A DNA stretch of 64,000 nucleotides from Polytrichum commune (lineage: Eukaryota; Streptophyta; Polytrichopsida; Polytrichales; Polytrichaceae), in assembly GCA_950295325.1 (NCBI GenBank), contig OX485809.1:38099081-38163080 (forward strand), in the 5' to 3' direction. A program made the translations under genes and the position numbers. Shown here one piece after another: positions 1-64,000 of this stretch (position 1 is its first letter; each line of letters begins with the position of its first letter). The notes beneath the pieces were generated by a model that had not been told where the DNA came from, made no database searches, and saw only the letters and a list, made by a program, of their open reading frames with translations.

Positions 1-175
1 TCAGTGCCTAGTCAGTCACCCAGAAACATTTACAAGGGCCAGAGAAACAATGAGACTAGTTGTGAGAGAAAGTTATCAGTTACCGTACAACCTACACAAC
101 AATCACCCATCACTAATATCCTTCAGAAATTATTTTTGGCAAAAACACTGCTCAAAGTTCCAGCCTTGTCTGAAC

Positions 176-424
176 GAGTGTTGGTCTAGTATCCTCTTTT
201 TTTGATACCGTTTGGATATCTATAACGAGGATTACAAATATTTTGATACCAGTAGGGTATAAGTGTTTGTAAGGTATTTTTGTTTTTGATACCATAAGGG
301 TCTATGAACCATGCAAGAATCTTCATACCTAGACAATTTTGACACCCACAGGTAGGTTCTTTGATACCATCATTGATGTTGATTATTGATACTGTGCATT
401 CACCAATATACTGGTGCAACATTG
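176..424. mobile_element. 249-bp hAT-like MITE
   Basis: The element is flanked by identical 8-bp copies of GTCTGAAC (168-175 and 425-432), the target duplication size of hAT transposons. It starts GAGTGTTGGTCTAGTAT and ends with the loosely matching inverse (...GGTGCAACATTG). A related copy lies at about 53220-53528, sharing the motifs GATACCAGTAGGGT and TTGATTATTGATAC. It has no coding capacity. It sits just downstream of the glutamine-rich MED15-like exon on the minus strand. Confidence 0.75.
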
Positions 425-456
425 GTCTGAACATAAGAAAGTGCAGTGAAGCAAAC

Positions 457-1468
457 CTGCTGCTGCTGCTGCTGTACAACTTGCTGTTGCTGTGCAGCTT
501 GGCGCTGCTGCTGTTGCATTTGTTGGAGGCGGCTGCTCATCACTGTGGGATTCATAACCTGGCCAGCCACACCAATCGAATTCTGGGACAAACCAGTAAT
601 GGTCGACAAGTTGGAGCCCAGCCCAGAAGCCGGAGTTTGAATACCACCAGCTCCAACATTTGCCTGAATAGACTGAGCCAGCAGCTGTTGCTGCTGACGT
701 TGCTGGAGTTGCTGCTGCTGAAGCTGCTGTTGTTGCTGTGATTGACCCCCCAGCTGGACTCCATTGCCCAATGTTTGTGCAGCATTCCGCATTGCAAGAG
801 CTGCTGCAGAACGAGACCACAAAGATATTTATTACAACCTCTAGGCACAGAGCCTAATCCAAATGTATGTGGCTGCTTTACTAGACCTAATTGGAACCCC
901 TGGACTGAAACTCTTCAAACCACAATGTCATCACCTCATCCCGAACAACTGCAGTAGATTCTCAACTGCAAACAACCACATTGTGATTCTTCCATTATTA
1001 TCATTTGTTTGTCTACTATGTCTAGTCTTTCGCACTGACCTGCATCCACCGGTTTCATTGCTGCCTGACCTGCTGCCTGAGGCACTGGAACACCATGCCT
1101 GGCTTGCAATGGATTACCATTGGCCTTGGTCTCAAGAGACAGCATCTTCAGGGAGATCTTTCGAAGGTAGTCTTGCTGGAAGATACGCCAATCATTTCAG
1201 ATACTGTTAGCTATGAAACCTATTACCAAATCCTTTGAGATTTCCTATTCACGTTGGATAAACTAACGATAGAGAACATTTGAAACCTATTGTGATGCAT
1301 GACCTGATTCGCAGAGAAAGCTTCTGGAACCTCAACGAGTTGGCATTGTAGAGTACCTGGTCTGTTGCAGCCTGAAAGATCTTCTCTTCAAATCGCCATG
1401 CTATCATAAGAAGCTCGTCTACACCATCCTGCCCTGCCACTGGCATGTGTCGTTGCAAAGTGTCCATT
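457..1468 (-). CDS. MED15: MED15-like Mediator subunit, KIX and Gln-rich exons (partial)
   Basis: Three minus-strand exons splice in frame with good GT-AG sites: 1468-1357, 1175-1040 and 803-457. The first encodes MDTLQRHMPVAGQDGVDE and then a stretch ending RFEEKIFQAATDQ. The second opens QDYLRKISLKMLSLETK. Together these are most of the three-helix KIX domain of plant MED15, which contacts activator domains within the Mediator tail in the nucleus. The third exon opens AALAMRNAAQTLGN and becomes glutamine-rich, as MED15 does after KIX. The donors at 1356, 1039 and 456 read CAG|GTACTC, CAG|GTCAGT-like and CAG|GTTTGC. All three exons are open. The exon before MDTLQRH (normally containing a DWRSQL-type motif and ending NKI) was not found in the 2 kb upstream, and downstream exons are missing or outside the window. 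This is therefore a partial gene and possibly a pseudogene, although it is the best preserved of the three copies here. Confidence 0.75.
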
Positions 1469-3480
1469 CTGCATAAACAAGAAACAAAGCCAGTTCCTAC
1501 ATTTCAATCACAACATGACTTCCCACATGATCGCAGCTATTCCAATGATATGCTTAACCTCGGACATAGTTCTCCACCACCTCCATAACCTGAGAACTGG
1601 TTCCAACATACCTGTACAATAAGTTCCAAACGTATACTTTGACCAGACCATATTTTCCTTCCCCAATTTTGGTTATATTTCTAAAATATGAGGGAAACAC
1701 ACAATCCCAAAACAATGCCTACTCTCGTAATCACACACTTTAAATTATCACAGGAGGGCTACGCATTGCGTTTGTCTGTATAAACTCTGTCAGCATATGC
1801 TATGTCTGCCTCGAACCACAACCTGCAACTCAAACTTACATTCTTTTCACAATTTTTTGACGAGAGTCATGTGCCAACGATGCCCGCCAGGAGTTCTCCA
1901 TCGTGGAGGTCGTTGAATCAGACTCAACAATATCGGTGCTTGCAAGGGATCTGTAGATGGTATATTCCAATTTGTACTACCTCCAAATGAAAGGCCTGAA
2001 CAGGGACAGCACACGGACAAACCAATCCACAGGCATATAAGTAACAGCCATTATATCCGATTCCGAAGAAGAGAACTCTAAAATTTACACACTCCAGTAG
2101 CCAATGGCTCCCAACCTTCACAACACAATCTTTCTATGCCACACAAATCTAGACCCCAACTTTGAAACCCTACTGACACCGATCCAATCCAAACAGAGAA
2201 TGCGTAATCGGATGACTTCTGGCGATCAACTAGAGACCAATTGACGATAGAGGTCAGACACCCAGAAATTCATCTCAAATCGGATACAAGGAGATCCATA
2301 CACGAAGTGAGCAAAAACTCAAATTCTTGGTAGTGCACTCCTGTCTTCCGAGCTTAATGATGTTCGCCCTAAAACTACAGACTTTGTTGCAGACTTCATA
2401 AACAACCCCGAAGATGCTGAAAGGCTGACATAGCAAGTCCTTTTTTTCAAGTGATGTTTCCTTTCAAGAAACTGCAGAGGAATAGAGTCCCCACAGACCA
2501 TTTGCAAACAGATCCATGATTGCCATTACTACGGCATTCAAGATCAAAACTTGTGGTAGTCAGCCACAATAAAACCCTTCCCCCCTGAATCTCTCTCGCT
2601 CGCGCGCTCTCTCTGTCCATACCAAATTCGGACTGGCATATAGATCTGGAGAACCTCTTGGACGGCGTAAATGACCGCTTTACATTCTCACAAGACTCAC
2701 CAAGGCCAATCCAGTTCCCAGTGAAGCTGCCACGGCACACCAAATTCGGTACCAATCCGCTTCAAGAGCGCCCGTGGATGCTTTCACAGGCTGCAAACCC
2801 TTTTCCAATTCAATTCAACCTATGAATCCTTCGCCTTTTTCCTTCTCTGTTTCCTTCAAGCCACCGAACCCTGTCTCCCTTAACCCAAAACTACAGCTTT
2901 TGTCCCACCCACAGAATTCCTCCCCATCAAAAAGAAACAACAACAACCCTTCACCCACCCGACCCTTTGCCCATCTCTGGAGTTCCCCTTACAACCCTAC
3001 AAACTAGAAATCAAAACCGAAACGAAACAAAACTACAAAAACAAACACTCGGTCACCCCCGAAGGCCTGGAAAAGCAAGCAAGAGAAAGGGGGTGGGGAC
3101 CGGTGGGCAATGTCTCTCTACTTGCTCCGACTAACTTTAGTTGCAGGCAATCTTGTGCAGACACTCCGGGAAGGTGAACAGAGTGAGTGTCTGTCTGTCT
3201 TCTCTGTCTGTGTCTGCACACGCAGCACGCAGCGGATGAGTGGTTGGTGGCAGGAACGAAGAAGATCAGGGGAGGAGGGAGCTTGGGAAGCAAGAAGGTG
3301 GAGGAGGGGTAAAGCGAGGGAGAAGGCCACAAAGTGAGCGGCAAGTGGGGCCCTTTCTTTCTTCTTTCCCCTTGTGCTTTTTCCTTGCCTTGTTGCCATT
3401 GTGCAGCTGGGATTCCTCCTCACCCTTGTTTGTGGTGTCCCTCCACTCCCATGCCCCCAACCTAACTTAGTCCACACCAT
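1469..3480. other. Upstream region of MED15-like copy A, no confirmed exon
   Basis: On the minus strand this should hold the first MED15 exon, the 5' UTR and the promoter. I see CT/GT-rich sequence around 3180-3240 and 2600-2640, and proline-like C-rich sequence at 2820-3010. The minus-strand reading near 2790-2700 contains a possible ALEADW followed by a frame break and a consensus donor (GTGAGT), reminiscent of the MED15 N-terminus but not convincing. Part of the region (about 1668-2216 and 2579-2847) is absent from unit B. Confidence 0.4.
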
Positions 3481-4900
3481 GTCCACCTCTCATCTCCACT
3501 ACCTCGTGCAAGTGGGGATGCTGCTATTCACCAATCCCTCGCGAGGAAAGGTAATAACAAAAGTCATTTATTGGGGACGTCTTTTGGCGTCTTGTGACAT
3601 GAATTGGGCCCCTCGTGAGAGAGTTTAATCATATTCTTGTAGGTCGCGGTCCCCCCCCCCCCCTCCTCCATTATCGTATTGAGTGTCCACATCTCAAAGA
3701 GCAAGAGTGCTCATGTTTGTATCCCAGGTGACGAAGCATGCATCGGATTCGCCTAAACTGTATGAAAAAAGAAGCCATCAAAATTCCTATGGTTTTTCAG
3801 ATGTAAGCTTGCATAGTTTATGTATAGGCAATAAGAGTTCCAAATTTCATGCTTGCTCACACTCGCCCTTGTGGTGTCCCCCCACCCCACCCCCCCAACC
3901 TAGTCCACACCATCTCCACCTCTCCTCCTCACTGCCTTGTGCAAGTGGTGGTGTTATTCACCAAACCTTTGATGAGAAAGATAAGAAAAAATTATTGATT
4001 GGGAAGGTTTTTTGCCGTTTTGTGACATCAATTGGGTCCCTTCGGGGGGGGGGGGGGGGGGAGAAAGTAAATGCCCTTGTAGGTTACGGCCTCGGACTCC
4101 CTCCATTATCATGATAAGTTTATGCATCTCAAAGAGCATGTGCGATCATGTTTGTATTCTAGATGATGAACCAAGTGCCAACGATGAAGAAAACAAGTGT
4201 CTAAACAAATTCCTAAATCAAATGAAACTTGGAGAAGCCGATGGCCATTATTTCTCGATTTCCACTCGAGTTGCGTTGGTTCGCCCGTGTTGGTTGTATT
4301 TTGGTGCAATTCTTGCAATTGAAATCTCAATTTGTGCCCCAAAAAAAATTAAAAAAAGGAGAAGCCAATAATATGTAATTGTTTCCCTATAAGTTTCACA
4401 CATGCATGCATACCGTACTACCTTTACCACATTGGGTATTTATGGTATAATATGTATTGTATTTGTATTTGTAGATTCAACAATTTGAGTTTAAGGGGGG
4501 AATTTGTTTTTTCCATATTTATTTTTTAGATTTAAAAAAATCCTTCAATGGTTTAATTAGTACCAACATGGTAAAGGTACTACAGTATTTTACAAAAATG
4601 TGATAGGAATTTCACATTTCATGCTAGCTTGACTCACCCTTGTGGTGTCTTTTTATCCCCCCCCCCCCCCAAAAAAAAATAATAATAAATCCATACCATC
4701 TCCACCTCTCATTTCCACTACCTCGTGCCATTAATGGTGCTATTTATCAATCCCTTAATAGGAAAAATTAGTGAATTAGGTCCTTCAGTCTAGTGGTTCA
4801 ATGTTCTTGTAGGTCACTGTCTTCTTCCATTACCATGTCAAGTTTCCACCTCTCAAAGAGCAAGGGCATTCATCTCTTCATCATGGATGATATAATTAGT
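3472..4900. repeat. Three degenerate internal repeat units in unit A
   Basis: Units at about 3472-3740, 3895-4170 and 4690-4900 share the order CCATCTCCACCTCTC, CCTCGTGCAAGTGG, TTGTGACATCAATTGGG, TGTAGGT(C/T)(A/G)C, and CATCTCAAAGAGCA(A/T)G followed by a TTTGTATTC-type end. The same three units recur in unit B at about 12659-12925, 13088-13350 and 13885-14130, so they predate the large duplication. Long C or G homopolymers lie inside them (C13 at 3651-3663, G18 at 4044-4061, C14 at 4657-4670). Confidence 0.75.
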
Positions 4901-6481
4901 GTCAATGAAACCAAATCAAGTGTCAAAGTAGAATCCTAGAAAACAAACCATAGTTATAATTAGAAAACCAAACTATAGTTTTCCTTGCAATTTTTTGTCC
5001 GCATACATATCATCCAAATATGCGTTAAGAATTTCAAATTTCATGCTAGCTAAACTCCTCAACCTAATTGTAAAATACAAAGACAAATAATTAATTGTGC
5101 ATGCATTAGATTTTTTGAAATAGAGATGCATGTATGGATGAACTTGCTTTAAGTTGCACCATCTCCACCCCCTCGTAACAATGTCAAATTTTTTGTTCAT
5201 TGTTTTTCAAGCGTTGGTCGCTATTTTGAATGGCATTGACAATATGGAACTTATGACACTTTCATCTAAAATAACAAAATCAACAAATAACATCTTTTGT
5301 CATTTGATGGATTGTGTTTCTCAAGTTACCCTCGATCTAGGCAATGGTATTCTTCCGCTAAGTACCCAATGTAGTCCAAAATATATTTGACCGTCATCCA
5401 ATTTATATGCTTGATTTGCGATTATTGGACCCTACAAATGGAAAATGTTTCTACAACAAAGTGAAACACGACTATGTCGTTTCCTACACTCAAACAATTC
5501 CCCCTGCCCCACCTCCCTACAAATTGTTGAACATTTAAAGTGTTTCACCGGTAATTCATACAATTTAGGGTCGTATGAATCACAAAGAATTCATGCACCA
5601 CAATAGATAATCTGAATATAAACCTCAATCCAACATAATCTCTTGATCAATTTTGATTGTGAACCAACCATAATCTATTGTCATAAAACAATTTGGACGA
5701 CTTGTTTGCAAGAGGTACAATGTGTAGAATATGTTGGTAAGTAGGGAGCACCACCGCTTGCAAAGGCAAGCATGCAACATTCCACAAAGAATGTAGATGT
5801 TTTATTTTTCATTGGTATGTTGTAAATTTGTCATATGATGTGTTGTTGGTAGTTGTGAGAGTGTGGTTGACAATAAGTGGAGGTACCCTACATGGTGTTC
5901 ATTGAAATACTATTGGATTCTTTGCAAATTGATTTATGACATCTCTTTTTCTTCATTTTTAAGAGCATCATAGCTCTCATACAAAACTCCACATTGATGT
6001 TATTCTCTCATCTTCATTATCCCAATTATAGTTGGTGAGAAATTTTGACTATATTTTATGTTGTTTTCAACAACATTCTTATACCTTTGATTTTATAGAT
6101 GCCACGGAGTTTTGTTCCATGATCTCATTGAGATTGAAATTTTATTTTAAGGTCTTGGTGAACCAAAACAACATGTCAAACAATGAATTTGAGCAACTAA
6201 GCCATAACAACAACTTCCAAAACTCTCTGATTCATTCTAAAAGAGAGTCAACTTCTATCTGTATGTGCTCAAAACCATGTGCATGGCCTTCACTACCGTA
6301 GTTCATTGGGATGTTTCTCCTCTCACACCCCCCCCCCTCCAATGTTTTAGAGGAAACAAAACTCATGGTAACTCTTGTTCCATAGCACATCACTTTGAGA
6401 CTCATCCCTTATGATGTCCTTTTCCTTAAGTTTTGTGCATCCCCACCAAACATCATCACCATCGCACAAAGATGTTTTATT

Positions 6482-6498
6482 GGGGGGGGGGGGGGGGG
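6482..6498 (+). repeat. G17 homopolymer tract
   Basis: This is an uninterrupted run of 17 G. The homologous position in unit B (15720-15731) has 12 G, so the tract is length-variable between duplicated copies. Similar G runs are at 13236-13252 and 61663-61677. Confidence 0.9.
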
Positions 6499-8558
6499 TT
6501 CAATTTGAAACCAAGAATTTCCCAATTCCTCAAGATTCCTTACCCACAATGGTTGCTATGACATACCAAGAGAAAACTAACACGTTTTGTGAAGGGATCA
6601 AGCACAATAACAAATCTATATGAGTATAGAGATTGTCTAGAGAATGATTAATGCAAACAAGGGTGTCACCTTCAAAATATTATTCAAATTCATAACATTG
6701 TTTTGTGGGACTGACAATAATCCATAGAATATTCCCATGTTTAGAATGAATATAAAGAATAATATGTGAAATATTAACAGTTCCACAGAACATTGTTATG
6801 GATTTGAATAATGTTATGTTAGACTTGGTGTGCCAAAAACTTATATTAATATCAAACCACTATAGCCAAACACCCATGTTTGTGGGAGGAGTAGGATCGA
6901 TCCTAGAAATTAACTCATTCTAGCAAAAATATTTCATTGACTTCAATGTTGGATTGCGTGAATTGCTCAAATTAAATAGCACAACTTGGACCAGTCCCAG
7001 AATTATTTGGGGATTTTTCCAAACAAGACAAACAAACTCAGACCCTTACACCGTCTACTTTTTTTTCATGTATCCGGAACCTTCTTAGAGATTTTTTTTA
7101 ATCACAAATGGAGGAAATATTTGAGTAGAATTTCAATCTTTAATCAATGGTAAAGATGATTTTGAACTATTATCCATTATATTTTACAAGAAATGATAGA
7201 GTTCTTTGTAATCGTGAAATGGGATCCCTATGTAATATACGAGGGAAGCTAGCATGTGAATGGTGAGTAGTGAGCAATAACATGCGAGGAGTGAGCAATA
7301 CCATCTTATAGAAGTTTTCATTTTACGAATACATTTCATAAAGTTGAATAGTTTAGCTATAAATAGAATACAAGGGCACATATTACATCCAAAAAATAAA
7401 CCATATCACCATGGAATTCATGCTCTACATCATGTCAAGGGGTTTATCATCATATAATACACCCGGTATACGTAGATGTAGAAAAAACTTAATATAATAT
7501 TGTAGCTTTCATGTTAGTAAATGGAACTCGGAATTAGCTACATTTACCTATATATATTGATCAAATTTATATGTCAACAATGTACTAACATCACATCCTA
7601 ATTATATTATTAATTATTGGTGCTCAACAATAGTTGCAGCCCTATATGATTTAGGTATGATGTGCATGACCTTGTTGTAGTTCAAATTTACAGCAACATA
7701 CATGAAGGTGTTTGCCATCATGTAGTCAACCTTGCACACATTGGAAGTGTTCTAGTATCTCATTTGTTCCTATGCTTGGCATCATGTGCATTTGGATTGC
7801 GCCAACTTTTCAATGTTGAAAACCAACATCTTCTAGATTAAATATCTCAATACAACGTTTTCACTTACAAATCAAATACCTCATCCCCAATTCACTTTCG
7901 CTTTCAAATTTGAGAAATACTTTAAATATATATTCATTCATATGACGTAGCTCATAAAAATTTGACCATGCAACATTCATCATTGAACCCAAGGAAATGA
8001 TGAAACCTAGATTTATGAACAAATAATCATTTGAGTCACCATGTAAGCACAAATATTATCAAATTTTAAGAACTTTACAAATGTGATTTGTAGATCTACC
8101 TTTATTTTAAATATTTAAATAGATAATTTATTTGTAAACAACAACAAAATGCAATAAACAATAACTCCCCCTTATATATATTATAAAATTCAATGCCTCT
8201 AAAAATGCCCTTCTATGTAGTCATATTATTGAATTTGTGGTGTCCAAAGGACATACTTACTTCTCCAAAATAATACAATCATAGCACCTTTTTGATTTGT
8301 ACATAACTATATGGATTAATATCCCTTCCTTACGTGTACTTTGTAAACCAAAATTTCAATAAGAGCGTTAGCTACTAGATTGTAGACTTGGAGTATATGT
8401 ACTCTCTGTATGTTAAATTGGGTAGTTGGGTGCAAGAAAATATGTTCCAGAACAACAAAAGTTATCAGTCAAAAACTAAACTTTGCGACAATTAGAGGTT
8501 GCTTAACATTTACATCTCCTACACCATTTACATAACAATATGATCATTGGAATTGACC

Positions 8559-10066
8559 CAAACTGGTCAGAATGTTGTGCAGGCACAGGTTGGGGTGCAC
8601 CAGCAGGTGGAGGAGGTTGGCCAGGTGCACCAGGTCCTGGAGGTCCTGGCACACGCAAATATGGTATCATACGATGAAAGACATCCTTGTAGTGCTTCAG
8701 GTTTTGCAGTTGTTCAGCTGGCATTGGCTGCATTGTCACATATTCAGATCCATTAGCAATGTTTGACTAGAAAAAATATAGATCACTGCACTGAAAACCA
8801 AACAACGGTGCTGCAGAGAATTCTATGAAAATTCATAACCACTCACAACTACACACAACAAATGCCAGACATGAAAGTAGACTGCCATAGATCAAACTGC
8901 CAAAACCCTCAACTCCTCATCTGACAAAATTTGAACCCTTCTCAGGACATGCAATAAACACTTTTTGAATCCATCAAACCTCCAATATTGACTCTAATTG
9001 TTGTGTATTTTGGACCATAAGAGAATTCCACTAACAAGGAGACGCTTCACTTCTGCAGGAACCCTCTAATTTGCAATCATCAGAACAAGATGCTCAAAAC
9101 ACCCACAGGTGCTTTTGATATTAAAAGGTTCTGTGGAACAGATGAACAACCTGATTGCTGCGAGTGCACAGCATCTCATAAAGCTCATTCATATCTGATG
9201 AGTATTTGTTGTTCAACGATTGTAGCTGTGCAACCAAACAAACACCAGATGTCAACAGGGTTTTTATAGTTGAAAAACCTAATACTCGACACAATGAAAG
9301 TCACCCAAAGTTACAAAAGCCAGTGTAAACCTGTGTTTTGACAATGTCACGTTGCTATTGCTGCGGTGGCAGCGGCTGCTGCAGGGGAACTCCTGTTGTT
9401 ACAAAAATCGGTCATCAGCAGTGTATGTATTGGACTACCTATAAAGGACACTTCATGAACTATACAGACTCAAAACATATTATATCTTGATGTTACAAAT
9501 GCAAAACAGAACTCTTACACCCATTCATCAACAATTATCTCACAGAAACAGGTAGTCGCTCAAAAAGCCTAAACTAGTGTAGCAATGGTATGTGTAATCA
9601 ACACTGCTAAGCATCAGATCCACCGTCGCTCGCAAACCTTGCATGTCCGCTCTGAAATCATCCATTAGTGTACTCTGCCCTACCTGGCTGTCCAATGCGC
9701 TGATGCTGCCCCTGCTGCTGGCTGGAGACAGTCGGCTGTTGTGCAACTGGTTGTGATGAAGAGGGCTGTGACTGTTGTGATTGCGCCAATCATTTCAGAT
9801 ACTGTTAGCTATGAAACCTATTACCAAATCCTTTGAGATTGCCTACTCACGTTGGATAAACTAACGATAGAGAACATTTGAAACCTATTGTGATGCATGA
9901 CCTGATTCGCAGAGAAAGCTTCTGTAACCTCAACGAGTTGGCATTGTAGAGTACCTGGTCTGTTGCAGCCTGAAAGATCTTCTCTGGAAAACGCCATCCT
10001 ATCATAAAACGCTCGTCTACACCATCCTGCCCTGCCACTGGCATGTGTCGTTGCAAAGTGTCCATT
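8559..10066 (-). pseudogene. MED15: MED15-like copy B, rearranged fragment with downstream exons
   Basis: Reading on the minus strand, a KIX exon (10066-9955, MDTLQRHMPVAGQDGVDE) is open but carries RFPEKI where copy A has RFEEKI, putting a proline in a helix. The second KIX exon and most of the Gln-rich exon are missing: at about 9787 intron sequence runs directly into a Q/S-rich stretch (AQSQQSQPSSSQPVAQQP) ending at donor 9684. A short exon near 9378-9338 reads QPLPPQQ, then a TAG stop, then QRDIVKTQ. Exon 9225-9151 encodes LQSLNNKYSSDMNELYEMLC, matching the region of plant MED15 after its Gln-rich middle. Exon 8727 to 8559 begins PMPAEQLQNLKHYKDVFHRM and continues proline-rich until cut at the duplication junction. 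The missing exons and internal stop make this a pseudogene. It does show that the source gene was longer than copy A displays. Confidence 0.7.
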
Positions 10067-10840
10067 CTGCATAAACAAGAAACAAAGCCAGTTCCTACAT
10101 TTCAATCACAACATGACTTCCCACATGATCGCAGCTATTCCAATGCTATGCTTAACCTCGGACATAGTTCTCCACCACCTCCATAACCTGAGAACTGGTT
10201 CCAACATACCTGTACAATAAGTTCCAAACGTATACTTGAACAGACCATATTTTCCTGGCCCAATTTTGGTTGACCTCTGGCAATCAACTAGAGACCAATT
10301 GACGATAGAGGTCAGACACCCAGAAATTCATCTCAAATCGGATACAAGGAGATCCATACACGAAGTGAGCAAAAACTCAAATTCTTGGTAGTGCACTCTT
10401 GTCTTTGTCTTCCGAGCTTAATGATGTTCGCCTTAAAACTACAGACTTTGTTGCAGACTTCATAAACAACCCCGAAGATGCTGAAAGGCTGACATAGCAA
10501 GTCCTTTTTTTCAAGTGATGTTTCCTTTCAAGAAACTGCAGAGGAATAGAGTCCCCACAGACCATTGGCAAGCAGATCCGTGATTGCCATTACTATGGCA
10601 TTCAAGATCAAAACTTGTGGTAGTCAGCCACAATAAAACCCTCTGTTTCCTTCAAGCCACCGAACCCTGTCTCCCTTAACCCAAAACTACAGCTTTCGTC
10701 CCACCCACAGAATTCCTCCCCATCAAAAAGAAACAACAACAACCCTTCACCCACCCGACCCTTTGCCCATCTCTGGAGTTCCGCCTACAACCCTACAAAC
10801 TAGAAATCCAAACCAAAACGAAACAAAACTACAAAAACAA

Positions 10841-11283
10841 GAAAACGGTAGAACCGTGAGGCTCTGTCCTTTACTATGAAAGACTACAATTATAGTTGTC
10901 CACTTTGCTCATGCCAATCCATGGCTATTTACTATATCAAACCTTTCTTGGATTTTGTGCACCTTCTTCTCAAATGCAAGTCAAGGATTTTGATATCACC
11001 CGAAATTTTTAGAATAAATAATCAAGAACTGCTGAAATAACTATAGTTAACTAGATTTCTTTCAATGCATTTTAGGGAGCAACTATAGTTCTATATATAC
11101 ATATACATATAAATATATATACACATACACATACATATATAATTATAGTTAACATCCACATTAAATAAAGTGGACCAAAAATAACAAGAACAAATAACAT
11201 CCAAGTGTGAACGCAAAGTGGGTAGGAAATTTGCTCTTGAAACGAAGAAGTTGATGCATAGCCTCTGTCCTACAGACAGAGCC
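10841..11283. mobile_element. 443-bp insertion specific to unit B
   Basis: Unit A reads ACAAAAACAAACACTCGG without interruption (near 3040), whereas unit B is split by this segment. AACAA occurs on both sides (10836-10840 and 11284-11288), compatible with a 5-bp target duplication, although low complexity weakens this. The ends share only the short motif GGCTCTGTC in inverted orientation. The interior holds AT dinucleotide repeats near 11090-11140 and several CTATAGTT motifs. The type of element is unknown. Confidence 0.5.
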
Positions 11284-11630
11284 AACAAACACTCGGTCAC
11301 CCCCGAAGGCCTGGAAAAGCAAGCAAGAGAAAGGGGGTGGGGGGCCGGGTGGGCAATGTCTCTCTACTTGCTCCGACTAACTTTAGTTGCAGGCAATCTT
11401 GTGCCTCCCTTGCCCTCTCTCAACCAGTGTGTATGTTTGACAAATTTCATGTGACGTTCAACCTCAAATCCAAAGTGTCACGTGATGTTTTCAAAAACAA
11501 AAATGAATGTCAATTGACATCTACATTTTATTCCAAAATGTCACCTCAATTTTTGGCTTACACAATATTTTAGAAAACTAATATTTTGAATAATAAAAAA
11601 CATACTTGATTTGTAACAAAAAAAAAACTA

Positions 11631-12040
11631 TCAATCGAGTGTAAGTATCCTTCGGTCTCGCATGTTTCTCCAAATGTTGAAGATGGTAGCCCAATCCATT
11701 GCATCCACTTCAAGCCCACAAAGAGAAACCTGCATAAGAGCATCAAGGGTCTTCAAGTTCAACCTATTGCGCAAGTGGCTTTTGATTGCATTTTGTTTGG
11801 AAAATCCTCTCTCACAAATAGCTATACTTGATGGAATGAGTATAATTTTTTGCCAAAGTTGCATAAGTTTAGGCCAATTTGTGTGCCATTCCAAATAGCT
11901 ACCACATATGCGCCAAGCCTCAAATATCGTTTTGTTCTCACACTCATGTCAAAGTGTTTCCGTAAATTCCAAGAGTTCTCCCTTACACATGTCACTCTCT
12001 TCTTCAGTGTATTCAAACATTTGCCTCGCCATGTTCCTAG
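11631..12040 (-). pseudogene. hAT transposase C-terminal fragment
   Basis: The minus-strand frame 11894-11631 contains IPSSIAICERGFSKQNAIKS followed by an RNRLNLKTLDALMQVSL stretch, the conserved C-terminal dimerization region of hAT-superfamily transposases (usual pattern SxxxCERxFSxxNxIKxxxRNRL...LDALMxIS). A second frame (12016-11822) supplies the preceding part but is shifted, so the coding sequence is broken. The BED zinc finger and the catalytic RNase H-like part are absent. It lies in a roughly 947-bp segment (11404-12350) that interrupts unit B but not unit A. Copies of TCAATTGACGTG near 12228-12300 flank it on one side. A related fragment is at 42300-42554. Confidence 0.75.
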
Positions 12041-12658
12041 TTAATCTCGCTCTCCGATCATTGTCTTAGCTCCCGGTTACAAAGGAAATTGCAAGAGCAA
12101 AGTTGAACTTAAGTATGTGAGTGAGTGTAGGAAGTTCTCCTATTGTTATGGGTTATGTTTTCCGGATACTTGAGCTGCACTTTATAGTACTCAAGTAATA
12201 CGTGTCATTTCAATTTCTAGTGTGTCAATTGACGTGTGGTTTTCTTCTTCACAAGTCACAGTACATGTCAATTTCTAGATTGTGCGTGTCAATTGACGTG
12301 CATTTTTCTTTTGTGCAAGTTTTTGCGTGTCAAAAGAGAAAAACTCACTGCAGACACTCCGAGAAGGTGAATAGAGTGAGTGTCTCTCTTTTTGTCTGTC
12401 TTCTTTGTCTGTCTGTCTGCACACGCAGTGGATGAGTGGTGGGTGGTAGGAACAGAGAAGATCAGGGGAGAAGGGAGCTTGGGAAGCAAGAAGGTGGAGG
12501 CGGGGTAAAGCGAGGGAGAAGGCCACAAAGTGAGCGGCAAGTGGGGCCCTTTCTTTCTTCTTTCCCCTTGTGCTTTTTCCTTGCCCTGTTGCCATTGTGC
12601 AGCTGGGATTCCTCCTCACCCTTGTTTGTGGTGTCCCTCCACTCCCATGCCCCCAACC

Positions 12659-14130
12659 TAGTCCACACCATGTCCACCTCTCATCTCCACTACCTCGTGC
12701 AAGTGGGGATGCTGCTATTCACCAATCCCTCCCGAAGAAAGGTAACGAAAGTCATTTATTAGGGACGTCTTTTGGCGTCTTGTGACATGAATTGGGCCCC
12801 TCGTGAGAGAGTTTAATCATATTCTTGTAGGTCGCGGTCCCCCCCCCCCCCCTCCTCCATTATCGTATTGAGTGTCCACATCTCAAAGAGCAAGAGTGCT
12901 CATGTTTGTATCCCAGGTGACGAAGCATGCATCGGATTCGCCTAAACTGTATGAAAAAAGGAGCCATCAAAATTCCTATGGTTTTTGAGATGTAAGCTCG
13001 CATAGTTTATATATAGGCAATAAGAGTTCCAAGTTTCATGCTTGCTCAACTCGCCCTTGTGGTGTCCCCCCACCCACCCCCCCAACCTAGTCCGCACCAT
13101 CTCCACCTCTCCTCCCTACTGCCTCGTGCAAGTGGTGGTGTTATTCACCAAACCTTTGATGAGAAAGATAAGAAAAAATTATTGATTGGGAAGGTTTTTT
13201 GCCGTTTTGTGACATCAATTGGGTCCCTTCGGGGAGGGGGGGGGGGGGGGGGAGTAAATGCCCTTGTAGGTTACGGCCTCGGACTCCCTCCATTATCATG
13301 ATAAGTTTATGCATCTTAAAGAGCATGTGCACTCATGTTTGTATTCTAGATGATGAACCAAGTGCCGACGATGAAGAAAACAAGTGCCTAAACAAATTCC
13401 TAAATCAAATGAAACTTGGAGAAGCCGATGGCCATTATTTCTCGATTTCCGCTCGGGTTGCGCTGGTTCGCCCGTGTTGGTTGTATTTTGGTGCCATTCT
13501 TGCAATCGAAATCTCAATTTGTGCCCCAAAAAAAGTATTTTAAAAAAGGAAAAGCCAATATGTGTGTAATTGTTTTCCTAGAAAGTTTCACACATGCATG
13601 CATACCGTACTACCTTTACCACATCGGGTATTTATGGTATAATATGTATTGTATTTGTATTTGTAGATTCAACAATTTGAGTTTAAGGGAGGAAATCGTT
13701 GTTTCCATATTTATTTTTTAGATTTAAAAAAATCCTTCAATGGTTTAATTAGTACCAAAGTGGTAAAGGTACTACAATATTTTACAAAGATGTGATAGGA
13801 ATTTCACATTTCATGCTAGCTTGACTCACCCTTGTGGTGTCTTTTTATCCCCCCCCCAAAAAAACAAATCAAAAATGATAAATTCATACCATCTCCACCT
13901 CTCACTTCCACTACCTCATGCCATTCATGGTGCTATTTATCAATCCCTTAATAGGAGAAATTAGTAAAATTCATGCTCATGGAAGATTTTTTGGCTATAT
14001 TGCAGTGAATTAGTCCTTCAGTCTAGTGGGTCGATGTTTTTGTAGGTCATTGTCTTCTTCCATTACCATGTCAAGTTCCCACCTCTCAAAGAGCAAGGGC
14101 ATTCATCTCTTCATCACGGATGATACAATA
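12659..14130. repeat. Three degenerate internal repeat units in unit B
   Basis: This is the counterpart of the 3472-4900 repeats, with units at about 12659-12925, 13088-13350 and 13885-14130. Homopolymers have changed length (C14 at 12839-12852, G17 at 13236-13252, C7 near 13851). The conserved spacing between the two units shows no selection for reading frame. Confidence 0.7.
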
Positions 14131-16543
14131 AGTGTCAATGAAACCAAAGCAAGTGTCAAAGTAGAATCCTAGAAAACAAACCATAGTTATAATTAGAAAA
14201 CCAAACTATAGTTTTCCTTGCAATTTTTTGTCCGCATACATATCATCCAAATATGCGTTAAGAATTTCAAATTTCATGCTAGCTCAACTCCTCAAGCTAA
14301 TTGTAAAATACAAAGACAAATAGTTAATTGTGCATGCATTAGAGTTTTTGAAATAGAGATGCATGTATGGATGAACTTGCTTTAAGTTGCACCATCTCCA
14401 CCCCTCGTAACTCAATGTCAATTTTTTTGTTCATCGTTGTCCAAGCGTTGGTCGCTATTTTGAATGGCATTGACAATATGGAACTTATGACACTTTCATC
14501 TAAAATAGCAAAATATAACATATTTTGTCATTTGATGGATTGTGTTTCGCAAGTTACCCTTGATGTAGGCAATGGTATTCTTCCGCTAAGTACCCAACGC
14601 AGTCCAAAATATATTTGACCATCATCCAATTTATATGCTTGATTTGCGATTATTGGACCTTACAAATGGAAAATGTTTCTACAACAAAGTGAAGCACGAC
14701 TACGTCGTTTCCTACACTCAAACAATTCCCCCTGCCCCACCTCCCTACAAATTGTTGAACATTTAAAGTGTTTCACCGGTAATTCATACAATTTAGGGTT
14801 GTATGAATCACAAAGAATTCATGCAGCACAATAGATAATCTAAATATGAACCTCAATCGAACATAATCTCTTGATCAATTTTGATTGTGAAACCAACCAT
14901 AATCTATTGTCATAAAACAATTTGGATGTCTTGTTTGCAAGAGGTTCAATGTGTAGAATATGTTGGTAAGTAGGGAGCACCACCGCTTGCAAAGGCAAGC
15001 ATGCAACATTCCACAAAGAATGTAGATGTTTTATTTTTCATTGGTATGTTGTAAATTTGTCATATGATGTGTTGTTGGTAGTTGTGAGAGTGTGGTTGAC
15101 AATAAGTGGAGGTACCCTACATGGTGTTCATTGAAATACTATTGGATTCTTCACAAATTGATTTATGACATCTCTTTTTCTTCATTTTTTAGAGCATCAT
15201 AGCTCTCATACAAAACTCCACATTGATGTTATTCTCTTATCTTTAGTATCCCAAATATAGTTGGTGAGGAATTTTGACTATATTTTATGTTGTTTTCAAC
15301 AACATTCTTATACCTTTGACTTTATAGATGCCATGGAGTTTTGTTCCATGATCTCATTGAGATTGACAATTTATTTGAAGGTCTTGATGAACCAAAACAA
15401 CATGTCAAACAAAGAATTTGAGCAACTAAACCACAACAACAACTCCCAAAACTCTTCAATTCAGTCCAAAAGAGAGTCAACTTCTATATGTACATGCTCA
15501 AAACCATGTGCATGACCTTCATTACCGTAGTTCATTGGGATGTTTCTCCTTTCACACCCCCCCTCCCCCCATGTTTCGAGAGGGAAAAAAACGCATGGTA
15601 ACTCTTGTTCCATAGCACATCACTTTGAGACTCATCCCTTATGATGTCATTTTTTTCCTAAGTTTTGCGCATCCCCACCAAACATCATCAACATCGCGCA
15701 AAGATGTTTTATTTGGGGAGGGGGGGGGGGGTCAATTTGAAACCAAAAAGCATTTCCCAACTCCTCAAGATTCCTTACCCACAATGGTTGCTATGACATA
15801 CCAAGAGAAAACTGACATGTTTTGTGAAGGGATCAAGCGCAATAACAAATCTATGTGAGTATAGAGTTTGTCTGGAGAATGATTAATGCAAACAAGGGTG
15901 TCACATTCAAAACATTATTCAAATTCATAACATTGTTTTGTGGGACTGATAATAATCCATAGAATATTCCCATGTTTAGACTAAATATAAAGAATCATAT
16001 GTGAAATATTGACAGTTCCACATAACATTGTTATGGATTTGAATAATGTTATGTTAGACTTGGTGTGCCAAAAACTTATATTAATATCAAGCCACTATAG
16101 CCAAACACCCATGTTTGTGGGAGGAGTAGGATCGATCCTAGAAATTAACTCATTCTAGCAAAAATATTTCATTGACTCCAATGTTGGATTGCCTGAATTG
16201 CTCAAATCAAATAGCACAACTTGGACCAGTCCCAAAATTATTTGGGGATTTTTCCAAACAAGACAAACAAACTCATAGACCCTTCCAACGTCTACTTTTT
16301 TTTCATGTATCCGGAACCTTCTTAGAGATTTTTTTTAATCACAAATGGAGGAAATATTTGAGTACAATTTCAATCTTTAATCAATGGTAAAGATGATTTT
16401 GAACTATTAATTATCCATTATGTTTGACAAGAAATGATAGAGTTCTTCGTAATCATGAAATGGGATCCCTATGTAATATACGATGGAAGCTAGCATGTGA
16501 ATGATGAGTAGTGAGCAATAACATGCAAGGAGTGAGCAATACC

Positions 16544-17031
16544 CCCAGGGAGTGCATTGTTCAAGTACTGTATTTATACACGTGGGTGCACAAAAGGGGT
16601 ATTATTAAAAACAAGCATGTACAAAATGTATGTGCAAGAGACATATTGCTATTAAGCAAGAAGTAGATATACATGAGGCTATAGAAAAATATATGTAAAG
16701 TACGCATTTACGCGTTCAAGTCAGACTTGGACCAAGAATCATGTGTTTTTTCATCCACTAAGTAACGACTTTATAACTAAAAATCCATGATTTGATATTA
16801 TACATATAATAGGGCCATATTTTTGGATTTCCAAACATTTGTACACATGTTATATACAATTTCTGTATTTGTTTTTGGACCCTTGTGTACGTATGGAAAT
16901 GTATTTTGAAGCAATGAGATTTGTAAGTATATTGCTTGATTTTAGCAAAAATAAAATGTATACAGGGGTATTTTAATAAGGGGCATGCACGCACGTGATG
17001 CTTGGTTTTAATGAATAGTACACTCCCTGAG
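16544..17031. mobile_element. 488-bp hAT-like MITE with 8-bp target duplication
   Basis: Identical GCAATACC copies lie at 16536-16543 and 17032-17039. Unit A has a single GCAATACC at 7295-7302 with no insert, which is the empty site. The ends are inverted: CCCAGGGAGTGCATTGTTCA on the left, and CTCAGGGAGTGTACTATTCA reading in from the right. CAGGG-like ends with 8-bp duplications are typical of hAT elements. There is no transposase, so it is non-autonomous. Confidence 0.9.
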
Positions 17032-18300
17032 GCAATACCATCAGATAGAAGTTTTCATTTTATGAATACATTTCATAAAGTTGAATAGTTTAGCTATAAA
17101 TAGAATACAAGGGCACATATGACATCCAAAAATAAACCATGTCACCATGGAATTCATGCTCTACATCGTGTCAAGGGGTTTATTACCATATAATACACCC
17201 GGTATATGTAGATCTAGAAAAACCTTAATATAATGTTGTAGCTTTAATGTTAGTAAATGGAACTCGAAAATAGCTACATTTACCTACATATATTGAAATT
17301 TCATCAAATTTATATCTCAAGAATGTACTAACATCACATCCTAATTATAGTATTAACTATTGGTGCTCAACAATAGTTGCAGCCCTATATGATTCGGGTA
17401 TGATGTGCATGACCTTGTTGTAGTTCAAATTTACAGCAACATAAATGAAGGTGTTTGCCGTCATGTAGTCAACCTTGCACACATTGGAAGTGTTCTAGTA
17501 TCTCATTTGTTCTTATGCTTTGCATCACGTGCATTTGGATTGCGCCAACTTTTCAATGTTGAAAACCTACATCTTCTAGATTAAATATCTCAATCCAAGG
17601 TTTTCACTTACAAATTAAATACCTCATCCCCAATTACTTTCGCTTTCAAATTTGAGAAATATTTAAAAGATGTATTCATTCATATGACACAACTCATAAG
17701 AATTTGACCATGCAACATTCGTCGTTGAACCCAAGGAAATGATAAAACCTAGATTTATGAGCAAATAATCATTTGAGTCACCATGTAAGCACAAATATTA
17801 TCAAATTTTAAGAACTTTACAAATGTGATTTGTAGATCTACCTCTACTTTAAATATTTCAATAGCTATTTTATTTGTAAACAACAACAAAGTGCAATAAA
17901 CAATAACTCCCCCTTATATATATAATAAAATTCAATGCCTCTAAAAATGCCCTTCTATGTAGTCATATTATTGAATTTGTGGTGTCCAAAGGACATACTT
18001 ACCTCTCCAAAAGAATAAAATCATAGCGCCTTATTGATTTGTACATAACTAGGTGGATTAATATCCCTCCCTTATGCGTATTTTGTAAACCAAATTTTCA
18101 ATAAAAGCCTTAGCTACTAGATTGTAGACTTGGAGTATATGTACTTTGTGTATGTTAAATTGGGTAGTTGGGTGCAAGCAAATATGTTCCAAAACAACAA
18201 AACTTATTAGTCAAAAACTAAACTTTGCGACAATTAGAGCTTGCTTAACATTTACGTCTCCTACACCATCTAAATAACAATATGATCAATGGAATTGACC

Positions 18301-20690
18301 GAAAATAAATGGTATTACGTATAACAATTGGGTGCAGTCAAATTGAGATCATGCACTTTATACCCCCCCCAAATAAACACCCTCTTGACACAAGTGTATA
18401 CCACAACACATAGTAGTTGTCCTCCCTAAGAACCTACCAAGAGCATGTGATCATTTTTTTTTTAAAATTTTTTGTAGTAGAAAGGCCACAATCTCAGCTA
18501 TTTTGAAAGATTATGAAAGCCTTCCTTTGTGCCCACACTAGAATACAACCACCATTATAGAGTGACATGGTATTGTGTTTCAACATCTTGCATTGTATTG
18601 TGTATGACTAATTTTTGCAAGGTTTTTCTACTGAAACTATAACTATAATTACATGTGTTGATGGGACCGGTGATCTTGATCACAAAGAGTTATCCACATC
18701 ATAGTAGGGTTGTGACATCTTCAAAGTACACATCACAACAATCAATCACATGTTGGAAGGTTATTATGTTGCTTGTATGAAAGAAAGCTAATAAGAAAAC
18801 ATCATATAACTAGTGCAAAGATATGGTTGTAAATAGGTCAAATTATTAAATCGTACATCTATGAGTCTCAACCAATACCATGGGGTGGGCACTACTAGTA
18901 CATTTTTCTCATAATGGTTTACAAATGGTCCTAGCAATGCTTCCCATGGCTTCCAAAATGATTTTGGAAACTCACCAAAAATTTACAAGTGTTCTTCTCA
19001 ATGCTGAGATGATCAATATTAACATTTGGATACTCTTAAATTACTCTTAAATTTTCCTTTATTTTTTTGAAAATATTTACAAAATGCCCTCAGACCGTTT
19101 TATAGGGCTTTACAAATGATTTTACAAATCTTCAAAAAAATTGGGATTAGTCACCTCGGTGCCTCAATGACTAATATCACCATTATGCATAAGGGAGAGG
19201 CATTATTTTTCTCTAGTATGTACATCTAGAAAGTTTATTAATTTTTTTGAAGTAAAGGTAGATGTATAGAAGGAGGACCTAAGGTTTAGAGAAAAAAACA
19301 ACAATAATGTGTTAGTTTCATCCAATTCATGTTTCCATGCATTGTTGTCATTTGGTCGTTGTTCTTAACGGTTAACATGTATATTCTTGTTAGGGACTGC
19401 ATTTGGGAGTAGGTTTTTACAAACTAGAGGCTCTTGGAGTGCTCATGCACTTCCTTGCTCTCTTTGTTTGTTTGATGCAATCATTGAGTTACATGCTATG
19501 AATGAAAAAAATAAAATTCAATGACTTTCTCATTGGAAAGTGAAAACGGACTTCATATGTGATAAATGCGTATTTAATTCATGACTTGCATTTTATATAT
19601 GTAGTGGAGGCGTTTATCACATTGGAATGAAGAAATCATTATAAATACACGAGTCCACTTTCTAGCATGCCATTAGTACATATACATTTGTCTTCTTTTT
19701 TTCTATAAACTTCTCGTATATAGGGGGTTTAATGTCAAAGTGACCCACGCATGTCATTTAGATTTCAAATGTGGAGTCTACCCCCCCCGGGTTGTGTACA
19801 AGCAAACATTTGAACAACATTGTGGATCCAACACTCACCACAAAACAATCAAGTCATCGATTCGATCGCATAGGGCATCAGATGGGGCTCTTTGACAACT
19901 CCATGGAAGAAAACACCCCAAGCCATCGAAGACCTCCATTTGCATTCCGAAGATGGAATGAGCTTAACTAAGAAGGTTTAAAAGTTAATTATATTTTTGT
20001 GAAAACTACAATAAGCAGTAATAATTGCTATTTGAGTTTACCACTAGGAGTTTCTTGAAGATGAAGTGTTAAGCGTGAGACATGATTTTAATTGCATGGT
20101 CAGGAGAAGCAATCCCCAAATCCAAGGTCGATGACTGTGACATAGTCTTGACTGGGTTCATTTTGATTAGCAACATTGTTGTTTAGGAGACTCCTTGTGT
20201 GATACACTACCCACATGGTGCAAGCGGAGTAAAGTGGACAACTCCTAATCCCTGCCTAGGTTCAAGTGACAATAATTTAAAACTGTACACTATCTTTGAA
20301 TTTTGGGAAGAATTTTTTTTATAGATATTCAAAAAAACATATTGATTTACAAAGCCAAACAATTCATGATGACAAAAAAATTCCAAAAAATTCCTACATA
20401 TTTTAGAAGACGGTGGACATGGTGTGCAAGTAGGTGATATTGAACAAGTGATTGTCTAAAGTTTGTTTAGAATATGATAAAGTTACATTAAATTGATGGT
20501 TTTTTTATTTTTTTTGTGATGATGACCTCAAATTTAAGGAATTCAAGGAATATGAAAAAATCCAACTTTAAAATATTTAAGGTCATGAAATTTATGTTCA
20601 AAACCAAATTCAACCATGTGCTTTTGAGCATCATTTTTAACGATAAGATTTGAAGATCTTAGCTTCATATTCTACGTTTGAATATTTCAC
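18301..20690. other. AT-rich intergenic stretch
   Basis: I see no supported gene. The longest short reading frame (19771-19971, +) has no recognisable motif and no splice context. The stretch contains poly-T/poly-A runs and a C8 tract near 19782. Confidence 0.5.
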
Positions 20691-21658
20691 TGTCGCGCAC
20701 CTCTCCATGAAGAGTGCCTGAAACACCATGGGCACAAGGGGGACCTTGGAGTGATACCCGGGACTTGTGGCGCCGTTGTTGAAAGGGCCCAAGTGATCCT
20801 AGTGTGGGTGAAGGCCCTGGGCGTTGGGAATGCCTCCCACCCACAGAGACTAGGAGTCATGAGGGTAAGGCCATCAACTATGCGTAGCTTGTGGCGTGCG
20901 GATTCTAGAATGCTTAACAACACCTCAATCGGAGGTGTGAGCTAGGAGATATGGCAATTTGAGCGGGCGCTGTCACGGAACAACGCCCTGGTACAGAGTT
21001 GGCTTGGGAGTGGCTCCCGGGATTGCCAAGGTTTGAACAAGCATAACTTCCTCAATACTTGCCCAAATGGGGCAAGCGAGGAGTTCATCGGTATCTAAAT
21101 GAATCGTAGATGATGATGAAGTGAACATCAGAGATCGTACAAGGGAGTTATGTTGTTCTGAAGCTGCTGGGGGCTTCCAGCCCCAACGGCTAAGGAAAAA
21201 TGTCTACTTGGCCCCATCTCTTAGTAGAGAAACAAAAGGTTTGTTAACGGTGGGGTAGGGACCTTGCTTAAAGTCCTAAAGGCTTCTATGGGTGAGACGG
21301 TGTGGCCAACCAAACCCACACGAGGCCGAATAGCACGGCCTCCACGGGCATTGGCCCAACGTGGGGACATAGTTGCCTAGTATGATTTGGGTTGTTATAG
21401 TATTACTCTGGCAACGCAATGATCAACTAAAGATTGGACTTCCATGAATTGAAATCCACATCTAAGCACTGGTTACCGATTAAGGGGAGAGTCCCGAATA
21501 CAAGAGTAGGAGGGTTGGTCCCCCTCTTAGACTAAGAAGTCTACAGTATGGGGAGCTAACCATTAGCATGGCGAAATGCAAAAGGTCAACGTTTGTGACC
21601 CTTATTAGAATTGAAGAATTATCAAGTTAGTTAAGGGACGCTAGCAAGGGTTGCGACA
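20691..21658. mobile_element. Probable solo LTR (968 bp)
   Basis: This block is distinctly more GC-rich than its flanks. It begins TGTCGCGCAC and ends GGGTTGCGACA, so its termini form the short inverted repeat TGTCGC...GCGACA with the TG...CA ends of LTRs. The flanking 5-mers TTCAC and TTAAC differ by one base, fitting an old 5-bp target duplication. No gag-pol sequence and no second LTR are visible, so a recombined solo LTR is the simplest reading. No second copy in the window confirms it. Confidence 0.6.
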
Positions 21659-22230
21659 TTAACACAACAATAGAGATCATCATGAAAGAAAACCCAATTT
21701 AAATAGTAATCTACTTTTAGGCCTCTGACAAAAAAAAAATAGAACATGATTTTAGTATACCAGAGCACTATGTTGGTCCACTTTACCATGCTTGCACCCT
21801 ACACATGTAATATGACTATAACAAAATTATTAATAGAGCTTTCTTGTGCAAATCATTGGTTTTCCACATGCGTTCGATTCCTGTTCACATCTCATCCATC
21901 CATGTTTTTTACTACACCGTGGTAGTATTTTTTGTTTGATTGTGGCGTGATAATTACTTGATGATCAAATATATCTACATCATTGGAAGGACAGAAAATG
22001 AGATTCTCATCACTTTATGAATATATCAAGACCCCATACTGATGCTAAGTCTAAATATAGGTTCATTTCTTCAGAGCTTGCAATATAACTTCAAAGCTTG
22101 ACTTGTTGCCAAGCTTTGGGAAAGCTCCTACACAATGAAAGACGTTATTGCACTTTGTGAACTCCGAATAGTAACACACACTAACTAGACAATTAGTGCA
22201 GTGATTCATTTGAGTTCATGAGATCCTATG

Positions 22231-22370
22231 TACTAGGTAGCGGTCATCTACAGAGTGGCTACTGGGTGTAGCAGGGGAGCAGAACCTGCCGAGTCGCGTC
22301 AGCGACGAGGGAGGTTCTGTTCACCTGCTACACCCGGTAGCCACTCTGGATGACCTGCTACCATACGTAG
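22231..22370. repeat. 140-bp near-perfect palindrome
   Basis: The left arm (about 22231-22297) and right arm (about 22302-22370) are complementary with few mismatches around a 4-nt centre (GTCA at 22298-22301, flanked by GTCGC and GCGAC). Shared arm motifs include GAGTGGCTACTGGGTGTAGC on the left and the inverse of GCTACACCCGGTAGCCACTC on the right. It lies about 180 bp before the first ATG of the recombinase gene, so it could be a fold-back MITE, a recombinase site or a promoter element. Confidence 0.8.
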
Positions 22371-22552
22371 CCGATGAAGGATCTCAAAAATAGTTACCTG
22401 CCTACCAGTTACTACTAGGTACCTTCCTTGTTGGCGGGAGGTAGGAATTTCAAAAGTGTCACGCCGAGCTATCTCCAACACTTCTATTCTCAGTTTAGGC
22501 TTTTTGTGCTCTGTCAGTTCTGTCTTTGTTGTCTGCCAGTCTTGTCGCTGTC

Positions 22553-25500
22553 ATGGAAGGTAATTAAGAGGATGGTGACGTTGAGCAACATCAACCTATG
22601 CCGTCATTCAAGTTGTTTAGTGATGACGATGAGTTGGAGAGGCCGTTAGAAGTTGGTGCTTCAAGGGGTAGAAAGAAGGGACGTTCTGGCACCAAGTTTC
22701 GTGGATCTGGAAGGCGCAGTCGAGGTTGAGGACGAGGACAAGCTCCTGTGCATCGTGATTCACATGGTGTCGAAGAGATCTATGTTCCATCAGAAACATC
22801 TTTGTTGAATTCATCACAGTTTGCTTGTGGTGCAGATGGCGTTTTGTTGAGTGATAGCCATAATGTTGTTTCAAGTGTGCAAACTGTTTGTATTGACGCA
22901 CCTCCATCCTCAGATGTTCGTGTTGATGGTGTTGATTCGAACATTGTGAGAAGCAACACTATTCCCAATGTTTTGAATGCACCAGTGTTTGTGAACACTA
23001 CTGTGTGTGCAAATCTCACAACTGCTGCATCCGTAAATGCTACCTTCATAAATGGGACAAGAAGTGATGGCAATCCAAGCTCTAGTTCTGTGCATCTTGG
23101 GGAGGTTCCAGTGCATGCTAGTGAGTTTCCACTCCAAGATAGATCTTCACAGGACCTTGTTGTGCATGTGGCACATGCGATTGTTCCATCTTCCTCGGAA
23201 TTTCTGGATTTAGATCAAGAGGATTTCAATAGTGTCCAAAATGGCGATGAATCGAATAGTTACCAAAACGAGAGGTGGTGTATCAATAGATTTAATGCTT
23301 GGCGTAGGCACATGAATATCCCCACTGATATCCCCGTGGAAAAGATTCCACTACAAGAACTTGGTGTGATTCTTAGCAAGTTCTTTTTGATGGTTTGCAA
23401 GGTTGATGGCAGCAGGTATCCAACCGAGTCCATCAAAAACCTCTTGATGTCTTTCAATCGCATAATTCTAAGAGAGCAGAAAACTCGCATCAATCTGACT
23501 GGGAATGAGGAGGTTGAGTTCAATATTCAGAGGCATCCGTGGTTTATTAGTGCTTGTCGCGCCGTACAAAAGGCAATGACCAAAAGTAAGGATCTAGGGG
23601 CCAATAAACCTCGGAGGAAAGTCGATCCTCTAATTTATGAGCAGGAGAAGTTAATCTTGGCCCATCCTTTACATCAGGTTACATTTGCTCATGGGATTCA
23701 CAAGAGAATGGCCTTTTACTGTTTTATTGTCTTCCTCATCAGAGGTAACACTGAATTGTGGAAGGTAATGGTCAAGGACTTCACAATTGAAGTGGATCAA
23801 CGTGGACGTGAGTTCTTGAAGTAGGTGTCCTCTCTTCAGAATCCATCAATTTTTAGAATCTACAAGTGCCTTTGTTGTATCTGTATATGTGCATTAAAGT
23901 TCTGAGTATGAGCGTAATATTATTCTCATTTGAATGGCCTTTGGTCTTGAGGTTCAGAATGATGCATGACTAACAACTTCAGTAATTAGGTGTCTACAGG
24001 CCTGCTCGGAGTCTCAAACATTTTCGGTAGTTTGAGTATGAACATATTAACAATATTGATATGTTGTGCAGGTACGATGAGCGTACTTCAAAGAACCACA
24101 AAGTTACACTCAGCAGGTTCCAAGAGGAACACTTCAGGAGGCCAGTAGTTTCTTTCAATCCTGATGTAGTAGCCACATTTCGAGCTCTTTTGTCTCATAT
24201 GCCAACCAACTCAGAGCATGGTCATCTATTTCTTGCTGCAATTGTCAATCCACGCTCTAATATTTGGTTCAGAAGTGGCATCAATGTTGGTGAGTCAGCT
24301 ATGAGAAACTGGATGCGTCAGATGTGTAAGACAGTAGGTCTAGTTGGTGATTTTACTAATAAATCAGGGAGAGTGACTGCAATTTCACGCATGTCAGCAG
24401 GTATGGTCCCTAGAAAAGCAATCGCTTCAGTTACTGGTCATCGTGATGAAAAGACTCTTGAAAGGTACGATAGAACGTTGCAATTGCAACAAAACGCTGC
24501 CCAAGCTCTTTGTAGGGAACCTTACGATGAGGATGGTAATCCTCTTACATATGAAGACCATTATCGCAGGCAAATGGAGCATTACCATGCGCATGAAAAT
24601 GTGCTAGAGGATAGTACATCAGAACTTCCTCCCTCTCATGGAAGTGGCATCCAACAAGGTTTTGGTGGTCGACTCCAGATCCGATCTGCACCGGACCAGG
24701 TTGAGGAACAAAATTTTGTTTCTGAAGCTTTTGAGGAAGATGTTCATAATACGAGTGAAAATGATGATGAAATTGTTGTTTGTCCTGAAGTTCAAGAGTG
24801 TGGCCAAAATTTAGACGATCCTTCTATTCTCCCACCAACAAAGACTAGGAGATTTGATTCCACTTCGCATGTCAGATTCCAGGTTCCTCCTACTACAATT
24901 CCCCATGCAAGTGCCTTTCGTCCAAGTAATGTGCACAGTGCATTTCGTCCAGTAGCTTTTTGCCGACCTCATGTGCCGCCTCCAATATACAGACCTCAAG
25001 CGGCTCCATTGCAGAGGCAATTTTATACCCCTTCAAGGCCTTTTAATCATGTGTACAAACCATACGATATCTATCGTGATAGGGTTTTTGCTCCTCCGCC
25101 GAGGCCTATGGCTCCTTATCAACATGTTCAGTCTATTGGTCAGGCAAATCCCGGTAACATCAGGACAGGTTGCGGTAACATACCATATGTTGTGACACCT
25201 AATACGTCTACCCCGGAAGCTGTGTGGTTAGAGTACGTTAAAGAATGCTGGAATTATGAATGGACATCTTTTGAGAAAGAAGATTTCAGTCATCACATCC
25301 CGGCTACTACTGTTGATGCTGTAAATTTACCGTGTGTCCAAGCTGTTTCAAGTGGTCAATGTGCAGAAACTAATGATGTTAATCAGGTCATGCAAGATGC
25401 TGAGAGGAATAACCAACAAGTTGGTGAAGGAGTTGCAGTATTGAATCCCGTGGCATTGCAACAAGTTGATGTCCCTAGGCAAGCTGATGTTGGTCGAATT

Positions 25501-25617
25501 CAGTTCCATGCTGGAGTTCACCACCACTACAATATTGTTTTAGGCGATCCCATCTCTTTGTCAAGAGTTTTGGAGAATATATTCCAACGAACTGGACGTG
25601 ATGGTTCAGGGAATTAA
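22553..25617 (+). CDS. Crypton/DUF3504-type tyrosine recombinase gene
   Basis: The main exons are about 22731-23820 and 24072-25617, joined across a 251-bp intron (donor AA|GTAGGT, acceptor TTGTGCAG|G) that restores KYDERTSKNHK. The N-terminal part is Ser/Asn-rich. Next comes a SAM-like helical domain (INRFNAWRRHMNIPTD, then DGSRYPTESIKNLL), followed by a catalytic domain. Catalytic positions are the box I Arg in IRGNTELWKV (codon 23741), the box II Arg in NKSGRVTAISRM (24370; the usual HxxR His is Lys here), the His in TGHRDEKTLERY (24439) and the nucleophile Tyr (24466). This order matches Crypton YRs and the animal ZMYM2/QRICH1/KCTD1 recombinase-derived domains. The C-terminal 250 residues are acidic, then Pro/Arg-rich. 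The start is unclear. ATG 22553 is followed in frame by TAA (22565) and TGA (22727), but an intron from donor AAG|GTAATT (22560) to 22730 would remove both. Otherwise translation could only begin at 23312. From codon 22748 the frame runs 872 residues. Confidence 0.8.
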
Positions 25618-27255
25618 TGCAGGAAGATTAGTGCAAACCCAGTGCAGGTATGCGATTGAATTAATTGTGCTGGCACCTTTGAGCATGGGTTGATCTGTAG
25701 CTAATTCCTCTGCCTGCATTAATTTGTGCAATGATCTGTAGCTGGTTGTTCATGTGCCTGCCTTACTTTGTTTTCGATCATCCTCCTGGATATAGATTGC
25801 ACCCTAGCTTGATAATTTCTGAAGCTAAATGTGTTTTTGGTGTGAATGGTTAGCATATTTTGTGTTTTGTTTTGTTTCGAATAATCTGTTTTGTTCCGGA
25901 AGTCTTTTTCAGCAATGTAATGTTGAGTGGAACTTTGAATGTATTTGCAGGTGGGTACATTGTCATGGGCTCCCGCACCTCTGGTAAGACTGAGGTGGCT
26001 ACCACCCCAGCTACATGAGACCAATTTGTTCCTTAGAATACAACAACACGTCTTCAGGTGTCATTCTGGAGGTCATTATGTGAACGAACCTCTGAATTTG
26101 AGCAGGATATGAGGTGCTTAGCTCATACTGCAAAAGAGGCCTTACCTGCCTCATGTTTTTAATCCATTTGGTAGAAAGAGGTGTTTGAATATAGTGTATT
26201 AATGCACTATTCATTTGCAAGCACCCACCCGATGGTTTTGGAAGGTCCTAGAGCTAGAATAGGCTGTCAATAGATGTTGCATTAGACCCCTAACCTGTGA
26301 GGTTGATTGGACCTTGCTCCAGTCCAAGTTCCTTGGATCAACACTAGATTCATGCAAAAGAACACATAAGCTTAGTAGAGGAGATGTTTGTGCTTTATAT
26401 GGCATCGATCTTGAGCATCCAAGATGTCAAATGGTGGCTTGTGCACTCTCATTGTCAATTCTGAAATCATTCATCAGATGCTCAACAAAAATAAAAGCAG
26501 GGGGAGAAGTATGTAAGCACCCCTTGTCGTGTCTCCTGGTAAGTGTTGGGTTCTATTTGTCTCTGAATTGTCAATTGATCTGGTATTAGTGTAGTTGTAC
26601 ATCACTTTTTTGGTAGTTAACCAATTTGAAAATCCATGGAATGATTCACAAGAGGTTTAGCCTATTGGCTAGCAAACTGTACCATTGGTTTTTGTGTACC
26701 TGAGCTGTTTGATTGAGGAAAGGCATACAAAAATTCTTGCATACTGCTGTGGAACCTTAATGTGAAGAGGTCACCTTTTTGCAGCAATTCCCTATTTGAT
26801 GGTGTTGGAACATGTGCAGATAAGATTTAAACCATTCTAGGTTCAATAGCTAATGCAATTGGGTAGGGTCTATATGATTGTTTAAAGTGAGAATATTTAC
26901 TTCGACCCCTTATAACTATTGCATCTCACCTTGATTCTGAAACTTGCAATGACAATCTCCAAGCTGACGGATCAATCATTCCAACAGATTTCACCAGCTG
27001 ATGTGGCTAGGGTGCAATCGATCTCCAGGTGGATGATCGTATGCAAATTAACGCAAGCACTGAAACATCTAGCTACCTACAGATCAATGCACAAATTCGA
27101 TAGTCCCGGCACACTTCACCGCAAAAAGTTCCAAAATCAAAGGCAGGGTGCAAGACGATCTCCAGAAGCACGATGAGCTACAACGGAGAGAAAGAGAAAA
27201 GATATTTGAAAATGGATTCCCGCCCATTTGGGGCTAATTGGTGTAATAATCTAGT
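25618..27255. other. 3' region of the recombinase gene with a dispersed inverted repeat
   Basis: No further gene is supported. About 25735-25830 is repeated in inverted orientation at about 27005-27100 (shared motifs GCTAGGGTGCAATC, CCAGG(T/A)GGATGATCG and ACAGATCA(A/T)TGCACAAA). These could be the 3' UTR and a rearranged copy of it, or the ends of an element to the right of the gene. Confidence 0.55.
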
Positions 27256-27665
27256 CACGGGTAGATCACTCCATTGTCAAGTTGAACACCACGTGCGACC
27301 AAAAAAAACCTTCTTTTGGTAAGTTGCACCACCAAAATGGGTCAAAATTTTATCAAAATTTTATCATGAGTAGATATGCACAGTACTTATGACATAGTCA
27401 AAAAAGGTAACTAAATTTGATGATTTGTTTTTTTCATAAAACATACCATTTCTAACTAGAATGACACAAAATTGAACTAAAACAATTACTAAAAAAAATA
27501 AAGATGACTAAAAATTTCAAAAAAGTATTCAAAAGATACTATCAATGGTTATGTATATGTAGAAAAAATATCATAAATTTTAAAATTATATATGGCATGT
27601 AATATAGGGGTAGCAAACTTTGTCCGCACATGGTGTCAACTTGACAATGAAGTGACCTCTCCGTG
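27256..27665. mobile_element. 410-bp hAT-like MITE, copy A
   Basis: The element has perfect 8-bp flanks AATCTAGT (27248-27255 and 27666-27673). The terminal inverted repeat begins CACGG and includes CATTGTCAAGTTGA and ACACCACGTGCG. It is the reverse-orientation sister of 63474-63882. It carries no transposase. Confidence 0.92.
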
Positions 27666-28188
27666 AATCTAGTCCCACATGGTGAAAAGGGTAGGTAAGT
27701 AGGTCGGAACAAGTTAGGTAGGTCGCAACACAGTAGGTCGCTATGGTCTTGGACCGTCCAGTGGAGAGCCAATGGGACTTCGCCACATCAGCTTCTATAT
27801 CTCCAGAATCGGCTACGTAACACATACTTGACCCAACCAATGGTAAGATCCAGGAAAAACATAACTCAGGATTGTAGGATTGTAGATGTAAGCCTTGATT
27901 AAAACAAAGGTAATTGAGATTATTAGTTGAGGAAAAGGTTATTCAAGTTCAACTTTGTCAGTTTGCAAGAGCCCCTTTACTGGTTTGCATATGAGAATGT
28001 AGAGATCATCAGGCATCTAGTCCATGGTCTCAGGACCCTTGTAATCCATCCCAACCATTAATTCTATGCTTATATCCTGCTGAGGATAAATTGTGTTGAA
28101 ATCTAGCTATGAGCTATTTTTGACATGCTCCATATGCAAGCACATTAGAAAAAAAACTGTTTGTAGCTAAAAATGAACCAGATTGCAA

Positions 28189-28840
28189 CTATGTTCGGGG
28201 AAAACCGACGGCTAGTTCATTATCAGCCGATGGATTCCCCCTCATGGCCGGTCCAAAGTTCCAACCATCGGATGGCAATCCGACTGTAATTTCAATCCTC
28301 CGGCAATTAGCCGATGGACCAAAAAATGTCCCGGAAATGTAGCTGATTCTTCTTGTGAGTTACTGGATTTCAGCCGGAAGCATCCAGAGCGCTATTTGTC
28401 TGGGGCATCTGATGATGCACTTGAGGAAGTACCCTAAACCTTACACTTTTTGAATTATGCAACCTTTCCATGACCAAATCCAATTGCTTCTATGAAGAAT
28501 TGGGGGACCCTTGGCCTTCAAGCGGTGAAGGCATTGCTAGGTTCAATTCCTGCCAAGGATATTAACTCTTCAAATTTAAAGTTTTGAACATGCCTTTCTT
28601 TTCACTTATTCAAGACTTTGTACTAAGAAATGATTTCTAATAACTTTTCATACATTTTTAAACAATCAGTGCCGATATGAATTCCATTTAATATGATATC
28701 GGCCAATGAAAATATGAAAATATAGGCCGATTGATCTTACAAAAGACCGGCTGTTGCCGATGTAAATTGGAAAAAACCCGACCCTTCGTAGCAACTACCG
28801 GCAATTAGCCACTAAGGCTTCAAAAACTTCCCGAACTCTG
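28189..28840. mobile_element. 652-bp TIR element, Mutator-like or hAT-like
   Basis: The ends are CTATGTTCGGGGAAAACC and, inverted, CAGAGTTCGGGAAGTTTTTG. GATTGCAA flanks both sides (28181-28188 and 28841-28848), giving 8 or at most 9 bp of duplication. The interior repeats GCCGAT and CCGGC motifs and has no coding sequence. The duplication length leaves hAT and Mutator both possible. Confidence 0.65.
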
Positions 28841-28920
28841 GATTGCAATACCAATAAATAGACTCCAACAAGAATAAGTATTTCGCCATTGAGCTCACGC
28901 ACATGTCTAAAAGTCTGAGG

Positions 28921-29160
28921 ACAACATCTCAAAATAGTAGTGGCCCATATTTAATGTTGAGTTAGTATTGATACTATCATTTCAGTCCCAACTTAACATT
29001 TAGCTGGTGATTTAATCGGCATTGATTCAACTCAACCTCTTATGTCTTACAACTGAAAAACACACAAATAAAATATCAACATTACAACCTTATGTTTCGT
29101 ATGCATCCATTCAATATTGTAGTTTGATGTGTAATCAATGTCGATATGCATCAATGTAAG
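28921..29160. repeat. Dispersed repeat pair with 59470-59720
   Basis: This segment shares CAACTTAACATTTAGCT-like, GGCATTGATTCAA and CAATRTTGTAGTTTGATG motifs, in the same order and orientation, with about 59470-59720 in the last intron region of the ANF-like gene. Divergence is substantial and the boundaries are not resolved. Confidence 0.5.
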
Positions 29161-29303
29161 CTGCCGCAGCGTGACTTCTGTTTAGTTTCCTCCTCCATCG
29201 GTGCCGTGTCTTCCTGACAGTCCAGAGAATGGCAATTCCATACACTTGAACCTACGCAACTTTGAGAACATCCGTTGGGTTAGAACATGCTTATGCACCG
29301 GAT

Positions 29304-31250
29304 TTGGTGGACAAGTTAGAGCCCAGCCCAGAAGCCGGAGTTTGAATACCACTAGCTCCAACATTTGCCGGAATAGACTGAGCCAGCAGCTGTTGCTGCT
29401 GTTGTTGCTGTGATTGACCCCCCAGCTGGACTCCATTGCCCAATGTTTGTGCAGCATTCCGCATTGCAAGAGCTGCTGCAGAACGAGACCACAAAGATAT
29501 TTATTTCAACCTCTAGGCACAGAGCCGAATCCAAATGTATGTGGCTGCTTTACTAGACCTAATTGGAACCCCTGGACTGAAACTCTTCAACCACAATGTC
29601 ATCACCTCATCCCGAACAACTGCAGTGAATTCTCAACTGCAAACAACCACATTGTGATTCTTCCATTATTATCATTTGTTTGTCTACTATGTCTAGTCTT
29701 TCGCACTGACCTGCATCCACCGGTTTCATTGCTGCCTGACCTGCTGCCTGAGGCACTGGAACACCATCCCTGGCTTGCGATGGATTACCATTGGCCTTGG
29801 TCTCAAGAGACAGCATCTTCAGGGCGATCTTTCGAAGGTAGTCTTGCTGAAAGATACGCCAATCATTTCAGATACCGTTAGCTATGAAACCTATTACCAA
29901 ATCCTTTGAGATTGCCTACTTACGTTGGATAAACTAACGATAGAGAACATTTGAAACCTATTGTGATGCATGACCTGATCCGCAGAGAAAGCTTCTGTGA
30001 CCTCAACGAGCTGGCATTGTAGAGTACCTGGTCTGTTGCAGCCTGAAAGATCTTCTCTTCAAATCGCGATGCTATCATAAAAAGCTCGTCTACACCATCC
30101 TACCCTGCCACTGGCATGTGTCGTTGAAAAGTGTCCGTTCTGCATCAACAAGAAACAAAGCCAATTCCTACATTTCAATTACAACATGACTTCCCCACAT
30201 GATCACAGCCATTCATATGCTATGCTTAACCTCGGACTCCACCACCTCCATAACAACGATCGGGGAGAACCGGCAGTTAGTTACAGATGAACAGGTTGAG
30301 TTTGAGAAATAACCGGTTGAAGTTCAAGACTGCAGGAAAATTACCGATCATTTTAGAGGAATTCATAGAATATGCCCTAATTTAATAAAGGAAAACCGGA
30401 GGATGTCAACATATAACCGGTTGGACTTGCAAACATTAGGATCTCAACCGATTATGCCCAAAAATCTCCCCGATCACTGCTCCATAACCTGAGAACTGGT
30501 TCCAACATACCTGTACAATAAGTTCCAAACGTATACTTGAACAGACCATATTTTCCTTGCCCAATTTTGGTTATATTTCTAAAATATGAGGGAAACACAC
30601 AATCCCAACGCAATGCCTATTCTCGTAATCACACCTTTAAAATATCACAGGAGGGCCACGTATTGCGTTTGCCTGTATAAACTCTGTCAGCATATACTCT
30701 GTCTGCCTCGAACCACAACCTGCAACTCAAACTTACATTCTTTTCACTATTTTTAGACGAGAGCCATTTGTCAACGATTCCCGCCAGGAGTTCTCCATCG
30801 TTGAGGTCGCTCAATCAGACCCAACAATTTCTGTGCTTGCAAGGGATCTGTAGATGGTATGTTCCAATTTGTACTACCTCCAAATGAAAGGCCTAAACAG
30901 GGACAGCATACGGACAAACCAATCCACAAGCAAATAAGTAACAGCCATTATATCCGATTCCGAAGAAGAGAACTCTAAAATTTACACTCTCCAGTAGCCA
31001 ATGGCTCCCAACCTTCACAACACAATCTTTCTAGGCCACCAAATAAAGACCCCAACTTTGAAACCCTACTGGCACCGATCCAACCCGAACAGAGAATGCG
31101 TAATCGGATGAGCTCTGGCGATCAACTAGAGACCAATTGACGATAGAGGCCATGTTCAGACACCCAGAAATTCATCTCAAATCCGAAATGAGGAGATCCA
31201 TACACGAAGTGAGCAAACACTCAAATTCTTGGTAGTGCACTCTGGGTGGT
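29304..31250 (-). pseudogene. MED15: MED15-like copy C, decayed
   Basis: This is a third copy of the minus-strand KIX region. The KIX exon (30139-30028) has ATG changed to ACG and a TAG stop at 30102-30100 where copies A and B read CAG (MPVAGQDG). Exon 29846-29711 still reads QDYLRKISLKMLSLETK. The Gln-rich exon from 29475 has a contracted Q tract and breaks off near 29304 within GLGSNLST. The region upstream on the minus strand (30480-31250) also matches 1590-2335 of unit A, so copy C was cut from the same source as unit A. Copy C is interrupted by a 225-bp MITE at 30255-30479. It cannot make a KIX protein. Confidence 0.85.
30255..30479. mobile_element. 225-bp MITE with 9-bp target duplication, copy 1
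   Basis: CTCCATAAC is duplicated exactly at 30246-30254 and 30480-30488. MED15 copies A and B carry the uninterrupted site (CTCCATAACCTGAGAAC near 1582 and 10180). The ends are related inverted sequences (AACGATCGGGGAGA against CAGTGATCGGGGAGA). The 9-bp duplication indicates mobilisation by a Mutator-like transposase. The interior contains AACCGGTT palindromes. Confidence 0.92.
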
Positions 31251-32027
31251 ACGTTTGCTTCTCTGCTCCTCTGAAGTGATGTGTCAAAACTTTGGGTTTA
31301 GGGTTTCGGGTTCTGTAAGTACACTACCAATATCTTCGGATGTGTTTTCCATGTGTATGTCGCAATATGAAAGTTGTGAAGGACAAGTCTTTTAGACCTG
31401 TTGATCCAGTATTTAGGTCGAAACGATTCCTTCATTTTGGCACCCAACCCAATGTAGACGGAAATTAAGCAAATGAATGTGTCCATCAATCCCGTGCGTC
31501 TAAATGAAAGTACCAATATTTGTGTACAAGGATAGTGATTCGCGAGGCTTGCTTTGCTTATGATATGTGAGGGTATCCGGACTGTATGTTTGCAATATTG
31601 AAATTGTAAATCCTACGTACTCTTCAGGGCCTATTGATACAGGGGCAGGAAACTATCCCTCCATTTTGATTTCCAACCCACTACAGACGGAAATCAGAAA
31701 AGTGAATGTGTTCTTCATTCCCCTGCCTCTTGAAGAAAATGTCGCTCCTTGAGTATAGTAAGGACTGTCCTGAGTTATGAGAGGATTGCTCAGCTAACTG
31801 TTTGTGAGGGACTCATGTGTGTGTGTGTTTGCAATTTGCAATTTCGACACAGTATCCAGAAAATGATCCTCATATTTGGATCCCCAAACCAATGTAGAAG
31901 GAAATGAAGGCAGTGAATGTGTTCTTCCACAAAATGGAAGTGCCACAATAATATGTGTGCAAGGGAAGTGGATGTTGAATGATTAACGTGAGGTTTGCTC
32001 AGCTTATATGTAATGAAGGAGATTTGA

Positions 32028-33262
32028 GGGCCACTTCACACTACGGTGGAGAAGTGCACCGGTCAGTCAAGAATTTTAGCCCAGGACACGGTTATTTGAG
32101 GCAAGGGTTGGTATGCCGGAGAAGATGAAAAGACAATAAAATAATGTCTCGAGAAGTCTTGACCAGCTGTAGTGTAACCACGTAGAGGAGAAGTCCATTA
32201 CGTGGTTACAAAATTGTCATAGCCGGCCATAGTAGAAACCTTACCTCCTACATGACCATTGAATTGATATTTAAAAAAATTGTATTGATAAAAAAATTAA
32301 AATGTATATGGCAATGTTTTAGAACTTCTTTCATGACAATAATTTATTTGAATATGTTCCACCTCTATAATACATCCATATTAATGTAAATAAGTAGGTA
32401 ACATTATCTCCTTGTTGATTTTTAAAGAAATTACATGTCCAACCTTGTTAATACGACACCCTCAATATTACAACACATTTTTACGAGACCAAACTTTTTA
32501 GCTCAAAACTCCTTCTTTTATACGACTACGACAATCTATAATGCAACATATAAAATCTCCGTTTTGTCATATCACACCCCCTTACGTTTCATAACCACGT
32601 GCAATAAGAGTATGCTACCCTATATTATATGCCATATATAATTTTAAAATTTATGATTTTTTTCTACATATGTATAACCATTGATAATATCTTTTGTATG
32701 TATTTTTTGAAATTTTTAAGCATCTTAATTTTTGTAGTAATTTTTTTAGTTCAATTTTGCGTCATTCTAGTTAGATACAGTATGTTTTATATATTTAAAA
32801 AAACATCAAATTTGGTTACCCATTTTTACTATGTAATAGCTACCGTGTATATCTACTCGTGAAAAACAACTGATAAAATTTTGACCCATTTTGGTGATGC
32901 TTTATGTAAAAAGTAGTTTTTTTTTATCGCATGTGGTGTTCAACTTGACAATGGGGTGCAACCCCTGGGAGATTTCTTTAAGGAATTATTGAAGTTGGAG
33001 TTCTCCAGAGGCCAAGTTTATTGTCCAAGGCTTTGTGGTTGCCCAAGAAACTTGACCTCCGGAGAACTCCCCTTGAAAAAAGTGTTGCCACGTTGCCTAC
33101 CATATCATTCTTTTCATCCATGTACAAAGTTCTCCACCAAAGGACTCTTGGCCGTAATGTAAATCACCACTGGACAAGAGTGTCACTCTCAGCCAATCAA
33201 ATTTCAGAATTCCCCTAGAATTCATGACCGGAGGACTTCTCCACCGTAGTGTAAAGCGGCCC
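32028..33262. mobile_element. 1235-bp TIR element inserted in the tandem array
   Basis: The termini are inverted repeats of about 40 bp: GGGCCACTTCACACTACGGT on the left and the inverse of CCGTAGTGTAAAGCGGCCC on the right, both followed inward by GGAGAAGT and an ACCGG motif. TGA flanks each side (32025-32027 and 33263-33265), a 3-bp duplication as made by PIF/Harbinger or CACTA elements. A GTAACCACGTA...TACGTGGTTAC hairpin lies near 32173-32207. There is no transposase. Confidence 0.75.
32575..32968. mobile_element. Degenerate hAT-like MITE, copy B (nested)
   Basis: The sequence aligns along its length with 63474-63882 (ATATAATTT(C/T)AAAATTTATGAT, AACCATTGATA, GTGTATATCTACTC, ATTTTGACCCATTTTGGTG, TGGTGTTCAACTTGACAATG). 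The left end is eroded. It lies inside the TIR element 32028-33262 and is therefore younger than it. Confidence 0.75.
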
Positions 33263-34179
33263 TGAGTATATATGTTTGCAATTTGGAAATTGTGAAGCAC
33301 ACCTAGTCTTCCAGGGATATTTATACAATAGCCAAGAATGATTCCCTCGTTTCAATTCCCAACTCAATGTGAATGGGAATGAAGGAATTGAATGTGTTCT
33401 TGTTTCCCCTACCGCTTTGTGAAAGTGCCACTATTTGTGTGCAAGGAGAGTGAACATTTATTGAATTACACGATGTTTGCTCATGGTATAATTTTGTGAT
33501 GGAATCATGTGTGTATGTTTGCGAAATGAACATTGTAAAACATACCTAGCCTTTCAGGCATATTAATACAGTAGCCAGAAGTGATCCCTTCACGTCCAAC
33601 CCAATGTAGATAAAAATTAAGCAAGTGAACATGTTCATCACTCCGCTACCATTATTTGTGTGCAAGGAGAGTGAACATTGATTGCATTATGCGATGTTTG
33701 CACATGGTATGATTTTATGATGGAATCATATGTGTATGTTTGCAAAATGAACATTGTAAAGCATACCTAGTTTTCCAGGCATATTAATACAGTAGCCAAA
33801 AACAATCCCTTCACTTTAACCTAATGTAGACAAAAATCAAGCAAGTGAATGTGTTCATCATTTTGTTGCCACTATTCGTGTGCAAGGAGAGTGAATATGA
33901 GACCATGACATATGTGAGGTTTGCTCAGGGTACCAAGAAAGCGCCAAACATTTTAAGGAAATCCTATGTGAGGCAATGTATGTTTTGCAATTTGGCAATT
34001 GTAAAGCATACCTAGCCTTTTGGGCATTTAGTTACAGTAGTCACAAACCGTCCCTTTCATTTCAATTCCCAACCGAACATACCTCATAGACATAAATACA
34101 AGAAGTAACTCTCTCCTTTATTTCCCATGAAAGTGACACTAAAGTGTGAATAGTGTCCACGTCGATTAGACCAATTAGT

Positions 34180-34470
34180 GAGAGAGGACTAATAGTGAGT
34201 GGGGAAATTAGTGAAGGTGATACTAAATTTCTTTACACTATGAAATTATTGTCACCAAAAGATCTAGGAAATATTGTTCATCCTAGCACTATTCACTTTT
34301 GCATGCATATAGATTATTTATTTAATCACTTTACAAACACCTTATAACACACTTTTTTTTTGAAATGTATGGTAATTGAGCATGTATTCATGAATTTAGT
34401 ACCACTCGATAAAAAATGCAGCCCACACTAATTTTTCATGGCAAAATAGTGCATGTTTTGGGAAATAGTT
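34180..34470. repeat. Dispersed repeat pair with 61230-61540
   Basis: Shared ordered motifs are AAATTTCTTTA(C/T)(A/G)CTATGAAATTA, ACCAAAAGATCTAGGAA, ATTGTTCATCC or its variant, and CATGAATTTAGT. Both copies are in direct orientation. The ends are undefined and there is no coding sequence. Confidence 0.65.
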
Positions 34471-34691
34471 CCACACGCACAAAATTGGGATAATGAGTGT
34501 AGTCTACGCAAGGTTTGCTACACTAATGATTTGTGAGGAAATCCTTGTGTGAACAAGTTTGCCCCAAAACATGGAACATTGTAAAGCACTTCATACTTGC
34601 CTATTTTAATGGACCTTTTCCTTATGATTGTCCTTGTGAGCACTTTACAGTGGCAATGTGTGCCACCTCTAGAGGATCGTTGCTAGCACTA

Positions 34692-35975
34692 CAGTCTAAC
34701 CTTGATAATGTCACACCATCCGTTTCACCAAAAAGAGTGATATAAACAAGGTGTGACATATTTGATAATGTCACGTTTTGAAGATTTGTGCATAATGTGA
34801 TATTATCAAAAAATAGGTAGAAAATCAAAATAAAATTATAATGTAAAAAAGAAAATAACAAATACGAGACTTCAATGTTTTTGAATGTAAAATCTAATTC
34901 AAAATTGTGAATAACAACAAGAGCACATCATAATGTGTCATTGAGATCAGGTAAAGACCTCTCACTAGAGACAAAGAAGTTTCTAATGTCACATTGTTTT
35001 GTTGATGTTAAATGTGCAACACCAATTCTAATGAGTTTGTCATGGATTTTTTTCCATTCCTAACAACTCCAGAGTGTTGAAAATCTGAGAACCTTGGCTA
35101 GCCATAAAATTCAAAACATCTTTAGCATATTTTTGTGCATCGCTTAGCTTCACTACTTTAGACTCATCATCACTTCTATCAACAATCAATGGGTCTACTT
35201 CCATGGAATCAAGAACATGTTTGCCATCTTGCACTAATTGCACAAGCTCCTCAGTAGAATATTCCACCTCAAAATCATCTTCACCTTCCATGTTTATGTA
35301 CTCCAAAGGACAAAGCTTTTCTATAGGCTTGCCTTCGACATCTAAACCCAAATTCAATGCGGCGATGAGATTGCCCAATTCCAAAGCTGCTTCCTCCATT
35401 TTGGACTTCAAACATTCATCAAAATTATTGATATCTGCATTCCATTTTGTAGGCATATGGCGGATTTTCTCCAACAATTTCTAATGGTTTGATCATCTAA
35501 TTCATGCCGTGCCGCCACACACCATAGCATTGCTTGAAATAGATCAACATTCAGTTTCCCCAAATCTCCATTTGAGTTGTTATCAATTTGTTGCAAAGTC
35601 CAGGCAACAAGCTTGCGCTTATAGCACATTTTGAATGTTGCAATCACTCCTTGATCCAAAGGTTGAACAACTGAAGTCACATTTGGTGGAAGGAACAAGA
35701 TAGTGATATGGGAGAGTACAAAAGCATTAAACCCATCTATAACTTTTTTGACTATCTATCTATCTACAATATGTCCATCCAACCATCACATACAATCCAT
35801 CCATACTTGGTATTATCACATTTACACTACGGATTTTGGAAAAAAATAGTGACATTACCAAGGGTGATAGGGATAATAACGAGGGAGTTTTACACTATGA
35901 AAATCGGTTTCAAACTTTTAGGTGACAATATCAAGGTGTTCTATTAACAAGGGTGACATTATCAAGGTTAGATTG
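34692..35975. mobile_element. Pogo/Tigger-like element (1284 bp) with TA duplication
   Basis: The left end CAGTCTAACCTTGATAATGT and the inverse of the right end (CAATCTAACCTTGATAATGT) match at 19 of 20 bases. TA flanks both sides (34690-34691 and 35976-35977), as for Tc1-mariner/pogo. Sub-terminal GTGACATTATCAAGG motifs recur. The interior carries a minus-strand transposase remnant, so this is an internally deleted or decayed element. Confidence 0.88.
35040..35698 (-). pseudogene. Pogo/Tigger-like DDE transposase C-terminal remnant
   Basis: The upstream frame (35698-35408) opens FLPPNVTSVVQPLDQGVIAT, the signature of DDE_1 (CENPB/jerky/Tigger) transposases after the second catalytic Asp. It then continues through ARHELDDQTIRNCWRKS. 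A frameshift near 35455-35460 moves the sequence into a second frame (35477-35040) that gives MPTKWNADINNFDE and an acidic tail with EYSTEELVQLVQDG. The N-terminal helix-turn-helix domains and first catalytic Asp are absent. It is non-functional, but the family is clear. Confidence 0.8.
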
Positions 35976-37246
35976 TACATGCCTAACCAAGCTATGGGCA
36001 TGCACACATGAGACCGAAGGCCCATGACCATTGCAATTCAAGCACTCTAATTGGTGGAAAAGGCAGAGCCGGTCCAAGTTCGCCTCACACTATATATGCT
36101 TGAGGGACCAACGGAGTAAGTGAGTGCAAGATGGATGTAAAGTCTACATGGATTCATGTATGAGATAGAATGGACCATGTTTCATGGTCACTTGGACTAT
36201 GTTCAAAAACCACACCTATTCAGAGGTAGGCCTAATGCAAAACCAAGAGACCACGGCACTCTGAAAGCTCACAATTGTTGATTTATTATATTTTATCATG
36301 TGTGAGGACCGTGCATGAATAGAAACTCATTGAAATAGCATTTGGTTGAGGGCCCATGTACGTATGACTTCACACTACACTCGAGGGCCCGTGACCACAT
36401 TACATGATTTTGGAAGTGTCTTGGGACGGCCTTTGGACAACTTCTTTCGGGCTCTCGCAATTCCATGGTCACAGACCTTGTCTCGTGTGTGACGTGGCCC
36501 TACGATTCCTCAAAATTCAAGCACCTCCATAGACCGTTCAAGTAAAAAACTATGCGTGCTCTTCCTTCGACTTCTCTCATGTCTCTTTATACACTGAGGA
36601 TGCGTCGCTTCATATTGCTTGTAAAAATGCACCATGATAAGATTATGTGGATTGACACCGACAACAAAACAAGTACTCAGTGGGTTCGTAAATGATTTCT
36701 GTGATGGTCATAGTCCTCCTTTCAACAGACAGAGGACATCTACCTTTTGAGAGAAAGTCTGGTAACTACTACTCCTAGAGTGCTTCCTGAAACATTGCAT
36801 GAGTACATTCCTTGAGACCCGTTCAAATCCCATGTAGAATTTATAGTTCGCCTTCAGGAAAGACGAAGCAGGAAGCACCTTATAGTATCGTACTTTGTTT
36901 GCTACAAACACATACACAAAGTCGCGAATAGCAAGTCAAGCTTTGATGCAATTCAGATGCGTATATTTCAGTAGCACACCTACAGTAGTGTTTCCATGTT
37001 GCCAAAAAGCTCACAGGAAATTTGGTTTTGGAAATGGTTGCTGTGGATGTCATAATCCCTCTGTCAACGAAAGCCCGGTAATATCATACTCCTGTGTTTC
37101 ATCGTAGTAGAAGCACGTCCATAAAATAGTAGTGATTAGCAACGAATTCAGTGTTAAAACTCCGATGTTTGTACTGTTTCTGGAACAGACCTAGTGTTTC
37201 CATGTTGCAAAATGCTCACGGGAGGGTTTGGTTTTGGACTTGGCAG

Positions 37247-37345
37247 GCACTGTATGCAGAGGGTATGAAGGAAATGTTGGAACAGTATTTCACAAGGAAG
37301 CCACTTCCAGAAGAGAATTGCATTGTGAGGGAGGGGGGTATTGTC
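37247..37345 (+). pseudogene. Captured formate dehydrogenase C-terminal exon fragment
   Basis: After an acceptor-like TTGGCAG, the sequence reads ALYAEGMKEMLEQYFTRKPL and then PEENCIVREGG. This resembles the C-terminus of plant NAD-dependent formate dehydrogenase (a mitochondrial enzyme oxidising formate to CO2), where a tyrosine-alanine-alanine-glycine motif precedes KDML, RYF and NYIVK-type motifs. Only about 32 residues match. The final LAPQYR-type end and all upstream catalytic exons are lacking. It lies between the long inverted ends of the 36-41.5 kb element, suggesting transposon capture. The family call rests on motif recall only. Confidence 0.6.
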
Positions 37346-37589
37346 TTCTCAATACAAGTAGATGTGTCTTTTAGATTCACACTCCTTAAAAAATGGAGAT
37401 GATTCCATGGAACAAAGGCTCATCAAAAAGTATACAGATGGAATTAAGTTGAATACTACATCATGTGCAGTGATTTGCATACGAGTTTCTCGTCAATTCT
37501 TATTACGAATGGGTTGCCTTCTGAGTGTGCAAAGTTTGCCTCATGAATATGGGTTTAAGAGGCTGCCAGTAATGCACATGGGTCTTGCA

Positions 37590-37814
37590 CTATGATGAGG
37601 GAGAACTGGCAGTTGGTTACAAATGTACCGGTTGAGTTTGAGAAATAACTGGTTGAAGTTCAAGACTGCAAGAAAATTACCGATCATTTTAGAGGAATTT
37701 ATAGAATATACCCCAACTTAATAAAGGAAAACCGAAGGATGTCAACATATAACCGGTTGGACTTGCAAACACTAGGATCTCAACCGACTATGCCCAAAAA
37801 TCTCCCCGATCATT
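37590..37814. mobile_element. 225-bp MITE with 9-bp target duplication, copy 2
   Basis: The length equals that of 30255-30479 and the text is closely related (AAATAACTGGTTGAAGTTCA, ATTACCGATCATTTTAGAGG, CAACATATAACCGGTTGGAC). GGTCTTGCA flanks it exactly at 37581-37589 and 37815-37823. The orientation is the same as copy 1. Confidence 0.92.
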
Positions 37815-37857
37815 GGTCTTGCATGCTTACTTGTTTCCGACTAAGCGCAATTCTTCT

Positions 37858-38140
37858 CGGATATGGAACACACACATGATTCTTATGAAAGAGTTAGCAA
37901 ATCCAAATCTTGGTCGTAGCCAATTCCCTCATCATTTTTGGAGCATACATGCATGGATATCGTATTCCATATCCAAGTGAGGAATCTCATGCTCATCAAA
38001 TGGTCGTGTAATTTAGGTTCCCCCAATTATGTAGACTATTGAGCACATAGTCCAATCTCTTCTAAGCAATTGACCTTGATTTGGCCATCTTGTGAGTTTA
38101 TTTTAGGTTTGGTATGTGTGTGACTTGCCAACTAGTTAAG
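37858..38140. repeat. Dispersed 300-bp repeat family, copy 1 of 4
   Basis: The ordered motifs GATATGGAACA, TTAGCAAATCCAAAT, CATAATTT(C/T)TGGAG-like, ATTCTCATGCTCATCAAATG, CTATTGAGC and AGTCCAATCTCTT recur at about 47545-47850, 53805-54095 and 57300-57600. Two of the copies lie in introns of the ANF-receptor-like gene. There are no terminal repeats or coding sequence, and the type is unknown. Confidence 0.75.
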
Positions 38141-38591
38141 TAACACTTTCAAAAGTCTTAGAGTTTTAGAATCTAGAAATGTTTAGATGGAAGGTCATAA
38201 GAGGAGAATAATTGCCACCTAGGAATTGAATATCCTTGGCGCACACTTATATTAAGTATCCGTCGTACTAGTACCTAACATGCCCTTGAAGTATGATATT
38301 CAATGACTTTTCTTATTAAGTCACCTACATTTGAGTGGTGTGTGGGTTTGGGTTGGCTCTAAATACAAATACCAAGAAGACATATGTTTAAAAAAGTTCA
38401 AACTCCATGTTTAAAACATGATGACCATCATAATTTCAAAAGCAAACATGATTGGGGGAACATGTATGACCATCTAATGAGCACAAGAACAATTCACTTT
38501 CATGTCATTTTAAATAAGATATTCATCATGAGGAAAGTGGCTATGGCCTTGATTTAGGTTTGCTAACTATCTTGTATCAATCGTGTGTTAA

Positions 38592-39455
38592 GGTCGAGGC
38601 AACCAAGTTCATATACCTGCTCACTAGGGTCATGTACTGCCGACACAGATGAGATCTATATTTTTTTCAAGCGAACGGAGTTAAGGTTTATGTGGTGGCG
38701 GCTTGTGATTGATTACCCTCATAAGAGTTTTGAAATTTGTTGTAGCCAAGAATTAGCATTGATAGGAGCGGTTATGGGTTAAGCTATAGATTGATTGTGT
38801 GTAATCCTAGACTTTAATGCTTTGAAATTTGTAACAATTTCTATATTCATGACCAAAAAAAATCATTATCCTTAGAATATGTTACCCTTTTGGACGAAAA
38901 GTAATTTCTTACTAATACTCCTCCTAAACAAATGCAAAATCTCTTCTTCTTCTTCTTTTGGTTATAGATGCCTCCACCTTACATATCCTAGGAGAAATGG
39001 GTTGGTTGGAAAAGGTAACCATTTAAGACCCATCTACCTCGATGGACTTTGGTCCCTTTGTGCGAAGACAACAAAATAATAAAAATAAGAAACATTATGG
39101 TTGAGGCATCTATAACCGATAAAATGAGAGAGTCCACATGTGTTTAGAAGGAGCAATAGCGAAGGATTATTTTTCTTGCGAAGAGACACAAATTCTAAGA
39201 AGAATGTCAAAAAAAAGTTAAATCAAAGTGTAAATTTTAGGGTTACACATAGCCAATCTATGGGTCTACCCATAACCACTCATCTCAACATAACTCCTTG
39301 GCTACGACAAGTACCAAAACTCTTATGAAGATAATTGATCACAAGCCGCTACCACCACATAAACCTTAACTCCGTACATTCTGGAAAAAACGTATAGATC
39401 TCATCCGACGTCGGCACTACATGACCTTGGTGAGCGATTAAAAAGACTTGGTCGG
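38592..39455. mobile_element. 864-bp fold-back element with roughly 170-bp inverted ends
   Basis: About 38592-38762 is matched in inverse by about 39285-39455. Examples are CTCACTAGGGTCATGTACTGCC with 39405-39432, GGAGTTAAGGTTTATGTGGTGG with 39350-39375, and AAGAGTTTTG with 39308-39325. The centre (38762-39285) has a CTTCTTCTT run and its own short inverted pieces (GGTTATAGATGCCTC and GAGGCATCTATAACC). It is non-coding. Confidence 0.75.
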
Positions 39456-39465
39456 CTATGTATTA

Positions 39466-39579
39466 GGTAATCGTTTTATTGGAACTGGTTATCAGTGCAG
39501 AACCGGTTCTGTCAAGGTGGCGAGCCAGCTTGACAGAACCGGTTCTGCACCGATAACCGGTTCCAATAAAATGATTACC
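39466..39579. repeat. 51-bp-arm palindrome with AACCGGTT cores
   Basis: The left arm 39466-39516 and right arm 39529-39579 are complementary with only a few mismatches around a 12-nt loop (GTGGCGAGCCAG). Each arm contains GAACCGGTTCTG and a TAACCGGTTCC or AACTGGTTATC site. Further AACCGGTT sites follow at 39586 and 39754. It adjoins the fold-back element 38592-39455. Confidence 0.88.
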
Positions 39580-40700
39580 GGACGTAACCGGTTGGCCGCT
39601 TTGTTGAGCCGCGCAGGTGACCTAAACAGTGGGTCACATGTCACCATAACCGATTTAGATGATCATAACCGGCTGGGATGTCGAGGTTATCGTCTGCAAA
39701 CATGTGTGCTCAGAGCCAATCGTGTAGTGCCACCTCGGCAAAACAAAACGGCCAACCGGTTACGGATGCTTCAACCCTAAATAGTGTGACTTGCAAAGAT
39801 GGTCTTGAAAACCTGTATCGTGATGGTTTCGTGTGTGAAGAGCGAGATGTTGGTCAAATTAATGTGTGTGGCCGAGTGAAGTGTGGAAGACACAGTGAAA
39901 GCCTCAATGATTGTCACCCGAATCTTTAGCGCCAACTCATTACATTGTGCCACAAAGGATACCCCACTTGAGTCTGGCTGGCCATGCAGCAGATGCTGGG
40001 AACCCTATTCTACTTTCTCACATTTTCCATTCATTAATAAAAGGAATTTATATTGGCAGTCAAAGCTGGCTCCAAGGGCCGCCCACTTGCTTTCCTTTCA
40101 CACACTCAAGCCAAGAGCCGGCCGTGACCATGAAATCTCGAGAGCCCAAAAGAAAGCATCCAAAAGGCCGTCCAAAGACACTTCCCGGATCATGTAACGT
40201 TACCCGTAAGCAGTTTTGAATGAGTTTAGTAGTACAAATGTGATACTAGAGTGATTTTTCACATGTATATATGGAGGTTGAAATCACAACATTCAACAAA
40301 GAAAGTCACAACTCATATATATCCCAGTAATGAAATTATCTAAATTTTTCAAAGGCAAGATTCCCTCCCAACTCATATTCACAGCATAGGTCGACCTATT
40401 TCCGATAATTGGAAGATGAAAACTTGAGGATAATCAGTGACCTTTTCAAGGAACCCAGTCCATGCCAATCAAGCTTACTTCTTCTTCTCCTTCCATCATG
40501 CCAAATGTGACAACAACATGTGTGAAGCTTCATGGCTTTAGGGGATTTTATGTATGAAGATTGGGGTGGGGGGGGGTATCAAAAATGGGTATGTCTGCCA
40601 TGGTGTGGTCATGGGTCCTCAAGTGTAGTGTGAAGACATATGTGACAGGCTTTTAGCCACATGCCATTTCAATGAATTTCTATTCATGTGGGGCCCTCAC

Positions 40701-41172
40701 TAGGGGTGCATTTATTTTTATTTTGTTTTAAATATGCATTTCAAAATAATCGGCAAAGTTTGAGGTGTTTTTTTTTTTTTTTAAAAAAAATTCACTACTA
40801 CAATCAGTCCATGCTAGTAGGGCGAATATAAACACGTGCAACTTCGCCAATTGTTCCATATTATCATATAGCATTAGTATATTTAAACTCAACAGCAATG
40901 CACAAGTCCTAAGCCTTGCCATACGAACTGACGAATACCAAAATACAAATTTTGCGTTGAGGGACGTTCCAAACGTAGTCTTGGATCAATACTTGGACGG
41001 AGAAAAGCACAAAGAACTAATCCTATAAAAGGGGAATGTTTTGCCATGAAGGACCTCACGGATTGATGTCTTCAATGATTTTCAATTTTTTTTAAAAAAA
41101 CCTTGAACTTTTTTGAAATAGTTTAAAATGTATTTTATAATGCCGCCTTTGACCTCTAGAATAAATAAAAAA
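40701..41172. mobile_element. Insert in the right arm of the long-TIR element
   Basis: The left arm of the 36-41.5 kb element is continuous at the corresponding point (near 36305), whereas the right arm is split here. The insert runs from GGGTGCATTTATTTTTATT to AATAAAAAATGCAAT, which is roughly inverted, with ACTAG on both sides. It is probably a MITE. The target duplication is uncertain because of low complexity. Confidence 0.5.
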
Positions 41173-41799
41173 TGCAATACTAGTCCTCACACATCATAAA
41201 ACATAATAAATCAATAGTTATGAGATTTTCGGAGTACCATGGTCTTGCGATTTTGTTTGTGTTAGGTCGACCTCCAAGAGATGGTTTTTTAAAATAGCCC
41301 AAGTGACCATGAAACATGATCCATTAGATGCCATGTGGGAATATCCGTGCTTGGTAAAGTTTATATATGTAGACTTTACATTGATCTTGCATTCACTTAC
41401 TCCGTTGGTCCCTTAAGCATAGTGTGAAGCGAGTTTCATTTTCCACCAATGAGAGTGCTTGAAGTGCAATGGTCACAGGCCCCAAGTCTTGTGGGTGAAG
41501 TGACCCTAACCTTCTTATTTAGTGCGACCCACACTAAGTATTCACCACCAACCCACATCAATTGTCTCAATGATATTGAGTGCCAACTAGAGAGGGTGTC
41601 ACATGATGCTTCGTGTTACTTCTATGACAAGTTACGAAGACCACTCTAATTGACATGGCACACCGACTTCAAAGCCACACTAAATTTGGTATTTAGTGTA
41701 AGTACTTCTCAAGCTTCATCACCACATATGAGAACCGACGCCCAACATCAAGTAAGATATGAGGTTGTTATTAGGTATTCTATTTCATTAAACACCTAC

Positions 41800-42040
41800 A
41801 CATATTTGATTGGTGTGTGATTAGGTTATCAACTACCATGTACTCATTAATAATGAAGACAATTGGGAGGACCTGTATATTCAGCTACAGAACCAACAAC
41901 ACATGAACTATAAAATAACCATAACTAAATCAAGGGTGGACCGATTTCAATTTGGTTTTTCTCGATGCTTCATCGTATATTTACTAATCAATAGAAGTTG
42001 GAGAGCATGGAAAAACGGACCAAAGAACACCCACTATATG
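41800..42040. repeat. Dispersed repeat pair with 45540-45760
   Basis: Both copies run in the same orientation through ATAACCATGACTAAAT-like, GG(A/T)CCGATTT, GATG(C/T)TTCAT and AATCA(A/G)TAGAAG motifs to a GGAAAAA run. The ends are unresolved. Confidence 0.6.
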
Positions 42041-42050
42041 ATTAATACCA

Positions 42051-42554
42051 ATGTTCAATATTGAAGTCTTCAACACATGTCAAATGCCATTTTGGCCGTC
42101 AAAAAAGTTTTGTTTCTGTTTTTCTTTTGGGCACTTCACAAAAATGTGCTTTGCAAAGTTTCCACCCTTCATAGTGAAGGCTTCTCCAAAAATTGCATGT
42201 CACAAAATACAATGGCTGCAATTTGCAAATAAAAACATAGCTGGACTCCAATCTTGGCATTCTAGCATACACTTCCAAAATCCAATAAATCATGCAACTT
42301 TGACTTTGCAGCTTCAACTCAACATTGACTACAACTTCGGCTTGACAAGCATAACTATATGTGAATGTGGATTTTCCAAACACAATTGGGTGAAGAGTGA
42401 TCGCAAAAATCGATTGAAACTTGAAACATCGGATGCATTGATGCGAGTGTCATTATGCAGTCTTCTGATGGAAAATGTGGACTGGGCTATTTTTGACACT
42501 TGGAAATCAACCAATATCCTTTGGAGTCGGAGGATGATTCGATGCATTATGTAA
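42051..42554 (+). pseudogene. hAT transposase C-terminal fragment, second copy
   Basis: An open plus-strand frame contains TSITICECGFSKHNWVKSDR, then KNRLKLETSDALMRVSL and an MENVDWAIFDTW stretch. It aligns with the minus-strand fragment at 11631-11894 and with the hAT dimerization region. The usual CERxFS is CECGFS here. The 167-codon frame is intact, but only the C-terminal domain is present, so it cannot act as a transposase. Upstream residues do not show the catalytic domain. A repeat of the 41800-42040 flank lies at 45540-45760. Confidence 0.72.
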
Positions 42555-42792
42555 GGAATCTAAATAATTTTAGTGCATGTACTTCTATAATAGAGTGAGA
42601 CATCATATTAATCTCATAATCAATGCAAAACGGCCAATATCAAGTTGTTTTTTGTTTGAAGTGTTGCTGCAAGAAAGTTTGAAGGTTTGAGTGAAGTGTT
42701 GTTATTCTGAAGCCCTTCACATTGAAATGCACATGCACACTTCATCAAACTTGAACACTAATTATCGTACATAGGCCACTTACCGCTCACAG

Positions 42793-43321
42793 CCACTAAC
42801 CGTGCACTTTACCGTGCACTTCACCGTTCACTACTCTATTGTTCACCGTTCGTCTCCTCTATTGTTGTTTTGTTCTTTGACAATGTATCTTGTGATACTG
42901 CATGTGTATGAGCTTTGCTTTGAATATATCATCGGGATAATCTGCTTGTTTGAAGGAAGTTAAAATGCCAGTGGAAACATACAGAGGTAGATGGTTTACA
43001 ACAATATCTTACTGCATAAAATTGGTCAATGGAGTAGCACACTAGAGTGAATCTCTGTAAGCTTGACGAAGCTCAAAATCACTCATGCAGGTGGAGCGAA
43101 GAATGATGAAAAAAATCCGGAAGCAGTTCGAAAAGGAGAAGGTAGCAGAACTGAAGAAGAAAGAAAAACAAGAATGCCCAACAGATAATAAGGTTGAGAA
43201 AAAACAAGAAATGAGGCTTAAAAGCCAACAACGTCCAACAGTCGTGTTTGCCAAAAAGAGAGCTTCTTTTGTAACGCATGTAGCAAAAGTTGAATGAACA
43301 TTGATAGTGCACGGTTAGTGG
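42793..43321 (+). mobile_element. Inverted-repeat-bounded segment carrying a Lys/Glu-rich exon
   Basis: CCACTAACCGTGCACT (42793-42808) is perfectly inverted at 43306-43321. Extra GTGCAC sites flank both sides (42816 and 43509), as hAT sub-terminal repeats often do. Between them, after the acceptor-like TCATGCAG, lies an open frame (43091-43297) beginning VERRMMKKIRKQFEKEKVAE and ending AKVE-stop, strongly charged and probably helical. I do not recognise the protein. It could be a last exon captured from a host gene next to the hAT fragment at 42051. Confidence 0.45.
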
Positions 43322-46300
43322 TTAAGGTAGTTAATTTCCAATGCCCAATACAGTTGTATGAAGAACTATGAAAAGGCCATGATTTTTCAATAAAAATTTC
43401 CATTTTACTTTTCAACACTAATATTAAGTGAGCCATTAATTTAATTCAAATACCAAATTTGGAAAATTTTGCTACCCACCTCAAAAAATAAAACATCAAA
43501 GTCAAATGTGCACGGTTAGTAGCTTGCTTACGATAATAGGTTTGAGTAAAGGAGTGCTTCAAAACTCGCAATCGTTTTGCATGATTTGAGGAAAAGCACC
43601 TAATAATGCAAGCTTGGTAAAACAAATAGGCTAGGAGAAATGTATGTATGTATGTACCCACCAAGTAACTTATTATAACTACTCCCATGGCCACTCTGAA
43701 AAGGGGGCCGGGTCTGGCTCATAATCATAGGATTCATACGGATTCCGTGGTGAATGATCATTGACAGATAGATGGATGAAGTTCCAACCGGGTCAATGGA
43801 GGGAACGGGGAATGAAAAACGGAATTTCATCCATCCTCCGTCCATTGACCCTGTAACTCACTGGCCGCCAAGCCCCCATCAGGATCTCAAATTCCAAGGC
43901 TCCACACCTCATTCAACTTGGGATTGACATCTCATCCTCCTCGACACCTCGATAGGGAACCTCACCTCCACCTTTGGTTTTGTTGGGAACTTCTTACGAT
44001 GCCATGTACCCTAAACGATGGTCCTAAATAGTGTCATAGGTGGAGTATTCATGTGGAAATTATTGAATGTGGGCCACAACTAATTATCTACATTCAATAA
44101 TTTTTTTGTCACTTATTATTTGGAATTATGCAATGTTATAAGTATTTAATGTTTAGGTCATTTTTTGTCAAACAAGGATCAAACTGCTTGTTTGGGGATT
44201 ATAGAACATTGCCATCTTTACTTGGTATAAAAATGCTTCAATAATCAAAAAATGATATAGCATTATGTAACTCCAAATAGTAAAGGACACTGAATATCAT
44301 ATTTAGTGTCTTCCGGGTAGCAATCGTGTGGGTGGGTCTCGAATCCCATGCTTTCTCTTGAGTCTAAGTGGAGACTTCTAGCTGACACCTTGAGTTTTAA
44401 GGTAGACATGCCTAAATCCAACATAGCAATGATTTGGATACTCATCCTAGGGAGGTATTGGGTGTTATTTGATTACTCTTCTTAATTGGACCTTGCCTAT
44501 ATTTGACTGGCATGTGATTTGGTGAGGATCAAAGAACAAACACCATACGAACCCATGTTTACGGTAGAAAAATAGAAAACGGTAAAAATAAGTGGATTCA
44601 ACCCAAAAGAGTGGCTTGGAATCTTGGGGAGGTCACTCCCTCTCTATCGTATTTTTTTTGGGGGGGGGAATCATTTCAAAATACCCTAGTTTACTTATAC
44701 ATGCGAAAAAAAATTGTAATTCAAATAACGCATTGAAATTTTCCCTCCCAACACATAGGTAGAGAACATTAACTCCACATTGGATACGTTGCTTTAATAA
44801 CGTTAAGCCAACCAACCTGCAAAGTCATCCATCCAAGTTTTTTCAACATAAAATTACATCTTTTCTTCCATTAGCACTTTTAGACTTGCTACCCCTAGTA
44901 ATTGTTTCCACGCTAATTTACATGTATTGATTAAATAAAAGAGGCCATTATATGTGATGATATTTTACATGTAAACATGTTTCACTATTTTAAAACTCCA
45001 TGTATTATATGTACGTCTTTTTTGCAAAATTGATCTACAATGAATATATTAGACCCTATTTTTAACACATGTTGTTTCTACAATTGTCGCTAGTGAACTC
45101 CCCGAGCTTGGAATTTTTGCAATATTGTTCAAATATATGGAGTAGATGAAATGACGAGGAATGCATGTTGTTTTGTAATATTGTTCCATGTAAATAGTTA
45201 GTTACATTTTCCCAAAGAGGCAAGTAAGTCAAACCCCTTACTTGTATAATAGAGTCTCCCTAATTTGAGCATCAAAATATCCTACTTTGCATACACAAAA
45301 TGGTTAATTGGGTGGCACTTCAAAATGATCCCAAGTGACTGGAAACATGACCTATTTGACCGATCATTGCATCATGTTTGAACCACCACTTTTACAATTA
45401 GCCGTTTTGGGTCCACACAATAATCATTTTGTAACTCGTAGTCTAGTGCATCAACAATGATCACTAACCATTTTCCGTTTTTCTACCTTATAAGAAATTG
45501 GACAACATTTGCAATTTATGAACTCCTCCATACTCCATAGTAAACACCGTTGGGTGTGTGGGGGGGGGGTGTATTTAGTTAGGAAATCAACAAACATGCA
45601 ATTTTGATAACCATGACTAAATAAGGGGAGGTCCGATTTTTAGTTTGGATTTTTGTTGATGTTTCATGTAGATTTGCTAATGATATATGAGTTCATGTTA
45701 TGTGAATTTAATCAGTAGAAGCTAGAGGATGTGGAAAAAAAAAAAAAAAACATCCACAAACCTTCTTTGATCATTAGTGGTCAGCTAAGTATCTTAAAAT
45801 GGGCACCATAAAGACACGTGTTCAAGAGAACATTGAACTTTGTGCTCAAAACTTTGCTAGCCATTCTAAGTTCTATGGTCAACATGATCGGGAGACCTAT
45901 ATAACCACTTAATGAACGAGATAATATTATATTCTATAATAAATAAAATATTCACACGAGCACAAATAATTATGAGATAAATGGCTACATACATGATTTG
46001 GTTTTGCTAACCATCTCTCACTAATTGCATGGTTCTATATCTACAAGAAGTGAGTGCAAAGAGGGGAAAAAAATTAAAAAAATGCCCATATAAAACACAT
46101 CTACCTATGGTCAGGTACAAAAACCTTAGCATAATGCAAAACAAATCACCGCATCAACTCCCTTTTCTTGACTATCATAAAAACGATTGATGTCACCCAC
46201 ACTAATTTCAGCTTAGAGATGTAGCATAGTTCCAAAACCAATGTGGGTTCTAGAGAATTACTGAAGCCCATGCTCAAAGGACTATTTAGTGTAGTTACAG

Positions 46301-46700
46301 AACCTCCACATAACTTAAATGCTGTGACACTCTGTGTTTTGAGGGAATTTTGGCTTGATTATGAAAGTACTTCTGGTCAGTGACATTGATCAAGTCTATC
46401 GAACCACTAGAGTTTAAGTCAAGGATATATTCCTTAATTAGAGCACTATCAAATTCCGGTTATGAGACTAATAAGATCACAACTCATGACTAACTGCACA
46501 TGTAAGTGATCTTGAGGATTCAAAGAATTATACAACATGAGCAAATGGTTTAAGATTGATTCAGGAATTCATAGATTGTTGTACTAATAAGATGGTATGT
46601 AGGTTATTCTTTGACATTAATGTATATCATTAAACACGATCATGATAATTCTTTGACATAATGTTATTCTAAACCGTGAATCATGTATATCGGTTAAGCT
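43322..46700. other. Intergenic, no supported gene
   Basis: The stretch contains a GTAT tetranucleotide run near 43640, a short hairpin whose arms carry GGGTCAATGGA and TCCATTGACCC (43790-43851), G9 runs near 44651 and 45561, and the repeat at 45540-45760. Short reading frames show no recognisable motif. Confidence 0.5.
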
Positions 46701-47193
46701 CTGTGCTTTTAAACCGTGACCAAAGGAACACACAAATTTGGAGATTTATTTTTTCTTGATTGCAACAATATTTTACATCTCCATCAAAACACTACGAGAG
46801 TACTAGTCATGAGCAATCGACTAGCATCACTGAAAGAAATATGCAAATCTACCATGGTGGTAGATTCAAAAGATTATAGTAATGCTGGTAGTTTTCTAGC
46901 AACACGTGTCGATTATCCTAGATGCATATGCTTGTAGTGGAACCAACTCCACACAACATTCATTTTTTCAGGATTATGAGACTTGTACGAGCTTAGCAAA
47001 AGGTTGGTTCAGAAACTCATACATTTAAGTTATGGTATATGGAATGTAGGTTATTCTTACATATCTTCAAATATTAGTGGTCCAAACCACCATAAAATTT
47101 GAGGGAATAAAAGAAAGCCTAGTTCATCTCCCTTACAACATGATATGTCTCCTTCACTCAACACCATAATGGCGGCTACACATATACTAAAAG

Positions 47194-47422
47194 AAGACTT
47201 GTCCATTCCAACCATCCATTGCAACCCATCCACTGCAACTCGTGGCAAGAAAATGCACAAATAAATTGTTTAGGTTGTCAACTGGAGGTTTTTAGTTGCC
47301 AATTCTCCCAAATTTGTAATAAAAAAAACCTTCATTGGACAACTAGAATGAGTTATTGTGCATGTTCTCACCACGAGTTGCAATGAACAAGTTGTATCGG
47401 ATGGTTGACATGGAACAAGTTC
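47194..47422. mobile_element. Fold-back element, about 230 bp
   Basis: About 47194-47262 is inverted at about 47355-47422 (ACTTGTCCATTCCAACCATC with GGATGGTTGACATGGAACAAGT, and GCAACTCGTGG with CCACGAGTTGC). No target duplication was found. It is non-coding. Confidence 0.65.
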
Positions 47423-48864
47423 TTCCTAGTGATGAGGATGTGTGATCAAAATGGCAACACATGTAGGAAACCGAACCTCAGTCGATTAGCTTACCCTAGT
47501 GAGCTAGATGGTTTTAAATGGTTACTTTCTCCTGACTAATCCACTTCTCCTAAGATACAAAACGCATGATCAATATGACATGTTTAGCAATTCCAAGTCG
47601 AACTTGTAGTCACTCTCCCATCGTTTTTGGATCAAAGTGAAGATCGTCGTGCTCGTTAAATGATCGTACATGTTCCCCCCCACCAATTACGTTGATTGTT
47701 GAACCTAGGCTAGCTATTATAATTTGAACACATCATCTAATCTATCTATCTATTTATAATCCATTCTTAATGCCACAACTAACCACATACCACTCAAATT
47801 AAAGTGTTCGATTAAGATAAGTGATGGGATTGGGCACATCTATCCAAAGCAATCACATCCAAACCCCTCACTATAGTTAGTACATGTTGTCAAGTGCTAG
47901 ATAAGCATTCTTAATTACTCCAAAGCATGCAACCCAACTTACCCACTCATTGAATTGTAGGCATGGACGAAGCATGGAGGCTTAAAAATTTCAATCACTT
48001 TTAAGGTGACAAGAAAACCTAGGTTGGGCTTTCGATTGGTACTACAAGTGCACAAACTTAACAATCGCAACAAGGACACTAAGTTACAAACCAAGAATGT
48101 TATTTCAATCGATACGGGAAGATCGAGCTCATTGCGATACCGCTAAACCTGGACTTGGCATTTGACCAAGTAACTTGCTCTATTGAAACTTGAAGTGAAA
48201 TAGAAATTGAATAAATTTGACCAAGTAACTTGCTCTATTGAAACTCAAACTACCTGGTCTACTATGACAACGTTTTTGGGTTTTGGGACACCACAATGAA
48301 TGTCATGTTGAAATTTATTTTGGCTCGCACAATTTCCATATCATCTCTATGTCATATATTTATGGCCAACATAACATTGCTAACCCTTCTACCTAAACGG
48401 GGAACTTAAAGTAAGTTAGCATATGTAAGGTAAGCAAAAAGCTCTGTAAAATAAGCTCAACTTTATTGTGTGTGAAATCAAACCATTATTATTCTTGTTG
48501 CTAGGGTATTTGGTTGTCTCATTGAAAGACGATCACATAGAAACTTAGCAGTCATGTTATGCTTACGACCTTACATGACCACAAAAAACAACTAATAAAT
48601 TGGAAGTTCAATCTTGTAAAATAATTGGTCACCACCTCTTAGACAAGCTAATTTAAACTTGAGGACCTCATCGTTGTTAACAAAAACCCAACTAATTTAC
48701 ATCCAACCTTAATGCATACGATGAAGTCCACCCACTATTCTTGCTACAACTTACAACTTTTGATTCCTTCATCTAAAAGTGACCGAGTAAAAAGCTTAAC
48801 AATGCTACAACTTTGTTCTTCATTATACTATGGGCACCAAATTTTTTGTTGGACTATAAGTTAA

Positions 48865-49108
48865 GGAGAGAGGGAATTATCATGTTTGAGTGTACCTCTC
48901 ATCCATCCAACACACAATTTAGATCTTGTACATGTTTGTTGCTGATTCATCTCAAATGACCTTTACTACAATAATTTGGGGTCTTAAAAGCTAATTATGG
49001 TGTCAAATCGACTAAAAGAAACAACCTCCGAGACGCATGCTATTTCAGGACTTTAACGTTGGATGAATGAGAGGTACACTTGTATAGGGATTATTCCCTC
49101 TCTCTCCG
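48865..49108. mobile_element. 244-bp hAT-like MITE upstream of the ANF-like gene
   Basis: TAAGTTAA is duplicated at 48857-48864 and 49109-49116. The inverted ends are about 48 bp: GGAGAGAGGGAATTAT and GTGTACCTCTCATCCATCCA on the left, with CATTCATCCAACG and GGAGAGAGAGGGAATAAT inverted on the right. It lies about 250 bp upstream of the proposed 5' UTR exon. Confidence 0.8.
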
Positions 49109-49239
49109 TAAGTTAAGGAGGAATTTCTTAATTTAATGTCTCGAAGAGATGATGAAATTGTCCACTGCCTAATTCAAGTAACATGTAACTTAAGTGAAGG
49201 TTTAGCCCTCAGGACCTCATTCAGGACGTCGATCAGGCT

Positions 49240-51318
49240 CCATTTGGGGACCTGGAGGACCTTCTTCAGTAGTAGGCGTCAGCTGTCCTACTTCCTTCTT
49301 ACTCACTTCAATCGCTTCCCCTCTCGCTCTCTCGCAAACAAAATCACAACTTGAAGGTCCCACGGATCGACCGCAGGGGTAAGTAAGTAAGAATCAGATT
49401 GTCTTCCCTCAAATCTTTTCTACTTTCTGTCACCGCAATGCTGTAGCCAAAACCCACATTCACTGGAAACCGCATTCTTTCATAAGATATTGTCTTTCGG
49501 GAAGGGAACCGAAGTTTTGAGAGTTTTGATGTTGGTACGAGATTATCATTTTTCTCTGCATCTCCATTTTGTGTCTGTGAGGTTATGGGTACCGAAGCTA
49601 GACTCTGGGCAGCATTTGGCTTGGGTTAAGTGATTCGTGGGAGTAGTCAAGTTTCTGGGCATTGCTTGGATGTAATGTGAGAAATTTTGTGAAGTAGGTG
49701 GTACCATTTTGTTTATTATTAGCTTTGAAAGCGTGACTGGGGGTTAAATTTAAATTCTGGGTGGTTCAAGCATTTGTAGCTAGCTTTCCCATTGAAGTTG
49801 TTGTTGTTGTTGTTGTTGCTGGTGTGAGCAGAATCACTTTTTTGTATCTCCATCTGGTGCCTGTGAGGTTATGGGTACTGAAGTTAGAATTTGGGCAGCA
49901 TTTTTTTTGGATTAAGTGATCCGCGAAGTACCTTGTAAATGTTTTCATGCATCGCTTGGATGTAATGTGTAATGTTTTTGAAGTTGATGGTCCCATTTTG
50001 TTCATTATTAGCTTTGGAAGTGAGGCTGGGGATTGAAATTACAGTAGGGTGAAGCCATTGATTAGTACCTGGAGATGCATCACCTTGCCCCCATTGAAGG
50101 CTCCAAGTTTGTATAAATTGTTGTCTCTCCTCACTAATTTTAATCACACAAGGCGAGCTTGGCGAGCTTGGCTCTACTGTCACGGTAATGGCCGTTGTTA
50201 TGGGTTAGGAAAAATGAAAGAAAATTCGTTTCTGGTTTTTCTTTATTTTGATATTGTGAAGGAAAGCATCCTTCGTACCACAGTACATCCACCATTGGTG
50301 CTGGTTGCCACAGCAGTGAGAATGCTACCCTTGAGTTACTCCAAAACGTCCTGTGTGCAGTAATGCTGAATCTTGGGTTGTTCGAAATGCACAATCAATC
50401 AGGGAGCGTGTTCAGGTTGACGGTTACAGATTTATCTACCGAATCAATTAATGACCAGTTTAAGCAAAAATACCTCTTTTGAGACGCAGAGCTGAAACTT
50501 CGGGTTTTTGGGGCTTTGAATTGCTCTCAACAAATCCTCTTGGATGCTTTTAATTTTAATTTTTAGAAATGCCATTTTCATCCCACTGGTTTGTAGTTGG
50601 AGATAGATTAAGAAATACTGCAGAGTTTTTCTGGTCTTGACTCTTGACCCGCCATGCACACAGTACCTATTCTAGTAGTATCACCCCCACTTAAGATTCT
50701 CTCCATGTTGATAAGTTGCATTATGTTTCATATCCAGCTTACATATATGCTTCTGTATTGGGTGCTCCGACAGTCAACAAGCTCTGAAGTGAAGGACGGT
50801 GATGGAGTTTGTTGGTGCCAGGACTCATCCTACCACTGTTAGTTTTTTGGACTCCACCCCTGGGTTCTTTTGGAAAATCCTGCTGTTTTAATGTAGTTTG
50901 CATCCTTACATCCTTGAAATTTGAAGTTGCAGTCTTTTGCTAATGAAGAAAGTGATTCTATGGCAAAATGAAGGTAGCTTGTAGCTTCTCTCCTCTTCTA
51001 CGAATGACCCCAACATGGTTTCTGAATCTTTTTACTTCTGTTTTTACTGGAATTTGCCAGACTTCTCTGGACTGGTGATACTGTACGTCATCTTTTGGTG
51101 AAACACTTTGGCATCGTTATATCCTTGGAATTTCAAGTTGCAGTATAATAGAAAGCGATTCTATGTAAATATGATTGTTTGCTTCTACATGGTTTTTCCG
51201 AGTCTTTACTTTTGATGTCACTGGATTTTTCTCAGGCTTCTCTGGACTGGTGATACTGTACATCAACTTTTGGTAAGAATCTGTAACAGGAGCTGATTCA
51301 ACTGTGGAGTAGACAAAA
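49240..51318 (+). promoter_or_regulatory. Proposed promoter and 5' UTR with an intron for the ANF-like gene
   Basis: CT-rich sequence at 49260-49330 leads to a strong donor (CAGG|GGTAAGTAAGTAAG near 49376-49390), and an acceptor (TCTGTAACAG|GAGC, about 51289) lies just before the start codon at 51319. This suggests a non-coding first exon and a roughly 1.9-kb 5' UTR intron. Within it, about 49550-49760 is tandemly repeated at 49840-50045 (GTGAGGTTATGGGTAC, CTTGGATGTAATGTG, TTATTAGCTTTG), and about 50890-51100 at 51105-51285 (CTTCTCTGGACTGGTGATAC). Transcript evidence would be needed to place the exon. Confidence 0.45.
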
Positions 51319-54300
51319 ATGGGAAGATTCAAGGTGGTCCTACTCCTACTGGGCCTTAGCAGTTTTGCCATGCATTTGAATTTTGCATCAGCACAAAACA
51401 ACAGCATCCCCCAGTACACTCTGGGTTTCTTAACCCCTGCAGCTGCCTCCGAAATCCCAACCAGCTTAGCTATTGAATGGTGAGTGCCAACAACTCCTGC
51501 TTCACATATCCAACATGATGAATTATGTGTGGAGTGTACAAATTTGGAAATCGGGAGTGTGTCAATGCACAAATAAGATAAATCTACGTTTTTTTCCTCA
51601 GGCAATGAAGAATTACGCATTTTTCTGTCCTCAAAGGCCTAGTTAACCCCTCAACGCTTTTGGAGCCATATTTGGGCCCCTCTCATACATACAACGTGAA
51701 TATACATAGTGATGTGAATTTTTGGTAGATAGGGACAGCTTGTTGTCTTGCAAAGTGACATTTCTTGACACTCGCACAAAGGAACTTCGAAAGAGTTTGA
51801 TGAAGATTTCATATCATCATGTCTAAAGAGAGAACACAACTAGTATGAAACTGCTAAGAGCATTTAGGGTCAATATGGAAATTCAACTTCGGGACATGAG
51901 AAATTGCTGGCCTGAAGCAATTTTAACCCTCTTCATGACAATTCTCCTATTGTCAAATACAACCTAGATTGACCTTTCTCTTAACATCATGTCACCGTGA
52001 CAGGCAATGAAGCATCAAGCCTTTGTCACCAGAAGAGGCTTAGTTAACTGATTAGGTCAAAGATTTTGCTAATACATGAGGTTAACTGCTCATACTGTCA
52101 AGTTTACACCATAGATTGATCTCTCTCTTAACACCATGTCACCATGACAAGCAACGACGTTAAGTATTTGTCATCATCAGAGGCTTAGTTATATGATTAG
52201 ATCTAATTTGTTGCTAACAGATCAGGTTAACTGCTCCTATTGTCAAGTTTATCATTATACCACAGATTGATTTCTCTCTTGACATGTTTCACCATGACAG
52301 GCAATGAAGAATGTAAGCCATTGTCATCATCAGAGGCTTAGTTAACTGATTATGTTCAATTTATTGCTAACAGATTGGGTTAAGTGCTCCTATTGTCAAG
52401 TTTATTATAATACCACAAATCTCTCTCTCTCTCTGTGCTTACCATGATGTTGTCACCCGTGACAGGGAATCTGCGTTCCGAGTGGCTGTGGAGGTGGAGA
52501 ATTCCAAACCTGGGCGTGCTTACAAATTGGTGCCTCACTCAGAATACAGTGATTGTGATTGGCAAACTGCATATCATGGGGCACAGGCAATTGCGACACT
52601 GGACACTAACACTTATCCTCCTGTCATTGGAGTTGTAGGACCAGCTTGCAGCGGGGCAGCCATGTCCTCTGTGGCACCCTTGAAACCCCTTAATATCTCC
52701 ATGGTCTCTTTTGCTGCCACTGCAGAGCCTATCACCGTGGACCGATCTTGGTTCTTCAATTTGTTCCGCACAGTGTAAGCCTCCTAGATCATTCAGAGCT
52801 TTTGGTTTTCCCATTAGACTTATCCTCTAACTCAACATGACTTTGGTCGGAAGTTGGTTAGATTGCATACAACATCTTCCATGTTTGGTAAGTTTCTGGT
52901 CCATGCTTTGGAGGTTTGTCATGTGGAGGTCTGAACAAGGACTATTGTATATTGGTTGGTTGAGGGTCAAACTCATTCTGGCATGCTGAGAGGTGCGAAA
53001 ATGAGTTTGGCCCTCAATGAACCAAACTAGGTTGCTCTTTATTCATATTCAAACACTACCTCAGAGCATGCACCACAATTGGAAAGAGATTATTGATATT
53101 GGATGCAAAACGATCAATGGAAAATCATAGAGGGACCAGCTCCTGATGAAAAGTCCTGTTGAATTAAAGGGTGACTCTAGCGAATGTCTGGAACTCCAAA
53201 ATTAGCCAGCAAAATTTTCATATTTTTTGATACCAGTAGGGTGTGGATATTTGAAGATATCTTTGTTTTTGGTGCTATTCTGGTCTACATAGCATGTAAG
53301 AACCTAGGAAAAATCGCCCTAGTATCAATATGGTTTGGAATGGTAATCACCCAAAAAATAAATAGGGTATACAATGATTCTCTCGCTGCCTTGACATACC
53401 CACCAAATATCAATATTTGACTAGTATTACAATTTTGATATCCACGGGTAGGTGCTTTGATACCATTATTGGTGTTGATTATTGATACCATGCATTCACC
53501 TTATATACCAGACTAACACTGGTCATTTCCTCCTGATATTTTGCAGCAATTCTGACTACATATATGCTGTTATGAAACAGGTACAATGACAAGTTTCAAG
53601 CACAAGCTGTTGCAGCCAGTGTACGTTGTTCACACGCTTTTCTTTTCTTTTTAAAATTAATTTTTTTTCCTCATGAACAATATTCGTATGACAGCTCCCA
53701 TAGCTGTAACCTTTTTCTTAAACTACTTTGAGTGTGCCCTGGCACTTTAAGGTAGATGTGTGTTATTTGGATACTTTTTTCTTTGCACTCACTTCTTGTA
53801 GGATATGGAACACATTGCAATTAGTGCGAGATTATTAGCAAATCCAAATCATGCCTGTTGCCATTTGCCTCATAATTTCTGGAGCTTGTATGATTGTCTA
53901 ATTCGCTATCAAAGCGAAGATTCTCATGCTCATTAATTGATCATATAGGTCCTGTCACAAATCATTTGACTATCGAGCCTAGAATGGTTAGCATATTTTG
54001 AGCATGTAATCCAATCTCTTTTTAAACACTTGATGCCTTTTGGTGTCCATTCTTAGATCCACACCTAACTACATACCACTCAAAACATAGGTGCCAAGAT
54101 TATTGTTGTGTTGGAAGTAGGCATGTCTACATTAACTGTGGATCTCAGTATATCAGAATGAAAATAGAGCCTGGCTAGTTACGCTCTTTTAGCATGCTGA
54201 CACTCTTGGGGTTGTTGGTTACAGATTGCAAAGTTGAATATGACTAGCGCCACGCTTATTCATACGAAGCAATACTATTCGGCCAACTTAGCCCAAGACA

Positions 54301-57300
54301 TCAATGAGGTAAATCAAAGACTGTCCATTTATAATGAGTACTTAATTGAAGGGGAGGCCTGTGTACACACATTTGAAGACACTGATTTCAAAGCAGAGAT
54401 TGGTGGGCCAAGGTAAAAAAGGAATTTTGGGCCTTGACATGTGCCTAATCTTGAGGAGCTTGGTTTCAAGGTTGGTTAAAACTGTCAGTTGATTGGCAAT
54501 GGAGCTTTTTAAGCCTCATGTGGAGGCCACACACATTTGAAAACACTAGTTCAAAATGGAGTTTGGTAAGGCAAGGTACAAGAATTTTGGCGTAAACATG
54601 TGCCTAACTTCAAGGAGCTTGGTTTCAAGGTTGGTCCCTCTTTTATTGAGTAAAAATGTCTAGTTTCAACTCCAATCCAAGACGGTGGTTCTTAAAACCT
54701 CCGTTTCCGATTGGAGTTGGAAACAAACGGTTTTAACCTAAAAGAGGGGGGACCAACCTTGAAACTAAGCTCCTTGAAGTTAGGCACATGTCAAGGCCGA
54801 AATTCGTTTACCTTGGCTTACCAAACTGTGTCTCAAAACCAGCGTTTTCGAATGTGTGTGGCCTCCCCGTCACAAAACCACCGATGTCTTGGGTCGGAGT
54901 TGAAAAGCAACAATTCTAACCAAAATTAGAGGGGACCAGCCATGAAACCAAACTCCCCAAGGTTAGGCACATAAATTCAAGACCACGGTTCTTTGACCCT
55001 GGCCCAATGATCTTAATTTCAAAACCGGCGTTTTTCAAACGTGTGTGGCCTCCACCCTAAACAAGCTGTTAGAAGCTTATTTTCTTGTTTGAGATGTAGA
55101 CCCCAATAGGTACTCACTCACTGGAACTTTTTTTATTTGTGACTTAAAAAAAATTTACAGACAGTTGATCACGGGCAAGTCAACTTACAAGTGGTGACGC
55201 TGGAGGTTGGGACAAATTCCTCTATTGACAGTGAGCAACTTAAAACAGTCTTAGACAACCATGTGCCTACAGATTTTGTGATACTGGTCCTGCATCCACA
55301 GGAAGCACATGATGTCTTCGAAGCTGTTAATGAACAGGTACACCTCTATTCCTTACCATAAACATGTTGACAATCGAGTTATGTGTAAAGTCGAAACTGG
55401 GGGTTTAATCCTTCTTTGAGAGATTTTTCTATTAGGAGCTTGTTAGCTCGCCGTGTGTTAAAGCCTATTTTGAAAGTTGGGTAAAACTCCTTGGACCTCC
55501 TCCTCTTGTCATCCCAGAAACTTCGAGAAAATTTTAGGATTTAAAATAGGGTCTACCATTTGACTCACCATCCTGAATTTGAGATTGGTCTATGCAAGAA
55601 GGTTAACTTGGCCCACCCATTCTGGTAGGACAAGCTAGGAAGCCGGTTTTTAATAGCCCTACACCACTCATCGAGTATGTTAATTTAACCATTAAGAAGA
55701 CTCAGGTGACTTTTTTGCATAACCTCTCAAACTCAAGGTTTAGTCGAGCAACTCAATGGGAGTTTGATGCCAAGACTTCACGCATAACTCTACTGCACTT
55801 GGGGCTTTAAGAAAGGTCTGCACAAATGTAAGGTTTTAAGTTTCCATACTTGATGCATATTTATATTTTAAACTCCCAGTCTATATATGGCTTAGTTTCC
55901 CGCATAATTCTAGAGTTATCCTCTAACTCAACATCACTCTTGATTAGGGAGTTCGTTGTTTTGGATAAAATTCTTGGTGCTACTGTAGCTTGGAGGTAAC
56001 TAGTGTGAATCTTTGAACAAAGAACCTTCTATATCGGTTCATAGAAGGTCAAACTCATTTTGGCATGCCGAGAGGTTCTAAAATGAGTTGGCCTTCAATG
56101 AACCCAAATAATAGATAGGTTGCTTGTCATTCAAACTGAAAAATGACCTCCATATATGCTCCACAAGTGGTAAGAAAGAAACTTCTGATATTGTATACAA
56201 AACAACTGAAATTCATAGTGGACCAAGTCCTGACAAAAAAGTGCCCTTCAATTCAAGGATAGATCTAAAGTGTGGAGTAAAACAAGCTGCTGTTTCATGA
56301 GTATGCTGCAATTACTTGTCGCGGTTTTGCAGAGTGAATGATCAAGATTATTCATTAGAGGTGCTATTTGTGGAGATATCTGTAGTTGGCTAACCCTTCA
56401 GAGTTGCATGGTTTTTGTTGTGACTGCATGAAATAAAGGGAAGGCTGGAGTTCCCATGGTGGTACTTTGGTACTGATGGTGTTACAGCTCTTGACCCTTC
56501 TGATGAAAACCAAACAGGTAGAATTTTGTCACTCATGTTTTATTGTCAACAAGGGAAAAAGGAGTTACACAATAGAGTATTCCTTGAAGTCTCTCAAGAC
56601 TCATGGTTTGGTAGGGAGTTTTGGCCCACTTTGGAAGGAAAACTCTAATTGCGACCTGATTTCCTCATTATGTTTGATGAGAAACTTGTGTTTGTTGTAC
56701 AGTAGGAACTCAAAACAAGGTTCTGAGTGCATAACAATATGCTACTGCGCAATTTGATAAACATTTGGATAGATGATTTAGAGGTATATGACATCTATTA
56801 TGCAAACATTAAGGGACCAAGTTAATTTGAGTTTGGACCTCCAACTTGCCTGACCTGTGTTTTTGTGATGGCTGTCACAGACCCTACTCTTGTAAGTAAG
56901 CTATTGGGAGAAATCGGCCTGTCACCTTATGGTATGTTGTCTAACCAATACTTTGCTCAAGACATTTCCTCAATTTTTGATAAAACAATATTACTGAAGA
57001 AATTAGTGCTATGCCCAACCAGTGACAATAATAACCTAATTGTGATAATTTGGTGTAGATAAATAATTTATGTGTATGTGGATTTCGCATTACCAAAATA
57101 TCTGGAGATAAAAACTGCATGTCATGATCATTGTAATGGAGTTAATTGAGGCAAGCTTTGATATGGAGCACTCCCTTATGTGATGCCCTTTGGGGTCGGT
57201 CCATGAACAAATTTCCATTGTTGTAGTTTCGTGTGTCACTGATCAACCTAAGGTAGGTGGCTCTTAAACGCTACTTTTTCCAACTAGCCCACTTTTTTTA

Positions 57301-60300
57301 CGATATGAAACATGCGACTAGTACAAGATGGTTAGCAAATGCAAATTGAGGCTGTGCTCACTTTCCTCATAATTTTTGCGGCTCATATAAATATCTTATA
57401 CAATATCAAAGTGAAGATTCTCGTGCTCATCAAATGGTCATATACGTCCCCCCCAAATTATGTTGGCTATTGAGCCTAGAATGGTTATCATATTTTGAGC
57501 AGGCAGTCCAATCTCTTTTAAATACACATGTCCTTTGGGTATTCGTTCTTGGAGCCACACCACTCAAATATAGGTATTCGATTAAGATAAGCAACCAACT
57601 TAGGCACATCAACCATATACACAAAACTTGTTTGAATACTTCGACAACAAATTTGTATATTTGTGTCTAAAATCATCAAGAAGTCAGAAATCATTTCACC
57701 CCACAATCTGCTTGTCCTTGTATATTCATTTTCTTTTCTCATTACTAATTACCGGTGCAACCAAAAACATTTGCAGGTGGTGATTATTCAAACAGCTCAA
57801 TTTGCGACACGTACTTCACGTACTGGAAAACAGCAAATTACCCAGGCCTGCCCGTATCTGGCTTGAACAAGTCGAGATCTTACACACCTTACCTTATCGA
57901 CACTGTTCGCTTATATTTTGAGGCCGTCGATTCAGTTGTGACCAACAAGCTCCCCATCACAGCTGGAAATGTTTTGCAGGCCCTTAATGGCTCCGGTCCA
58001 GCAGGAATTTTGCAATTTGACGGATGCACTGGTGTGGTTGCAATAGACCCTGTAACCGGAAGTCGAGACGCTGCACTTCAACCCCCAATTTATGACCTTG
58101 TTTCATTTACATCGGATTCTTGGGAGGTATGTTTGTCATACCTTGTGCAAATCATTTCTTCCCTCTTTATCACTAAAAGTAGAACCACCCCCAACAAGTA
58201 CTTAATAGACAATATTATATGGTCTATGACATTGCGTTCATATTATAACACACCCTATGAACGAGAAGTTGTGAAAATTTAGTTTTCCTTTATCACTGAA
58301 AGCAGGCTCACCCCCAACAATTATTTGATTGGTATTTTATTCAGCCTATGATGTTGAGTTCGTCTTTGACACAACCTATTAAATAAGGGAAGTGAATAAA
58401 TATGCATGGTTTGTATTTGAGCCTAGGTCATTTATGTGTGCTCAAATTTTCCTAGAATTCAGTTACAAATATGTATGCTTCATTCTGAATAGTGCTTATG
58501 ATAGATGGGCTGTTTTTTCTAGAGTCACTTCGGCAATTTTAGCTCAAAATATCAATAAGTAATCTTTAGTGGGCCTCTGTATGACGCCTTAAAGCCCATT
58601 TGGACGGCATACCACTAGGATAGTTGTCTAATAAGGCATTGGGTTGAACCTTCGAGCATTTCAAAGAACTTATTCGTCACAAACGTCTAGATCCATAAAT
58701 CAACATTGGTTGCACATTGATTCCATCACATCAAACTACAACACTGATACAACGCCAACCGAATACAGGGTTGCAATTCTGATCTTTTTTTCTCTCTACA
58801 ATTTATAGTTGCAAGATCTGAAAGAGTGATATGTGAGTTAAAAAATCAATGTAAAATGGATTGTTGTAGGACTATAATGATATTAAACCCTGAATGGAGC
58901 ATTTCATCACAAACCTATAGATCCATACATCATCACCACTGGTTGCACATCGATCCAATGGATATCAAATATAGGGTTGCAATTTTAACCTTTTGTTTCC
59001 ATTTTGCAGTTGCAAGATCTATAAGGATGGAACGTGAGTTGAATCGATGTTGAATAAATCTTTACAGTAGCTAATTATTGAACACTAACTGAACGTTAAA
59101 CACCAGTCACTTGCAATTTAAAGATTTTGTTCTCAATGTTAGATATTTTTTGTGAGAATACACCACATGCTTAACAGAGCTTTTTCTGTGTTTTCTTTTT
59201 GATTCTTTAATTTTTTTTGGCCATTTCTAACAGACCTCATTTTTGGTTGCAGGCAAAAGGCCGGATACAGTCAAACAATTTTGTCACGCTCCAACCTTTG
59301 CAAAGGCCCAACAGTCAATTTGCCCCCAACTCTGTAAGTCAATATTGACCTCTGCCTTATTGTTAAACTTGCTTGATAATATTCAGAGCTCTCACAAGCC
59401 AAGGATGGCCAACCTGACAATGAAAATGATGAGGTGGATATGGTGTAAAATTGCAAGTGACCAGAGATTAAGGTTGAGTCAGTAATTGATACACACTTCA
59501 ACTTCAGGTTTTAACATCTTCTTAAAGCTATCTCAACATTTAGCTTCACATGATTCATTCAACTCAACAAGTGGGGGTCAACTCATAATTCAACCTCTTG
59601 GGCTATTCAACGGTAACAGATAGAAACAAAAGATTCAATTCAAAATCCCCTGTGTGTGGTAGGCATTGATTCAATGTTGTAGTTTTGATGCGATTGGGTC
59701 GATGTGAAAGCAGTGTTGATCTATGACAATTCTAGAGGTTTTTGATTTATGGCTGAGAGGATCACTAATGGACCAGGTCTATCTCCATAAAATGAATAAA
59801 TTGATCAATTAATTCTAGATAGACATAACACTTCCATCTTCCAACCTACTTGAGAGTCATGTTTTGCCAAGTATCCACATGTCAGTTCACAATCACTCGC
59901 AACTATCGCTTCCTCCCTGCCAGTTCATATACTTAATTGAACTGACAATCAAAAGTATATTTTCATTATTATCATTATAATTTCTCAGCTTCCTTAACTT
60001 CAATCAAGCACTGTGCATTCGTTCACGGGGGCCTTGAGAATATAAGCATGGGATGCCTCAACCCAGTGCAAGGACTCAGATTATGCTTGAATTTGCACTA
60101 GGTTGGGATATCCCATGGCTATATTCTCAATGCCCACATGAACAAACCCACACTGCTTGATAATGTCATGTCTACTGCCCTCATCTTAAAAACTTCCGTC
60201 TCAAATTTGGACCTCTTATCAGCCAACCACTTTGACATCGCTTGTTTTTAACAGAGCACATTGTGTTTGGTTTTGCAGGCATATAATGGGCCCAACCCCA

Positions 60301-60443
60301 ACAAGAGCAAAACCGGTGCGATAGTGGGCGGTGTTTTTGGGGTACTTGCAGTAGCTGGAGTTGGTGTTGGTGCATATTTCTTGTACAAACAGAAACGTAG
60401 GAGTCACTATAACCCATCATCCTTTGTGCGGGTGATGGATTGA
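51319..60443 (+). CDS. ANF-receptor-like single-pass membrane protein, 10 exons, 498 aa
   Basis: Exons: 51319-51479, 52466-52774, 53581-53620, 54225-54308, 55161-55337, 56439-56517, 56881-56931, 57777-58126, 59253-59333 and 60279-60443. All phases agree and sum to 1497 nt. Residues 1-25 are a signal peptide (VVLLLLGLSS core, ASA cleavage). Residues about 30-440 resemble the ANF-receptor/type I periplasmic-binding-protein fold: YTLGFLTP, VVGPACSGAAMSSVAP, FRTVYNDKFQAQAVAAS, EFPWWYFGTDGV, then SGPAGILQFDGCTG and IYDLVSFTSDSWE. Cys pairs (SDCDW/GPACSG and SICDTY/DGCTG) and many N-x-S/T sites suit an ectodomain. Residues 457-480 are one Gly/Val-rich helix, and the 18-residue tail starts KQKRRS. 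There is no kinase, cyclase, 7TM or channel domain, so the layout recalls the animal natriuretic clearance receptor or a co-receptor. The ligand is unknown. The introns are packed with repeats. Confidence 0.8.
51590..52466 (+). repeat. Tandem repeats of the intron-1 acceptor region
   Basis: Units of about 120-145 bp repeat CCTATTGTCAAGTTTA, TAGATTGA(T/C)(C/T)TCTCT, ATGTCACC(G/A)TGACAG|GCAATGAAG and GAGGCTTAGTTAACTGATTA. Copies of the AG site lie near 52003, 52150 (mutated to GACAAG), 52300 and the true acceptor at 52465. A more diverged unit is near 51600. Each unit offers a decoy 3' splice site. Confidence 0.75.
52815..53185. repeat. Intronic repeat pair with 55918-56280
   Basis: Introns 2 and 5 of the ANF-like gene share CCTCTAACTCAACAT, GGTCAAACTCATT(C/T)TGGCATGC, GAGAGGT, CCTTCAATGAACC or CCCTCAATGAACC, and a GGACCA(A/G)(G/C)TCCTGA motif in order and in the same orientation. 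The copies may come from an internal duplication or an unclassified element. Confidence 0.7.
53220..53528. mobile_element. hAT-like MITE relative in intron 2
   Basis: The right end, inverted, reads CAGTGTTAGTCTGGTATA and matches the left end of the element at 176-424. Internal motifs GATACCAGTAGGGT, TTGATACCATTATTG and GTTGATTATTGATACC are shared. The left end and target duplication are not clear. It ends about 20 bp before the proposed exon-3 acceptor at 53546. Confidence 0.6.
54351..55060. mobile_element. 710-bp nested fold-back in intron 4
   Basis: Two direct copies of a module (GCCTAA(C/T)(C/T)T(C/T)(A/G)AGGAGCTTGG, TTTCAAGGTTGGT) at about 54400-54510 and 54540-54640 are followed by two inverted copies at about 54745-54840 and 54915-55000. 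The outermost ends GGAGGCC(T)(G)TGT and ACACGTGTGTGGCCTCC are also inverted. The whole segment could fold into a long hairpin. It is non-coding. Confidence 0.7.
58180..59050. repeat. Two local tandem duplications in intron 8
   Basis: About 58180-58270 is repeated at 58290-58380 (TTATCACT(A/G)AAAG, CACCCCCAACAA). About 58660-58850 is repeated at 58905-59050 (GATCCAT(A/C)(A/C)ATCA, GGTTGCACAT(T/C)GAT, AGGGTTGCAAT, AGTTGCAAGATCT). Both are diverged. Confidence 0.65.
60003..60161. mobile_element. 159-bp palindromic MITE in the last intron
   Basis: The left arm (60003-60071) and right arm (60093-60161) are inverted: ATCAAGCACTGTGCATTCGT with the inverse of CACACTGCTTGAT, and GAATATAAGCATGGGATG with CATCCCATGGCTATATTC-type sequence. 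The loop is about 21 nt. No clear target duplication. It lies about 117 bp before the last exon. Confidence 0.75.
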
Positions 60444-60589
60444 TGGACCTTTTACATTTGATTATCAATGGGATCATCGAATCGAATCAAGACTCGGCTC
60501 GTGGTGAGAATTCGGGATGTAGATATGCAGCTTGCCAAAGCAGTATTAGGTGGTAGTACTGGTGCCCTTTCCCTCCTTGTAAAGATGCA

Positions 60590-61095
60590 CAAGATTTAAT
60601 GCTCAGATCCTCATGACATTGTTCTGTTTTGTTTCGTGGCTGATGCAGAAGCTATTATAAAACCAACATGCCGTATGTCAATGAATTGTTCTCCCCCAAT
60701 GTACGGCAGACATGCCTAATTAGGTTACTTATCCTAATCGAGCACCTATATATCCTAACCTTCGTGCTATCATGCTCCCTAATGTCACACAAGATTTAAT
60801 GTTCAGATCCTCATGATCAATGTTTTAATGAACATTGTGTGATTCTTCTTACAAGAATTCAAAATTAGTATATATTTTTGAATCACTAACACTTCGACCT
60901 TTACAAAGATCAAGAATTGTCCACTTAATGTTCTGTTTTGTTTCGTGGTCAATGCGGAAGCTATTATAAAACCAACATGTCGTATGTCAATGAATTGTTC
61001 TCCACCAATCTACAGTAGACGTGCCTAATTAGGTTACTTATCCTGATCAAGCACCTACATACCCTAACCTTCGTGCTATCATGCTCCCTAATGTT
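60590..61095. repeat. Tandem duplication of the 3' flank of the ANF-like gene
   Basis: The unit CAAGATTTAATG(C/T)TCAGATCCTC...ATGCTCCCTAATGT at 60590-60787 is repeated at 60788-61095, where it is interrupted by about 110 extra bases. The copies share TTCTGTTTTGTTTCGTGG and GAAGCTATTATAAAACCAAC. This probably lies in or after the 3' UTR. Confidence 0.8.
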
Positions 61096-63473
61096 GCTCC
61101 TTCTCTTACATCTCAAGCCCCAGGGAATGGATGTTTTCAATTTAAATCTCACTCCTTGTTCTCACATTTCCCTCTCATATATCATGGGTTTGGCCTTGAC
61201 ATATGGGTTGCCAGATCCTTTCGGAGGAAGCACTACACTGATTATCCCAACTAGTGAAGGTCATACGAAATTTCTTTATGCTATGAAATTAGTGCCACCA
61301 AAAGATCTAGGAAGCATTGCTCATCCCGACATTATTCATTGAAAATATCTATCATTTATAGCAACAATGTTCATGGAAAGTGTCGGTACTTGGCACTATT
61401 CATTGATAAGGATGTGGAATGCACTAGTTTTCCCGAGATCTACGGTAAATGAGCATGTGTCCATGAATTTAGTGTCACTTAGTAAAAAAAATAAGCCTTA
61501 AGTAATTTTGAGATTTGGCTAAATATTGTGTGCTTTGGAATTAGTACCACCCTCACTACTTGAGTTAATCAGTGGTAGAATTACCTTGGCCCATTTACCT
61601 TTATGACATGTTACACCTTTTTCTCAACAATTTACCCTCATGGTTGAGGCGTGGGAAAGGAAGGGGGGGGGGGGGGGAACCATATGATCATTTATTGAGC
61701 TCCAATATCCTCATTTTGATAATGAATGAAATATTCATATGAGCTTTGAAAATTATGAGGACATTAGTGGCCTCAATTTGAATATGCCAATCATAGAATA
61801 CTCATGAGTTCCATATCCTACAAGAAATGAAGTAGTTGGAAAAAGTAACCATTTAAGACCCATCTACCTTAAACTAGGAGCTTATTCAAGTGCAATTCAT
61901 TTAAAATGCACCAAGTTATGTTATGTGCATTTGCACCTATATATGTACATGCCTCGCATTTGTATCATGGTGTGCTACATTGACTTGTTGTGTGTGCACA
62001 TAACTCATGCTATACCTCCACTTGGTTCTTATTTTTGTGAGGACCCTTTAACAAATGATTTGTATCCAAATTTACCCTTTAACATTAGGTGTTCACAATA
62101 GGTCACAATCCAAAATAAGTGCATCTAACTTACTTGTGGTCAATCTTAGCAACATAGAACTTGTTTAGAAGGTTTTTCAATAGTATATTGACAATACATG
62201 TCTTGCATAATATTCTTCAATTATTATGCTTTGCAGAGCCCAACACCTAGGGCCCCATATGGTTGCATGAACATCCAAATATTTGAATATTTTATTTCTT
62301 CTAAATTTGATTTTTACAATAGGGGAGGCTTCCAAAACCTGGAGAGTCCAAGGCGACGAAAGCGCATACAATGATCAATCCCATAAAAAGATATCACAAA
62401 AAGCCTTATAATTGTAAACAATATGCACATCAATGTACATTTGCCTGAAACAATGAATGAAATTATGAATTATTCATAATGATCAATAAATTGTTTGTAC
62501 CTGACAAGGTTAGATGTAAACAAACAAAGTCCATTGATCAATGTTATGTGTCCTCAACACATATGGGTTAATGTCTAGGTGTAAGTAATTTAGCTTATCT
62601 ATAAATGGAAATTGGAGTTGGGTTTGAATAGTAGTAGATTTTGATACCCACTAGTAGCATCAAATTTTGTAACTACAATCAAACCTTTTGATGTAATTTC
62701 TCTAATGCAAAGGTCAATCTCCCTTCCTATCTATTCATGTAGTTGTATGTATGTTATATGAGTGGTACATTTATGTAAGCAATGATGTTTGTTTTGTGTA
62801 TATTATCTTATTTTTATGGGATGGGCCAGTATTTTTGGATGTAGAAGTGCATTAGGAACTCTAAATGTATGAAGTTCCAACAATGATCCTCTTATATTTG
62901 TGCAAACTAGTTCAATTTGGATGCACATTAATGTTGTAGAGGGTTGGTGCAACACTTGCTGGCCTAAGATGTTGTTAAGTGCTTAAAATGTATGATATGT
63001 GCATGTTGATCCTCTCATATATTTGCAAACTAGTTGAACTTGGAATCTTTTGGAGGTTTAAAGGATTGATGCAATTTAATTTTGTAATAATGAGCATGTC
63101 CAATTTCAAAAGGTAGCAAACTTTCCCCTTAGTTTGTGGTGTGTGTGTGGCCACATGCAAATTGCAAATATGAATATGAGGCCACTTATCCAATTACTAT
63201 ATCAAATATGGGGCCATTGTGCACCATATCAAAGTATACACATAGCCTTGATTTTTCCCTTGTACAATTAAAATTTTCCACATGGATTGACGCATAAGTC
63301 TTGTGCATTCGTCACATACTCCCTTTACCTCTACATAAATGACAAGTAGCAATTTTCAAATTTCTTTTTTTGGGATATTTTTGTCTTAATTTTGTGGTTC
63401 TCCTTTTATTAAAACATTTGCAATGTTTGAGACTTTCATTTGAGACAATTTGACATTTGAAGTGTAATGATAT
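61096..63473. other. Intergenic, repeats only
   Basis: The stretch contains the 61230-61540 partner of 34180-34470, a G15 run (61663-61677), and a roughly 125-bp tandem duplication near 62850-63075 (GATCCTCT(T/C)ATAT, TGCAAACTAGTT(C/G)AA(T/C)TTGG). I see no supported gene. Confidence 0.5.
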
Positions 63474-63882
63474 CACGGGGAGGTCACTTCATTGTCAAGT
63501 TGACACCACGTGCGGACAAAGTTTGCTACCCCTATATTACATGCCATATATAATTTCAAAATTTATGATATTTTTCTACATACACATAACCATTGATAGT
63601 ATCTTTTGTATATATTTTTTGAAATTTTTAGTCATCTTTATTTTTTTAGTAATTGTTTTAGTTCAATTCTGTGTCATTCCAGTTAGAAACGGTATGTTTT
63701 ATGGGAAAAAAAAATCATCAAATTTAGTTACCACTTTTAACTATGTCATAGGTACTGTGTATATCTACTCATGAAAAACATTTGATAAAATTTTGACCCA
63801 TTTTGGTGGTGCAACTTACCAAAAGAAGATTTTTTTTGGTCGCACGTGGTGTTCAACTTGACAATGGAGTGAATCCCCCGTG
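63474..63882. mobile_element. 409-bp hAT-like MITE, copy C (intact)
   Basis: AATGATAT is duplicated exactly at 63466-63473 and 63883-63890. The terminal inverted repeats start CACGGGG and continue through CATTGTCAAGTTGA and CACCACGTGCG. It is closely related to 27256-27665 (inverted) and 32575-32968. It is non-autonomous, and no source transposase of this family is visible in the window. Confidence 0.93.
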
Positions 63883-64000
63883 AATGATATTGCAAAAAAT
63901 AGCCTAGTTCCAAAGGAGGCAACATCTTCCTTAGAGGTGTATGTAGACACAATAAGGTAGACATACCCAAAATCAATTGTAGTATGTATCAAAGTTATAC

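Follow-up and report, generated by a model that had tools for sequence, protein, structure and literature searches.

A Crypton-like transposon of Polytrichum commune with its own tyrosine recombinase and a probable folded single-stranded attachment site

The presence of a spliced gene with the hallmarks of a tyrosine recombinase (YR) in the green plant Polytrichum commune raises the question of whether it is a host gene or part of a mobile element and, if the latter, how such an element might move. The window, the whole 64,000-nucleotide stretch of DNA analyzed here, corresponds to C7:38099081-38163080 of a 408-Mb assembly in 64 contigs, nearly all of which is accounted for by seven contigs of 42 to 78 Mb. 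The gene consists of the following parts:

22553..23820 (+): YR exon 1, broken by TAA at 22565 and TGA at 22727
23821..24071 (+): YR intron, GT-AG, 251 nt
24072..25617 (+): YR exon 2, the catalytic part (box II KxxR, TGH, Tyr) with a long Pro-rich tail

The open frames 22730-23820 and 24072-25614 join via the GT-AG intron to read ...FLK^YDERTSKNHK..., and the spliced product displays, as a first-pass annotation of this DNA had recognized, an N-terminal DGSRYPTES motif as well as the box I Arg (FLIRGNTEL), box II K-S-G-R, TGH, and Tyr in the right order. Its frame from the ATG at 22553 proves to be interrupted by the two early in-frame stops; other copies have CAA at the site of the TAA and no stop at the site of the TGA. 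Hence, the window copy is dead, barring an unseen exon that bypasses both.

Profile searches with exon 2 recover Phage_integrase (E 0.0018, below the gathering score), and those with exon 1, for which a SAM-like fold had been claimed, recover QRICH1 weakly (E 0.14). Among the cores of four families, three match Phage_integrase (best E 2.9e-5), two QRICH1 (best E 0.039), and one DUF3504 (PF12012; E 0.0089). The window protein has no match to PF12012, falling short of its curated cut-off, and a search of the genome for this domain was empty, with the search's own controls silent too. The proposed membership in DUF3504 is accordingly not borne out, and the likeness of the family to it is, at the sequence level, a weak resemblance only. 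A four-row profile reaches the integrase structure 3nkh in the PDB at E 9e-4, with the KxxR of the family opposite HxxR; a single-sequence PDB search with the window protein retrieved nothing relevant, and a structure model of exon 2 alone has a pLDDT of 47.6, too low for use as fold evidence. The catalytic R, (H/K), R, H, and Y of the superfamily are present in order: R163, K286, R289, H312, and Y321 of the 333-aa core are invariant in all four family cores, the other rows of which are 37 to 57% identical to the group I core of the window. Between families, pS is 0.82 to 0.89, which is close to saturation, and pN is 0.30 to 0.36. On these motifs and profile matches, the window gene is a real tyrosine recombinase. 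The substitution of Lys for the box II His had been noted correctly, and the doubt that it cast on activity is eased: as the Lys is invariant in the four aligned families, including group III with its open frames, it looks like a family trait rather than decay.

The window gene is one dead copy of a multicopy YR transposon, not a host gene. At least 72 protein matches of the core, counted exon by exon, are found in the genome. Near-identical group I copies lie at C7:30.50, C7:30.53, C6:44.09, and C6:38.46 Mb, and partial copies are found on C2 and C1; the two copies near C7:30.5 Mb share flanks and represent a segmental duplication. All four full-length group I copies that we examined (the window copy and those at C7:30.50, C6:44.09, and C6:38.46 Mb) contain a stop or frameshift. 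The genome holds at least three families (I, IIb, and III), with unrelated end sequences and a common anatomy. Family IIb has YR copies at C3:58.74 and C4:47.81 Mb, and family III has copies at C1:16.57, C2:64.88, C7:37.82, and C6:38.54 Mb, of which those on C1 and C7 have long open frames for both predicted exons and, over 3.2 kb, share 98% identity, their flanks being different. Inside the 3.2-kb group III copies A and C, the frames of at least 100 aa encode the YR only, barring a single further frame of about 100 aa that A has at its right end. Neither reverse transcriptase nor RNase H was detected by Pfam in the scanned window frames or by eye among the group III frames of at least 100 aa.

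The earlier suggestion of a Crypton-like YR in a plant genome is upheld by the YR motifs, the profile matches, and the chlorophyll a/b-binding genes of the same assembly. A search for the latter gave 58 matches on six of the seven large contigs and none on C3, which argues against contamination; with the copies themselves on chromosome-size contigs, this explanation is ruled out. One run at C5:1751760-1846160 comprises 14 chlorophyll a/b-binding genes of equal score within 95 kb. As for a viral or prokaryotic origin, no relative was confirmed in viral contigs (by single sequence and profile) or prokaryotic genomes (by profile).

Comparison of copies shows that the mobile unit extends well beyond the bounds of 22553..25617 initially given to the feature and permits the following map:

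22230..27816 (+): whole group I element, 5,587 bp including a 409-bp foreign insert; ends common to C7 and C6 copies with other flanks
22230..22236 (+): element-side spacer GTACTAG, 7 nt, at the left end; seen in 6/6 group I left ends read
22237..22361 (+): left palindrome with imperfect arms L and L' (inverted repeat 22251-22297/22302-22348); one stem on folding
22362..22366 (+): inner spacer, 5 nt; on the other strand GTATG in 5/6 group I copies and ATATG in one
22367..22375 (+): R', repeating the right terminus in inverted orientation; the match is exact over 9 nt in family I
27257..27665 (no strand): 409-bp insert, not the element's own; its ends are inverted repeats, the 9-bp AATCTAGTC flanks it at left and right, and the C7:30.50 Mb copy lacks it
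27808..27816 (+): right terminus R (ATCGGCTAC), with the target G next at 27817
39460..39763 (+): 304-bp nonautonomous element of the sister family IIb, with the same anatomy

The 409-bp insert is presumably a Mutator-type MITE, and a similar stretch seems to be present near 63454. In the region corresponding to 25864-27666, the C6 copies (L032 and L033) and the C7 copies (L031) have different 3' modules, which follow the YR gene and reach up to the final 150 bp, as though they had been swapped. The description of the locus as a single copy in the window does not extend to the family, as the short IIb derivative lies in it too.

The order L-L'-R'-gene-R recurs in families I, IIb, and III in unrelated sequence. 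The exact complement of R' to the right terminus spans 9 nt in I, 22 nt in IIb, and 18 nt in III, and in all three the spacer is 7 nt at the joint versus 5 nt inside. By this layout, the joint R|L would, in a circle, face an inverted near-copy of itself (L'R'). The joint spacer is GTACTAG in 6/6 copies of family I; in family IIb, it is GTATTAG in 22/23 and the inner one GTCCG in 22/23, with the 7- and 5-nt lengths kept in all 23; in family III, the two are GTACTAG and GCCAG, each in 2/2 copies. The arms flanking the joint are inverted repeats (CGGCTAC/GTAGCGG in I and CGGTTAC/GTAACCG in IIb).

Folding R together with L-L'-R' as single-stranded DNA predicts a single hairpin that runs across the joint and has unpaired bases immediately after AC^G, with z values of -18.1 (I), -16.7 (IIb), and -23.9 (III) against 100 shuffles each. 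Most of this stability comes from the L-L' palindrome alone, which accounts for -60.8 of -85.3 kcal/mol in the IIb element of the window. The element's own R contributes a further 12.2 kcal/mol in I, 28.2 in IIb, and 23.8 in III, a gain matched by 0/200 random window 24-mers in each case; for the short IIb element of the window, it adds 24.5, compared with 15.5 for the best of 300 random 24-mers. Sequence and folding energy are thus those of an attachment site formed by the folding of one strand with unequal spacers, as in CTXphi and integrons, and we infer that the ends may fold as single strands in the cell. In group III, R' is followed by a further inverted copy of a part of itself (GGACCGTATGTC..GACATACGGTC), a second small hairpin unseen in the other families. 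Further, a solo 77-bp near-perfect palindrome (L034, C1:28596562-28596638) consists of the group I left end twice and lies, in reverse orientation, in the target sequence that also forms the left flank of the C1:28.606 Mb copy.

The anatomy is not universal among the relatives. Family IIa (C2:14.66, C3:3.92, and C4:18.2 Mb) has a related YR and a right end that agrees in three copies; at its provisional left end, we saw a short R'-like arm only and no palindrome. In view of this arm and of a C2 left flank that ends in a high-copy repeat, IIa was kept out of the counts; if it truly lacks a palindrome, then the latter is not essential for every relative. The L-L'-R'...R signature is also absent at the YR loci C3:49.38, C7:14.42, C2:54.81, C4:58.84, and C7:9.74 Mb and in a shorter stretch of the YR locus at C1:45.63 Mb.

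The insertion rule was derived from 36 insertions (23 IIb, 9 III, and 4 I). Besides IIa, these exclude C7:30.53 Mb as the segmental duplicate of C7:30.50, C1:28.606 Mb, whose right end was not found in 6 kb, the partial copies at C2:6.52 and C1:31.99 Mb, and the solo palindrome at C1:28.597 Mb. The element spacer is at the left in 36/36, a regularity that is partly built in by selection, since copies were in part chosen by a match to the left end. The first base of the right flank is G in 35/36, and at spacer positions 2 to 7 this flank agrees with the element in 20, 12, 9, 10, 11, and 10 of the 36, respectively. On the target side, position -3 is T in 26/36, -2 is A in 32/36, and -1 is T in 28/36. 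No insertion (0/36) has a flanking direct repeat of more than 3 bp, and the 4- to 6-bp terminal direct repeats of fungal and stramenopile Crypton groups are not seen here. The sole insertion without the target G, III_L109, is also alone in having a flanking repeat longer than 1 bp (3 bp).

Empty sites were sought for 35 of the 36 insertions (all except III_C6) and for two of IIa, with 40 candidates scored per search where several hundred to several thousand were available. For at least 15 of the 35, a relative spanned the joint, and 13 were read; spanning matches outside the 13 are those of L072 (equal length) and L077 (2 nt shorter). The empty site is exact for 11 of the 13: L075 (6/6 relatives read, of many), L082, L084 (2/2), L085, L086 (2/2), L087, L091 (3/3), I_C7a (3/3), III_A (5/6 relatives, one having a small alignment gap), L110 (2/2, one with a 1-bp gap nearby), and L089 (12/12, most relatives with only 15 to 24 nt at the right). 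The two inexact cases are III_B, which differs by 9 bp from a single relative at 77% and has also lost L' and R' by deletion, and I_C6b, which differs by 2 to 3 bp from five relatives at 73 to 76%. The exact sites indicate that entry usually occurs at about TAT^G, with nothing gained or lost.

Short derivatives in general retain R, the palindrome, and at least part of R'. For the IIb head, we count 222 candidate places in the genome, and among 40 scored, the match starts at nt 1 in 39 and at nt 4 in one. The IIb derivatives (20 fetched and one in the window) measure 268 to 304 bp, and 10 of these 21 keep the full 22-nt R' complement, the rest keeping less. The five group III derivatives (255 to 265 bp) consist of the first 135 to 145 nt and the last 115 to 118 nt of the full element, with an R' of 11 nt in three and 17 nt in one and with its first base changed in another. 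Two of them are identical to the full element over the first 135 nt, a sequence match that suggests recent movement of group III derivatives.

Taking these findings together, we consider it likely that these are Crypton-like DNA transposons with their own tyrosine recombinase and a folded single-stranded attachment site. We lean slightly toward a broader proposal, namely, that they represent a eukaryotic lineage that integrates as folded single-stranded DNA by means of its own YR, with a left end that carries a mismatched inverted copy of the circle joint. Integron and CTXphi recombination would thereby have a counterpart in eukaryotes, and plants a Crypton-like lineage, with copies whose frames are open and with short derivatives that probably number in the hundreds. 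In such a mechanism, R and L would meet in a circle or in exposed single-stranded DNA, and the R|L joint would pair with the inner L'R' copy to yield a double-stranded YR site whose spacer includes unpaired bases. At AC^G in the joint and TAT^G in the target, the YR might then exchange a single strand, and the mismatch would stop the second exchange. Replication would finish the integration, so that the 7-nt spacer of the element ends up on the left and the right side keeps the sequence of the target. Folding in the cell, the choice of strand, and completion by replication are steps that we infer.

Classical double-strand exchange by YRs either employs a homologous spacer, which yields a 6- to 8-bp repeat, or leaves a mixed spacer that should resolve to either side. 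Neither such a repeat nor a two-sided spacer was found, with the caveat that copies were selected partly by their left ends, whereas exchange of one strand followed by replication predicts the observed pattern; the one-sided spacer in the 36 insertions is thus indirect support for single-strand exchange, subject to the same selection. Against the folded site stand the R' of only 9 nt in family I, that of 11 nt in three of the five group III derivatives and its alteration in a fourth, the seeming lack of a palindrome in IIa, the five further YR loci devoid of the signature, the 2/13 inexact empty sites, and III_L109 with its missing target G.

One alternative is that a double-stranded circle is integrated by the YR with a nonhomologous spacer, a Tn916-like mode, with repair or replication always keeping the element spacer at the left and with the palindrome and R' serving as extra binding sites or regulatory sequence. 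We regard this as possible, if doubtful. The YR motifs and the arms at the joint, which are inverted repeats as in double-stranded YR sites, are in keeping with it, as are the apparent lack of a palindrome in IIa and the movement as double-stranded circles envisaged for fungal Cryptons, at least in excerpts of PMC3212892. However, a mixed spacer should then land on either side, whereas it is at the left in all 36 insertions (with the selection caveat) and the start is at nt 1 in 39 of the 40 scored IIb places; R' and the 7- versus 5-nt spacers of three families would also be left unexplained. A DIRS-like process, in which the inner L'R' copy acts as a template or splint that joins both ends into a circle, draws on the internal complementary regions of DIRS1, which match both termini and go with the absence of target duplication (PMC3266345, in part) and are laid out like L'R'. 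We judge this improbable, since copying of the inner 5-nt spacer would yield 5-nt joints, whereas the element ends carry 7 nt, and since the 3.2-kb group III copies A and C have no long frame besides the YR and none for a reverse transcriptase.

It is still less likely, and in our view very improbable, that the ends are mobilized by another enzyme, such as a Helitron-type Rep/helicase, with the YR as a passenger. Helitrons insert precisely without target duplication and have a hairpin near one end, and the present elements resemble them in both respects. Yet, three families with different YRs, at 37 to 57% identity to the group I core, each hold a YR between such ends, and a 7-nt spacer flanked by inverted arms is in keeping with a YR site. 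The first-pass annotation had favored either domestication or a plant Crypton lineage. The first of these, for which the intron, the long tail, and purifying selection between families might speak, can be set aside for the window copy as extremely unlikely: an active transposon lineage gives the same selection, and a single, intact copy without mobile ends is not what we see. Rather, domestication fails because of copy number (the 72 genome matches), several families with defined ends at unrelated sites, and lesions, comprising the two stops of the window copy and the damage in the three other full-length group I copies examined.

How do these elements relate to known systems? The Cryptons of Kojima and Jurka come from fungi, animals, and stramenopiles and have 4- to 6-bp direct repeats or, in the animal groups, none (PMC3212892, excerpts); Table 1 of that paper lists no plant, with Chlamydomonas named merely in a tree legend in the portion at hand, and a review of plant transposable elements calls Cryptons rare in eukaryotes in the part available (PMC11630846). 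The plant elements resemble them in the presence of a YR as the only long frame of the small group III element, in the scattered eukaryotic distribution of hosts (PMC3212892), in weak similarity to the animal DUF3504/QRICH1 derivatives, and in short nonautonomous derivatives that outnumber the full ones. They differ in lacking the 4- to 6-bp repeats, in possessing the palindrome and R', and in having Lys for the box II His. DIRS1-like elements likewise possess a YR and inverted termini, together with an internal region that complements the two ends, and duplicate no target sequence (PMC3266345, excerpts), but in the plant elements no reverse transcriptase was seen and the inner spacer is shorter than the joint.

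Parallels in mechanism are suggested by bacterial systems, integrons and a filamentous phage being the cases in which such a folded integration site has so far been known. CTXphi, which XerCD integrates at dif, has two inverted sites about 90 bp apart with spacers of, e.g., 12 and 7 nt; it combines facing inverted sites and unequal spacers, as do the plant elements with their 7- and 5-nt spacers, with folding of one strand and exchange of one strand, as the latter would (PMC3089051, in part). The phage, however, has a single-stranded genome, host recombinases, and a fixed target, whereas the plant element has its own YR, a loose TATG target, and a putative single strand. In integron cassettes, unpaired bases halt the second exchange, and attC x attI recombination uses, as we propose for the plant elements, a folded site recognized by structure, unpaired bases, microhomology only at the point of exchange, and completion by replication (passages of PMC4792948); integrons are bacterial, with attI as the target, and their apparent likeness to the plant elements is structural. 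The SE elements are YR elements with strand-biased circularization in which one specific strand is exchanged; they are bacterial, and their sites show no inverted repeat structure in the sections of PMC9345347 available.

Among the papers listed in a literature search over titles and the starts of abstracts, with most subscription journals outside its scope, none reports a plant Crypton or such ends, so that an earlier description is possible; by title, none of those listed for folded single-stranded YR sites concerns a eukaryotic element. Crypton movement has so far been proposed by analogy only, with a double-stranded circle. The plant elements supply defined ends, empty sites, a target rule, a testable folded substrate, and many natural short derivatives. 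If our proposal is correct, single-strand integration by YRs extends beyond bacteria, plants harbor a lineage of YR transposons that the surveys consulted do not include, and a class of short plant repeats is explained.

The window contains other features besides these elements. At 35411-35755 (-), there is a fragment of a Tigger/pogo-like DDE_1 transposase (E 6.9e-17). Two pairs of near-identical frames (3985-4368 with 13172-13540 and 845-1207 with 29414-29878) are probably other repeats. Finally, a match to ANF_receptor, the receptor family ligand-binding region, at 52371-52775 (+; E 9.1e-8) in a green plant may belong to a class C receptor-like gene at about 52 to 58 kb of the window.
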